A stretch of DNA of 64,000 nt from Rhizophagus irregularis. Its lineage: Eukaryota > Glomeromycota > Glomeromycetes > Glomerales > Glomeraceae. The notes under the pieces are model-generated. The model was not told the origin of the DNA and did no database searches. It saw nothing but the letters and a program-made list of their open reading frames with translations. The stretch covers positions 3,270,001 through 3,334,000 of the forward strand of contig NC_089451.1 of NCBI RefSeq assembly GCF_026210795.1, written 5' to 3'. Every line of letters starts with the position of its first letter. The first letter of the stretch is position 1. Made by a program: the position numbers and the translations under genes. This document shows positions 1 to 64,000 of the stretch, in pieces.

Positions 1-100
1 CGGTCGGTTAAATGGTCGGTCAGAACCTTTGACCGACCGATATCGGTCACGGTTATTAACCGGTCATGACCGGTTATGACCGTAACCATTGCCATCCCTA
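1..100. repeat. Terminal part of a DNA transposon (right end), truncated by the window edge
   Basis: The sequence is built from nested GGTCGGTCA / TGACCGGT inverted motifs and ends in GCCATCCCTA at position 100. The same end, CCATCCCTA, closes the element at 14743-17469, whose left end is TAGGGATGG. I therefore read this as the right end of a related terminal-inverted-repeat element that begins outside the window. The TAGGGATGG end resembles hAT-type ends, but no transposase is visible here. Confidence 0.5.
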
Positions 101-804
101 TTCAACATCAGATAAAAATTGAAAAATAAAGACTCATCAAGTTTACATACAAAAAATATATCATATTTCAGGCTTTTTACTTTCAATGTTCTTGGAAATA
201 TTCTCAGTCAGCTCATTCAGCTGGCACATGATCACAAATTTTACGCTCAATAAATCTAAAGTCTATAACAAATGCCTTGGAATTAAAACACCTGCACTAT
301 CAGATGATACACAGATCTTCCTAATTACAAGAAATTCAGTCTACATGAAAAAGAGACTTATCATAGATGTAGACATTATCCATAGTAAAAAACAAATATA
401 ATGTTAGAATCACATAACTTAGTCTCTGATGATAAGGTAGCCTGCCATAAATAATAATTATTATATTTTGAATTACAACCTAGGTGGGCTGTAATATTGT
501 AAACATAAGCTGTAAATCAATTGTAAATACTATACTATTGTGGTTAATTAAAAGATAGTTGGCTATTTACACTATCTGATGATTAAGCCAATGAATTCCA
601 CCCAAGGTACACCAAAAGTTTACCCATCAAGGGTAAGGTTATAAAACAAATCCAGCATTTATCTCAGAAGTACGTTGCACCAAAATACCACCTTCATACC
701 TTGAAATGAAAAACTGGACATAAAGAGCTAAAAATGCTCGCTGCAAATACAACAAGAAATGCAGATTGTATTAAATTATTACCATGCAAGGAATGTAGAT
801 AATG
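101..804. other. Intergenic, no gene recognised
   Basis: AT-rich sequence with no ORF showing domain or codon support. A 71-codon frame at 186-401 has no recognisable motif, upstream signal or family resemblance and is left out. Confidence 0.5.
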
Positions 805-956
805 GTGTAGTTAGCCGAAAAATTCAGCCTAAGGCGCAGTAAATTTTCGGCTAACAACACCCAGCCAAAAAAATTCATGTTGATCTTGAATATTTTTTGA
901 ATATTTTATTGGTTCAACATCTACTATTTTCGGCTAGATATTTACGGCTAACTACA
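805..956. repeat. Short TIR (MITE-like) repeat, left copy
   Basis: Begins GTGTAGTTAGCCG and ends CGGCTAACTACA, so it carries its own inverted ends. The whole block recurs in inverted orientation at 2481-2636, sharing for example the stretches around CATCTACTATTTTCGGCT and TTCGGCTAACAACACCCAGC. The two copies flank the OTU-containing element. Confidence 0.75.
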
Positions 957-972
957 TTATTATTTTAAAAAA

Positions 973-2465
973 GTGTAGTTAGCCATAAATATCAAATGCA
1001 ATACAATAATTTAAGTGGTAACAGGTAATGAAAATCCTGATTGTTCATATTATAATATTTACCATTAATTATTACAATAATAATAATTATATACTTTTCT
1101 TGATAATATTAATTTATATAATACAGAATCGTTAATTATTAAATGGTATTGTTTGGTGTAAAATTGTTTCTTTAAAATGTTTAATTTTAATATTTGCTTG
1201 TAAATAATTTTTAAATTCTTGGAAAATATTCAATAAAATGGATTTAAATATAATCAAAGATAATTTTTTTTTTAATAAACTTTTTTTCTTTGTTATAAAA
1301 TTTGCTAAATTTACTGAAATACTTCACTTAGTAATTATGGATTCTATTTAAACAACTTTTAATTAAAACTAGAAAATTCCTTGCCAAATTACCAAGTTTA
1401 AGTGAAATAATGTCTTATGGACAAAAGCATAAAAAAATTCAAATTTTATCTTGTGATCTTTCATATGTAGATGTTTGTATATCTGAGGGTATAGTTATAG
1501 ATGAAGGTGCATGTTTATTATTACCAGATGAATTTAATGGTTATATATATGCTGATACAACTGCTGATGGAAATTGCTTATATAATGCAGTATCCTATTT
1601 TTTTATTCACAAAAACTCTTTATCAACACAACTTCGTCTATTTACAATATTAGAGTCGATGGCATATGCTGATGAATAACTTGTCTTAGAAGTCTTTGAA
1701 AAAGATTATTCGTATTCAGATAGAGCATTTTTAAAAGCAAATAATAAGAAATATTAGCAAATAGAATATAGAAATATTACACCATTTGTTGCTGAGATTA
1801 TGGAAATGTGTCATATAGGAGCATGGAGTCCATTAGGTGCTCTATATGGTTTAGCCTCAGTTAAATATTAGATCACGAAAATATGTAAAAAGCTCTCAGC
1901 CAAATAAAAAACAAAGGTTAAACAAAATTAAAGATGATGATCCCATTGAACAATGGAAAGAAACAAAAGTATCACTAGAGGATCAAATAATAGCAAATGG
2001 ATTTGTTGAAGCATTTCAAAAGTGTAAAATTCTTTTAAAGGTATTACACAACAAATTGCTGCTGATGAAATTTGTGAATTAGCTAAATCACAAATTGGAT
2101 TTAGACAATCAGCTGTTTCTAAAATTGTTAAAAAATCTGAATTATCTGCTAATGCATTGATGAGAAATGCTATTAAATTATGGATTGAGAAACAAACTGA
2201 AAGTAAGGCATTTGTGGTATGATTAAATTGAATAATAATATAATTAAAATAAATTTTGTTTGAACATTTATTATAGCTTAATAAAATATAAATGATTATA
2301 AAATTTTATATATTTTATAATTAAATAAGTTAAATATATTAAATATATATAAAATCATCACATTTTGATGTTGCCTCCTTGTCTTGCTGGTTCGCTTTGG
2401 TCTCCTGGAATATTATATATTGGCATTTCTTGCGCCTCTGGTTGGATATTTTCGGCTAACTACAC
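973..2465 (+). mobile_element. Element with GTGTAGTTAGCC ends carrying a broken OTU-like gene
   Basis: The left end GTGTAGTTAGCC (973) is matched in inverse by CGGCTAACTACAC (2453-2465). Identical motifs bound the two MITE-like copies outside it, separated by only about 16 bp on each side (956 to 973; 2465 to 2481). Reading from either side gives a nested inverted structure spanning 805-2636. The interior holds a degenerate coding region (1410-2221). No DDE transposase was recognised, so this may be a non-autonomous carrier with a captured gene, or a composite of several related short elements. Confidence 0.6.
1410..2221 (+). pseudogene. OTU-type cysteine protease-like pseudogene
   Basis: The frame from 1410 carries the OTU catalytic signature: Asp-Gly-Asn-Cys followed by Leu-Tyr-x-Ala (Cys codon 1575-1577), and a Trp-Ser-Pro-Leu-Gly-Ala-Leu-Tyr-Gly segment near 1828 that fits the distal part of such a domain. 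The same frame is interrupted by TAA at 1677, TAG at 1755 and TAG at 1869 while similarity continues across them, so the gene is dead as written. A second coding-like stretch follows in a shifted frame (about 1875-2221) and ends in TGA; it is Lys/Glu rich and I do not recognise it. OTU proteins cleave ubiquitin chains. The position between inverted repeats suggests capture by a transposon, although an ancestral element-encoded OTU protein is equally possible. Confidence 0.6.
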
Positions 2466-2480
2466 TATTATTTAAAAAAA

Positions 2481-2636
2481 GTGTAGTTAGACGAAAATAT
2501 TCAGCCGAAAATAGTAGATGTTGAACCAATAAAACATTCAATAAAATATTCTAGATCAACATGAATTTTTTTCGGCTGGGTGTTGTTAGCCGAAAATTTA
2601 CTGCGCCTTCGGCTGAATTTTTCGGCTAACTACACC
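2481..2636. repeat. Short TIR (MITE-like) repeat, right copy (inverted)
   Basis: Inverted counterpart of 805-956: starts GTGTAGTTAG, ends CGGCTAACTACACC. The pair forms terminal inverted repeats of about 150 bp around the OTU-containing interval. Confidence 0.75.
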
Positions 2637-2689
2637 ATTATTATTGTTATTACTAAAAAATCGATAGAACTATTACTTACACCAGTTAC

Positions 2690-3100
2690 CGGGAAGCAAA
2701 AAAAAAAAGTGAATTTTTTTTTATAACCGGAACTAACTATTACCAATTAATTAATATTAGTAGTAAACGTCAGTTACCGAACATAAAGAAAGGGCAAAGT
2801 CCGATCTATTGTTGGAAAAAAAAATTTAAAAAAAGTAAAAAATTTCTAATGAAAAAAAAAATCCGATCTGTTGTTAAGAATTAAAAATCCCAAAAAAAAA
2901 ATAAAAAAAAATTACTAAACGATCTATCGTTAAAAAAAAAAATAAATTGTTAAAAAAAAAATAAATAAATAAGTAATGAAAGAAAGGCCAAAATCTGATC
3001 TATTGTTAAAAAAAAATGTAAAAAAAAATCCCAAAGTTAATCTATTACGGTTAAAAAAAAAATAAAAATAAAAAAAAGTTACTAATCTATCGCGATAGTT
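2690..3100. repeat. Degenerate A-rich tandem repeat
   Basis: Repeated units of the form CGATCTATTGTTAAAAAAAA with varying poly-A length, recognisable at about 2800, 2862, 2920, 2995, 3035 and 3085. No coding potential. Confidence 0.6.
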
Positions 3101-5700
3101 TTTAAAAATTTTACAATATTAACTTAATAAGTTAATTGTCTATTACTTATTAATATTAGCAAAACTTTACAGAGGGTAGTCTAAACATGACATTGAATTT
3201 TTTTTGTTATATAGATTTTATTCGCCCAAATATACACTATACTCAATTAGTAAATAGCGTCCTTGATAAATTTCTTTTTTATCGTTTTTTTACATAAGAT
3301 TAAATTGTATTGTGAAACTTAAATGCATTAAAGATACCTGTAAACTATAATTATTTTTATTATAAATTCTTTCCCTTCATGCAATATTTAAGCTAAATTA
3401 AATAATTTCTATAGGAAAATTTCAGATCATATTCTGAATTGAACTGCTCGTCTTCTCGAAGTTGGTTAGGATTCTTATTGATGCAATACAATTTCATTAG
3501 TGAATTTAGTAAGAATTATTATTGTACATGGCGCCGTACATTTAGATAAACTTTCCCTGCGTACTCTTTAAAAAAAAAATGTCAAGAAGTGGCCTGCATT
3601 ACGCATTTGGCTGGAATTAAGCATGGCACAGGTAGTGAGTGACGAATATAGAATTGTTGAAAAAAAAAGTACGGAGGGTGTGATACAGATTATAACAAGT
3701 CACACTGCAGGCTGCAGCAATAGCTGAAAGCAAAAAAACGTACGTATTTGGCGTAATTTATGTTTATTTTTATTATATACTTAAATTTGTTTATTCCATT
3801 AAAAATATAAAATAAAAATAATTCTAATAGTAATTTAATTAAAGATATATTGCAAATTCACATTTTCCTCATCAAAAAATAAAATGTTAAGAATTTAGAA
3901 TATTCTCAATAGTGAATGTAGTACAAGTATTATACCTTTAAAATTTTTTTATAATTCTCATTTCTTATATTTTGATATTAGATGATAAATCGGCAAAATT
4001 ATTTTTTTGCAAACAACTCCGTACCAACAGATAAAGAATATTATACTAAGGAGACAAAGTCCTTTCATGTCAACTTTTTTTATAGAAATACATGTGATTT
4101 GTGTTGTATAGGCGTATGATTAAGCTTAGAAAATTATAAATTGCATAACAGTATAAAAAATTACACTTTTTCAGTTGGATGGCAAGAATAGGTGCGTATA
4201 ATATAATAATAGGATCGTGTATTGTAATTATCTTGAAATCTGTCATCGTCTAATGTAGGCGCTTTATAGTTGTTATTTTTGATTAGAATTCAAATACTTT
4301 TTTTTAAAATGTACAACGTGTCAACGTAATAATAATGGCTTCGTGAATTACTATTTTCCTTAAGCATTTAATACTTTGACTAATTTGATTTTTAAAAAAT
4401 TTTATGAAGAATCCTGGGCTTTTTCATATTTCTTTAAAAGCTCTCATAATTCTAAGCTGTGTCAGTTTTTGCTATAGTAAGTACCTTTTTTTTATTTTTT
4501 TTATCGGTTCTTAAGACTGAAGTTTTTTTTGAGATTTTTTTTCTGTTCTTTTTTTTGTAACCTGGAAAAAAAATTTATTTATTTATTTATTTATTTTTTA
4601 TTTTTGGTTTTTATAAATAAAAATGGAAAAAAAGACGCTAACCATAGCACCGCAACGTCAACCCATCACTGATCCAAATCTAAAGAAGAAAAGAACAAAA
4701 ACAAAAGGAAAATGAAAAAAAAAATTAAATTAATTGAAAAACTGTGAAAGGAATAAAAAAATATTATTAAAAAACCTGGTCTTAAAAGAATCGGTAGGGA
4801 GGGAAAAAATTTTTTTAAAAAAATCTGATAAGAAAATATTGGATTTTTAAAATCGGAGAGGACCAATAAATGAATAACTGAAATAATAATAATAAATCCG
4901 GTTTTCAAAATCGGAAAGAAGGAAATAAAAATTTTGGTTTAATTGTTATCTCAGCTTAACCGAAAAATTTCTTTTACTGTAGCCGATCGCATCGTCCCAA
5001 AATGATAGAAATGGCCGAAAAAGAAATATAATTAATAATAATAACTTAACTTTTTCCTATTGCATTACAAAAAAATTCCTATTATAACCGAAACTGGGTT
5101 AATCACAAAATCTTTACGGGTCAATAATTTAAGTTTTAAGTTTTGCAAACGTGATCATCCCGTTGATTTTTTTTTATTATTTGTCAGCCAAGTATGTTGA
5201 TTTGAAACTGAAACTTGGTAATAAGCGTATGGATGATTTAGAAATCGAAAAGACTCTTGGTTCTCTGTTAGATGATTTTTTAAACACGTAATAAAACTGA
5301 AATGCATTAAACTTTGACAATCATATCTTGAAATGAAAAATTGGGCGTATTTTTTAATATTAACATTGATTAGATTTCATATTTAATCTAATCATATTCT
5401 CATTTTGGACGAAAAAAATTCCAGATAATTATACTAGCCTTTAAAATTTTTTTGTTAAAGAAAATCACTTTTTTGAGTTTTTAAGATTATTAAATTTTTA
5501 CAAAAACGAGAAATTATTTCAAACTAATTAATTGTAGTATATATAAATTTGTTAAAATTTAACTTGCTTCTTTCGGTCAATTACATTTTGTTATACATGC
5601 ATTGTATGTGTCACAACTGTCCCTATGTTTTTTAAAGTTAAAAAAGATAAATACAATGAATTTTCTTTAATTTTTTCAAATTTTAATTTTATATTACAAT
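3101..5700. other. AT-rich intergenic DNA, no gene recognised
   Basis: Contains long A and T runs and an (ATTT)n tract near 4570-4600. The only long frame (4666-4908, minus) is a translation of A-rich simple sequence. I see no RNA gene or regulatory element here. Confidence 0.5.
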
Positions 5701-6265
5701 AAAGAAAATTAGAAGAAAATTCATATTTTATAAACTATATTATGACTTTACACATATTACGAAAAATTTAACCCGCTTGAATATAGTAATTATATTTAAT
5801 CAATTACAGGATGGCAAGGACCATGAAAAATTGTTTAAATTTTAAATGTTGGCTTTCTCTTACAAGTCACATTATATAGTTTACGTAATGATTAAAGAGA
5901 CCGCATAAATACTTATAGTGCGCTTGGAATTATTATTTTTAAATGAATATTGTACATAACTTCATATCAATTACTATATACAAGGATTAATTTTATTCAC
6001 CTGATAAGGTTATATATAATATTTGATATCAAGCTGCGGAGATTACGCAAATTCTTTCTTGTTAATGTTTTTGATATATAAAATCTCTATTATCTTTATT
6101 ATCTTTTAAAGTGAACAATTTCCTATCTATAAATTCCAAGTATTTTGTAAGCGCAGAAAGCTAAATATTTTTCATGGTATATTTGAGCGAATAAAGCAAA
6201 TATATATAAAAGAAAGTAATAAAAACAATATAATTGGAGCGACCTAGTAGAAAATGGTAGCCGGA
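5700..6265. repeat. Segmental duplication, upstream segment, copy A
   Basis: From about 5700 this matches 25620-26225 (for example around CAATTACAGGATG and the following TTTACG block), and from about 6020 it also matches 14330-14640 (TATCAAGCTGCGGAGAT followed by the CAGAAAGCTAAATA block). It lies directly upstream of the RING/TPR gene in copies A and B; in copy C the gene is missing. Confidence 0.7.
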
Positions 6266-6578
6266 TTTATTTGCCGGTTACACATGTCTGGTTACACATG
6301 ATTTTATAGGCTCATATTTAAAAGTAGGTCACGAACTGACATTATGGTTAAAAATATTCGTTCACATTTTAAGTCATTGGAGAAAATGAATAACGATATT
6401 ATAGTGCTAAAAAATACTCAAATTATGTCATGAACCTGGAAAGATTTAACAAGAATATAACATACTGAAAATAATTATATTAGAAACATAAAGAATATAG
6501 AGTAAGATATTGTACATAACATGATAATTTTATTTGTAAATCGAAATCGTAACCAAAAATGTGTAACCGGCAAATAAA
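6266..6578. repeat. MITE-like element with perfect 20-bp terminal inverted repeats
   Basis: The first 20 bases (TTTATTTGCCGGTTACACAT) are exactly inverted at 6559-6578. The element is 313 bp without an ORF. Diverged remains of it lie in copy B, where a Tc1 element (17791-19079) and a solo LTR (19167-19730) have landed inside it. This copy therefore shows both empty sites: a single TA at 6513 and a single CCGG at 6567. Confidence 0.75.
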
Positions 6579-6843
6579 GTGAATAAAGTGATGCTAGGAT
6601 CGTTATTTAATTGGCTAAATGTAAATGTCACATGATCGTCGATCATTACCCATACACAACAATTGTGATATATTTCTGATACGCCATATTTTTGTTTGTG
6701 TATTACAGTTTTTAAATAAAGAAAAATGGCAATAGTACAAAGAAATGGAGGTTGTACAAACTCTGATATAAATTTTATAATACAACGAGTTTCTTAATTT
6801 CTCTTTACTTTTTGGACTTTATGTTTTTAGCGAGAAATAAAAA

Positions 6844-9800
6844 ATGGAAGGAAATTCAAACCAGGTGAATAAATTTTATATGAATATTGGATATTTTGTT
6901 TAATTAAGATAATTAATAAGCTTACTTTATATTACAACTATATATAGAATGGAAGTTCATCGTTTGTTAATAGTTCCATCGAGTTCAGACTACCTCTGCT
7001 TGAAAACATATCCAATAATTGTATCCTTCTTGAGTTAGAGCAAGATGGATTTATTACACCTGATGAAAAGGCAGAAAAACTTATTAAAAATTTAACCAAA
7101 TTAAATTATTTATTTGCTCTTAAATTACTTTTTGATACCCCATTTAACCAATTTTCGGATGAAGTTCTTCGAAATTCTTTGGTTGCATTAGCAGATCCGA
7201 CGCATTTTGATTATTATGGAAAACAGAGTATGGTCAGACTAGAGTTACACATTCGTACCTGGGTTGCTGTATTGGAAAAGATTTGCGTGACACCAATGCG
7301 CTTAAGTAAAGAACTTCGAGATAAAGTTTATAGCTCTTTAGCAAAATTTGCAGAAATTCATAAAAAAACAACTCAAGTAATGCAAGAAGGAATTGATAAT
7401 AATTTTAGGTCTGAATTTAATCAATTCAATCAATTACATGATAATAAAGAAGATGAAGGAATTATGAACAAACGAAATTATAATATTGACTTCTTATTAA
7501 TTCATTTACGAGATACATTACATAGTTTACGTGATGATGAGACTTGGTTTCAAGAAATTATACGAAGAACCAAGGAATTACTTAAGGGTGCATTAAATAT
7601 TACACCAGGAGCTTTATCAACACTAGCACCCGGAGTTGCTCTTCCAAATGATAATTGTTCGATCTTATCAATGCTCACTCAATTACGAAAAGGATTAAAT
7701 TTTAAGTATCCAGTAGCGTCTTATTATGTAGATTGGAGAGTTATGTTGATAATTCAACATAATTTATTCAATTGGTCTGGTGGTACTGAAAATATAATTA
7801 GTAAAAAATTTCAAGAAATGGTATTAATGGAATATTTTTGGAGTTATTTAGAAAAAGAATGGATTGATGTTACTGATAATTCTATTTTAGATTCTCAATC
7901 AAAATTTGATGAAATATCAAATAAACTTGTTAAAGCTTTTAAAAATACTGGAAATTTCATTAATGATCTTGTTGGAAATGAACCTCTTGCTTTACCACAT
8001 ACTTTATGGTTTGGAATATTAGATCTCGCACAAAATCTTATCCAAAGATCCACTCGAAAATCCACTCATGGTCTATGTTATTATTTAGCAATTGAATCAC
8101 TTAATAGAGCTCCCAGTAGTTTCATTCAATTTAAAGCAATTGAAATATTATTTCATTTACATAATATTAATCAACAAATGTTTTCAATAATTGAAATTGA
8201 CTTTAATCAATACATTCAAAAATTAAATGAAACAGATTCAACAACAGATTCTTCAGAAAAATTTCAAAATTTGTTAGCGTTTGTTAAAAAAAAGTGTGCT
8301 GATGATTTTAATCTATTAAATTATAATATTGAAAAAGGAAAGGGAAAAGGAAAAGAAAAGAGTCTATCAATTCAAAATACAAACTTAACAAAAAAAATTT
8401 CGAAATTGGGTGAAATTTTAGAAATGATTGCAAATGAAATGACTTGCCCGATTGATCATGAACCAACAGATCAATTATGTGTTTTACAATGTCAACATAT
8501 ATTATCATTTAATAATTTAAAAAAATTGAAACAGAAAAATTGCCCTAAATGTCGAGAAAATATTGAAGATAATGGTATTAGATATTTACCACAAAATGTT
8601 ATTTATAAACATTTATATTCCCAATTTTTTGAAGCTGGACATATTTTACCTTCAATTGAAGTAGAAGATTTAACAAACAACCAATATGATGATAGTGATT
8701 CAGATGATTCAGAAGTTGATCTTATGTTAACTAAGAAAAAGAAAATTCTAAAAGCAATTAGGTTAAATCCAAATATATCATTAAAATCAATATTCCAAAT
8801 TAGAAAAAAACAGCATCCAACATATCTAAATGCTATTAAAGAATTAAAAGAAAAAAATTATAAAAATGCTGAACATTGGTGTAAAGAGTTTCTTAAAACC
8901 TATCCAGAAAGTTATTCTATAAGATGTATTTTAGCTTACACTTATAGATGTCTCAATAATTATAAACAAGCACATTTACATTTAAATGAAGCTATTGAGC
9001 TGAAAGGAAAAAAGCTCAATGCCTGGTATATTCGTGGAGAAATTCATTTAAGACAGGGCAATTATGATGATGCAGTAAGAGATTTAATAACTTCAATAAC
9101 TTCAATAAATTATAATGCTAAAATGAATTTTTTATATATAATGATTGGAATTAGTTATTGTAATAGTAATGATAATGAAGATGCCTTAAAATATTTTGAT
9201 AATGTATTACAAAATGATCCAAATAATCATTTATGTCTTAGGTACTGTGCTTATATTTATGAAAAGCAAGGAAAATTCTCAGATACTCTAAAGATGTTAG
9301 ATAAATTGCTCAAGATTAATGAGAAAGATTCATTAATTTTATGTTATTATGGAGAAACTATAAGTAAAATGAAAAAGTATGATAGTGCTATAACATATTT
9401 TACAAAAGCAAGTAATATAGATCCAGAAAATATTCATAATTTAACTAAGAGAGCTATTATATATTGTATTCTTCAAGAATATGAAAAAGCTTTATTGGAT
9501 ATTAATAATATCATACAATTAGATACTTGTAAGGGATTAATATATTTTATAATGGCAGATAATATTGAATTAGATCCTAATATTGATTGGAATCTAAAGT
9601 TTTTGAATCTTATTTCTAAGATTAATGAATTCGCTAATATAAATCATGATGAATCATTGCTTTTGATGAGATGCACAATATATATTAGATTAAAAAAATA
9701 TGAAGATGCAGTATTAGATTTAGATAGATTGTTTGAGATAAATGAAGATATCTCATTTGCTTATTTATTACAAAAATATTCAGATTTTTGGTTATACTTG

Positions 9801-10633
9801 TGTAAATCATATCTTCTTAATGATCGGGTTCATCTTGGAATTACTAATTATTTTGACCTTTATATGTATAGAGGTAAGTACATTTAAATTTAATATTCTA
9901 CAAATTAATATTAATTACTACATTCTAATAGTGGATTTTTACAGTAAAAGGGATTTATTTTATGTCCCATCTTATGAAGTTTAATTGTAAATATCAAATT
10001 CAATTTCGAGAAAGTTATTTAAATGGGTAAATATATTTGTAATAGTATTTACAATTTGGGTAATCATATATAAATTAATGGCTTTAATAATCTGTTTTCA
10101 AGGCGCATATTATCTCTTAAAGGCATTTATTTAAGCTTGCCCGAATTTTCTATTGCCGATATGCCTTCTGTCAAAAATGCATTCTATGATATAATTTGGA
10201 AAATAAATATCAAAAAAATAATTTCGTCGGACTGTTTTATTAAATTTATAGTTGAAAGAAAATGTTCAGTAAGTGTAATTAATAACAAATATTTAGTTTA
10301 TTTAATTTAATTAACAACAACTAATACGTGAGTAATTCTGTAATTTCATATAAGTTTATCAATAAGTCGAAAAAGGAATATGTATTACAATATGAAGATA
10401 TATTAGAACTTGAAGGATTAGGTTGGATTTCATATGTGACATTTTGCCCTATATACCTACATGGATACGATCAGATACAACTTTCAATTGTAACACAAGA
10501 GGATTCTATTGATATGGTTTGCAATTTTGTTCTTATTCTTTCAATATGTACAGAATATATGAATTATAACATTATCATTCCTTTATTTATTATAGCAAAT
10601 AGAATATGCCAGACTTACTTACAGTCATCATGA
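6844..10633 (+). CDS. RING-like/TPR protein, copy A
   Basis: Inferred exons: 6844-6864, 6948-9877, 10103-10268, 10355-10633, giving about 1131 aa. The first exon encodes only seven residues, and the same ATG-exon-intron arrangement is kept in copy B, which supports the start. Residues 1-500 are helical without a recognised domain. Residues about 507-542 form a degenerate RING-like finger (Cys-x3-His, Cys-x3-Cys-x-His, Cys-Pro-x-Cys). A Lys/Asp-rich linker follows, then TPR-like repeats from about 630 to 960. RING proteins usually act as E3 ubiquitin ligases and TPRs bind partners; that role is inferred. Exon 2 is joined with a GTACAT donor at 9878, because the nearby GTAAGT donor (9874) puts exon 3 out of frame in both paralogs. 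Compared with copy B, several short in-frame blocks are missing from the TPR region, around 9523-9580. Without splicing at 9878 the frame ends at 9887. Confidence 0.75.
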
Positions 10634-10775
10634 AGAACGAATTTATTTTCCTAAAACGGATTATTTATTACCATTTTATGCAAAAAATATTCCAGAAACT
10701 TTTAAGGACAAGTATTTTTTAAGAAAAGAAACAGAAAATTTACTTGAATTAAATGACATTATTGATAACCTATAA
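10634..10775 (+). other. Conserved coding-like 3' extension, offset by one frame from exon 4
   Basis: After the exon 4 stop (TGA 10631-10633) a frame shifted by +1 stays open to TAA 10773-10775. It encodes a segment closely matching the corresponding segment of copy B (23915-24062), with many differences at third codon positions. This suggests the segment is or was translated, through an intron I cannot place, a +1 shift at the TGA, or a frameshift that predates the duplication. Confidence 0.5.
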
Positions 10776-11087
10776 ATTATAAATAGTTATACTATATATA
10801 TCATCTCTAAGAAAGTGGGTTATAATTTAGTTATTTTATATTTATAATATATATAAGACGCAAAAATAATACAAAAATTATTAAATTATTAAATCCATCC
10901 CACTTCAACAGCTTTTATGATATCAGACTGTTGACATTCGTTGATGATGATGTTCCGATATCACAATGTTCGTAATGTGGAAGACGCGTATGATTATAAT
11001 AAAAGTAGCTTTTTATCCATTTAATTAGAAAAAATGAAATTTATTTATATATGTACAGTACATATAATATTTAAGAATAAATGTATT
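10776..11087. other. Intergenic, nothing recognised
   Basis: AT-rich; no gene, RNA or repeat structure seen. Confidence 0.5.
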
Positions 11088-11401
11088 TGTAACAGCCTGT
11101 TACATATCTTATTTGTAACATCCTTTTTTTATTTTTTTTTAATAATAAATTTAGTATGTAGTTTACAAATAAAATTTTTATATGCAAAATTTAATTTGGA
11201 AAACTTTTACTTAATGTACTTAAGACAGTTTCATAGACAAAATTTCAAGTTATAAGCAGTTTCTTGAAATTTTTTAAAAAATTCTTTTGTCTTGGTTACA
11301 CGACTGATCTTTTTGTTTTTGTTTACATTTCGCCTGATCTTAAATTTTAATTGGATAAAATTGGGGGTTGTTACAAATAAGACGCGTAACAGGCTGTTAC
11401 A
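11088..11401. repeat. MITE-like element with 33-bp terminal inverted repeats
   Basis: Starts TGTAACAGCCTGTTAC and ends GTAACAGGCTGTTACA; about 30 of 33 terminal positions pair. Both flanks show ATT, a possible 3-bp target duplication. The ORFs inside (11034-11255 plus, 11231-11416 minus) are low-complexity frames and not genes. Confidence 0.8.
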
Positions 11402-11983
11402 ATTAGATTTATCCAATATTTAATATGGATTTATATTTATAAAAGATACATACATACAGTATGTAATCAGTAATCTATTTCGAATTTTTCATTTTTTGCT
11501 TTTGTGAATTTTTTTTGTGAAATAAATAAAAAGAAAAATAGAGAAATTTTTATTAATGTTCGAGAAAACGCATTAAAATGGTTTGAGAATGAAGGAATGT
11601 GTATTACAGATTAGAATAAGAATGAAATTAAGTGAGAGAACAATTATATAGTTATACAAATGAAAAATATGTTTCTGACATAGCATATTCTCATCCAATC
11701 ATTTCAAATCGTTATTTATTCATCGATGTAATATTTTCCTATTAATAAAAACTCTGATGTTATCAAGAAATCTGATTTACAAATGTTCAGTAAATGGGCC
11801 AAAGCAACATATTTTATATGATTATAGAAGATACTACTATGTTTTGGCCAATTTAAATTACTGTAAAAAATTAAGAGGATTACCAGACTTACAAATGTAA
11901 CTTCAGAATTATTATTTTCTAAACTTCTAAACAAATTTTATATAAAAAATTTATATTCATAACATGCTATATATCATAACTTA
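11402..11983. other. Intergenic, nothing recognised
   Basis: AT-rich, no supported gene; a 72-codon minus-strand frame at 11716-11934 has no recognisable features. Confidence 0.45.
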
Positions 11984-12440
11984 ATTTATCCCACGGTTCC
12001 TAATCAATTTCTGTAACTTTTTTTACTGATATTTTCACGGTAACTGATCAACATGTTTATATCACATAATAAATTATACTTTTTATTGTTAAACTTATTA
12101 TTATACTATTGAAAATAAAAATGATATTATATTATTTGCATTTATACATAAAGAATTATAAAATCGAAACTATTTTTGTATATAAAAAGAAACATTTGAA
12201 AAGGTACAATTTTGAAATATAGGTATACTTGGGAATTTGTGTAAAGTTTTTTTTATTTTTTTTAACCATTATGGTTTGAATAAGTGGAATAAAGAAGAAA
12301 GCAGTAAAGTTTAATAATAGTTAGACAAATACTATTTATAATAGTTAAAAATAAACTATAAAATAAACTATTACTAGTAGTCAAAATAAACTAGTATCAA
12401 ATAAACTCACAGGAGAAAAGGACGGAACCGTGGGATAAAT
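11984..12440. repeat. Short element with perfect 17-bp terminal inverted repeats
   Basis: ATTTATCCCACGGTTCC at 11984-12000 is exactly inverted at 12424-12440. No ORF inside. It abuts a separate long palindrome at 12442. Confidence 0.75.
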
Positions 12441-12441
12441 C

Positions 12442-12529
12442 AGTTATTTCACGGAGTCACTGGAATATCATGATTTTCACGGCTGCGCCGTGAAAATCAT
12501 TGATATCCACAGTTCCCCGTGAAATAACT
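12442..12529. repeat. 88-bp near-perfect palindrome
   Basis: The two arms read inward from AGTTATTTCACGG / CCGTGAAATAACT and meet at a perfect 14-bp stem (ATGATTTTCACGGC) around a TGC loop at about 12486. Only a few mismatches occur in between. It could be a fold-back element or the fused ends of two elements. Confidence 0.8.
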
Positions 12530-12544
12530 ATTACATAAAGAATA

Positions 12545-12706
12545 TTAAATTTTACTGATAAACCTTACGACATCTTTGTTAAATTCTTTGGCCTTTTCCC
12601 ATAAAATACAATGTCCAGATTCTTTATAAATAATGGTTTCAACATTTTGACCTAAAGAAGAAAAATAAAGGCCATTTTCCATACTGTTAAGCCAGTTCTT
12701 GTATGC
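12545..12706 (-). pseudogene. Orphan C-terminal piece of an alpha/beta-hydrolase
   Basis: On the minus strand a 54-codon frame closes with TAA at 12545-12547. It encodes the typical end of the fold: a beta strand (Val-Glu-Thr-Ile-Ile-Tyr), then Ser-Gly-His with the catalytic histidine position, then Glu-Lys-Ala-Lys-Glu-Phe and an amphipathic C-terminal helix. Upstream the frame hits a stop, and neither the nucleophile elbow nor the rest of the fold is present in the window. It is a truncated relic or a last exon separated from its gene. The substrate cannot be inferred. Confidence 0.6.
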
Positions 12707-12709
12707 TTA

Positions 12710-13350
12710 TAAAAATAAGCGTATGGGTATATGGTAAGCAGAAGGATTAGTGGGTAAAATAAATGTTAATAAATATAAATGAACGCGTGGTGAAATAAAT
12801 TATATAAAAACAATAGTAAATGTATCACTGTCGATCAATTTACGAAGGTTACACAATAAACAAAATGAAATTTCAGTCAAATGCGAATACGGTATTGCAC
12901 ACACGGGCATATACACTCAGACGCAAAAGTTGACTCACAAATGTAACAAACTATAAAATAAACACTGAGATAATTTATTAAAATATAACAGAATTATCTG
13001 ACATTTACATCAATTTAGAACGCATGTATTTATAACAATAATTTCTATGCTAATCATGTTAAAAATATTAAATAAATGCTATATATTTAACAAATGTAAT
13101 ATGTTAAATATGTGTTATATGTTGCATATGTTATATATGTTAAATATGTTGCATATGTTAAACATGTTTAACATATTAAACATTTGTAACATTTGCAACA
13201 TTCGTAACATGATCGTCAGTCACATGATTATTCGATTGACAATACCAAATACATCATTTTCTGCAATGATATGTAAAGAAGGTATAGTTAAAGTACTATA
13301 AAATTCTCCTACATTGAACGGAACTTATAAAGAATGATAAAATAAATAAA
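12710..13350. repeat. Intergenic with an ATGTTAAAT-type tandem repeat
   Basis: At about 13045-13205 short units alternating ATGTTAAAT and ATGTTGCAT are repeated many times and give spurious frames rich in Met, Leu and Asn. Nothing else is recognised in this stretch. Confidence 0.6.
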
Positions 13351-13952
13351 CTAATTGCCAATCCGCCACTCAACGATACAAAATTGATTAGTAGATCCGT
13401 CGCAAGTTCTTATATAAATGACGTCGATCGGCACATTTCAACTCTGATTTTGTCCTACATAAGTCATGCTTAATGTAACCATACTTTACCAATCAAATAA
13501 TGCAAAACGTGAATATGTCACAAAAAAAAAATTTTTTTTCATTTGCTATAAAATTTAAAGAGTTTACTATGGAGGAAGTCACCATTCCAGCTCATATTTT
13601 AGGTAACTTTACACGAATTTTGCAAATTTTACAAGGTTTTTTTGCATTATTATTATATAATATATGGTATATTCTTGCTTAGATTAACAAAATAATGTTT
13701 TAAAAAAAAGAAAATAAAAAAATTTTTTTTTTTTTTTTTGGCGATGTTTTAATTTTACCAGTTTTATAAAACTATACCTAAGTAATGTAACACCTTTTTT
13801 TAATGTATTTTTAGGGCATTTATATTACAACAAAACGTTTTTAAACTTGTGCAAACACCATTCAGAAGCAATAGTATTTAATATAAAAATGTCCGACGAG
13901 ATTAATTATAGATTGCCGATCATTTTGTATCGCTGAGTGGCAAATTAGCAAT
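13351..13952. repeat. TIR element of about 600 bp
   Basis: The left end (around GCCACTCAACGATACAAAAT) is matched in inverse by the right end (around TTTGTATCGCTGAGTGGC), with identity continuing imperfectly for over 50 bp. A 60-codon frame at 13500-13682 lies inside but has no recognisable domain. Confidence 0.65.
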
Positions 13953-13959
13953 TAAATAA

Positions 13960-14742
13960 ATAAAAATTAATTTTTAAATATAAAAAAAAAATAAATCAAA
14001 GAAAAAATTACTTTGTACTTACTAGAACCTGACTTACGATATTCAAAAGAGGCTGTAACAGAATTACTACCTAAAACAAAGAAAGAATGCGAAAGCATTC
14101 TGGACAAAAAAAAATTTAAAAAAATCCAGTAAATGAAGAACCTTATTTTACCTTTTCGAAATGAAGCTATCTAAAGAGTTCCAAAATGATCTCATTCCTA
14201 AAAATTAAGTAAAAAGCAAATAATCTGATGCGTCAACCGACATTAAACATCTTTATATATCCCAAAGTCACTGTTTCTAGAATAAACTAGCTGAAAGATT
14301 TAAATAAAAAAAAATATTAGTAAAAATATGTTATCAAGCTGCGGAGATAAAGTAAATTCTTTCTTGTTAATTTTCTTGATATGTAGTAAAGTGTCGCAAG
14401 TTTCAATTTATAGCTTCTTACTGACTTACTTTAATTAACGATGACTCCATCTAACAAATTTAGCATCATTATCAATGAATGAGAAAATCACCATAAAATT
14501 CAGCTATTGCTATTGTCATTTTTGAATTTATAGATAGAAATTGTTCATTTTAAAAGTTTTTTGTAAGCCCAGAAAGCTAAATAGTTGCGAATTAGTAAGT
14601 TACAGAAAGTAATTAATTAATTTCAGTAATAATATTAAATAAAGAAATTATTTACAATAAAATTCAATACCTTATTCAATAAATTTGAAATTATTATTTT
14701 CCATGAAAATAAGAATTTATAATATCTTTTAAGGTCTGTGTA
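13960..14742. repeat. Segmental duplication, upstream segment, copy B
   Basis: 14330-14640 matches 6020-6240 and 25928-26220 (TATCAAGCTGCGGAGAT, the TCTTGATATGTA block and the CAGAAAGCTAAATAGTTGCG block). Copies B and C share parts missing from A. No gene is seen in 13960-14330. Confidence 0.65.
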
Positions 14743-15204
14743 ATGTAGGGATGGTAAAACTTGAGAAGGAGCAGCTCGAGCACGATATTGGAGTCGGCTC
14801 ACAGTGTCCAGCTCGGTTCGGTTCAGAACCATTTGTATCACGTGACGTTATATAATTTCCAATGGGGAATCTTAACCTGTTCCAGGGGGTATACGCTTCT
14901 TATCCTGTTCCCCTGCATCAGCCACATCAGCCCCAGCCACATGGATTTATTTGTTGTTTACCAGTTATCATTATACGCAATACGCGCGCACTCTCTTTCT
15001 TTTCCTTTCCCACTTTCTTTTCCTTTTTCTTTTTTTTATTTTTTAAATATTTTAAAAGCTTTAAAAAGTTAGATAATATTTAATATTGACTTGGATATGA
15101 AGTATTATTTATAAAGTTGTGAATATTTTTCACATTTAACACTTTATTTTTGATAACAGACGCGTTTTTTATCTAAAATTTATTACATATAATTTTACAA
15201 ATAA

Positions 15205-15740
15205 TCTGACTTTTATCAAATAAGCAAAGCTGTTTAACAGGTATGGAACTATTAAAAATTAATTTTCACCAAGCTAGCTTTGATATTTATGAAGCTATAC
15301 TTATTTTTTGTTATATTTTCGTGCAGATACTTCGTGGCGTAATTTAAGCAATTTTGCCAAACAAAACTGGCCTTTATTGAATAAGTAAAGTTGTTTACGA
15401 GGTATAGAACTACTTGTATATTAATTTTCATCAGGTTAGCTTGAATATTCGTGAAGTTATGCTAATTTTTTGTAATATATTCGTGCAGATATTTTATGGC
15501 GTAATTTAAGCACTTTGGTCAAACAAAACTGGCCTTTATTGATTAAGTAAAGTTGTTTAATGGGTATGGAACTACTTAGATATGAATTTTCACCAAGCTA
15601 GCATGGATGTTTGTGAAGTTATATTTATTTTTTGCAATGGAATTTACTGTGCGCGTATATATATTTATATTTTGTAACATAATTTCAACACTTTAGTTAA
15701 ACTAAACCGGCTTTTGTCAATACATAAAATTGTTCAGTAA
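15205..15740. repeat. Tandem repeat, period about 162 bp, three to four copies
   Basis: Units start at GCAAAGCTG (15224), GTAAAGTTG (15385) and GTAAAGTTG (15547), with a degraded fourth at about 15723. Each contains GGTATGGAACTA, a TTTTCACCAAGCTAGC block and TTCGTGCAGATA. Non-coding. Confidence 0.75.
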
Positions 15741-16218
15741 GTCTACTGAATACTAATTTTTTCAATTAACTTGAATATTTATGAATGAATAAAAGTATTT
15801 CTTGGTTTTCTATAAAAATTTTTCGTATTTTATTTTTTATTAAATTTAATAAAATACATATTAAACATTTTATTTTAATTTGAAATGTAATGTAATATTA
15901 AAAATATTAAAAATATTAAAGATATTGAAATTTTTCTTTTTTTTTTGTTAAATATGAAATTAAAATATTTTTGAAGTTTTGCATTTTTTTCGCGCGAACG
16001 AAAAATATTTCTAAGGCAAATGTTGCACAAAAAAAAACATCCAATAAATTTTATGGCTGATAATTTCAATTTTAAACCAATCATATTTAAGGAAAAGGGG
16101 GGTACAGGATAATAATCTATACCCGGGGTACAGGTTAAGGATCCCCTTTCCAATGTACTGTATTCCAAAAAGGAAAATTCATGTGCCAATCATTTAATTC
16201 TGGCCGGAATTAAGAATT

Positions 16219-16466
16219 TATTACTGCTGATTTCATAATGTACGGGACACTTGGCAAATTTCAAATTTTGCCGAGAGTTGTCAGGTTGTCGGATTTGTCG
16301 GTAGCTAATCAGCCAATCAATTACACTTTGGATCAAAAAAAGCTATCACGTGATATTAGATAATCATGTGTTCGTTATTTTTTTCAATTTGCCGAACAGG
16401 AGACAACCGGCAACTCTCGGCGTAAAAATTTGCAAGTGTCCTGTACATTATGAAATCAGCTGTAAT
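16219..16466. repeat. MITE-like element nested in the larger element
   Basis: The left end (TTACTGCTGATTTCATAATG) is inverted at the right end (CATTATGAAATCAGCTGTAA). A second inner pair (GCCGAGAGTTG / CAACTCTCGGC) strengthens the hairpin. About 248 bp without an ORF. Confidence 0.75.
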
Positions 16467-17079
16467 TTGCTAATTATAGACTTGAGCCGGTTTATTTAAC
16501 TTTAACCGTTCCTTGAATTACTGTAACAATGTATTTATTTTATTAAAGAATTAAATAAATCATAAAATTATTTTAAATAGTTTACAAAAGTATGTTTTAT
16601 TAAAATTTGTTATTACTATTAATATTAATATTATTATTATTATTTACTATTATTAATTTTATCTATTATTATTTGAGTATTGCGAATTTTGGAAATTTCG
16701 CGTAGTAAATTATAGTGATCCTTTTTTTCAAATATTAAATTTTGATTTTTTATTTTTTTATTAATATTTAATTTAATAACGTTAAAAAGAATGTTTTTTT
16801 TGTTATAAAAAACTTGAATTGGTTGATTAATTTGATCGTAATAAAAAGAGAAAGGAACTTTAATTCCAAAGTCTAGTTCGAAGTCAAGATAAGAAAGGCA
16901 TTACTATCCAAAATCTGCACCTATTGCATACTCTACTTTTATGACACAACAAAAAAATACCCAAACCAGAATCAAAGTTCTAAAAAAATAAAAAGAATGA
17001 AAGACAGTCTTTGACGAATAGCCAGTACAAATCGAAATCTAAGAAAAAAGAAAAAAAATTCTATAAAGGCAAGTCCTGA

Positions 17080-17360
17080 ACTGGTCAATTCAGGCAACCC
17101 GTCGGGTTGGCCAAAAATTCTGGGTCATCAGCAGCATTAATTAATTGAAAAAAAATATATAAAAAAGTTTATTTTCAATTAACGTCAAACCCGACACTTT
17201 TTAGCCAAAAAAATAAAAAAAAGTTTTTTTCAAACCCGGCGTTTTTCGCTGAAAAACTCAGAAAACCTTTTTTTTTTAATTAAAAACGTCGAACACGACG
17301 TTTTTTAGCTAAAAAAATGAAAAATAAATTTTTTTTTACTGTTATTAAAAACGTCGAACC
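17080..17360. repeat. Degenerate repeat around CGTCGAACCCGACG
   Basis: Three to four decayed units contain a CGTCGAAC / GACGTTTTT motif followed by TAGCTAAAAAAAT and poly-A or poly-T. They form part of the right half of the TAGGGATGG element. Confidence 0.5.
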
Positions 17361-17790
17361 GTTTGAGTCACTTTGAGTCGGTTTGAGTCGGTTTAGACTG
17401 AGCCGCTCCAAGTCGGTTTAATCACTCTATTGAGCTGGAGCCGATCCGATGAGCTGCTCCCATCCCTATTACACATGCCTGGTTACTATATAGTAGGCTC
17501 ATATTTAATAGTAAATCACGATTCACGAACTGACATTTATGATTAAAAAATATTCATTCAAGAAAAATTCCATTTAATTAAAATGTTATACAATAATCTG
17601 GAAATCATTTACTCAGATTTAACTCGTGATAATAAAATTCGTTGTAGCATTAATTTTTTCGTATTTAAAAATTTTAAGTCATTAATAACGATATTATAGT
17701 GCTAAAAAATCGTCAAATTATGTCATGAACTTGGAAAGATTTAATAAGAAAACAATATATTGGAAATAATTATATTAGAAAGGTGTTGTA

Positions 17791-19079
17791 CAGTCGGGTC
17801 CGAAAGTGATGCCCAATTTTGTACGGTGTTACGATACACAAAATTTACATTATTTATACCCCCTTTTTTTTATTTTTAAATGTTTTTCTCACAATTTCAT
17901 AACCTAATAAACGCGTTGCAAAGTTAAAAAAATAATGTCACATAGAACTGAGTTAACTTCTCAAGATAAAGGAAAAATACTAGCATATATGGAGAATTTT
18001 AACCCTGCACAAATAGCAAGAAAAATTGGTCGTGACCCCACCACAATAAGAAGAATTATTGACAGATACAAGAAGACAGGGAAAACTGAAAATTTACCTA
18101 GATCGGGGCGTCCACCTGCTCTCAATAATAATGAGAAAAATGCACTCATAAACAAAGTTACACAAGATCGACGCGAACCTTTACATGAAGTCATTAATAC
18201 ATTAGATTTAAATTGCAGCCTTACAACTGCTAAAAGAGCATTACATAGTGTTGGAATTTATTCCCATGTTGCTGCAAAAAAACCCTTTATCTCAGAAAAG
18301 CATGCATTAGCTCGTATTAGTTGGTGTGAAAAATATAAAGAAAAAACAGCTTATGATTGGGCACAAGTTATTTTCTCAGATGAATCAAGTGTTGAGATTG
18401 GCAAGCAGTCACGACAAATAAGAGTTTGGAGACACACAGGGGAAAGGTTTAACACTGAATGCTTGACACCTATCTTTAAAAGTGGTCGAAAATCAGTCAT
18501 GGTTTGGGGATGTTTTGCAGGAGGGATAAAAGGGCCATTAATTTTTTGTGATGAAAATAAAGAAGGAAATGAAAAAATCAATTCAAATACTTACATTAGA
18601 ATCCTAAATTCATATCTGTATCCATTTCAGCATACAGTTCATGAGTTAACAGGAAGGGCTGCAATTTTTCAACAGGATAATGCACCCATACATACCGCGA
18701 AAATAACCAAGGATTGGTTGAAGAAGAATAAAATTGTGGTTATTGATTGGCCGGCAAATTCTCCCGATCTAAATCCAATAGAAAACATCTGGAAGCAGTT
18801 AAAGGACAATATCCAGAGTTGTAAAGTCTTTCCAAGAACTGTGGATGAACTTAAAGTTGCACTAAGTGAAGAATGGGAAAATTTGGATTGCTCCATTTTT
18901 GAAGAGGTTGTTGCTTCAATGCCACAAAGAATAAATGCAGTACTAGAAGCAAGGGGAGGGCCAACACATTATTAACCATTTTTAGTAATTATTTTTTATG
19001 TGAATTTTAATGAAAATCAATAAAGTTTTGCCATTTTTGGCATTAATTTTAAATCGGGCGTCACTTTCGGACGTGACTG
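17791..19079 (+). mobile_element. Complete Tc1-type DNA transposon
   Basis: The 1289-bp element starts CAGTCGGGTCCGAAAGTGA and ends TCACTTTCGGACGTGACTG, flanked by TA on both sides (17789-17790 and 19080-19081). The paralogous site at 6513 in copy A has a single TA in TTGTACATAAC, so it shows the uninterrupted target. The element carries one full transposase ORF. Confidence 0.92.
17935..18975 (+). CDS. Tc1-type DD34E transposase, intact
   Basis: This 346-aa single-exon protein cuts and pastes the surrounding element. The N-terminus (about 1-115) holds the paired-like helix-turn-helix DNA-binding region, including Ala-Arg-Lys-Ile-Gly-Arg-Asp and a Gly-Arg-Pro-Pro hook near residue 60. The catalytic triad is visible: Asp149 in Phe-Ser-Asp-Glu-Ser, Asp248 in Gln-Gln-Asp-Asn-Ala-Pro, and Glu283 in Asn-Pro-Ile-Glu-Asn. 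The last two are separated by 34 residues, which is the Tc1 spacing. Length is normal for the family and no stop or frameshift interrupts it, so it may be functional. The ATG lies 145 bp inside the left end; the stop is 104 bp from the right end. Confidence 0.95.
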   Translation: MSHRTELTSQDKGKILAYMENFNPAQIARKIGRDPTTIRRIIDRYKKTGKTENLPRSGRPPALNNNEKNALINKVTQDRREPLHEVINTLDLNCSLTTAKRALHSVGIYSHVAAKKPFISEKHALARISWCEKYKEKTAYDWAQVIFSDESSVEIGKQSRQIRVWRHTGERFNTECLTPIFKSGRKSVMVWGCFAGGIKGPLIFCDENKEGNEKINSNTYIRILNSYLYPFQHTVHELTGRAAIFQQDNAPIHTAKITKDWLKKNKIVVIDWPANSPDLNPIENIWKQLKDNIQSCKVFPRTVDELKVALSEEWENLDCSIFEEVVASMPQRINAVLEARGGPTHY

Positions 19080-19166
19080 TACATAACATAATAATATTTA
19101 AAAATTTAAAACATTCTACCGTTCGTTAATGATAATCCGAAATCGTAACCGGCATGTGTAACCGGT

Positions 19167-19730
19167 GTAATGCCGTAATTTACTTAGTAAAATCAATTAT
19201 GGGGCGCAGTTTGACATTTAGAATTAGTGTATAAATTTTTAATAGTTTAAAATTGTATGACATTTAAATGTCGTTAAACTGGTAGATCATTTTTAAAGTA
19301 TTATATCAGGTGATTAGGATTATCAGGTGATTCAAGTTGCAGATCATTTCGAAAGAGAACATTCATATTTGGCAAGTGATTTGAAGGTTAAAAAACGAAG
19401 GAAAATTTAAAATTTCAAAAACATGAAAAATGATAAGTACTGAAGTAGACAGTTCGTTTGAAAATAAAATTTTTGGAAATTAAAATTTTTGGTTTTGCCA
19501 CAAAACATAGTGTTAGAAGGCGCAGGATACTTCTTGGAGAAAGTATTTTTAGATTTATATAAATAGTAGCAAATTTGAACTTTGTGAAAATCCATGGATA
19601 CGAATTTGGGATTTATTTAGATAAATATTTAGGTTATATTTAATATTGTTAAACCAAGCATATATTGTATTTATTTATATTATTAATAAAGAATTATTTA
19701 AGGTGATTTATAACGGGCTTAGGTCTTACA
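19167..19730. mobile_element. Solo LTR, diverged relative of the LTRs at 45756 and 55650
   Basis: Begins TGTAATGCCGTA and ends CTTACA. It shares with the full-length element the blocks GGGGCGCAGT, TTAGTGTATAAA and AACCAAGCATAT, as well as TATTAATAAAGA near the 3' end. It is flanked by CCGG (19163-19166) and CTGG (19731-19734). The homologous position in copy A (6567-6570) has one CCGG, so a 4-bp target duplication with one later change explains the flanks. No internal region remains, which implies LTR-LTR recombination. Confidence 0.85.
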
Positions 19731-20009
19731 CTGGCAAATAAAGTGATGCTAGGATCGTTACTAAATGTAAATGTCACATGATCGTCGATTATTACTCGTA
19801 TGTACAGTGTTGTTGCCATACACAGAAATTGTGGTGTATGTACTCTGATAAATATTTTGTTGTGTATTACAGTCTTTAAATAAAAAAAAATGGCAATACT
19901 ACAATGGAATGGAGGTCATACAAAACTCTAATATAAATTATATAATTACAATGAGCTCTTAATTTATTCATATTTTTTGGACTTAGTGTTTTTTAGCGAG
20001 AAATAAAAA

Positions 20010-23000
20010 ATGGAAGGAAATTCAAACCAGGTGAATAAATTTTGTACGAATATTGGATATTTTGTTTAATTAAGATAATTAATAAGCTTACTTTATATTA
20101 CAACTATATATAGAATGGAAGTTCATCATCTGGTAAAAGTTCCATCGAGTTCAGACTACCTCTGCTTGAAAACATATCCAATACTAATTGTATCCTTCTT
20201 GAGTTAGAACAAGATGGATTTATTACACCTGATAAAAAGGCGGAAGAACTTATTAAAAATTTATCAAAATTAAAATATCTATTCGCTCTTAAATTACTTT
20301 TTGAAAATCCATTTAACCAATTTTCAGATGAAGTTCTTCGAAATTCTTTGGTTGCATTAGCAGATCCGACGCATTTTGATTATTATGGAAAACAGAGTAT
20401 GATCAGACTAGAATTACATATTCGTACCTGGATTGCTGTGTTGGAAAAGATTTGTGTAACACCAATGCGTTTAAGTAAAAAGCTTCGAGATAAAGCTTAT
20501 AGCTCTTTAGCAAAATTTGCAGAAATTCATAAAAAAACAACTCAAGTAATGCAAGAAGGAATTGATAATAATTTTAGGTCTGGATTTAATCAATTCAATC
20601 AATTACATGATAATAAAGAAGATAAAGGTATTATAAATAAACAAAATTATAATATTGACTTCTTATTAATTCATTTACGAGATACATTACATAGTTTACG
20701 TGATGATGAGACTTGGTTTCAAGAAATTATACGAAGAACCAAGGAAGTACTTAAGACTGCATTGAATATTACACCAGGAGTCTTATCAACACTAGCACCC
20801 GGGGTTCCTCTTCCAAATGATAATTGTTCGATCTTATCGATGCTCACTCAATTACGTAAGGGATTAAATTTTAAATATCCAGTAGCGTCTTATTATATAG
20901 ATTGGAGAATTATGTTGATAATTCAACATAATTTATTCAACTGGTCTGGTGGTACTGAAAATATAATTAGTAAAAAATTTCAAGAAATGGTATTAATGGA
21001 ATATTTTTGGAGTTATCTAGAAAAAGAATGGAGTAACGTTTCTGAAAATTCTATTTTAGATTCTCAATCAAAATTTGATGAAGTATCAAATAAACTTGTT
21101 AAAGTTTTAAGAAATACTGGAAGTTTCATCAATGGTCTTTCTGAAAATGAACCTCTTGCTTTACCACATACTTTATGGTTTGGAATATTAGATCTTGCAC
21201 AAAACCTTATTCAAAGATCCACTCTAAAATCCACTCATGGTCTTTGTTATTATTTAGCAATTGAATCACTTAACAGAGCTCCAAGCAGTTTCATTCAATT
21301 TAAAGCAATTGAAATATTATTTCATTTACATAATATTAATAATCAAATGTTTTCATTGATTGAAATTGATTTTGATCAATACGTTCAAAAATTGAATGGT
21401 AACAGTTCAACAACAGAATCTTCAGAAAAATTCAAAAATTTATTAACATTTGTTAAAAAAAAATGCACAGATGAATTCAATCTATTAAATTATAATATTG
21501 AAAAAGGAAAGGGAAAGGGAAAAGAGAAAAATACAAACTTAACGAAAAACATTTCAAAATTGGGTGAAATTTTAGAAATGATTGCAAATGAAATGACTTG
21601 CCCAATTGGTCATGAACCAACAGACAAATTATGTGTTTTAAAATGTCAACATATATTATCATTTAATAGTTTAAAAAAATTGAAACAAAAAAATTGCCCT
21701 GAATGTAGAGAAAATATTGAAGATAATGATATTAGATATTTACCACAGAATGTTATTTACAAACATTTGTATTCACAATTTTTTGAATCAGGACATATTT
21801 TACCTTCAACTGAAAAAGAAGATTCAACAAATATTAACCATTATGATAGTGATTCAAGTGATTCAGAAGTTGATCTTATATTAACTAAGAAAAAGAAATT
21901 TCTAAAAGTAATTAAATTTAATTCAAATATATCATTAAAATCAATATTTCAAATTGGAAGAAAACGGCATCAAACATATCTAAGTGCTATTCGAGAATTA
22001 AAAGAAAAAAATTATAAAAATGCTGAACATTGGTGTAAAGAATTCCTTAAAATATTTCCGAAAAGTTATTCCATGAGATGTATTTTAGCTTATACTTATA
22101 GATGTCTTAATGATTATAAACAAGCATATTTATATATAAATGAAGCTATTAAATTAAAAGGAATAAAACCAATTGCTTGGCATATTCGCGGAGAAATACA
22201 ATTTAAACAAGGAAATTATAATGATACAGTAAGAGATTTAACATATTGTAATGTTAAAACAAGTAATTCATATACAATGCTTGGAATTAGTTATTATAAT
22301 AATAATTATAGTGAATATGCTTTAAAAAATTTTAACATTGCATTACAAAATGATCCTGATAATTATTTATGTCTTAAGTATTGTGCTTATATTTATGAAA
22401 AGCAAGGAAAATTCTCAGATAATCTAAAGATGTTAGATAAATTGCTCAATATTGATGAGAAAGATTCATTAATTTTATGTTATTATGGAGAAATTCTAAG
22501 TAAAATGGAAAAGTATAATGATGCTATATTATATTTTACAGAAGCAGCTAATATAGATCCAGAAAATATTCATATTTTAAATAGAAGAGCAATAGGATAT
22601 TTTGCTCTTCAAGAATACAAAAAAGCTTTATCAGATTTTAATAGTGTCATACAGTTGGATAATTCAAATATTTTAGCATATTATTGTAAAGGATTAATAT
22701 ATATTATAATAATGGAAGATAATAGTAATTCTATGGCAGCATTTAAAAAATGCGTTGAATTGGATCCTAATAATGATATAGAAAAAATGTACTTGAAAGA
22801 TTCAAGCAATTATCTTTCTCAAATTTCTAATATTGATTATAATTTAAAGTGTTCACCAAATTATCATAATCTTATTGCTGAGATTAACCAATTTGCTAAT
22901 GTTAATCAATCCACTAATATTAATAATCATGATAAATCATTACTTTTTATGAGATGCAAAATAAATATTGAATTAGAAAAATATGAAGATGCAGCATCAG

Positions 23001-23914
23001 ATTTAGATAGATTGTTTGTTCCAAATGAAGATATCTTATTAGTTTATTTATTACAAAAATATTCAGATTTTTGGTTATACTTATGTAAATCATATTTTAA
23101 TAACTTTGTTCAACTTGGAATTACTAGTAATTATTTTGACCTTTATATGTATAGAGGTAAGTACATTCAAATTTAATAATATTCTGTAAACTAATCACTG
23201 CATTTTAATAGAATCAATTATTTATAGAACAAGGGATTTATTTTATGTCCAATCTTATGAAATTTAATTATAATTATCAATTTCAAAAAAGCAATTTAAA
23301 TAGGTAAATATTTTTATAATAGTACTATTTATGATTTAGATAATCATATATAAATTAATGATTCTAATAATTTGTTTTCAAGGCGTACATTATCTCTTAA
23401 AAACAATTTAAGATTACCCAAATTTTCTATTGCTGATATTTTTCCCACTGAAAAAAATTGCTATGACATAATTTGGAAAATAAATATCAAAAAAATAATT
23501 TCATCAGACTGTTTTATTAGATTTGTAGTTGAAAAAATTCCAGTAAGTGTAATTAACAACTAATATTTTCTTTATTTAATTTAATTAGTTAACAACAACT
23601 AATATGTGAATAATTCTATAATTTCAATTAAGATTTATATGGAAAATAGAGAAAAAAAACATGTCTTAACATATGAGGATTTATTAGAACTTGAGGGATT
23701 AGGTTGGATTTTATATGTGCCATTACGCTCCATATACCTAAATAAACATAATAAAATACAACTTTCAATTGAAACAAAAAAGGATTCTATTGACATGGTA
23801 TGCAATTTTATTCTCATTCTTTCAATATGCACAGTATACATGACAGAAAATAACATTGTCATTCCTTTATTTTCTATAGCAAATAGAATATGTAAGAATT
23901 ATTCCCAATTGTGA
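20010..23914 (+). CDS. RING-like/TPR protein, copy B
   Basis: Inferred exons: 20010-20030, 20114-23160, 23383-23542, 23633-23914, about 1169 aa, with the same exon pattern as copy A. The RING-like finger lies at about residues 503-538 (Cys-Pro-Ile-Gly-His, Cys-Val-Leu-Lys-Cys-Gln-His, Cys-Pro-Glu-Cys). A Gly-Lys-rich spacer precedes it and TPR-like helices follow to about residue 1000. The TPR region is more complete than in copy A, so this is probably closer to the ancestral form. As in copy A, exon 3 is reached in frame only through a GTACAT donor (23161). The likely role is ubiquitin ligation with TPR-mediated recruitment; this is inferred from the fold, and the degenerate zinc ligands could mean a non-catalytic scaffold. 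The upstream region has been remodelled by transposon insertions, the nearest ending 280 bp before the ATG. Confidence 0.78.
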
Positions 23915-24062
23915 TCGTAAAGAAAAAATTTATTTTCCTAAAATGGATCATTTAATACCGTCTTACACAAATAACATTCCTGAAACTTTTAAAGACAAGT
24001 ATTTTTTAAGGAAAGAAACAGAAAATTTGCTTGAATTAAAAGATATTATTAGTAGCTTATAA
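23915..24062 (+). other. Conserved 3' coding-like segment, +1 frame, copy B
   Basis: Past the exon 4 stop, a +1 frame stays open to TAA 24060-24062. It encodes Tyr-Phe-Pro-Lys, then Pro-Glu-Thr-Phe-Lys-Asp-Lys-Tyr-Phe-Leu-Arg-Lys and a Leu/Glu-rich end, nearly the same as copy A. The frame relation to exon 4 is the same in both copies although the joining sequence differs in length by 3 bases. Confidence 0.5.
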
Positions 24063-24172
24063 ATTATAATTAGTTACACTATGTACTGTATATTAAATAT
24101 CATCTCTAATAAATATTAAAAGTGGTTATAACTTATTTGTTTATATTTACTAGGAAACGGGAACCGTTGTAA

Positions 24173-24381
24173 GTCCGGAGCGAGGTATAATAATAAAGAT
24201 GTAGCGATATTCTATTAATTAGCAGCATAACGCCTTGGAATTCCGGTAATTTTCTGCTGATTAGCAGCATAACGCCTTGGAATTCCTGGACAGAGAAACT
24301 CACGTGATTGAAAATTTACACGTTATTTCCATAGATCATCATAGTGCGTAAACATATATAGTCCTTCGCTTCGCTCCGGAC
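24173..24381. repeat. MITE-like element with an internal direct repeat
   Basis: GTCCGGAGCGA at the left is inverted at the right end (TCGCTCCGGAC). Inside, the unit AGCAGCATAACGCCTTGGAA occurs twice about 40 bp apart. Confidence 0.7.
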
Positions 24382-24433
24382 AATAATATATAAGTCGCAA
24401 CAAGGTTAGAGTTAAACGTTAAAAAATTTATGC

Positions 24434-24672
24434 TTAGGCCAGGCAAAAAAAATTTTTAGATTCTCGTGACATAAAATTTTAAAAATGACCCGGCCGGCCA
24501 GCATTTTTTTTTACAATTTACATATGTAAAATTTTTTCATATGTAAAATTTTTTTTACGCACATTGGCCAAAAAGTAAAATCACGTGATAAAAATTTTTT
24601 ACTATAAAAAAAAAATTTCCATTTTTCGAACAACTGACCCGGCCGGGTCACGAGAATCTAAATTTTTTATCA
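24434..24672. repeat. Inverted-repeat element with CCCGGCCGG motifs
   Basis: The ends contain AGATTCTCGTGAC and GTCACGAGAATCT, and both arms carry a GACCCGGCCGG block, so the element folds back on itself. A second copy of its left arm is at 59753-59822, where a LINE-tailed element has interrupted it. Confidence 0.7.
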
Positions 24673-24898
24673 CAAATAATTTGAATATATATACAGTATA
24701 TATGAGAAGAAAAATTTCCTTTGCGTAAAATCAATAAATCAATAAATCCGAAAATGTAAATAACCTTAATCAAATAATTAAAATAAATAACAAATTTTGA
24801 GTTTTTAGTCAGTAAGTAACAATTTTATACAAAATTTATTGAACTTGTTTATTTTTTAATATTTACTATTCTTATAATTCAAAACAATATTAAATCAT

Positions 24899-25276
24899 TA
24901 AGGCTGCTCCAATTTAATAGTTTGTTTAACGTCCTAATTTTATATAAAAATTGAGGGGGGGAGGGGGTCAAATTAAGTAAACATTTAAAAATAAACATAG
25001 TTTTTTCTTTATCACTCAATGCATTTTTACTAAAAATACATCTTAATTTATTACAGATAATGCAATTAATAAGTTTACATATATTACTTTTATTAATTAT
25101 ACCATTTTCTTTGGTAGATTCAATTACACTGGAAAGAAATTCTTTTAAATATTATACAGATCGGTGATGTTATTATAAGTCACGTGATATAACATATGTT
25201 TGTTTATTTTTAAAAATTTTTCAAAAATGAGGGGGGTGGGGTACGTTAAACAAACTATTAAATTGGAGTGGCCTAA
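24899..25276. repeat. TIR element with G-rich sub-terminal tracts
   Basis: The left TCCAATTTAATAGTTTGTTT is inverted at the right (AAACAAACTATTAAATTGGA). Just inside are G-runs at both ends (about 24955 and 25230). About 378 bp, no ORF. Confidence 0.75.
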
Positions 25277-25619
25277 ACTTCATAAAAACAAGAAGCTAAT
25301 TAATAGTATTTACAATTTGGTTATACAATATACATTATACGTTTTTATGTATGTGACACATGATTTTTAAGTTTAAAAAAAAAAAATAGCGAGTTTACTT
25401 AATTTTTTCAATCCCAAATTTTAAATTTTACACTCTACAAAAAAGAATGCAGTAGAAGGAAATTCAATCCACATTAGGAATTTAAGAATTTTTTTAGGCG
25501 TAACCCTGTGACGGGGCGTAAACTTAGTACGTAAATTTGTGTAAATATGCGTAAGCTTGTAAAGTTTTTGTAAATTTCTTATGAAAATTTACGTGAACTT
25601 GTGTAAACTTACGCATCGC
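25277..25619. other. Intergenic with GTAAA-type short repeats
   Basis: 25496-25612 contains repeated GCGTAA / GTAAACTT / TTTACG motifs in both orientations that could fold. No gene is seen. Confidence 0.4.
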
Positions 25620-26225
25620 AGGTGAATAAAAATTAAATATTTTTATAAATTATATTATGGTTATACATTAATACGAAAAAATTCGCCAACGCGCTTAAAT
25701 ATAATAATTATATCTTAACCTATTCAATCAATTACAGGATGAAAAAATTGTTAAAATTTAAATATTGGCTACTTTTACAAGTCATGTTACATAGTTTACG
25801 TGATGACAAATAAATATTTCTATCAATAATAGCGCCTGGAATTACTATTTTAAACGATAATTGTTTAATCTTATCAATTTATATCAAGAATTAATTTTAT
25901 TTACCTGGTAGGGTCATATGTAATATTGTTATCAAGCTGAAGTAAATTATTTCTTGTTAATACTCTTGATATGTAAAATGTCGCAAGTCACAATTCATAA
26001 CCACTTATTTTAACTCCATCTGCTAATAAACAAATTTAACATTTATTGTTAATGAATTAAAAAAAAAATGGTCGTAAAATTCAGCTATTGGCTATTACTA
26101 TCTTTCAAGTTCGTTTCGTATATAAATAATTCTTAGTAAATACTTTCCGTAAATTCCAATTCGTACTGTAAGTCCAGAAAGTTAAATAGTTGCGAACTAT
26201 ATGAACTAGAAAGTCCAAAAATAAG
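25620..26225. repeat. Segmental duplication, upstream segment, copy C (gene absent)
   Basis: Matches 5700-6190 (CAATTACAGGATG, then TTTACGTGATGA and the TTTTATTTACCTG block) and 14330-14600 (TTCTTGTTAAT, GTCGCAAGT, GTTAAATAGTTGCGAA). In copies A and B this DNA leads into the RING/TPR gene. Here it ends without one, although a relict of the gene's first exons lies at 30162. Confidence 0.7.
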
Positions 26226-26436
26226 ATTGACCATAAATGTATATTCTTCCTTTATTATATAAATGTATTTGTATTATACTTTTAATTTTTTCCATTTATA
26301 CTGACCGAAATGAAAATAGAATGAACGCATATTTATTAATAATATATTTTATGTTAATACTAAAAATGTTCTTACAATAATATTTTTTTTTTATCAATAA
26401 AAAAATTCACAGAAATTTTAAATATGGGTATACTTA

Positions 26437-26665
26437 CCATCGGAATTAAATTACGGCATATGAAGCTTATACCGTAATATATTAAATCGTCGTAATGCCG
26501 TAATTATTTAATGTCAAAAATACAAAAATTACACAAGGTAAGTAAATATTTATTTTCTGGTTATGCCGTAGATAATTTGTAATCCGTAAATCTATAATGC
26601 TGGTCTTGATGATTTGTTAAATATTAAAATGCCGTAATTTCGATTCGGCAAATTCCGACGGCATC
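26437..26665. repeat. Probable TIR element containing GCCGTAAT motifs
   Basis: The left CATCGGAATTAAATTACGGC pairs imperfectly with the right GCCGTAATTTCGATTCGGCA plus AATTCCGACGG. No ORF. Confidence 0.5.
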
Positions 26666-28064
26666 TATAAATATGGGTAAGAACCATAATAAATGATAAG
26701 GAAGAAATAAAGAGAAAATCAAAAGAAGTAACGAAACAATGTTTAATTTAGCACCAATAGTCCCCAAATAAATAACCATTACTAAAATACGGCGAGAATT
26801 AAAAACAGAAGTAAGAAATTTTAGAAATTTTCAAGTAACGAACGAGAACTTGAAATACAAAAAAGATCGGACCTTTATTTTCCTAAAAATCGAAAAATTT
26901 AAATTAATATTATACAACTGGAGGAAGGGTAATAATTTGTGAGAGTCATCATTATTATTACGTTGCATAATTATACAAAGAATTTAACGATAAACAACTT
27001 CTACATTTGATGATACAAATTTGGGATGTAAATAATTACAAGATTTATCCTATTATTAAACTATACTTGCCGCCATGCACTTACTAATTTTCAAAGTTTA
27101 ATCATACGCTAAAAATACCTGCAACTAGAGCGGAGTATTTAATGGGACGAGTATGAGATATTATTGAGATAGTTGAGATACATATACGTATATATAGTAT
27201 ATGATATATTATTTACAATTTTATATTAAAAATTATGATATAAACTTTTTTTAGTTCAACATCCATTTATATTATTTAAATAGAAATAAATATATAAATT
27301 TTTTTAAAATTAATTATCCAGATTATAATATCGACGACTTCTTGCTAAAAAAAAAATCCTGCAAAGGTACTTAAATAGACTTGCAAATATAGTGAATATA
27401 GTAAATCCGTCTAGTGATGCTGATTATTGGGAATTACGTAATTAAAAAATATTTCCATTTAGCAATTAGAATATACAGTATCAGGTATCTGCACGCCAAT
27501 CTTTTGCAGATCACGTAAACTCGTGTCAATCGTGTCATCATAAATATTCATAATAAGTATCCGAAAATAGCCAAGAAAAAAACTCCGAGATTTGCGTACG
27601 ATCATATTTTTTTTTTTTTAGAAATCAACATCAATAAACGTCACATACATATAAGGACATAAATTTCCAAAATGTATTAATCCATATTCAGGGTACGACT
27701 TTACACTATTTTTTTATAGGTAACTTTAATTTGTGCGAGGTTCAGCCACGACAGCCCAATATCGGCCGATCAACGTATTGGGCGGCAAATCACATGCTTT
27801 TTTTAATTTTAATGAAACATTTTGTTTGTTTTTATTGAACAAATACTTCTAATTTTGGTCTGATCGCCTAATTTTTAAGATCTATTTTTAGTTGAGATGT
27901 TTATTATGTTTGTAAAGCAGAAAAAAAATATACATAAATAATACAAGTGCCCAAAGGAAGCACAGAATCAAAACAAAAATCTCTTTTTTTTTCACATTTT
28001 CATTTTTTTTTTTAAAAAAAAAAGAAAAGGGAAATTTTTTCTTTTTACTATAAAATAAAAAAAA
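26666..28064. other. Intergenic, no gene recognised
   Basis: AT-rich, including a palindrome-like block near 27762 (CCCAATATCGGCCGATCAACG). The last 200 bases are A/T homopolymer-rich and lead into the F-box gene. Confidence 0.45.
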
Positions 28065-29594
28065 ATGAATACGACAACTCATATTCCTAATGATATTATT
28101 CGAGAAATAATTTCACATATAAATTCAAAAGATATTAATACGTTATATTCATGTTTATTAGTTAATCGTACATGGTGTGAACATATAATTCCATTATTAT
28201 GGAAGTATCCATTTAATATAATTAAGAAAAATCCAAGAAAACTTGTAACAATTTATTTTAATTATTGTGATGAACAAACAAAATCTATTACTCGTACCGT
28301 AAATCATAATAAAACACTCATTAAATATCCTTCATATCTTCAAAAAGTTTCATTCATGAAGATTTATGATGCAATATTAGATTGGGTATTATTTAATAAC
28401 GATAAAACTGAGAATAATGAAGAAATCAAAAGTTTTCCATCAAAAAAAGATCAAATATTTTCAATTATGTTATCAAAGGAAATGTTAAAAATGTTTTTAA
28501 ATAATTCTCCACTTTTAGAATATTTAAAAATTGATATTTCAAGGGAATTAAGAAGACGAACTCGTTGTGAATTTATTTCATTTTCTTCTTCTTTAAATAT
28601 TAGTTTAAACAGATTAAATACATTACATTGCTCAAATGATAATGCAAATAATGAAATACTTAAAGTAATAGCACAATCAACAACAACGATTAAGAATATA
28701 ATCATTTTCGAAAATGATGATTGGAATAATGATAATGTCGGCATTGTAAATTCAACTATCAGTAAATTAATTAAAACTCAACAAGGAATTGAAAGAGTGA
28801 CTATTAATCAAGTTAGTAAAGGAATAACTGAAATTCTTTCTTCGCTTAAATCTCAAAAAAATACTTTAAAAGAAATTCATTTTAATCACGTATCATTTGG
28901 TAAAGATGAAAATGCCTTAAAATATATTTCCGATTTTAGTGAAAATCTCAAAGAACTTAGATTTAGAAATTGTTATAATTTAACCAATAACGTCATGAAA
29001 GAATTATTAAGTATTGAATTTCCTAAATTAATTTCATTAGAAATTAATAATGATGATTATTTTTCAAATACTGAAAATTATCCCACGAAAGAAATTCTCG
29101 AATTAATTAAAAATCTAGGAAATAATTTATCCGAATTAATTTTAAATACGTCATCACTTTCAAACTCAATATTTCATCATATTAAAAATTATTGTAATAA
29201 TTTAACCACACTTGGATTGGATATTGGTTACAATCAATTATTACTTTTATTTGAATTATTCAAATCATTAAATAAATTAGAAAGATTTATCGTACAAAGT
29301 GATGGTGGTTCAATTCATATTGATAATTGGTTGAAAAAAATTCCTCAATCCATTACTTCACTTGAAGTAAATGGTTGGATTATTTCTCCAAATGGATTAA
29401 ATGATTTTTTGAATATTAATAGAAATAAAATTAATATTCTATCTTGGAGATTACCTACAAATGTGAATTTTAATGATTATTCTAATATTATCGATAATTA
29501 TATTATTAAAAATAATCTTTATTTTGTTAAAAGTTTACAAAATCATTATCAAAAAGGTCAATATTGGGATGAAGTTAGAATAGAATTCATTTAG
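28065..29594 (+). CDS. F-box protein with LRR-like region
   Basis: A single-exon 509-aa protein. The N-terminus (about 7-50) is an F-box: Ile-Pro-Asn-Asp-Ile-Ile-Arg-Glu-Ile, then Ser-Cys-Leu-Leu-Val-Asn-Arg-Thr-Trp-Cys and Leu-Leu-Trp-Lys. These positions are those that bind SKP1 in SCF ubiquitin ligases. The remainder has recurring Leu/Ile-rich units (for example Leu-Lys-Glu-Leu-Arg-Phe-Arg-Asn-Cys and Leu-Ser-Glu-Leu-Ile-Leu) spaced 25-30 residues, consistent with degenerate leucine-rich repeats that would select substrates. The substrate is unknown. The ATG follows an A-rich leader closely (28020-28064). Intronless F-box/LRR genes are numerous in this group of fungi, so this is an ordinary member. 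Confidence 0.85.
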   Translation: MNTTTHIPNDIIREIISHINSKDINTLYSCLLVNRTWCEHIIPLLWKYPFNIIKKNPRKLVTIYFNYCDEQTKSITRTVNHNKTLIKYPSYLQKVSFMKIYDAILDWVLFNNDKTENNEEIKSFPSKKDQIFSIMLSKEMLKMFLNNSPLLEYLKIDISRELRRRTRCEFISFSSSLNISLNRLNTLHCSNDNANNEILKVIAQSTTTIKNIIIFENDDWNNDNVGIVNSTISKLIKTQQGIERVTINQVSKGITEILSSLKSQKNTLKEIHFNHVSFGKDENALKYISDFSENLKELRFRNCYNLTNNVMKELLSIEFPKLISLEINNDDYFSNTENYPTKEILELIKNLGNNLSELILNTSSLSNSIFHHIKNYCNNLTTLGLDIGYNQLLLLFELFKSLNKLERFIVQSDGGSIHIDNWLKKIPQSITSLEVNGWIISPNGLNDFLNINRNKINILSWRLPTNVNFNDYSNIIDNYIIKNNLYFVKSLQNHYQKGQYWDEVRIEFI

Positions 29595-30161
29595 ATGCGT
29601 AACGCGGACAAGTATATTCCTAAGCTGAAATTTATTTAGATTTCCGTATAATTTATTTATTTAGAACTTTTAGAATTTTTATTTTCGTTATTACTTATTT
29701 ATACTTATATATAGATCTTCGTTAATATTTATATTTATACTTTATAGATTTTCGTTAATATTTTAATATCGTCCGTTTATATTATCATTTCATGTTTCAT
29801 GCTTTTTTTTCGTAGATAGAATTTACAAACAACACGCAAATCGTATCTGTTTATTTATTTATTTGTCGTTTTAATATAATACATATAATACGTATAGAAA
29901 AAATTTCACTAACACTACAAACATCACATCACAAACACCACACACAAACGCAAGCAAAAATTAAGATTTAGCAAGATAAATTTAATAAAATTTAATACTT
30001 TAATAATTGTTCATTAATGAATGACGCTCGCTCTGCTGATCTTCGGTACTTTTATGCCTGTAGATCAGGTGAAAATCAGGAGATCAGCAGCGTATAGTCT
30101 GTAATCATATATACTATAATTGTCCTTTTTTCGTATTTTTTCAAGTAATAAAAATAATAAA
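29595..30161. other. Intergenic
   Basis: AT-rich. A CTGCTGATCT / AGATCAGCAG inverted pair occurs at about 30034-30090. No gene is seen. Confidence 0.45.
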
Positions 30162-30320
30162 ATGAAATTGAACTCAAACCAGGTAAATCAATATAGCTTA
30201 CAATAATAATTTATATAGTAGGTAGAGTGGAACAACTCCACGAAAATAACTCTGTTGAATCCAAGGTGCTTCTATCAAACATTTATCCAATAAATAGACA
30301 GAATACTGCGGTCGGTCGTC
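30162..30320 (+). pseudogene. Relict 5' end of a third RING/TPR paralog
   Basis: ATG plus Asn-Ser-Asn-Gln at 30162-30182, a GTAAAT donor, a short A/T-rich intron ending ATAG, then a stretch encoding Asn-Ser-Val-Glu-Ser-Lys-Val-Leu-Leu. This parallels the seven-residue first exon and the start of exon 2 in the genes at 6844 and 20010. The rest of the gene is absent and the frame closes soon. It is a fragment from the same gene family. Confidence 0.6.
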
Positions 30321-30941
30321 AGTCATTAGTAATATTGCGGTGATCAATAGGAACTAATACACATTTCATTATAAAATATCAGTCATCGAAACAATAACTA
30401 AATTTAAATGTCCATTCGCCCCACTTAATTAGTTTTCACAAACGCAACATTATACTTGAAATTTCATAGAGAGTACCTTAAACTATCTAATAATGAAAAT
30501 GATCATTGGAGTAACTACTTGATTTTTTAAAATGTTTTTTTTTTCGATTAAATAAAATTTGGTAAATATTTATTTGATAAATTATCAATAAAATATTTGA
30601 CGAGTGTATGCTTTCTTAGAAATGCTGCTTAAACGAACAAATAAATACAATATCATATAAATATCACTGTGATACATAATGAGTAAAAATTTCTAGATTA
30701 TAGGTTCACGTGAGTAATTTTTTTTTTTTGGTCAGACTATTTATCTTACCTTGAAAAAAAAAATCTCCATTTGAGACTAACATTGTTTATACTATTGTTG
30801 TAATTCAACTCCCTTGAAACAAATTTCCATCATTGCTTGTTTGTCATATGATCTGTCTTATCTAATTGATTATAAATACGCCCAAATCAATTCTTTTGAA
30901 AATTTTTAAAATTCTTTTTTTAAAAAAAAAAATACAAAAAT
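30321..30941. other. Intergenic upstream of the PAM18-like gene
   Basis: AT-rich, no supported feature other than A/T runs. Confidence 0.45.
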
Positions 30942-31403
30942 ATGGTAAATAATTTAATCAAGATATATATAAAAAAATTTTTTTTTTATTAATAAAAATT
31001 TAATTTAATTGATTTAGGCAACACCATTTCTTATTGGAGTAGGGATAGGAACAGCTGGTAGATTTTCGATAAAAGCTACACAGAAATATAAACCATCAAG
31101 AACTATTAGAAGTGTATATTATAAAGGAGGGTTTGATAATGAAATGAATAAACGAGAAGCTGCCTTAATTTTAGGCTTAAAGTATGTTTTTTTATTAAGT
31201 AATTTTATTTATTTAAAAGCAATATATTTTTTTATTAACAAAGAAATTTTATAAATAGAGAAAGAGATATTAATAGAGCTAAAATTAAAGAGGCTTATAG
31301 AAAAACTTTGATGCTTAATCATCCTGATAAAGGTGGTTCTCCTTATTTAGCTAGTAAAATTATTGAAGCTAAGAATTTTCTTGAAAAAGTTGTTAGAAAA
31401 TAA
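30942..31403 (+). CDS. PAM18: PAM18/TIM14-type mitochondrial J-protein
   Basis: Exons 30942-30944, 31018-31181 and 31259-31403 give 103 aa. The first coding exon is only the ATG, followed at once by a GTAAAT intron. The product stimulates mitochondrial Hsp70 in the presequence-translocase import motor at the inner membrane. Visible features: a short hydrophobic N-terminal segment with Gly-x-Gly (residues 2-18), the conserved Tyr-Tyr-Lys-Gly-Gly-Phe and [11 protein letters not shown], and a C-terminal J domain with the diagnostic His-Pro-Asp-Lys-Gly-Gly-Ser-Pro-Tyr. Length and order match the DNAJC19/PAM18 family. All three parts join in frame. This is a conserved housekeeping gene. Confidence 0.93.
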
Positions 31404-31469
31404 TGAAAAATATTTGTCTTTTAACAAAAATTTATATTAATAATATATAATACAATAGATTTAGCTTTT

Positions 31470-31575
31470 CAGATATTAATAGAGCTAAAATTAAAGTGTC
31501 TCATAGGATAATTAATTGTGCATTCTGATAGAGGTTTGTTTTCCAAGTAAAATTAATGAAGCAAATAGTACTCAA
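31470..31575 (+). pseudogene. Decayed copy of the last PAM18 exon
   Basis: Repeats GATATTAATAGAGCTAAAAT and following sequence of the J-domain exon (31266 onward), but then accumulates changes and stops. The His-Pro-Asp region is altered. It is a local tandem duplication of exon 3. Confidence 0.65.
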
Positions 31576-32019
31576 ATAGTTTTCGATTATTAAACAATCT
31601 ATACTTAAAACAAATGTTTGCGAAAAAAAGTTTATACAGTATATTAGAAAATAATTATTTTAACTTTGGAAAGTCTTCCAATTGTTAAATGTGATTAACT
31701 ACAGTTCGTGATAATGAAAAATTTAATAACTGAAAAAATGTATAAAGTTAAATGATTTAAATTTACTTTTGGAACTTTATTTTTGCGATAGTATATAAAA
31801 AGTTTTAAAATAAGCTATTTGTTTTACTTCGAGTGAGGAAAATCATATACTATATATTTATATTCAATATGATTTCAAACGTTTCTATATCAGCAATAAA
31901 AATGTAAATTATACAAAATCACGTGATTTTTAGACGCCCCCAAAAAATGTAAAATTTGACTAAGGACTTAAATAATTACGAATTCGGCATAAACTATTAC
32001 TAATTAATCTATCTACAAA
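31576..32019. other. Intergenic between convergent genes
   Basis: AT-rich, nothing recognised. Confidence 0.45.
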
Positions 32020-35000
32020 TCAAAGTTTATAAATTTTTTTCTTCAATTTTTCTAATATATGATCCAAATCAATTTTCATATCTTCAAATTCTTCAATATC
32101 TATAACTCTTTTAATCAAATCATCAGTATTCTCACCCACTAATTTAATATAATCTTCAACTATCATTTTAATATTATTATCATCATATGTTAAAAGTGAA
32201 TATTTGTCACAATTTGTTTCTTTATAAATACTACTTAACGCAAGTGTAGAGTTGATTTCAAAATTTTTATAGATAGGTCCCTTATCATTATCACTTCTTG
32301 TATTATACCACTCTTCAAAATAGTCAGCTTTACTAAAGAAATAAATATGTTTTGGTTCAAGTCCAGGTTTCGAAAAATAAATATGTAATGCTTCATAATC
32401 TGATATGAAATTTGCTTTGTGCCTTAATAAAATTTGTCTACTTTTAGCTATGGTATCTTCATATACATTACTAAAAAGATAGTAAGCAGTTAAAGTGAAT
32501 ATCGAATAAGTTGTATTTGCTAAATTATTGAATAAAATTACCTCATATAAGCAATCACCATATTTTGTAAAACGATTACAAGAAGTATGCTAGCAATCAA
32601 AGTAAGTACATCAACAGCCCAATAATCAAACTCATCTCTTTGAACCCAATTACCATTAATCCAAAAATATGTAGCCATCATTGCTTTAGAAAAGGATGTG
32701 AACGGATTATCATTAGACGTAGGATCAAAATTAGTTGTAAGATCAATATGAAGTGTCTCATTTGTTAAAGTATTTGTAGCATTTCCACTATATGTAGTAG
32801 TATCTTTGATCATAATATTCGTAGGATTTCTGAGCAACACAAACCTACATAAAATTAAATAAAAAAAGTTAACCTTAGTTAAATCTAAGATGAAATTAAT
32901 GAATCAGAAAAAAGTTTTTACATTGTATGTGCAAATGCGAATATCACAATTAAAATAAACAAAAAGAATGGAAATATGGTTTTGAAGACAATTATGACAT
33001 GATATACGTAAATTCCAATGACTAACAAGTGGAAAAGAATAGGTTAATCAATAATATAATGATGTAATAAAATAGTAACATTTTTTTATATTAATTTTGT
33101 ATTTTACCTGGTATTAGCCGAAGATAGAGAATCTGAAATTATTAAAATAGTTAATTAATTATTCTTATGTAAAAGCTTAAATAATCACATACAGATCAAA
33201 GTTACCAATTCAATCCAAAGCAAAAAAATTGAGAATGATATCTCCACAACTAAACTAGTTTCCTTAACACTTCCATAACCATCAGAAAGCTGAAAATCAT
33301 CAAGCATCATCGACATTACCATTACAGGAAGTATAATAGAAATCATATCAAAATTGTTAAATAAGTCAAGAATATATTTTTTAGGTCCACGATAACGAAT
33401 CTGTTTCACTTCAATAATAAATAGATAAATTGCCAAATAATAGAATACAATAATCAAAACTAATAAAAAATTTCCATTTACAATAAAACCACGATTCAAA
33501 TATGCCCAACTAACTAACACAAAACAAATGGCAAAAATGAGAAAACGAAGGAAGAGAAAATACAAGGAATATTTTGTTTTCCGCCAACGAAAATTGATAA
33601 CCGCTTCAATTGCTGGATTGTCATAAATATAATCATTATTCTCATACTGTATCATCCTAGTAAAAGGACTCAACTTATTCGTTTCATCCTGTTTGATTTG
33701 GCGCGGTGGTGGTAGAAGTATAGAAGAAAAATGATTTAAAATGTTTCTAAATAAGTTATACTTTTTTTTGGCCATTTTAATGTTATTTAAAGTAAAACCA
33801 GGAAATGGGACAACTCGTAAAGCTAATGGTGATTTTTCTTCGAAGTTTCCATATCCTTCGAATTTATTTATTAAATCTTCAAATTTCTTCCAAATATCGT
33901 ACCACTTAAGTTTAACATCAGACTTCAACTTAACTAAAGGTATCAAAGTTTTAAATTTGGTGTCACTATTGTAGTCTGAGTATCCTTTTGGAAGAATTTC
34001 GTCAGGATCTTGACCCGAGAGACCCTGATCCGTAAAACATCTGATAAATAACTTTCTGGCAAAATCGTCTAAGTTTCATGTAAAAAAAATTTATAAATTT
34101 CACAAATTTTGGATGAAAATAAAATTAAAATTAAAAAAGAAAAACGAACCATAATTATATTCAAATAATAAAGGAATTGCCTTAGAAACGGTACACATCC
34201 AACCTACACAATTCGTAGGATTTCTAGAGTAATATTCCAAAAGATAAGCAACAATAATCGCATCTTTAAGCTCACGGCCTATAAATAAAATAATGTTATT
34301 TTGATTATAATCAATAATATTGCATCCTGAAGTTAGATTTACCTCTACAATAATAAATTGCTAGTTCCATATTATTTTCTGGCTTTTTTGGCTCTATTTT
34401 GAAAAAGTCAAGGTATTTATTTTTACAATAATAAATTGTTAGTTCCATTTTATTTTCTGGCTTTTTTAGCTCATCTCTTTTGCTAAAGTTAAGGTCATCC
34501 TCTTTTAAAAACTTTTTTCCTGGCCATAATTTATTACTTGGTACATGTCTGTAATCAATTTTATTTTTGGCGGTTTCTTCATATCCAAATAATATAAATT
34601 TTATTAAACGATCACAATCAGCAAGTATTAAACTTTTCATAAGATTATATCGAATATCTAATAATCTGAAATTTTCTGGTTCATATTTAGCAAATTTCCA
34701 GATTATATGTTCGATATAGTTAGTCAACCTCTTATACTTTTTATTAATAAGAAGTGTTAATGAGTGTTAATAGTATTATTTCCAAAAAAAAACAATAAAC
34801 TTTAATTAAATTCTTTCTTGTTTAACTTACTTTATAAATATCTGCATCGCCTTTACTTTTATAACGTTTTCTTATATGTTCTAACGCTTTGCAAGCGTGT
34901 CTTGCTACATGAGATTTTTTAATAACATCTTTCCCTTGAATCACTTTTTCTCGTATTTTTATATTTAAATAATTATTTGTTATTTCTTGTCTTTTTTCCT

Positions 35001-37535
35001 CTTTCTGTTCTTCGTTTAGGTAATTATCTTCATTAATCAGAATAATTTTTCCTAATTTTTCTTTCATTATTTCGTCATGCTCTGTCATTTTTGTAAGTTT
35101 TTCCGGTTCTAAACTATCATTTCTTTCAATCCAATAAACCTTTAAATAAAAATCATTTATTTTACTTTCTGATACATAATCTGGTCCATATTCAAAATCT
35201 TTAATTCTTAATCTCGTTATTTCTCCTTCTTGCCATATTGGAATACGGTTTGACCATATATATTCAAGAAAGGCTTCCCCTTTGTTAGGAAGCTCATCTT
35301 TGTTTTTACAATCATCATTTATTTGATGCCAAATTTGAATAGTCGACCTACCAACAATAAGTTGTAAAGTTTCTGTTTCTGTTCCTTTTTCACTATAATA
35401 AAGACAATAAGAAGTCCTTTCACTACCACCCGGTAACCATGGTTCTCTGTCATTAACTTTGAAATTTATATTTTCATCGTAATATATAGTACGATTTGTA
35501 TCATATTTCCCATTCGCACTTCTTAAAATTTCTTCTAAATCTATATTTGGATCTGCAGCTTTATCTAATTTTTTCCTATTGATTTCTTTTTCAACTTTTT
35601 TAAGAACCGATGAAACTTTTCCATCATCATCGATTTGTAAAATATTTCCTGAAGTTATGGCTAAACGAGTGTAAATATCATCTATATTAGCTTTAGTGAT
35701 TGGAAAATCGTATAACTCCACTAATTCATGTTCGCCGGTATTGTACAGATCCCAAATTATAAACTTCAGCACTTTTTTGTCTTCCTTATATTTGGTACTT
35801 TCTTGATCTTTGCCTTTTTTTAGATCTTGGCCTTCGCCTATTATAAGTAAATTTTCATCACTATCAATAAATTCCAACAAATAAATTTTTTCTAGTTCTT
35901 CAAATTTTTTTGATGCGATTTCCAAACCATTTTCTATATGAAATAACCTAATAAATTTAAAATTAATAATGTAAAATTACGCACCAATCAAAAATTATTA
36001 ATAACTTGTAACAAACAACTTACTTAACAATATTAACTTGAGTAAAACAAAGTTGTAAACTACTAACTGAAAAAAAATAATCATTATATTCATTTACGAT
36101 ATTTTCAACAAGTCTTGCACCGATTAAATGCTCCATTTTTGCCAGATCATAAACTAAAAATTATATCATATTAATAATATATTTTTAACATTAATCTGAC
36201 GAAATAAATAAACAATTACCTTCAAGCGATTGCACGTCATTATTATATCGTGTAACCAAAAAATATTTATCATAAATACACGAAAGAAGTCTACTCATAC
36301 AATTAGCAAATTCAGCAAATGTATACCAATTATCTAATATAAATCTAATATTTTGTGGATATTCAAATTTTTCATTCAATTTCAAAAAATCATAATCATC
36401 ATCAAATTCAATATTATACATTCCACGGAAATTCAATATTATAAATCTACTCAGTTCAGAATAATGTGAATTGTATTCACTTGAATCATCTTTACTTAAA
36501 TCATCATCATTTGAAGCTTCAATGAATTTACATATTCCTGAAATTTTGTTATAATGATAACAAGTCACAGCGCTAAGACCATAATTTTCTTTTTCTTTTT
36601 CCTTCTCTTCTTTTTCCTTCTCTTTATTTTCCTTCTCTTCTTTTTTCTTCTCTTCTTTTTTCTTCTTCTTCTTTTTTCTTCTTTTCTTTTTTCTTTTTTC
36701 TCTTCTTTTTTCTTCTCTTCTTTTTCCTTCACTCCATTTTCCTTCTCTTCGTTTTCATCCTCTCCATTTTCATTCTTTTCTTTTTGACATTTATTTACGA
36801 ATTCAATACGATAAATAACGATTCCTTTTCTACTTTCATATGTTGTGTTATCTGACGGTATATTTTCATGCCCGTTAGTTATATCTATTCTTTTTTCATG
36901 TTCGTTAGGACATTTAAATATCTTTTTGCTAAATTGTTCTCTTTCATAGCCAGATTTCCCATTATCATCCTTTTTCTGCTTATCGTTTCCTTTCATATCC
37001 TCATTAATGTTTATGCGGGATACGGCAACAAAAATAAAATATTTGCCATTATTCTTGTGCATATTTGATATATCAAAAGACCATCTAAAATTATCTTCAC
37101 TTGTTCCTTTTTCATCCCAGTCTGAAGAGCCAACGCTGTTGCCATCAAATGGAGGAGGGTCATGGTCGTAGAGCTTATCAATACTAAAATCATCTCTTAT
37201 TTTAAAATAAGCGATTGTTTTATCAATTTCGACGGATTCTTCAAATTCATTTTCATTTCTGAAATTCTTTTTCTTGTTGAATATAAATGGACGATAATCA
37301 GTATTCTGCAATATTTTGATCAAAAGGTTTGCTATTTAATTTTTTTTAAAAAAACTTATCAATATATATTTAAGTCGCATAATTATTTACTACTAATAAA
37401 ACTCATGTGTTTTTTTTTACCTGTATCGAATGTAGCAGCAAATCTTCCATCTTGACAAAGTTCAATTTGATAATCTTCCTTATTCATAGTGATATCATCT
37501 TTTTCATAATTTATGTTTATTTCGTTGGCTTCCAT
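32020..37535 (-). CDS. TRP-like ion channel with long N-terminal region
   Basis: Eleven exons on the minus strand, in transcript order: 37535-37421, 37331-36220, 36153-36024, 35947-34831, 34736-34343, 34278-34150, 34068-33206, 33132-33108, 33021-32922, 32844-32542, 32470-32020. All junctions are GT-AG and in phase except inside exon 2. The N-terminal third starts with the family block Ile-Glu-Leu-Cys-Gln-Asp-Gly-Arg-Phe-Ala and is probably a propeller-like sensor region; next come a charged linker and long helical segments. The C-terminal third has six hydrophobic segments (Tyr-Phe-Leu-Phe-Leu-Arg-Phe-Leu-Ile onward), a pore-like loop (Phe-Ser-Lys-Ala-Met-Met-Ala-Thr-Tyr-Phe) and a final membrane helix ending Gln-Asn-Met-Val-Ile-Ala-Tyr-Met, followed by a cytosolic tail. 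This matches an ion-transport (TRP-like) domain. Total about 1580 codons. Exon 2 changes frame within a purine-only tract (about 36580-36745), so the gene is broken as written unless that tract is misassembled or variable. Confidence 0.85.
36580..36780 (-). repeat. Purine-only microsatellite inside the channel gene
   Basis: About 180 bases of A/G only on the coding strand (GAA/AAG/GAG mixtures) encoding a Lys/Glu-rich linker. The part before it is in one frame and the part after in another; the exon is 1112 bases where a multiple of three is needed. All three frames are open through the tract because it has no T on the coding strand. Confidence 0.85.
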
Positions 37536-40113
37536 GTTTTTTGTTAAAAAAGTTTTTTAGCTAATAAAAATATAACCTCATTTTTAATTTAAGAAGAGAT
37601 GAAGAAAGTAAAATCCGTGAAAGTACTCAATTTATTTTAAAAAAAATCTAATCTTTAATCTGCAGTAACACGGAAGGCTCTGAGTAATATAATAAATAGT
37701 TAACAAGAGAATCGGTACTCATTATTAGCACTACGCATCTCTTCAGGGCCAGAATTATGTAATTCCACCTGGCATTATCCAAAAAAGAAGGATTTACGCG
37801 TTTAATTTTTTTATTTAAAAATCTAAATTAGTAAAACAGCGAAAGTAGGATTTAACCATAACTGAAAATTTTGCACGTCGGTGATCATAATGCAGACTAC
37901 ATGCATGCATACACGACAAAAATGTTCATCAGAATGAAATTATAATTTTTTTTTCTTTGAAAAAATCAAATTTGGATATGATCGACCCGGAAAAAAAAAC
38001 GGAAAAAAAATCCTGCTGTATTAAGAATCAGGAAAATATTTTATTGTTCTTTTTTAAGAAATTTTCAATGAAATGATAATCAGTAGTTAAAGATCAAGAT
38101 AAATATTAAAAAAAAAAAGTCCATTTTAGATAGTTGTCGCCTTATTTGAGCTCGAAAGTATAAACGTTTATCGTTATTTGTAACAATGATGATAATGATA
38201 CATTCGAAAAATCTTTTGTTTGATGAACAAGAAAAAATCGCGAAATAAAAGAAATAAAACAGAATAATTATAAGATTGATTTCTTTCCCTTTGTTTAAAA
38301 AATCTGGTATTTTTTACCGTTTCTTTTACATATGTTTAGAAAAATTCATGCAGAAGTTTTTTTTAGTTTTTTATTATTTTTTACCAAAATTGTTTAGATG
38401 TCAAATATGGTTTCAGCCTCAAAGTATCACAAATTCACAAAATTCTATTCATTAATTAAAAAAAAGATTACATGATCGTCACATGATATGTACTCTAAGG
38501 CATCATCACCGCAGAAAAATGATATAACCCAGAAAAATTCTTCGATCACGTGATCTGTTTTTATTTATCACATTGTCACGCCCTGTCCGAGTTTCACTGT
38601 TTATATTTATCTGAGGGACTTAGATTTTTTCAAGTAGATGAAATTCTATTTGTCACGTTTTATTCATCACATCCTAAATTCTTCGATCACGTGTCAGTGC
38701 ATAACGCCGGCCGAGTTCGAAGAATTTTCTGGGTGCCGTTGGGGTAGTTGAAAAATGTCACGTTCACGTGATTTGATGTCGATCATTCTAAATTAATTAT
38801 GTTAATAGTACCTGCGTTACTTGTTAATGATACCAATATAATACGTTTTATATTTGTAACATATCATTCACTGCGCATGTAATAAAATTTAAGGGCAAAT
38901 TTTTCTGTATAGTTATTAATATGGTTTATGTATGTAGATCAAAATCGGCTAAAAAAATTTTTTTTTTTTTTACGGCCGCACGTTGTTTATTAAACTTTAT
39001 TAAATTCTATATACTAATTATAAATAATCGGCTAAAATAAATTTTTTTTGGTCAAAATTGATGATTTCGAAATCATAATTCTGGTCAAAATTTTCCTTAA
39101 TTCAGGCCAATTTTATAATGCCGGCCCAAATTTGATAAAAATTGAAAAATTAAGGTCAAATGTAACATCGCATTTATATAAAATAACCTTCAAACTAAAT
39201 ATAGAAAATAATACTTCTTGACGACATCTAAGAGTGTATTGAATTTCTTCAAATGCTTTTTGTTTTTTAAGGTGAATCTTAACTAGAAGTTAGTACATTT
39301 TTTTTTGCAAAAAATAAGGAATTGAAATTTGTCAAATATAGTAAATAATTTAAAACTTCAGTAAGTATTTTATATAATTTTATAACAAAAAAAAGCTTGA
39401 AAAAAATATTAACTCAAGTAAATTTTCAAATAAACCCAGAATCTATAAAGAAAAAGTTTCCTTTTTTTCATTTATTTGTATAATAGTATTATAAATTCTT
39501 TATTATTTCAATGATTTTATTTACAAAACAAACTATTTTCTTATTTAAAAAACAATTTGAATATTAAAAAAAAAAATTTCGTGATGAAATAAATAGGAAT
39601 CTAATATTAAAACATGATTGGTCAAAAGTGGATTTACTAAAAATAATGAAAATTTTGTAGTTTTTTTTAATTTAAAACAAATTTCTTATCCAAAAATAAA
39701 TCTAATAATACTCTTTCCTTCTTTTTTTCCTATAATAAATAAAATTTTATCATTATTTCATATTAAAAATAGAGAAAATTCGATAAATTCAATAATAAAC
39801 AAAAATCTAATTGGGTGATCGATCTTATTAACTTAATAAAAGCTGTTTCTTTTGAAATGTTACACCTAAAAATAAAATATTTATTATTAGTTAAAGGATT
39901 TTCATTAAATTTTATTGAAATAAAATTCTTTTTTATTAAAAAAATCATTTTTTTTTTGTGTTTATACAAAACCTACCTGAATACTAACTACCATTAAACC
40001 CTTAAAAAATCTTTTTCTCTTGCAAAATTACATATATTCTTGTTATTAAAACTATATATTTATCCAAACTTTTAAAAGGATCTCAAAAAAGTTCATTTTT
40101 AACGTAAACTTCT
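37536..40113. other. Intergenic, with one probable inverted-repeat element
   Basis: At 38529-38733 CCCAGAAAAATTCTTCG and CGAAGAATTTTCTGGG form a possible TIR pair, with CACGTGA motifs between them. 38940-39180 has repeated TCGGCTAAA and TGGTCAAAATT motifs. Frames listed in this stretch (for example 39618-39818) are low complexity. No gene is supported. Confidence 0.45.
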
Positions 40114-40760
40114 TTGTATATGCGAAGAGAAAATGATGGAAAAATAATTTCAGAGACTAGTATAATAAAGGAGTTGGTTAGTTGTAAATTTACGATTAAG
40201 GAAGTAGAAATCAACGTCAATCACATTTTGGTAGATGAATATAGCTTAAGGTGGAATTATATTCCGATAGAAGGAGCGTATATATTTTGGTTTAAAGAAT
40301 TAAGTTATAATATCACCAAGATAGATTTAATGCTTTTGGACTATGTCAAAGATTGTTTCATCAACTCAAATGGAAGTAATGCACTCATAGATTGGACGAA
40401 ATCCTTTAAATTAATCAATAATGAAATCACGACGTCTAGAAATGTTACAAATAGGGAAGATGCGGCGATAAGGTGTTTTAGAGTTAAAGAATTTTTGTGG
40501 TGTTGTGGATGCAGAAAGTATGGGGAATACCAAATAAGGAGTGTTTACGTTGTGCAATAGAAGAGGAAACGTGGGAACACATATGGATTTGTAACAAAAA
40601 CGACGCAGGTGATACAAGATATAATGGACAAGGACCAAAAGAATCAATGGAAAGAAGATTTATGGGAAGTAGCTGCTACAAAATCAATGATCATGGGTCC
40701 GGATTTACGTTAGTCATCACTTCGTTTTATTATACGAAGATTTTGGTATGGAGAGATTCA
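40114..40760 (+). pseudogene. LINE C-terminal relic
   Basis: The frame 40114-40560 is followed by a second overlapping frame from about 40497. The second carries Cys-Leu-Arg-Cys, then Glu-Thr-Trp-Glu-His-Ile-Trp-Ile-Cys, the Cys-x2-Cys...His-x3-Cys finger found at the C-terminus of non-LTR polyproteins. The same kind of finger is present in the LINE at 61252. The first frame's end (Phe-Arg-Val-Lys-Glu-Phe-Leu-Trp) fits the segment just before it. A frameshift near 40490 joins the two. No reverse transcriptase domain remains. Confidence 0.6.
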
Positions 40761-41099
40761 GTGGAATTAGTTTTCAGCTAAATTTCAATGTATTTTTTTG
40801 TATTTATCAAGTAATTTGTTCTCCTACATTTACAGAAATAAAAAATACGTTTATCAATTAAAAAAAAAAACTTCAGAGACTAGTAAAGCACATGATATTT
40901 ATGGCGTACCGTACAATTCAAAAGCATGTTGTAAACTCGACGTCACTTGTTATAAAACAACATGCCACTTTCATACAATGATAAATGGAAATCAAATCTT
41001 TTAGATTCCATATATAACGTCTTACCGATTATCTGGGGTTTAACATATCACATCACTTTTTTAAATGCGAAAAAAAAGTATTGTTTTTAAATTTAATTA

Positions 41100-41480
41100 A
41101 AAAAATAAAAAAATTTTTTTTTTCATAGAAAATTCATTGGAGAATTTTTAATAAATGATAGATAATTTTGTTAGAAAATTTTTTTAACAGAAGAGATTTT
41201 TTTTTAATAGGGAGATAAATTATTTCGCTGAGAATTTTTTTTTTTTTTTTTTTGATAGAAATTTCACTGTAGAATTTCTTTTTAATAGGAAAGATTTCTT
41301 TTTTTTGATAGACCATTTCATTAGTAAATTTTTTAACAGGAAATTTTTTTTTTTTAATAGGAGAGAAATTATTTTTGATATAGAAATTCTTTTGAGGATT
41401 TTTTTAATAGGAAAAAATCTTTTTTAAATTTTTTTTTTTAATAGGGATTTGATGGAAGATTTCGTTAGAAATTTTCTTTA
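41100..41480. repeat. T-rich satellite-like array
   Basis: Repeated units of 30-40 bases: TTTTTTAATAGG followed by AGA and GATAGAAATTTC-like blocks. The reverse complement is found at 59170-59745; the 41120-41190 part matches the complement of 59640-59730 closely. Confidence 0.7.
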
Positions 41481-41955
41481 ATAGTAATAAATGTTTACAA
41501 TCAATTAAAAATTGAAAAATCAAAATTTTATGTCACATTTTCTCGTAGAGATTATAAATTTTGAATTAACATATGGGCGGATGTACTGTAACTCATTTCC
41601 ATATTATCATCGATGTGATATTTAAAAAAATTGTATTATTTACATGTGATTACCTCGTGATAAACACCGTCAAAATAAATGCAACACGCCCCCTTATTAA
41701 TAACGTCTCCTCTTATTTTGACAAGTCTCTTTCCAAAGTTAATCATACTCCGATCCTATTCTTAATGTTAAAAGTTGTTTACTTTTATGTGTATTCAAAA
41801 AAGGAAGGCGAATATATTTTAAAAAGGAAATAAAAAATTTTTAAATTGACAAAGTAATAACCGGTAAGTTTAAATTGTAAAATATTTTTTGAGTATACTT
41901 GTGTCCTAAAATTTTTTATACAATATTCTAACAAAATGAATTTTATTAGTCTATT

Positions 41956-44534
41956 ATGTTTCGAAATCCTTTAAGTGACCATGAAGTTCCGGATAATATA
42001 TTGCAGTTTCAAACTCCTATTATTTGTGACTACTTTCAAAAAACTCCAAATGAAGAACTTATTTTAGTTAATGACGAAAATACACAACATTCCTTTTTCC
42101 ATAATTATCCTACTAGTCCATATATTCATGCTAATAGAGTATTTGGTGGTAAAAATTATCCTCAGTCATATAAAATAATATCTCTTGGTCAATACCCTAC
42201 AAGAGTAATTTATACTAGAAAAGAAAAGGGAATAAATTATAAGGTTCCAAATAATTATCAAGTAGAAACAGTATTAAATGGATTAACAGTTTTGTGCAAA
42301 ACACAGTATCAATTTTCACGTAAAATTGTAGTTAGATATACTGTTGAATGGACGGATGAAAATGGCCAAATAAGATCAAGTTACAGTTTGTCATCAGCTG
42401 GAGCTGCAGGTTCTTTATTTTTAAAAGTAAGTTTGATGATTTTGTACAATTAAATTATGTTATATTTATCACTTTTATATTCTTTATTTATTATAGGAAA
42501 TATGTAATAAACCTAATTCACGAGTTTCTGGAACAACACTTTTTGGTTTAGACACAAGTTTTTTACAACAAATCCGCGAAATTATTGCTTCTCAGCCACA
42601 ACAAATACCTGCTAATCGTAAACGATGTTTTACTGAACTTACATCACAATCACAAAAAAATAAACGCATTTCAATGATTGGAAAGGAGATTGCTACACAA
42701 ACTTTAACAATTCTCAAAGAAAATAAATTCACCTCATCATCTGAAGAAATTATTGCAAGTCTTGAAGCTATAATTCTTAAAATTAATGGTGAAATAGTTG
42801 AATTGAATTTTCATTCTGACAATATAACTGATTTTACACAACACTTAGATTCAATTATTCGTGCCTGTGATGAAACATTAATTTCGCGTGATAGTTATCG
42901 CAGATTAGCCAAAGCTGTTCCAAATTTAATAAGAGAATATGTAATTGAAAAACGATGAAATGAAATTACAAAAACAATGAATTCACTTATCCCAATCAAA
43001 TCATTTAATATTAATAATGTTAATTTTGATGATGACAATGATGATGGGAATCAACAAGATCATATTAGTGGAATAGAATTTAATGATGATGATGTAGGTA
43101 ATGGTGCATTTCGATCTATTATTTCTCTATTAGACATTATAATTCCTATTTTAACAACTTCAACACCGCCTGTTTTAAAAATTGGTGATAAGATTAATAT
43201 AAAATTGGGTGGAGATGGGAGAAATGTGGGGCGAAAGCAAAAGCATGTAATGCTTACTATGTGTATTCTTAATGAAGAAGAGGCAGTTTTAAGTCCTGCT
43301 CATCAATACAGGTATTATATATGCCTTTAATTTTTAATATTAAGTATTGTTACATATTACTGTGAATGTTTATTTAATTAATATTTATTTTATGTAGTAT
43401 TTGTTTATATTTAGGAAAAGAATCTTATGATTCTTTATCTATTGTATCGGCCAAATTTTCACATGAACTTGAACAATTAAAGACTAATGGATATAAAGAT
43501 TCAAATAATACAATTTGGCCCATTGAATTATTTTTTTCGGGTGATTGGAAATTTGTAGCATTAGTTCTGGGAATAAATGCTGCAACATCCAATTACTTTT
43601 GTTTATATTGTAATTGTCATAAAGATGAGATAGAGATATAATATGGATAAAGTATGGTTAAATTCAAAAAATACACACGGTATGTATATGGAATTAAATG
43701 TATATTTTTATTTAATATATAAATTAATAATTAAATTTATTATAGGATGTAAAAATGCAATGCTTTTTCAAGAAATTGATCAAAATAATTGGATTATTGA
43801 TGAATTGCATCTTATGTTGCGGATCTCTGATGTACTTTTTCAATGTTTATTTTACGAACTTATCAAAAAAAAAGATTTTGCAAATAATACACAAATATTG
43901 ATAATTGCAGAAATGAAAAGGCTGCATGTTCATTTTGAATTTTACCCTCCTACTACGAAAAATGGAAAATGGGAATGGACATCTCTTATGGGTCCTGACA
44001 AGGAAAAGATATTGAAAGATTTTCAGATAAAACATCTTTTTGATGGACAACAAGCTACAAGAGGACAAGATATTGAGCATCTTTGGCGTGAATTTTATTG
44101 TCTTTATAAATTAATGCATCAAAAATCTATAACAGATGAGGAGATTGACCAATTTGAAGCTGATGCAAAGCAATGGATTCGTGATTTTTGTCGTCCTACT
44201 ATTGGTAATATGAATAGTGCTAATCAACAAGAAGGAATGTATTTGCGCACAGATGTTACTCCATACATGCATGTATTTGCTCAGCATGTGCCTCAATTTA
44301 TGCGATATCTAAAACAAAAAGGGATGGTATTGCGGCATTTTTCAACATCAAGTTTAGAAAAAAAAAACCATCAACAGGTAAATTTAAGCAATTTTTATCT
44401 AATTTCACAATTTGTAATTTTATTTTAAATTAATTATCATACTTTTATTTTAGGTACGATTATTTTTTGGAGGAACAACAATGGGTGGAGGAAAATCAAA
44501 AAAAACCCGTAATTCACGATATTCTCTGTTATGA
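41956..44534 (+). pseudogene. DDE-type transposase-like gene, interrupted
   Basis: Exons: 41956-42426, 42497-43311, 43398-43641, 43643-43679, 43746-44377, 44454-44534, with GT-AG introns after the first, second, fourth and fifth. Recognisable blocks include Gly-Gly-Asp-Gly-Arg-Asn-Val-Gly-Arg-Lys-Gln (possible first catalytic Asp), Phe-Phe-Ser-Gly-Asp-Trp-Lys-Phe-Val-Ala-Leu followed by Asn-Tyr-Phe-Cys-Leu-Tyr-Cys-Asn-Cys (zinc-like cluster), Asp-Glu-Leu-His-Leu-Met-Leu-Arg, and a conserved end with Leu-Glu-Lys-Lys-Asn-His-Gln-Gln and Phe-Phe-Gly-Gly-Thr-Thr. Such proteins occur in many copies in Rhizophagus-like genomes. Two defects: an in-frame TGA at 42956-42958, where the frame continues with matching sequence beyond, and a frameshift at about 43637-43643 with a TAA. 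The function, excision and integration of the element, is inferred. Confidence 0.65.
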
Positions 44535-44834
44535 AAACCGGCAATTATTCTATCATATACATAATACTCCAATTAAATAAATATACACGAAAAACAATGG
44601 AAATAAAGCCTAGTAGCTTTATAAGGTAAAATCATGTATTTCTTATTAATAGTGTTGGCGGGTGAAATGATGTCGTATGGTGATGATAAGATATACGAAC
44701 TTTTTGTAAATACTCTAATAATGTAAAAATCATGTAAATAAAAAAAAATTTTTTGTTTTATCTTGCTTAATTTGTACAATTTTAATTAATTTTATTTCTA
44801 ATTTTAAATTTCTATTTCTAATTTTTTATTTACA

Positions 44835-45445
44835 TTCTTAAGTGTTCTAAAATTATTATATACATAAATAAAGAGATTTTCAATTACCTTCTACAAAATC
44901 TCTTACATCAACATTAAATTCAAAGCGCATTGAACCACAACGTAGATGCATATCAGGATCTTTGTATACACGTTCTTTCCAACAGAAAGTTACATCATAG
45001 GTTTGTTGCATATTTTGCATCAAAACATATGCACACGTACCCGTCCGTCGCTTTTTACTACCCCAGTTTTTATTTTCAAAAAGAATACCTAGTCGTTCAT
45101 ATCCCTGACTACCTTTGAACTTACAAGTATACATTCTTTTTGCTGGTGAATATTGAAAGTTGGTTAATTATAAAATAAAATAATGAAAAGTCCTTCGGAA
45201 AAGGGTTCCATTTTTAATGTTTTTACTCGAGGTTCACTTCTATGAAATTGTAAACGTGCCTTTAACTGCATTACAAAAGATTGTTTAAAGTGGTGAATAT
45301 CATATAAAGATGGAGAAGTTAGACATTGTGAGTGAGGTATTATTTTATTATTTGGGTGAACGGCCCTTTCATGAATAAAAAGTGAGCTTTTAGATGAAAA
45401 AGTTTTGGGAGAATTAGCAGGACAAAGAAAACAAGTAAATGGCAT
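44835..45445 (-). CDS. Transposon-associated protein with C2H2-like finger
   Basis: The first frame (45445 down to about 45170) begins Met-Pro-Phe-Thr-Cys-Phe-Leu-Cys and continues with a spaced His-Glu-Arg-Ala-Val-His, a C2H2-like zinc finger. The second (45134-44880) has Cys-Lys-Phe-Lys-Gly-Ser-Gln and Trp-Lys-Glu-Arg-Val-Tyr blocks. A final intron (GTAATT donor at 44882, TTTTAG acceptor) would add a short end with a stop at about 44837. The join between the first two frames could not be resolved. It is convergent to the transposase and inside the same terminal repeats, so it probably assists transposition, for example by DNA binding; this is inference. Confidence 0.5.
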
Positions 45446-45755
45446 TATATATGGAACGCGTATAAAACAAAAAATTTCATACTCGCGTTTTTTACATCAT
45501 TTAATTTTATCAAAAATTTATCAAAACGCAGTTTCTTATTCAGGCAATATGTAAGTGTTTTAAAAAACCAATCAAATTCTATATTTGATGTGATATAAAA
45601 TTGATGGGGCGTGAATGCATATTATTTGTTACGGGGGTGATGTTGTTGAGTCAAATCCGCCCATATGATCTTATTTAATGCATCGCGATTAACCTATTTG
45701 AACACGTGATCGTGATTGACATTTTAATTTACTTTATGGAAATAATTTTAGCCGG

Positions 45756-46370
45756 TGTAATGCCGTAGTATACCTAGTAAATTTATTAATTGTGGGGCGC
45801 AGTATTACATTTAGTCTTAGTGTATAAAATTTTAACTTATTTTTATTTTTATTTTAATTGGACCGAGAAGTCGTTAAACTAATAATCACATGGATTAAGG
45901 TAATTGGTCCGTGATGACCTTAAACTATTAGTCACGAGATCTAAGGATAAATGAAGATCCGAAAGATACTAAATTGAATGAAATCAAGTGATCTGAGGTG
46001 TCAAGTGATTAATTTGTTGATCACTACGTTAATATTATAAATCATAATTCAGGAGTTCATGATGATCAAATGGATACAAAATTAAGTTAATGGAAATACT
46101 TTAAAACAATGGAAATACTTTAATAATTTAAATCCATGAATCGAAATTATGAATTTAGTTACACAAAAACAAACATAAAAGGGCGTGAAGATCACCTTTT
46201 GGAAAGGGGAGAGAGAGAAAACTGGACGAATTTTGTTATGAATTATTTATTTTATTATTTGATGTTATTAAACCAAGCATATTATTGTATTTATTTATAT
46301 TATTAATAAAGAGTCATTTTGTTAATACCTGAGGTGGCAAACATAATTCTCTATGGGCTCAGGTGTTACA
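45756..46370 (+). repeat. 5' LTR, 615 bp
   Basis: Starts TGTAATGCC and ends GGTGTTACA (TG...CA). An AATAAA at 46305-46310 lies about 60 bases before the end and is a likely polyadenylation signal. It read the same as the 3' LTR wherever compared by eye over its full length. Confidence 0.95.
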
Positions 46371-46372
46371 AG

Positions 46373-46388
46373 TGGTGCATGCTCCGAG
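46373..46388 (+). promoter_or_regulatory. Primer-binding site
   Basis: TGGTGCATGCTCCGAG starts 2 bases after the 5' LTR. TGG pairs with the CCA tail, and the rest predicts a primer tRNA with 3' acceptor strand AGCATGC, discriminator A and T-arm end CTCGG. The start TGGTGCAT fits a glycine tRNA-type 3' end, an identity I infer with moderate confidence. Confidence 0.75.
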
Positions 46389-46396
46389 AAAGGAAA

Positions 46397-46478
46397 AGTG
46401 ATCATCCCCACATGATCACTACAGGTTATAAGTACAGGATCTCTGAGAAAAGAAAATGATCACCCCCACGTGATCATT
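46397..46478 (+). promoter_or_regulatory. Two matching stem-loops in the retrotransposon leader
   Basis: AGTGATCA pairs with TGATCACT (46397-46420), and AATGATCAC pairs with GTGATCATT (46455-46478). Both loops contain CCCCAC. Their position just after the primer-binding site is where retroelement RNAs often carry dimerisation or packaging signals; that role is inferred. Confidence 0.6.
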
Positions 46479-46954
46479 AGAAGTTACAAATAAAGGATCG
46501 ACGAAGTTAAGGAATTATAAAATTAAAAGTTCTAAGTCTTGGTTAAAAAAGAATTTAAGGTGTATTAACGTTAAATTTTAATAAAATAAAGTTAAATATT
46601 TTAAAGGATACGTAAAAATAATGGTTACCAATGTAAAAAGTATTAATTTGGGTAAGTATGACCATAAATGTATGAAGAGATAATGTTAAAAATTAAATTT
46701 TTGATCTAACTTGACCACCGGCTGATAAGTCAATGAAAAATTATTATTATAATAATTTTCATACATATGAACCAAATATGTATGGTAGTAATTGATTATC
46801 AAGGGAAATGCGAGGCTAATCAAGTTAGAAGGGGTTTTAATAGAATATTGTAAATAAGTCCCATGAATTAAGGATTAAAAATAATTTTTATAAATAATTG
46901 AGGTTAAGTTAAGGATAAAAAGTGTACCCAAAAACCGACACTATAAATATGATG

Positions 46955-47155
46955 GTAGGGTAATTCTGTGTGAACTCAATTGAGGTTTTCTGTGTGATCA
47001 ATTGAGAATAATTCTGTGTGAACTCAATTGAGGTTTTCTGTGTGATCAATTGAGAATAGTTCTGTGTGAGCTTTTTCTGTGTGAACTCAATTGAGGTATT
47101 CTGTGTGATCAATTGAGAATAGTTCTGTGTGAACTTTCAAAAACAATTCTGTGTG
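46955..47155 (+). repeat. Leader tandem repeat based on TTCTGTGTGA
   Basis: TTCTGTGTGA occurs nine times, most often in a 48-base compound unit that also contains CTCAATTGAG and GATCAATTGAGAAT. It lies in the untranslated leader, about 530 bases before gag. Confidence 0.85.
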
Positions 47156-47680
47156 AGGGTACCCAAGAAAAATCATGATTAACGTTAACAAAAATTAAAA
47201 TAATGTTTGCTGGACAAATATATTCAAGGAAAGTTATTAAAAATTAATAAGGATATAAATGATAAGAGATTTTGTAGCGTAGTAAAATTATATAAAATGA
47301 CAATACAGGTGTCGAGATTATTAATTAAAGATTATCAAAGCACAGTAAATTTTAGGATATAATAGAATTGGAGGCGTAGTAGGAGCATATGAAAGAGGGA
47401 GATTTGAATCTCCCACTTATTAAATGAATTGTTGACACCGAGGAAAGATACATCAGTCTTGGAAATACAACAAATAATCGGACAAATCAAATATGGATTC
47501 ACACTTCAACCTTAGGTTGGAAAATTTTATGGAATATAAATTTATTTGTACAAACCTGTAAACTACCATACTCAGTAATGAACAAATGAGGTAAAGGCAA
47601 GCCCAGTATAGGTCAAATAAAATATAAAAGAAGGATAAAAAGTAAAAAAATGTGAAAATTTTTAGAGAATTTTATTAAAA

Positions 47681-50600
47681 ATGGAATGGTACCATGTTTG
47701 GAACGCTGGATATATAAACCATAAACAAGAACACGACCTAGGAGTGATAGAACCAGAGGAATGTTTAGCATGTGAAATATGTAACCCAATAGAAAGAGAA
47801 GTATCAGCGGCATTCAAGAAATTTTGGGATGCTTTATTTAAATTTGAGGATACAATACTAATGTACAATAATGTAACACATAAAGAATTATTGAATTTAT
47901 TAAGTATGGACAATAGAGAAAGGGAGGATACAATACATAAGGGAAAATGTAGGAATATAGTAGATAGAATAATTGAATCAATAAGGTACAGACAACAACC
48001 AAAAATGAAGGAAAAAGGATTGAGAATAATAATTGTAGTAATTGTAAGGGATTGTATTGAAGGAAACTTGGAAAATGAAGTATTTGATCGATTAATAGGA
48101 TGTCCAGAAATAATGAAACATGGATACATTTTAGAAGATTGGGATGTTAAAAATAGATTTCAAAAGTTTTGGGATTGGTACAACACGATATTGGAAAATG
48201 AAATGAAAGCAATACATGTTAAGAAGTTAGCAATAAAGTTATTCAGGGATTTATTATATGAAGAAACAGAAGATCTGGTGAGGGGAGAAAAGGTAATTGA
48301 ATTGTTACTCCAGATAGAACATCAGAATAGATGTGAGGCAGACACTCAAGAAGGAAAGGATGCATGGAAGAGATTGATACAGAAAGTAAGACAAAGATTT
48401 ATTGACACCAAACAATTTACAAGGGAACCTGAGGACCCAGAAAGTGATAGTCCTGAAAGTTATGAATTAGAGGACAGTGATGGTAGTATACATTATGAAA
48501 TAAAAATAGAGGACAATGTCGAATGGACAGTGGAATTATTAAAAAGAAAAATTGAAGAAATGGGTGGAAGGTTCACTGACAAAGATATACAAAGAATGTG
48601 GGACCTAAAAATAAGGATAGAATTAATATTAACAGAAGACTTTTTAGGTACATTTTTCGAATTAATGAGACTAAGTGATGAAAAATTAAAAGATGAAATA
48701 AATGAATGGTTAACAAAAGAAACATTAATATGTGGAAATTGTAGGAATAGAAAGTTACCTGATATGATAGCAGACATTGGACAATGTAAAAATTGTGAAC
48801 AAAAAGAATTATTAGAATTAAAGGATGACTTAGAAAAACTAGGATACGAATTAAATGTGTCAGAAATAGAGAGAATAAGAAAATTCAGGATAAGCAATAG
48901 TATAATATTAACAACGGAATTTATGGAAAAATATTTTCAGGAAATTGATATGAATGACAAAGAATTAAGGACAAAATTATATGAATGGATCAATGAAAAT
49001 ACCACATTTTGTGATGAATGTGGAATAAGATGGATGAACAATAAATTTGACGAAGGAAAAACCAAGTGTAGGGATTGTGAGAATGACGAAAATGAAATTG
49101 ATATCAGGGTCAAAAGATTAAAACAAATATGTGATGATAATAAAATAGAAATAACTAATGGAGAGTTATTGAGGTTAATCAGTATGGGATATACTGATGG
49201 AGAAATATTGGATCAAGAATTTATTGAAATATTCCAAGGAAATAAAAATGATTTGGAGAAAAATTTAAGGCGGATATTAAATAAATTTCTAAAACAGCAA
49301 GCTGGAATTGGGGATAGTGAAAGCAGTGGAAATGAATCTGATAATGAAAAATCTGATGGATCTGAAAATAAATCAGATGGATCTGGAAAAGACAGAGAAA
49401 TTTTAAATCCAAATGATACCGATAACAATGAAAATTTTGAAGAACCTTATGAAGAAAACATTATAAATAGACCTGGTTTTGACTCAAGTGAAAGTTCAGA
49501 ATCAAATTCTGAGGATAAAAGCGAAATATCTGATTATAATATAGAAAATTTATTTGAAACACCTTTAACACCACCGATACCACCAATCCCACCAATAGTA
49601 CCAATAATTATGGGAGCAACAAGAGCTGAAGTAAGGGAAGATTTTAGAGCGGCTTTACTAGCAGCAACAGGACATGATATAGGAGGTAATTGGGCTGGAT
49701 TAGTCGCAGCCAACCCATTAGCAAATGCAATTGAGGATGCAGGAAATGTAGCTGGAGGAATAATTAGTATGCCACAATTTTATGGAAAGGAAGAAGAAGA
49801 CGTAAACGATTGGGTAAGACAATTTGAAACAGCATTTACTGCCATAGGAAAAGCAGCAGGAGTAAATGGAACTAGACAAGCAGCAATGGCAGCTACCTGT
49901 TTAAAAGGTGCAGCAGCACAATGGTATAATGAAAAGAAGGAAGCAAACAATGGTCATTTGGTAAATTGGCAAGATAACGATAATGATAATGATTTAAAAC
50001 ATAGGATTAAACAAAGATTTACCAGGGAAGATGTTAGAAAAAGGAAAATGTTAGAATTAAGGAAAATAACACAAGGAGTAAATGAAAATGTTGAGGCATA
50101 TACGATAAGGTTTAGACAAATATTAAGGATAGCTACCAGAGGCCATGCATTAGATGATGAATTACAAGTGGATAATTATATCGAAGGATTAACACCAACA
50201 TTGGGATATCAAGTCAGAAGACAAAACCCAGCAAATTTAAATGATGCAGTGAATACAGCAAGGAGAGAGGAGGAAGCTACTAATGAATTAATAAGAAAGA
50301 CACGTGGTATACCAGTTAGTACCCAAAGAAAAGGAATCGATATACAAGATGACAAGTCAAAGAATATATTTGAAAAACCATTGGAGAAAAATTATGAGGA
50401 TGACCTTGCCGACATGTTTAAAAAATTAGAGGTAAAATTAGTAAATCAACTTGGAGGGCAAAGGAGACCACCAAACAATAATAATAGACAAGGACCACCA
50501 CCTCGAGCATGTTATAATTGTAAACAACCAGGACATTATGCAAATGAATGTAGGGTAAATAATGGTCAAAGAAACTATGGAAGACCAAATAATCAAAATT

Positions 50601-51268
50601 ATAATAGAAGATCAAATAACTATAATGGAAGACCAAATAACCATAACAGACCACCAAACCACCAAAACAATAATCGAGGATTCAATGTAGTGGAATATGA
50701 TAATTATAATGACCAATATGACCAATATGATTATGATAGTCAGGATTATCAGGATAATTATGATCAAGGATATAGTTATGACGACCCGTATTATCAAGAT
50801 AATGATGTAACATTTAACCATGTTGATCAAGATTTTTATACCGGTGAAAGACAAACGAGAAGTAACATAAAAAATAGGTCAAGTAATCGAGATATAGATA
50901 TGGAAATTGACCAAGAACAAACACGAAGAAGGAATAATAAATATGCAAGCCAAGAGGAAAGGGCAGCAGCATTACCAAAAAGAGGATTCACTGATGAAAG
51001 TCTGAGGAAGGCACAAGAAGTAAGGAGAAATAATAATACATGTGGAAATTGTGGACAAAGAGGTCACTATGCAAAACAATGTAAAAATGAACGTGTTAAA
51101 GGTATCCATAGGACAAGCGCATTTCAGAGGAACACACCAGAATATAACATAATAGAGGATCTGAAAAATACCAGAGCAAATGCAACCTTTTCACAAATTA
51201 TAAACATGAGTCCAGAGCAAAGGAAAATATATTATGAAGGAATGAGAAGGTATCCACAAACAGATTGA
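47681..51268 (+). CDS. gag: Gag polyprotein with long N-terminal extension
   Basis: 1195 aa. Residues from about 644 onward are a standard retrotransposon Gag: a helical core with Trp-Val-Arg-Gln-Phe-Glu-Thr and Ala-Ala-Ala-Gln-Trp-Tyr, then a basic Asn/Arg-rich region and two CCHC zinc knuckles (Cys944-Tyr-Asn-Cys...His...Cys and Cys1121-Gly-Asn-Cys...His...Cys). The first 640 residues are not typical. They hold a Cys-Leu-Ala-Cys-Glu-Ile-Cys cluster near 30 and about three related units of roughly 90 residues (from about 285 to 545). The first two units each end in a four-Cys cluster (Cys351-x2-Cys...Cys-x2-Cys372; Cys444-x2-Cys...Cys-x2-Cys466). An acidic Ser/Asp/Glu linker and a Pro-rich segment follow. 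Gag forms the particle and binds RNA; the extension's role is unknown. The stop is TGA followed by CTA, with protease in the same frame beyond. Confidence 0.93.
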   Translation: MEWYHVWNAGYINHKQEHDLGVIEPEECLACEICNPIEREVSAAFKKFWDALFKFEDTILMYNNVTHKELLNLLSMDNREREDTIHKGKCRNIVDRIIESIRYRQQPKMKEKGLRIIIVVIVRDCIEGNLENEVFDRLIGCPEIMKHGYILEDWDVKNRFQKFWDWYNTILENEMKAIHVKKLAIKLFRDLLYEETEDLVRGEKVIELLLQIEHQNRCEADTQEGKDAWKRLIQKVRQRFIDTKQFTREPEDPESDSPESYELEDSDGSIHYEIKIEDNVEWTVELLKRKIEEMGGRFTDKDIQRMWDLKIRIELILTEDFLGTFFELMRLSDEKLKDEINEWLTKETLICGNCRNRKLPDMIADIGQCKNCEQKELLELKDDLEKLGYELNVSEIERIRKFRISNSIILTTEFMEKYFQEIDMNDKELRTKLYEWINENTTFCDECGIRWMNNKFDEGKTKCRDCENDENEIDIRVKRLKQICDDNKIEITNGELLRLISMGYTDGEILDQEFIEIFQGNKNDLEKNLRRILNKFLKQQAGIGDSESSGNESDNEKSDGSENKSDGSGKDREILNPNDTDNNENFEEPYEENIINRPGFDSSESSESNSEDKSEISDYNIENLFETPLTPPIPPIPPIVPIIMGATRAEVREDFRAALLAATGHDIGGNWAGLVAANPLANAIEDAGNVAGGIISMPQFYGKEEEDVNDWVRQFETAFTAIGKAAGVNGTRQAAMAATCLKGAAAQWYNEKKEANNGHLVNWQDNDNDNDLKHRIKQRFTREDVRKRKMLELRKITQGVNENVEAYTIRFRQILRIATRGHALDDELQVDNYIEGLTPTLGYQVRRQNPANLNDAVNTARREEEATNELIRKTRGIPVSTQRKGIDIQDDKSKNIFEKPLEKNYEDDLADMFKKLEVKLVNQLGGQRRPPNNNNRQGPPPRACYNCKQPGHYANECRVNNGQRNYGRPNNQNYNRRSNNYNGRPNNHNRPPNHQNNNRGFNVVEYDNYNDQYDQYDYDSQDYQDNYDQGYSYDDPYYQDNDVTFNHVDQDFYTGERQTRSNIKNRSSNRDIDMEIDQEQTRRRNNKYASQEERAAALPKRGFTDESLRKAQEVRRNNNTCGNCGQRGHYAKQCKNERVKGIHRTSAFQRNTPEYNIIEDLKNTRANATFSQIINMSPEQRKIYYEGMRRYPQTD

Positions 51269-51808
51269 CTACAAGAATCAATGAACAACATTGAAGCAGA
51301 ACACTTAACTGCATTAAGGGGTAAATTAATAATAAATCAAGAATTAAAGGACGTAATGTTTGATACAGGAGCAGCAGTAAATGTAATAACTAGTCAGATA
51401 ATGGATGAAATGGACCTAAAAATTGAGGAACCAAGTACAGTAAGATGTGTGATGATAAATGAGGATAAATTAGCATCTAGGGGTACCACGACAATATACA
51501 TACAATTTGGGGATAAGGAAATACCCATTAAGGTTGAAGTAATTGATTCAGGAAAAAACGAAATTGTGTTAGGAAATGGAGTATTAGATATGTTCAAAGC
51601 AAATATAGATTACACAGATAAAACAATAATAATTAGAATAAATGATGAAACTATGGATATACCAGTAAAATACACACAAAGGACCATTAAAGGGTTTGAA
51701 GAAACATTTGATGAAGAGGAAATATTAGAAGAATTATACCAGGATGAATTGTATAACATATATGAAGATGACCATGAAGGTCAGGAAGATGAAAATTTTA
51801 AAATATAA
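51269..51808 (+). CDS. pro: Retrotransposon aspartic protease
   Basis: Directly after the gag TGA and in the same frame; the first ATG is at 51281. The active-site triad Asp-Thr-Gly-Ala lies in Met-Phe-Asp-Thr-Gly-Ala-Ala-Val-Asn, and a hydrophobic strand plus Val-Leu-Gly-Asn-Gly corresponds to the second part of the fold. The C-terminal tail is very acidic. It cleaves the Gag and Pol precursors. Translation is likely by readthrough of the UGA-CUA stop; internal initiation at 51281 is the alternative. It ends at TAA 51806-51808. Confidence 0.88.
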   Translation, partial: LQESMNNIEAEHLTALRGKLIINQELKDVMFDTGAAVNVITSQIMDEMDLKIEEPSTVRCVMINEDKLASRGTTTIYIQFGDKEIPIKVEVIDSGKNEIVLGNGVLDMFKANIDYTDKTIIIRINDETMDIPVKYTQRTIKGFEETFDEEEILEELYQDELYNIYEDDHEGQEDENFKI

Positions 51809-53283
51809 GTCTTGGTCAGAATGATACTGAAGAGACGATAAAGAAGCACAAAAATGACCATGAAAAATTTACTGAAAAATTTAAAGTAGGGGACATAACC
51901 AATGAACAAAAAGGTAAATTAAAGGTATTAGTAGAAAAATATAAGGATATATTTGAGTACGATGGTGAAAAATATAATAGGACAAACCTAGTAAAACATG
52001 AAATCAGATTAAAAGGGGGTACTGAACCAATAGCCCAAAAGAGGTACAAAGAAAATGATGAAAAAGGTAAATTCATCAGAAAAGAGGTCGACGAGATGAT
52101 AAAATTGGGAAAAATTAGAGAATCTAGAAGTCCATGGTCTTCACCAGTGACTTTAGCAGGGAAAAAGTCGGGAAATTATAGATTTTGCATCGACTATAGA
52201 AAATTAAATAAAGTTACAATAACAGATGCATATCCATTACCGAGGATTGATGAACAACTAGAAAGGATAAGTTCAGGAAAATGGTTTACCAGTCTAGATT
52301 TAGCATCAGGGTTTAATCAGATAGAAATGGCTGAGGAAGATATTGAGAAAACAGCATTTATATGCTCAGCAGGATTATATGAATATAATGTCATGCCATT
52401 TGGGTTAACAAATGCGCCTGCAAGTTTTCAAAGGTTAATGGATAAAGTATTAAAGGAGTACCTAAATGAATTTGTGATAGTATACATTGATGATATAATG
52501 ATATATTCAGAAAATTTTGAAGACCACCTAAAACACATAAAGTTAGTATTAGAAAAATTAAAGGAAGCCAGTTTAATACTAAAGTTAAAGAAATGTATAT
52601 TTGGAAAAACAGAAGTAGAATTTTTAGGACATGTAGTTGGTAAAAATGGATTAAAACCAAGTCCAGGAAAGGTTGAAAAGATACAAAAATTAACAGCACC
52701 TATAAATATAAAAGGTGTAAGGTCAATATTAGGATTATGTACGTATTATAGAAAATTTATTAAAGACTTTTCAAAAATAGTAAAACCAATAACGTCTTTA
52801 TTGAGAAAAGATGAAAAGTTTGAATGGGGCATCAAACAACATGAAGCATTAGAAATATTAAAAAGGAAATTAACCGAAGAACCGGTGTTAAGACAACCAG
52901 ATTGGACAAGGAAATTTATATTAATCACAGATGCTTCAGGAATAGGATTAGGGGCAGTGTTAGCTCAAAAAGATGATAAAGGTCAAGAATACGTAATAGA
53001 ATATGCCAGTAAAAGTTTAAACAGGACAGAACAAAGATGGCCAATAACCGAACAAGAATGTTATGCAATTGTATGGGGAATACAACATTTCCATAAATAC
53101 TTGATCAATAGAAAATTTGAGGTAGTAACAGACCATGCAGCTTTGAAGGGATTAATGACTGCAAAAGTACCAAAAGGAAAGAGATCAAGATGGGTCATGG
53201 AATTAGAACAGTATGATTTTGAAATAACTCATAGACCAGGAAAAGAAAATAAAAATGCAGATGCCTTATCAAGGATAATATAA
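51802..53283 (+). CDS. pol: Reverse transcriptase and RNase H
   Basis: The frame is open from 51802, -1 relative to protease. The first ATG is at 52096, but conserved pre-RT sequence upstream (Lys-Tyr-Lys-Asp-Ile-Phe and His-Glu-Ile-Arg-Leu) shows that translation should start earlier. Reverse transcriptase motifs: Ser-Pro-Trp-Ser-Ser-Pro, Arg-Phe-Cys-Ile-Asp-Tyr-Arg, Ser-Leu-Asp-Leu-Ala-Ser-Gly, Met-Pro-Phe-Gly-Leu-Thr-Asn-Ala-Pro and the catalytic Tyr-Ile-Asp-Asp (52483-52494). RNase H follows with Thr-Asp-Ala-Ser, Glu-Gln-Glu-Cys-Tyr-Ala, Thr-Asp-His-Ala and Asn-Ala-Asp-Ala-Leu-Ser. No clear slippery heptamer is seen at the protease-RT junction. It copies the element RNA into DNA. Confidence 0.93.
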   Translation, partial: NISLGQNDTEETIKKHKNDHEKFTEKFKVGDITNEQKGKLKVLVEKYKDIFEYDGEKYNRTNLVKHEIRLKGGTEPIAQKRYKENDEKGKFIRKEVDEMIKLGKIRESRSPWSSPVTLAGKKSGNYRFCIDYRKLNKVTITDAYPLPRIDEQLERISSGKWFTSLDLASGFNQIEMAEEDIEKTAFICSAGLYEYNVMPFGLTNAPASFQRLMDKVLKEYLNEFVIVYIDDIMIYSENFEDHLKHIKLVLEKLKEASLILKLKKCIFGKTEVEFLGHVVGKNGLKPSPGKVEKIQKLTAPINIKGVRSILGLCTYYRKFIKDFSKIVKPITSLLRKDEKFEWGIKQHEALEILKRKLTEEPVLRQPDWTRKFILITDASGIGLGAVLAQKDDKGQEYVIEYASKSLNRTEQRWPITEQECYAIVWGIQHFHKYLINRKFEVVTDHAALKGLMTAKVPKGKRSRWVMELEQYDFEITHRPGKENKNADALSRII

Positions 53284-53316
53284 ATAGTTGGGTAAAAGAG
53301 TTACTTTTCAAAAAAA

Positions 53317-53556
53317 ATGGAACAGGTGGTAAGAAATACAAATCATAAAATAAAGGATATAATCAAAAATTTAGAAGGTATAACAAAGGAATTAAACAGG
53401 ATAAATTATAACTATAAATACAAAGCCGAAAATTTTGAGGATAGTGAGGAAAGACCACTAATTTTGGAAACCCAAAAGGAAATATTACAAATAGAGGTGA
53501 TATTAAGTAAAGTAAACAGGCTAAAATTATCAGAATTATGTAAAAATGGGACCTAA
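53317..53556 (+). CDS. Small ORF between RNase H and kinase-integrase, unrecognised
   Basis: 79 codons, in the same frame as reverse transcriptase but after TAA stops at 53281 and 53293. The product is Lys/Asn/Glu/Leu-rich and predicted helical, possibly coiled coil; no family is recognised. Its last bases overlap the start of the next ORF by 11 bases (ATG at 53546, stop at 53554-53556). This arrangement is compatible with termination-reinitiation. It could also be a linker of a formerly continuous polyprotein. Confidence 0.5.
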   Translation: MEQVVRNTNHKIKDIIKNLEGITKELNRINYNYKYKAENFEDSEERPLILETQKEILQIEVILSKVNRLKLSELCKNGT

Positions 53557-54922
53557 AATAATAATCATATGTGGAGTTGACGGTACTGGAAAAACATTCA
53601 TTGTAAATAAACTTATAAAAGAATTTAAAAAAGTAGGACAAAGTGTGAGGTTTAACACCTTTAAAAGGAGAAGAGAGGACAATGATAAGTATAAAATGCC
53701 AAAGAAAGGTATAGAATGGGAATTCAGGAAGGAAGTTGTTGAACAAATCAACAGGAGAATGGAAGAACATGATAATGAGGATTGGTTAATATTGGATAAA
53801 AGTCCTTATAGTGAATATTTTTATCAACAAACACCATCATTCGACAGAGGATACATAACAAGATATGAGAATCACCTATTAGAGAAGGAAATATTTAGGA
53901 ACAAAAAGATAATCGATGAATCAATAGTGATATTTTTAGAAAATGAAAAATGTTGGGAAAATTACAAGGGTAGAGAATATTCGAAAAAGGATCAAGGACA
54001 TAAGACATCATACCCATTATTAAATGAAGAGAGATATATGGAAATGGTGAAATCATTTAAAGAATGTCAAGATATTTACGAAGGAGAAAAATATGCTAAT
54101 ATTAAAATATCAAATAATGACACAGATTGGGAAAGAGTATATAATAAAATAATAGAATTAGATGGAGATAAACCACCAATAGAGGTTAAAAATGTTGAGA
54201 TTAAGGATAACATCAGAGTAACTGATGGTAAAAAGTATATTGAGAAAAATGGTAAAAACATCAGAATAATAGAAGACTTTGAAAAGATGGGAGCACTATA
54301 TTTAGCTCACGGTCATGAATTATCGGCACATATGGGAATCAAAAGTACTTATGATAATTTAAAAGATAAATATTATTGGGAAAATATGCTGAATGATGTT
54401 GAAAGATATGTAAGGACATGTGATGAATGTCAAAGAAGAGGAAAACCACAAGGGAAAAATGAATTACACCCAATTAAAGTAGTAGAACCATGGTATCAAA
54501 TCGGGATTGACTTCGTTGGACCATTGAACACGACAGCAAATGGTAATAAATACATCATAGTAGCAATGGATTATTTTACAAAATGGCCAGAAGCCAAAGC
54601 AGTAAAAGAAGCAACTGCCAAAGAAGTATCAAAATTTATTTATGAAGACATCATTTGTAGACATGGATGTCCAATGAAAATATTGAGTGATAGAGGAAGT
54701 CATTTCAATAATGAAATGATTAAGGAATTAATGGAAAAATTCAAAATTAAATGGAATTTTTCTACAAGTTATCATCCAGAGACAAACGGACTTGTTGAAA
54801 GATTCAACCGAACATTAGGTCAAGCATTAGCAAAGTTATCAACTAAGGATGATTGGGATCAAAAGATAGCACCCATATTATTTGCCTACAGAAATAAAAA
54901 GCACAGTTCAACAAAAATTTGA
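53546..54922 (+). CDS. Thymidylate-kinase-like domain fused to integrase
   Basis: 458 codons. Residues 1-205 form a P-loop kinase: a beta strand (Lys-Ile-Ile-Ile-Ile-Cys), Walker A Gly10-Val-Asp-Gly-Thr-Gly-Lys16-Thr17, then Asp84-Lys-Ser-Pro-Tyr-Ser-Glu-Tyr-Phe-Tyr-Gln, which lines up with the Asp-Arg-Tyr...Ser...Tyr-Gln nucleoside-binding motif of dTMP kinases, and a Tyr-Lys-Gly-Arg lid-like segment near 140. Residues 205-300 lead into the integrase HHCC finger (His257, His262, Cys292, Cys295). The integrase core has Asp322, Asp382 and Glu418, the last two 35 residues apart. The kinase would convert dTMP (or a related monophosphate) to the diphosphate. A TGA at 54920-54922 ends the ORF within the usual integrase sequence; the C-terminal part continues in frame beyond it. 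Confidence 0.88.
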   Translation: MGPKIIIICGVDGTGKTFIVNKLIKEFKKVGQSVRFNTFKRRREDNDKYKMPKKGIEWEFRKEVVEQINRRMEEHDNEDWLILDKSPYSEYFYQQTPSFDRGYITRYENHLLEKEIFRNKKIIDESIVIFLENEKCWENYKGREYSKKDQGHKTSYPLLNEERYMEMVKSFKECQDIYEGEKYANIKISNNDTDWERVYNKIIELDGDKPPIEVKNVEIKDNIRVTDGKKYIEKNGKNIRIIEDFEKMGALYLAHGHELSAHMGIKSTYDNLKDKYYWENMLNDVERYVRTCDECQRRGKPQGKNELHPIKVVEPWYQIGIDFVGPLNTTANGNKYIIVAMDYFTKWPEAKAVKEATAKEVSKFIYEDIICRHGCPMKILSDRGSHFNNEMIKELMEKFKIKWNFSTSYHPETNGLVERFNRTLGQALAKLSTKDDWDQKIAPILFAYRNKKHSSTKI

Positions 54923-55327
54923 CCATTTTATCTGACATATGGAAGAAATGTACGGACAATAATGGATGAAGATATCAAAGGAATCAACCTAAGTGACAGA
55001 ATAGTTGGATTATTAGAAGAATTACCAAAAATCCGATATGAAGCCAAAGAACAAATATTAAAATCTCAAATAAAACAAAAAGAGTATCATGACAGAAAAA
55101 TAATTAAAGAACATACCTTTGGAATTGGAGATAAAATATTACTTTATGATAAAGCCAAAGCACAACAATTATCTGGAAAATTGGAATCAAAATGGTTGGG
55201 ACCATTTTACATTCATGAAATACTACCAAACGGAGCCTACAAAATTAAAGATATTAAGGGTGTAATCAAGAAAACACCTGTAAATGGAGAATTATTAAAG
55301 ACTTACCATACACCGATGAGTAAATGA
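54923..55327 (+). CDS. Integrase C-terminal region after an in-frame TGA
   Basis: Same frame as the kinase-integrase ORF. It begins Pro-Phe-Tyr-Leu-Thr-Tyr-Gly-Arg, the conserved segment that normally follows directly on the integrase core. It continues with a Gln-Lys-Glu-Tyr-His-Asp-Arg helix, a Gly-Asp-Lys-Ile-Leu-Leu beta strand, Lys-Leu-Glu-Ser-Lys-Trp-Leu-Gly-Pro-Phe-Tyr and a Lys-Thr-Tyr-His end at TAA... position 55325-55327 (TGA). An internal ATG is at 54962. As written it is separated from the core by the TGA at 54920. Confidence 0.8.
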   Translation, partial: PFYLTYGRNVRTIMDEDIKGINLSDRIVGLLEELPKIRYEAKEQILKSQIKQKEYHDRKIIKEHTFGIGDKILLYDKAKAQQLSGKLESKWLGPFYIHEILPNGAYKIKDIKGVIKKTPVNGELLKTYHTPMSK

Positions 55328-55544
55328 TAACCATCATCAATGGACTTAGAAAAATAAAGATAATTTATAATCATGTGAAATAAAATCACATGACATAAAA
55401 ATAATTTTGGAAAAATAGGAAAAATTAATGAAAATTTCCAAAGAAAGACCTAAGTGAAATCCGGTACAAGAAAACCGTGAAATTCAAAGAACACATGACA
55501 AACCACGGGAACAGCCGCAGGACGCAGCTAAGTCAAGTAACAAC

Positions 55545-55606
55545 GCATGCTTGATTTAGTAGTATAATTCGCACCTACCACTTCGAGACACGAGTTCGAT
55601 TCTCAG
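55545..55606 (+). other. Degenerate tRNA-like segment near the polypurine tract
   Basis: The order is acceptor-like GCATGCT, a D-arm-like TTTAGTAGTATAAT (A-box-like), an anticodon-loop-like CCTACCAC, and a T-arm ACGAG-TTCGATT-CTCAG containing the B-box GAGTTCGATTC. The overall pattern is most like glycine tRNA. The anticodon stem does not pair and the 3' acceptor strand is missing, so it is not a working tRNA. GCATGCT is the acceptor strand predicted for the element's primer tRNA by its primer-binding site. Confidence 0.65.
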
Positions 55607-55609
55607 AAT

Positions 55610-55649
55610 AAATTTAATGAGGGCATTAAATTTTTATGCGGGGGATAGT
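55610..55649 (+). promoter_or_regulatory. Stem-loop and polypurine tract before the 3' LTR
   Basis: AAATTTAATG pairs perfectly with CATTAAATTT (55610-55633, 4-base loop). It is followed by a GGGGGA core (55640-55645) and ATAGT, then the 3' LTR. The G-run is the likely plus-strand primer site, although it is short. Confidence 0.7.
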
Positions 55650-56264
55650 TGTAATGCCGTAGTATACCTAGTAAATTTATTAATTGTGGGGCGCAGTATT
55701 ACATTTAGTCTTAGTGTATAAAATTTTAACTTATTTTTATTTTTATTTTAATTGGACCGAGAAGTCGTTAAACTAATAATCACATGGATTAAGGTAATTG
55801 GTCCGTGATGACCTTAAACTATTAGTCACGAGATCTAAGGATAAATGAAGATCCGAAAGATACTAAATTGAATGAAATCAAGTGATCTGAGGTGTCAAGT
55901 GATTAATTTGTTGATCACTACGTTAATATTATAAATCATAATTCAGGAGTTCATGATGATCAAATGGATACAAAATTAAGTTAATGGAAATACTTTAAAA
56001 CAATGGAAATACTTTAATAATTTAAATCCATGAATCGAAATTATGAATTTAGTTACACAAAAACAAACATAAAAGGGCGTGAAGATCACCTTTTGGAAAG
56101 GGGAGAGAGAGAAAACTGGACGAATTTTGTTATGAATTATTTATTTTATTATTTGATGTTATTAAACCAAGCATATTATTGTATTTATTTATATTATTAA
56201 TAAAGAGTCATTTTGTTAATACCTGAGGTGGCAAACATAATTCTCTATGGGCTCAGGTGTTACA
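55650..56264 (+). repeat. 3' LTR, 615 bp
   Basis: Same length as the 5' LTR and no difference was found by eye. It is followed by CCGG and then, 91 bases later, the ATG of the BTB-TLDc gene. Confidence 0.95.
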
Positions 56265-56355
56265 CCGGTTACCTTGTGACCGGAAAAAAAAATATTTAAG
56301 GTTTGAAAAAAAAAAAAATTGAAATTAAATTTTTTTCAATTTACATCATTTTATA

Positions 56356-57854
56356 ATGGTTGATAATAAACTTTTGACAAAATTATCACAAAATTTACTT
56401 GAAATTTTAAACGATGAAGAATATTATGATATTACAATTGAAGTTGGTAACGACCCTTACGTAAAAATATTTCGTGCTCATATGGTTATTTTAAATTATC
56501 GTTCTCCTTATTTAAGAAGAATTTTATCAACAAATAAAAAGAATAATGATGGAACTTTGACAAACATTAAATTACCAAATATTTTACCCGAAATTTTTCA
56601 AATAATTTTAATGTAAGATAAATAAAATTTCGTTCATCATGTGGTCATGCGATAATTATATATTTTTTTACAACTTTTTAATTATTTTTAAATTATTTTA
56701 GGTATATTTATGGAGGAAAACTCTCTTTAGAAGAATATGATATTTCAGATATCATTAAAATTTTAGTTGCTGCTAATGAGCTCAGCCTTCAAGAATTAAT
56801 CCCCTATTTAGAATCCTTTTTAATTGAAAATAAAAAAAATTGGATCGAACAAAATATTGACTTGATATATCAAACTAGTTTTGGAAACGATTCTTTCTTA
56901 GAACTTCAAAAATATTGTACTAATTTAATTATTAAAGAATCAAATAAAATATTTAATTCTCCGAATTTCTCTTCGATTCCAGAAAAATTATTAATCACGC
57001 TTATTCAAAATCATCAAATAAGTGAAATTCAAGTTTGGGAGCATGTAATTAAATGGGGACTTGCACAAAATCCTGAACTTTCTTCTGATCTTACAAGCTT
57101 TTCAAAAGATGATTTTAACACTTTAAAGAAGACGTTACAAAAATGTATTCCTTTAATTAAATTCCGTAATTTAACTTCCAAAGAATTTTTGAAGAAAGTA
57201 AAACCATATAAAAAAATCTTACCGAAGGAATTATATGATGATTTGTTAGAATATTTTTTGGATAATGATTATGATCCAAACAAAAAATCAGAATCTCGTA
57301 CTATTGAAGAGATTAAATCAAAAAATATCGATTCTAATATCATTACAAATAAACATGTTGAAATAATCTCAAAATGGATTAATAGATTAGAAATTACCGA
57401 CAAATTAGCAAGTTCGTATGAATTCAAATTATTATACCGCGATAGCGAAGATTCTGGTGAGCTGTCTGAAAGGATTAATAAATTTCATGAAGTTTGTGAT
57501 AATCATTCCCAAACTGTAACAATTTTTAAAGTGAAGGACAGAAATGAGATTCTTGGTGGATATAATCCGATTGAGTGGAAATCTGATTATAGTTGTGGAA
57601 TTACCAAAGATAGTTTTATATTTTCTTTTAATAATGAGAATTACATTTTAAGTCGTGTAAAGAATGAAATGAGAGCTATAACTAATTATTCTAATTATGG
57701 TCCATCATTTGGTCATGATCTGTGTTTATTCTGGTTTTTTAATAATGACAGGAAAATCCATTGTGGTCAAAAATATTATGAAAAACTTAACAATGATGAT
57801 TCGTTTAATTTAGATTTTTTTGAGGTATTTCAATTGTGCAAGACTGATGATTAA
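56356..57854 (+). CDS. BTB-BACK-TLDc protein
   Basis: Two exons, 56356-56612 and 56702-57854, joined by a GT-AG intron, 469 aa. An N-terminal BTB/POZ domain (about 20-115) has Asp-Ile-Thr-Ile-Glu-Val and Phe-Arg-Ala-His-Met-Val-Ile-Leu, with Tyr-Ile-Tyr-Gly-Gly across the splice. A BACK-like helical region (about 125-215) includes Val-Trp-Glu-His-Val-Ile-Lys-Trp-Gly. A TLDc domain (about 303-465) includes Phe-Lys-Leu-Leu-Tyr-Arg, Ile-Leu-Gly-Gly-Tyr-Asn-Pro and Ser-Phe-Ile-Phe-Ser-Phe, with Gly-Pro-Ser-Phe-Gly near the end. BTB proteins of this type commonly serve as adaptors for CUL3 ubiquitin ligases; the target is unknown. An LTR retrotransposon ends 91 bases upstream, so the native promoter may be displaced and the LTR may supply it. 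Confidence 0.9.
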
Positions 57855-58673
57855 ATAAGTCCTCTAAGTCTAATTAGTGTCTTCATAGTTCATTTACAAA
57901 ATTAGATTAGTAATAATATAATATAGATTGAACTTGTGCTTATTTCTAATATTTTAGCATCGTTATACGTTCTATGGCGTAAGAAACAACTATGAAATTA
58001 TAAATAAAGCAAAATCGCTTGTTACGTAATTTAGATTTTGATGCTGAGAGTTTTAAGCTCGAACAAGACAATCATATTAGACAAATGTCGAGTTTGTGAA
58101 GCTAGATCAATGTGATAACTAACACTTTATTCCTAATTGCCGATGTCAACGTAAAGGGCGCGGGTTGCGTGGAATAATAAATTCTCTCAAATTTAATCAT
58201 GTTTTTTTAAATTTATATGGATTCGATGATAAAATTTTTTTAATATAATTTATCTATAAAAGAGGTATGTATAATTCGCGCTATACCTGGTACCACTTAT
58301 GATTTGAACGGATTTCTTTATTTGTATTTAATTATTTTCATTATTATTTGAATTAAATCTCAGCTCCATAATGGTTGTCATAAAATTTTGTAACATATAG
58401 ACTTAACGTATTAAAATACCATTTATTTATTTCATTCCAGAATTACATTTTACCATATTCAATCAATATTAATAATTTAAGAATTAACAAACAACTTCAT
58501 ATGAATTTATTTTCGTGATTAATCTATTGAATTTCTTTGAGTTTCTTAACGTAATTAAGGTTATGGAAGTAATAGAATTTTTGGAAGATATAATCTCATT
58601 AAATTTACAATACATTCTTTAAAAAGAATCAGAAATATTCCAATGATGTGATTATTGGTAATAAATTTGCTTA
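57855..58673. other. Intergenic, no gene recognised
   Basis: AT-rich with no supported gene, RNA or repeat. Confidence 0.45.
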
Positions 58674-58855
58674 TATCAATTAAAAATTGAAAAAACAAAA
58701 TTTTATATCACATTTTCTCGTAGAGATTAAAATTTTGAATTAATCTTATATTTATGTATTTATTTATCTCTTCCAATGTGACATCTCATTGCGAGTTAAC
58801 GATTAACATGTTTGAACACGTGATCGTGATTGTGATGTTGATTTATAATTTTTGA
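58674..58855. repeat. Repeat matching both flanks of the transposon at 41570
   Basis: 58674-58745 matches 41496-41568 (around ATCACATTTTCTCGTAGAGA), and 58780-58850 matches 45680-45740 (around TTTGAACACGTGATCGTGAT). Here the two parts are only about 35 bases apart, so this resembles the pre-insertion structure of the 41-kb locus. Confidence 0.7.
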
Positions 58856-59160
58856 AATTTAAAGAATTTAAAATTAAATATTAAATAAAAATGAAATTAA
58901 AGAAATACCATAAAAATACTAAAGCTAAAAACTAATAATAAACTTAAGATAAAGATAAAATTGATAAAATTAAAAAAGTATGCTAATATAGATCAAAAAA
59001 GAATATCGATATTAATTATATTAATTAAAGATAAAATAAAGAAAATAAAGTATTATAAAATAAAAATAAAATTAAAAAAAATCTGAAACTATATATTAAG
59101 AATAAAATTAAAAAAAAATTAAACTAATTACATTAATAAGGATAAAATTAAGAAAAACCA
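58856..59160. other. A-rich low-complexity DNA
   Basis: Runs of AAATTAAA, GATAAAATTA and similar motifs; no gene. Confidence 0.6.
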
Positions 59161-59169
59161 TGATAGGAT

Positions 59170-59745
59170 TAAAAAATTTCTAATAAATTTTCCAATAAAT
59201 TTTATAAAAAAAATTTCAAGCCAAAATTCTCAATACTCTATTAAAAAAAATTATTCTCCATCAAAAAAAGACTCACCTATAAAAAAACCTTTCAACCAAC
59301 AAAATTGTCTAAAAAATTCCTCTATTAAAGAAAAATTTTCTAATGAATTCTCATCAAAAAAAAAATCCCCCTATTAAAGAAAAATGCCTATTGAAAAAAA
59401 ATTCTTACCTATTAAAAAAATTCTCAAAAGAATTACTATATCAAAAAAAACTTCCCTCCTATTAAAAAAAAATTATTTACCGAAATTCTCTATCAAAAAA
59501 AAAATCTCCCCTGTTAAAAAATTTCTAACGAAATGATCTATCAAAAAAAAAATCTTTCCTATTAAAAAAAAAATCTCTAACGAAATCCTCCACCAAAAAA
59601 TATTTCACCTATTAAAAAAAATTCTCAAAAGAAATTCTTTATCCCCTGTTAAAAAATTTTCTAACAAAATTATCTATCAAAAAAAACTTCCCTATTAAAA
59701 AATTCTCTAATGAATTTTCTATAAAAAAAATTCTCAATGATTTTT
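59170..59745. repeat. A-rich satellite-like array, inverse of 41100-41480
   Basis: Repeated CTATTAAAAAAA, TTCTCTAACGAAAT and CTATCAAAAAAA units with a 30-45 base spacing. This is the reverse complement of the T-rich array at 41100-41480. Confidence 0.7.
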
Positions 59746-59752
59746 TGCATAT

Positions 59753-59822
59753 TAGGCCGGGCAAAAAAAATTTTTAGATTCTCGTGACATAAAATTTTAA
59801 AAATGACCCGGCCGGCCAGCAT
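59753..59822. repeat. Left arm of the CCCGGCCGG inverted-repeat element, interrupted
   Basis: Nearly the same as 24434-24504 (AGATTCTCGTGACATAAAAT then GACCCGGCCGGCCAGCAT). It is cut off at the T-rich tail of the neighbouring LINE-tailed element. Confidence 0.75.
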
Positions 59823-59828
59823 TTATTT

Positions 59829-60915
59829 TTATATTTGTAAAATTTTTTTTTATTTTTATTTTTTTTATTTTTATTTTTTATTTTTATTAATGGGTTCCAG
59901 TTAGAAACCTAACATGGACGCGATTATAAGTAGAAAATTACATATAAGTCAAAATTGACAAAAATACTAACTAAACTACACGCGAAAATAATCTACTCAA
60001 ACCGGTGGGCAATTAACAGGAAGAAGGTATAATGTGAGATACTAAAATTAGACCCCACGACACAAAAACCCAGATAACGCCACTGCCTCCCATACTCTCG
60101 CCTAGGTAAACCTAAGTTTTGGTAAGTTGAAGCCCGTACCCCGCAGATTATCAAACTGAACCGCCAGCCCCTGGTTGGAAAAATCCCCCACACTGGTCGA
60201 TAAAAATAAATTCTCCAAGTGACTATATTACCAGAGTTAACAAACTACCTAAGAGTAAACTAAAGGGGAACTTTTTAGTGTCATGCAATCCCCAAAAGGA
60301 CATTCACCTCATTTCGAACGATCCCTTCAATCTAAACTAAACTGCAGTAAAAACTCATGATAGTCCAAACATGTGCCATCTTGATCTCACCTGACCAAAA
60401 ACTGATCACCAAGATCTGCACCCCCTTAAATTACACCCAACTCTCTCAAAAGAAAAGATCTACAAACCACCTGATGTCGATCAATTTTGGGATACCCCCT
60501 ACCCCCCAGAAAAACTCCAAAAAGCAGAAGGCAAAAAAGAAAGACGAGAAAAATTCACCAAAAAAATAAGAAAAATTCATAACCCTAGGAAAACCAACCC
60601 AAAGGAGTAAAAACCTAGGTAAAGAGGGAAATTTCACCAAACTATCACCAGGAACAACCCCTTATTATTAAGAAAGCGAACTTTCACCACTGAGCGAAAT
60701 GGAAATTTCTTCCTTCCAGCTTGGAATCTTCAACCTTATAACCAAAGTCGTTCAAAACATATGAACAAGTGCCGCTGGACCCAATAGAGACAAGTAGCGG
60801 AAACCAAGTTGGTGTTTTAACCAGGTATTTAGGGCAACTTCTTTAAATACGAGTATTTTAAAATGAGTGAAATATTATTTCCATTAAGAAAAGTGAGAGA
60901 AAGGAGAGAGAGTTT
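59829..60915 (-). mobile_element. Short LINE-tailed non-coding element
   Basis: On the minus strand it starts near a CTCTCTCTCCTTTCTCTCAC leader at about 60915 and ends in (TAAAA)n at 59829-59895. The part just before the tail (60070-60160: CTGCCTCCCATAC and TTGGTAAGTTGAAGCCCG on the plus strand) matches the 3' untranslated part of the adjacent LINE (61139-61185). The middle is GC-richer than the surroundings and has no conserved ORF. It reads as an internally deleted or non-autonomous element that uses the LINE 3' end. Confidence 0.6.
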
Positions 60916-60939
60916 TTTTTATATTCATATTTGTAAAAT

Positions 60940-61251
60940 TTTTTATTTTTTTATTTTTATTTTTATTTAACAGTAATAGTTAGCGGATACAATTTTTATA
61001 AACATATCAAAAATGAAAAAGTAAAATAAAAAAATGAACTAAACTATCAGAAGAATCTACTTCGACGGTGGGGCAATTAAACACGAAACTATTAAAGATA
61101 TAACCAACTACACCTAAAAACCATTTCTTTAATTAACCCACTACCTCCCATACACTAGCCGAAACTTGGTAAGTTGAAGCCCGCCCTGCAGAAGAAAGTA
61201 AAATTGACCCTATAAAATTATATAAATCAACTACTAAAATCTACGATGGCG
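60940..61251 (-). other. 3' untranslated region and tail of the LINE
   Basis: Between the LINE stop (61252) and a (TAAAA)-type tail at 60940-60972. It shares the CCTCCCATACAC and GGTAAGTTGAAGCCCG blocks with the element at 59829-60915. Confidence 0.6.
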
Positions 61252-64000
61252 CTACGAAGTAAGATTAGTATAAAATTCTATTATATTTTTGCCAAAATAA
61301 ATGTAATTTCTAACACTATCTAAAGAATCATAATGAATAATATTATTATTACTATTATTATTATTAGGTAATGAACGAACGCTTTTAAACTCTAATTTTT
61401 TCTTTTTAGTCAACCCTAAAGAACGTTCAAATTCCTTCAAATGCGAACACCTTGGAATCCAAACCTCTTCAAATATCTCATTAAAAATAAACTGCCTCAT
61501 TTGAATTAAAACATCAGCAACGTTTTTCTTTGTAGTCCAAGAACTCAACAAATCTGAAAGAGACATAGGTATAAATCCTTTAATAAGATCGATGAAAGTA
61601 AATACGTTAGGATTATAAGATATATCCCATATATCAAGCGCCATAAGAGCATTAAAATCGTGTATATTATCGTTATATTCCAAAATCCAGGTCAAGAGAT
61701 GATTAATAGTCTTATCTCTAATGTTGTGAATAATATCATAATGACCACTACACGTCCAGACATGATTAAAAGTTTCATCTTGTAGTCCACATATAGGGCA
61801 CATCCAACCATCATATAAGTCAAGCAATGATTTTTTCATCTGTTCAATTGTAGGAATTTCTTCAATTAACAAGTGAACTTTTTGAGCTTTCGTTTTAGAA
61901 GAAGAAACAGAAGTTTCATTGTTATTTATATCACAATTTAAACAACTAAATGTGGATGTCCAGTCAACTTCTAACGTGCGATATTTAGAATTTCTGTTTA
62001 AATTAATAAATTTTTCCAATCCTTTGTAGTTGCATATATTTTTCAAAAATGAACGCAGTTTATTTTCAATAATAATCCCATTCCAACAAGGAAGAATTTT
62101 CATCATACAAGCATCCCGTTGAAAAACTATATAGCGATCCTGATCAGTATGTGCAATTTTCGCCAAATTATCTACATAATTATTACCCATATCATCACCA
62201 TGAGCAACAACTTTAAACATTTCCACATGCAAGTTCAATGTTAATATAATTCTACATAAAATAGCCCATAAGAAATTATTATTAGCCTTAAAGTATTCTC
62301 GTGAAGTTTGAGAAAATCTTGAGTTCTTTAATTTTTCAAATTGTGTAATTACGTTAAGCGAATCTGTATTAATTCTAACTTTGCTATTTTTTGGAACAAC
62401 GCTTAATGCTAAAAGGACTGCTAATAATTCTCCTCTATATGCAGAAGGCCATTTATCAATAGTAGAATAAAATTCTACATGAGGTATATCAAATAAATCA
62501 CTAATCTGAGCGAAAGCGCAACTAATACTACATTGTTCAGTACCTAATTCTATTAATGATCCATCGGTGTAAAACTCAAAAATATAATAATTGTTGTTGT
62601 CAAAAGGAGCTAATGTGCGTTGTATAGTTAACAAATCATTTCTTGAAGTTGAAGAATCTAATAAATCCAAAATTATATTATCTTGCACTTGTGATAAAAT
62701 CACGTGATTTTGCGTTAACGCTTGATGTATAATATCATACTTCTTTTTTGCAAAATCAAAAATGTCAAAAATATTAAATTCTATTAAGTTTGTAAGTTGA
62801 CTAGGTGCAAATTGAGAATCTGTTAACAATGGTACTAAACATTGCCAGTCAGCAGAAAATGTACAAGGTGATCGTGTTGATAATGATGCATTAGCAGCAC
62901 ATCCATATTCCATACATTGATATATATAAGTATGTGTATTGGTACATCTAGACATATCAATATGAAAATGTTTAATAACAGGTCGTTGTGTATCATCTAT
63001 TCCTTGAATTTTACCAATAACTACGGAGTTAAATTGTGAATTATAAACGGCTATTAAAGATCTATTTTTTTTAGTAATATCATATGATCGAGCCTCTTCC
63101 ACATTGTCAACACGAGCGCCAAATAATTGTGTTATATTAAGAGTCAGATGAACACCATCTGAAGTAATTAAGTTTCTAATATCTGAATACCATTTAGTTT
63201 CTTTCCGTTGTGAAAAAACAGGAATATAAGCCTTAATAAGTATTTCTTTCCATAACAATAAACGAGATTTATCACCTGAAATAATTTGATCTAAAAATAA
63301 GATATTCTTTTCACGAAGTCTCTTCCTATGTTTAGAATAATATGCATTATCTACTACGTCTTCCAAAGGAATTTTACCTCCTTTAATTGATGGAAAAGTA
63401 TTATCATCTAAATTTTCTAACGAAATATTATTATCATAGCATAATAAAAGCATATTAAGAATATAATTATTTTTTCGTGTATGCGGAACACGATTATAAG
63501 GAAGTTTTTCTATCAATGGGCGTGATGTCCATAATTGATCCTGTAAGGATTTTAAACGAATTTCAGTAACTTTTCCTAATAGACCATTATCATTAAGTTG
63601 AATACAAAAATCAGTAATTTTGGCTTGAAGTTGATTGTCGTAAAAATCTCTATATCCATATATATAAGGATTATCAAGTATAGCGTTAGGCGCTGAACGA
63701 GCGAATTTTAATTTGTTTTTAAACATCCTTCTAAAAGGAATAATTAAAGATTCTGTTTGTGTTTTCGATAAAGCCATAACTTGTGACCAGTATTCAACTC
63801 GAGGAACGATAATTCTATTAAATATATATAAAATATGTTTATCAGTAATCTTCTTTTTATACATAAGATTAACTAAATGGTCTATTTCATTCTTGATTTT
63901 GAACATTAGATAATTTCCATCATGTTCAATATTAAAATACACTCCCAGGATACGCATAGGTTCGTGTGGATGTTTGGCTTTAATATTAATTTCTTCACGA
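61252..64000 (-). CDS. Non-LTR retrotransposon polyprotein, C-terminal part
   Basis: The frame is open from the window edge (64000) to the stop at 61252; more than 910 codons are seen and the start is outside. The N-terminal part begins in the reverse transcriptase thumb region (Arg-Ile-Leu-Gly-Val-Tyr-Phe, followed by Pro-Arg-Val-Glu-Tyr-Trp). An RNase H domain follows in the middle: Phe-Tyr-Thr-Asp-Gly-Ser at about 62575, a Tyr-Arg-Gly-Glu-Leu-Leu-Ala-Val segment, Asn-Thr-Asp-Ser-Leu, and His-Gly-Asp-Asp...Asn-Tyr-Val-Asp. Near the C-terminus is a finger Cys-Pro-Ile-Cys...His-Val-Trp-Thr-Cys (about 61800). It drives target-primed reverse transcription of the element. No internal stop is seen in the visible part. 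A decayed relative is at 40114-40760. Confidence 0.85.
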   Translation of the reverse strand, partial: REEINIKAKHPHEPMRILGVYFNIEHDGNYLMFKIKNEIDHLVNLMYKKKITDKHILYIFNRIIVPRVEYWSQVMALSKTQTESLIIPFRRMFKNKLKFARSAPNAILDNPYIYGYRDFYDNQLQAKITDFCIQLNDNGLLGKVTEIRLKSLQDQLWTSRPLIEKLPYNRVPHTRKNNYILNMLLLCYDNNISLENLDDNTFPSIKGGKIPLEDVVDNAYYSKHRKRLREKNILFLDQIISGDKSRLLLWKEILIKAYIPVFSQRKETKWYSDIRNLITSDGVHLTLNITQLFGARVDNVEEARSYDITKKNRSLIAVYNSQFNSVVIGKIQGIDDTQRPVIKHFHIDMSRCTNTHTYIYQCMEYGCAANASLSTRSPCTFSADWQCLVPLLTDSQFAPSQLTNLIEFNIFDIFDFAKKKYDIIHQALTQNHVILSQVQDNIILDLLDSSTSRNDLLTIQRTLAPFDNNNYYIFEFYTDGSLIELGTEQCSISCAFAQISDLFDIPHVEFYSTIDKWPSAYRGELLAVLLALSVVPKNSKVRINTDSLNVITQFEKLKNSRFSQTSREYFKANNNFLWAILCRIILTLNLHVEMFKVVAHGDDMGNNYVDNLAKIAHTDQDRYIVFQRDACMMKILPCWNGIIIENKLRSFLKNICNYKGLEKFINLNRNSKYRTLEVDWTSTFSCLNCDINNNETSVSSSKTKAQKVHLLIEEIPTIEQMKKSLLDLYDGWMCPICGLQDETFNHVWTCSGHYDIIHNIRDKTINHLLTWILEYNDNIHDFNALMALDIWDISYNPNVFTFIDLIKGFIPMSLSDLLSSWTTKKNVADVLIQMRQFIFNEIFEEVWIPRCSHLKEFERSLGLTKKKKLEFKSVRSLPNNNNSNNNIIHYDSLDSVRNYIYFGKNIIEFYTNLTS

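What the first reader, a model, noticed from the sequence alone, without database searches (positions are those of the whole stretch)
53546..54922. Thymidylate-kinase-like enzyme fused to a retrotransposon integrase
Seen: one ORF begins with a full P-loop kinase signature (Walker A Gly-Val-Asp-Gly-Thr-Gly-Lys-Thr; Asp-Lys-Ser-Pro-Tyr-Ser-Glu-Tyr-Phe-Tyr-Gln; lid-like Arg) and runs in frame into an HHCC plus DD35E integrase. Known: nonprimate lentiviruses carry dUTPase between RNase H and integrase, which helps reverse transcription in cells poor in dNTPs. Inference: this element independently acquired a dTMP (or dNMP) kinase at the same position, to raise dTTP supply in an AT-rich genome. I am not aware of a described retrotransposon with this arrangement, but I cannot search.
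Basis: partly seen in the sequence, partly recalled or inferred. Interest (0 to 1): 0.93.

Follow-up and report, generated by a model that had tools for sequence, protein, structure and literature searches.

The report
Retrotransposon carrying a nucleotide kinase
A large family of jumping genes in a mycorrhizal fungus carries its own small enzyme, resembling those that make DNA building blocks, inside the set of enzymes it copies itself with, and its mutation pattern indicates that the enzyme is being kept functional.

The parts
45756..46370 (+). 5' LTR, 615 nt, TGTAATG...TTACA
   Evidence: 615 of 615 positions identical to the 3' LTR; 4-bp flanking repeat CCGG on both outer sides
47681..51268 (+). 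gag ORF, 1195 aa
   Evidence: Retrotrans_gag 44.4 bits, two CCHC stretches
51281..51808 (+). aspartic protease ORF
   Evidence: gag-asp_proteas 31.9 bits, RVP_2 29.1 bits, both over cut-off
52096..53283 (+). reverse transcriptase and RNase H ORF
   Evidence: RVT_1 143.8 bits, RT_RNaseH 126.5 bits
53317..53556 (+). spacer ORF (79 aa), overlaps the kinase ATG; not conserved
   Evidence: translated; shortened in L002 and absent in L006 (2 of the 8 copies aligned), where the kinase ATG is kept
53546..54160 (+). nucleotide-kinase-like domain (residues 1-205)
54161..54922 (+). linker and integrase (HHCC zinc binding, catalytic core), ending at a TGA in this copy
   Evidence: Integrase_H2C2 and rve matches; in-frame junction
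54923..55327 (+). C-terminal integrase remainder, same frame after the TGA
   Evidence: ORF 54962-55327; SH3_Tf2-1 15.6 bits, below its cut-off of 30; open frame of 598-615 aa in 23 of 31 copies
55640..55649 (+). purine-rich tract before the 3' LTR
   Evidence: gggggatagt read directly; role as polypurine tract inferred
55650..56264 (+). 3' LTR

Best explanation
The window holds a complete copy of a Ty3/Gypsy LTR retrotransposon lineage of arbuscular mycorrhizal fungi that has acquired a thymidylate-kinase-like nucleotide kinase. The domain sits between RNase H and integrase. It is made either as the N-terminus of a kinase-integrase protein (this family) or as the C-terminus of an RT-RNase H-kinase protein (sister families). 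The most likely mechanism is that the kinase travels with the Pol enzymes in the virus-like particle and phosphorylates a deoxynucleoside monophosphate, most likely dTMP, so that reverse transcription of an A-rich RNA is not limited by dTTP in slowly dividing hyphae or spores. Shown here: anatomy, copy number, predicted fold, conserved residues, purifying selection, conflicting trees that point to module exchange. Inferred: substrate, packaging, and the link to dNTP supply.
Against: The window's own domain scores 21.8 bits for Thymidylate_kin (cut-off 27) and 22.1 for TIGR00041 (cut-off 83.25). AAA_28 matches 21 of 25 relatives, one more than Thymidylate_kin, and many P-loop families match weakly. 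By sequence the best PDB matches of the family profile are FtsY. The DR motif reads DKS, whose Ser is also seen in deoxynucleoside kinases (recalled). dNK structures score as high as thymidylate kinases. The kinase is less constrained than RT in all four families. No expression, packaging or activity data. The host has its own thymidylate kinase and a deoxynucleoside kinase match, so the benefit is not obvious. Kinase-less Ty3-type elements are numerous in the same genome: of the 63 best RNase H matches, 1 has a kinase within 3 kb downstream.
Confidence: 0.62

Rival explanations
1. It is a deoxynucleoside (salvage) kinase that turns dT, dC or dA scavenged from the plant or from degraded nuclei into dNMPs for reverse transcription.
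For: Human dCK and dGK, Giardia dAK and AbmG are among the best fold matches, tied with thymidylate kinases. DKS-x-YS resembles the (E/D)RS-x-YS of dNKs (recalled). PF01712 matches 4 of 25 relatives, in P0011 over nearly its whole length.
Against: The invariant P-loop Asp is a thymidylate-kinase trait, lacking in dNK P-loops (recalled). Conserved Lys/Arg (K40, R41, R43) lie after the second strand, where dNKs keep a catalytic Glu (recalled); such a basic patch suits a phosphorylated substrate. The profile match to dNK is weaker (best E 1.2e-4 against 3.2e-7) and rarer. The host has its own dNK match.
Confidence: 0.2
2. The P-loop domain acts on nucleic acids or proteins: an end-polishing kinase for the tRNA primer or cDNA ends, or an ATPase helping integrase choose targets, as IstB does in IS21 (recalled).
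For: AAA_28 is the best Pfam match of the domain taken alone (27.2 bits, cut-off 27), and KTI12 and other P-loop families match at weak levels. In this family it is joined to integrase.
Against: The full-length predicted fold is of the dNK/thymidylate-kinase type. In the other families read it is joined to RT-RNase H, not integrase.
Confidence: 0.13
3. It is a passenger: a captured gene fragment carried along without function.
For: Some copies have stops or a changed P-loop: 2 of 48 loci with a stop in the domain, 2 of 47 covering loci with G15E. pN/pS is above that of RT in all four families and above that of integrase in two.
Against: pN/pS 0.10-0.24, in the range of integrase (0.09-0.22); invariant catalytic-type residues; retention across families and fungal species.
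Confidence: 0.03

Closest known systems
dUTPase-bearing Ty3/Gypsy elements of fungi and rotifers, and dUTPase retroviruses
   Same: An extra nucleotide-metabolism enzyme built into Pol, at varied positions, apparently gained independently (PMC2864245 and PMC5408684, passages read). Dut is said to lie between RT and IN in some vertebrate retroviruses (PMC5408684, passage).
   Different: There the enzyme is dUTPase (hydrolysis, removing dUTP); here it is a P-loop kinase (phosphoryl transfer). 'Kinase' has 0 occurrences in the main text of either paper.
Thymidylate kinases (PF02223, TIGR00041)
   Same: Fold, P-loop with acidic residue, spacing of the D(R/K)...S...YQ motif.
   Different: DKS instead of DR(Y/F/H); score far below the equivalog cut-off; stand-alone enzymes in the six records aligned, Pol domain here.
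Deoxynucleoside kinases (PF01712; dCK, dGK)
   Same: Equal fold similarity; DKS-x-YS near (E/D)RS-x-YS (recalled).
   Different: P-loop Asp, basic patch after the second strand, weak PF01712 match.
P0112, NUDIX-kinase protein of an unnamed metagenome
   Same: Kinase half 42% identical to the window domain.
   Different: Fused to a NUDIX hydrolase domain (24.8 bits, cut-off 21.1); no retroelement domain among its Pfam matches; genomic context not available.

Membership tests
Ty3/Gypsy LTR retrotransposon (Metaviridae) | Paired LTRs with TG..CA ends and a target-site duplication | tested here: met
   615-nt identical LTRs, CCGG on both outer sides
Ty3/Gypsy LTR retrotransposon (Metaviridae) | gag, protease, RT, RNase H, integrase, with integrase downstream of RNase H | tested here: met
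   Pfam matches in that order; a kinase stands between RNase H and integrase
Ty3/Gypsy LTR retrotransposon (Metaviridae) | tRNA primer-binding site matched to a tRNA | not tested
   Sequence after the 5' LTR was printed but not matched to a host tRNA
Thymidylate kinase (PF02223) | Score over the curated cut-off (27 bits) | tested here: not met
   Window domain 21.8 bits; relatives P0005 27.1, P0006 28.9, P0011 28.7 and P0043 30.2 reach it (4 of 15 proteins scanned there)
Thymidylate kinase (PF02223) | P-loop with acidic residue, G-x-(D/E)-x-x-G-K | tested here: met
   D12 and K16 kept in 47 of 47 loci covering them; same place as the thymidylate kinases
Thymidylate kinase (PF02223) | DR(Y/F/H) motif | tested here: not met
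   D84-K85-S86; K85 and S86 in 47 of 47 covering loci
Thymidylate kinase (PF02223) | Fold | tested here: met
Thymidylate kinase (PF02223) | ATP-dependent phosphorylation of dTMP | not testable with these tools
   Needs an enzyme assay
Deoxynucleoside kinase (PF01712) | Profile match over the cut-off | tested here: not met
   Not among the 25 matches listed of 26 up to E = 1 nor among the 15 up to E = 0.01 for the window domain; 4 of 25 relatives match, best E 1.2e-4; the one score seen was 21.0 bits against a cut-off of 27 (P0011)
Deoxynucleoside kinase (PF01712) | Fold | tested here: met
Deoxynucleoside kinase (PF01712) | Catalytic Glu after the second strand | tested here: inconclusive
   The segment reads NTFKRRRxD; no residue-level superposition was available
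dUTPase-bearing retroelement | dUTPase domain | tested here: not met
   None among the Pfam matches listed for six ORF queries of the element; stretches between ORFs were not scanned

The most novel reading that the evidence does not exclude
A reverse-transcribing element encodes and probably packages its own dNMP kinase, coupling dTTP production to reverse transcription inside the particle. The kinase is a swappable module of a whole clade of fungal retrotransposons, and the clade's A-rich (first-strand T-rich) composition reflects that supply.
Probability: 0.45. Interest if true: 0.87.

Novelty: new variant of a known kind. Interest (0 to 1): 0.77.

Why it matters
Retroelements have repeatedly captured dUTPase, which cleans the dNTP pool. 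A captured kinase that would make dNTP precursors is a different solution to the same limit on reverse transcription, and one that can be tested with a single enzyme and a P-loop mutant. Because related families with and without the domain live in one genome, and the domain appears to have been swapped between families, the system offers a natural comparison for how dNTP supply shapes retroelement success and base composition. It would also explain automatically named 'thymidylate kinase' proteins of metagenomes and AM fungi as retrotransposon parts.

Tried and rejected
Assembly chimera at 53500-54200: rejected. The whole ORF recurs in 31 places, and related protein records name R. irregularis, R. 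clarus, R. diaphanus and Glomus cerebriforme.

Recent capture of the host thymidylate kinase: not supported. The host gene (C13:3242213-3242981, minus strand) has a DRY motif and gave no tblastn match to the element's domains at E 1e-10.

Phage, viral or bacterial donor: none found. Phages: 7 records with weak partial matches, best E 0.3, none covering 80% of the query. Viral contigs: 0 confirmed relatives from 38 pattern matches with A2, and 0 from 3 with P0112. Genome contigs: 0 from 82. This shows absence at that sensitivity only.

FtsY/SRP as relatives (most of the top PDB sequence matches): rejected, because they cover only the P-loop and the residues before and just after it, while the fold search gave dNK and thymidylate kinases.

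dTTP excess as the cause of A-richness through G-to-A errors: the simple form does not fit. In kinase-bearing RTs it is C and T, not G, that are low.

Literature (one open-access library; no preprints, Repbase, supplements or most subscription journals): 'retrotransposon' + 'thymidylate kinase' + 'integrase' 0 papers; 'LTR retrotransposon' + 'thymidylate kinase' 0; 'retrotransposon' + 'deoxynucleoside kinase' 3, unrelated by title and abstract start. Wider searches were seen as listings only, in part: 20 of 23, 15 of 21, 12 of 228, 15 of 386, 12 of 1,213. Passages, not whole texts, were read of PMC8647823 (12 of 21 places), PMC2864245 (7 of 7), PMC5408684 (11 of 11), PMC3248453 (2 of 2) and PMC11075540 (12 of 17); none reports such a kinase in what I saw. 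'Kinase' has 0 occurrences in PMC2864245, PMC5408684 and PMC3248453; in PMC8647823 and PMC11075540 the passages shown speak of host kinase genes.

Foldseek 'pdb' and 'viral' searches never ran; the PDB comparison is VIA-align's second look alone.

Full report
WHAT IS THERE. The window is G000:C23:3270001-3334000, part of a 147-Mb, 32-contig genome. It is close to Rhizophagus irregularis: protein P0090, from an R. irregularis record, is 98% identical to the domain. Two 615-nt direct repeats without a single difference (45756-46370 and 55650-56264), with TG..CA ends and CCGG on both outer sides, bound a 10.5-kb element; a purine-rich tract precedes the 3' repeat. Inside lie gag with CCHC knuckles, aspartic protease, RT-RNase H, the reported kinase-integrase ORF, and a same-frame integrase remainder beyond a TGA. 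This is a complete, very recent Ty3/Gypsy insertion whose integrase frame is interrupted in this copy.

THE FUSION IS REAL AND REPEATED. The protein search of the genome gave 147 matches, a lower bound (452 candidates in the first look, 92 scored). Thirty-one of them, window included, cover the whole query (one from residue 2) at 97-100% identity; one has an internal TGA; the open frame is 598-615 aa in 23, 503-522 in 6 and 465 in 2. In 8 family copies aligned at the 5' junction, the kinase start (MGPK) is kept while the spacer before it varies, being shortened in L002 and absent in L006. This suggests a start codon of its own for the kinase-integrase ORF, although splicing was not tested.

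OTHER FAMILIES CARRY IT DIFFERENTLY. In diverged families of this genome (kinase 56-61% identical to the window for L024, L012, L013, L009 and L039) the domain is the C-terminal part of an RT-RNase H-kinase ORF, mostly 706, 777 or 779 codons long where intact. A stop follows, then a separate integrase ORF that begins MEE(D/E)xY in the four loci read (L009, L010, L012, L024). So the constant feature is position, between RNase H and integrase, not fusion to integrase. Of the 105 RT matches scored, which are those closest to the window's RT, 101 have a kinase match within 3 kb downstream on the same strand. Of the 4 others, one falls just outside the overlap limit I set, and three have a same-strand kinase match 4-15 kb downstream. 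Kinase-less elements are numerous too: of the 63 best RNase H matches in the genome (of 150 listed), 1 has a kinase match within 3 kb downstream. Two RTs taken from these are 57-58% identical to the window RT, and on a quick RT tree a branch with SH-aLRT 100 separates them from all 14 kinase-bearing rows. That is compatible with one gain, but two kinase-less rows are few.

SELECTION AND MODULE EXCHANGE. Mean pN/pS (Nei-Gojobori) of the kinase is 0.135, 0.111, 0.239 and 0.095 in four families (9, 9, 14 and 5 loci), against 0.03-0.08 for RT and 0.09-0.22 for integrase; the kinase is above RT in all four and above integrase in two. Residues D12, K16, R41, R43, K85 and S86 are unchanged in 47 of 47 loci that cover them (48 examined, 8 duplicate loci dropped); D84 is Asn in one, G15 is Glu in two, and two loci (L041, L043) have a stop in the domain. 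The kinases of the 779 family group with those of the 706 family and its kin (SH-aLRT 88-99 at the three nested nodes), although its RT and integrase group with the 777-type families (83-100 for RT, 98 for integrase, over nested nodes). Pairwise distances agree: L010 against L009 kinase dN 0.05, RT dN 0.23, integrase dN 0.29. I conclude that the kinase has been exchanged between families as a unit.

DISTRIBUTION. Three searches of a 5.8-billion protein set returned 32, 36 and 103 proteins (E 1e-3, 1e-3 and 1). R. clarus P0066 and P0099 join kinase and integrase zinc finger, but they are gene models that may include predicted introns. One relative, P0112 (42% identical), joins the kinase to a NUDIX domain, again of a nucleotide-hydrolase family, and may be nearer the donor. 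No phage, viral or prokaryotic relative was confirmed.

MECHANISM. The element needs dNTPs where its particle is. A kinase made as part of Pol could be packaged with RT and raise the local dTDP/dTTP supply. The coding strand is A-rich: 44% A and 25% T over the body, and A is 50-57% of third positions in seven kinase-bearing RTs against 37-39% in two kinase-less ones. The first cDNA strand is thus T-rich. This is a correlation with two comparators. It does not show the expected depletion of G, so I treat it as compatible rather than as proof. The host has its own thymidylate kinase and a dNK match, so any benefit must be local or stage-specific.

NOVELTY. dUTPase in retroelements is the known precedent (passages). 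In none of the listings (several seen only in part) or passages did I see a nucleotide kinase in a retroelement. Automatic labels such as 'thymidylate kinase' exist for single proteins. I rate it a new variant of a known kind: an LTR retrotransposon with an added nucleotide-metabolism domain of a type that I did not find described.

Noticed in passing
P0112 (unnamed metagenome protein, 393 aa, contig 6198 nt): NUDIX domain (24.8 bits, cut-off 21.1) fused to a kinase 42% identical to the window domain: a second nucleotide-related fusion and a possible lead to the donor.
   Followed up: partly
L010, L045, L014 against L009, L017 and L039: Kinase module apparently exchanged between families: the 779 family has 706-type kinases but 777-type RT and integrase; L039 has 779-type RT and integrase with a 777-type kinase.
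   Followed up: yes
G000:C28:1224011-1224604 (-): Strong deoxynucleoside kinase match in the host genome (112.4 bits, open frame 336 aa); as far as I recall such kinases are uncommon in fungi.
   Followed up: no
L025 (G000:C24:3288271-3288729): Thymidylate-kinase-like gene with an altered P-loop (GCEDTNTT) next to what looks like an HMG-box ORF (HMG box recalled, not tested).
   Followed up: no
window 46964-47161: Tandem repeats (units of about 22-63 nt, TTCTGTGTGAACTCAATTGAGG...) in the leader between 5' LTR and gag.
   Followed up: no
window 56356-57854: The element ends about 90 nt upstream of an ORF that looks like one of the expanded BTB-type genes of this fungus (BTB assignment recalled, not tested).
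   Followed up: no
kinase-bearing RTs against L059 and L060: Strong purine (A) bias of the coding strand, with C and T rather than G low, in the seven kinase-bearing RTs examined and not in the two kinase-less ones.
   Followed up: partly
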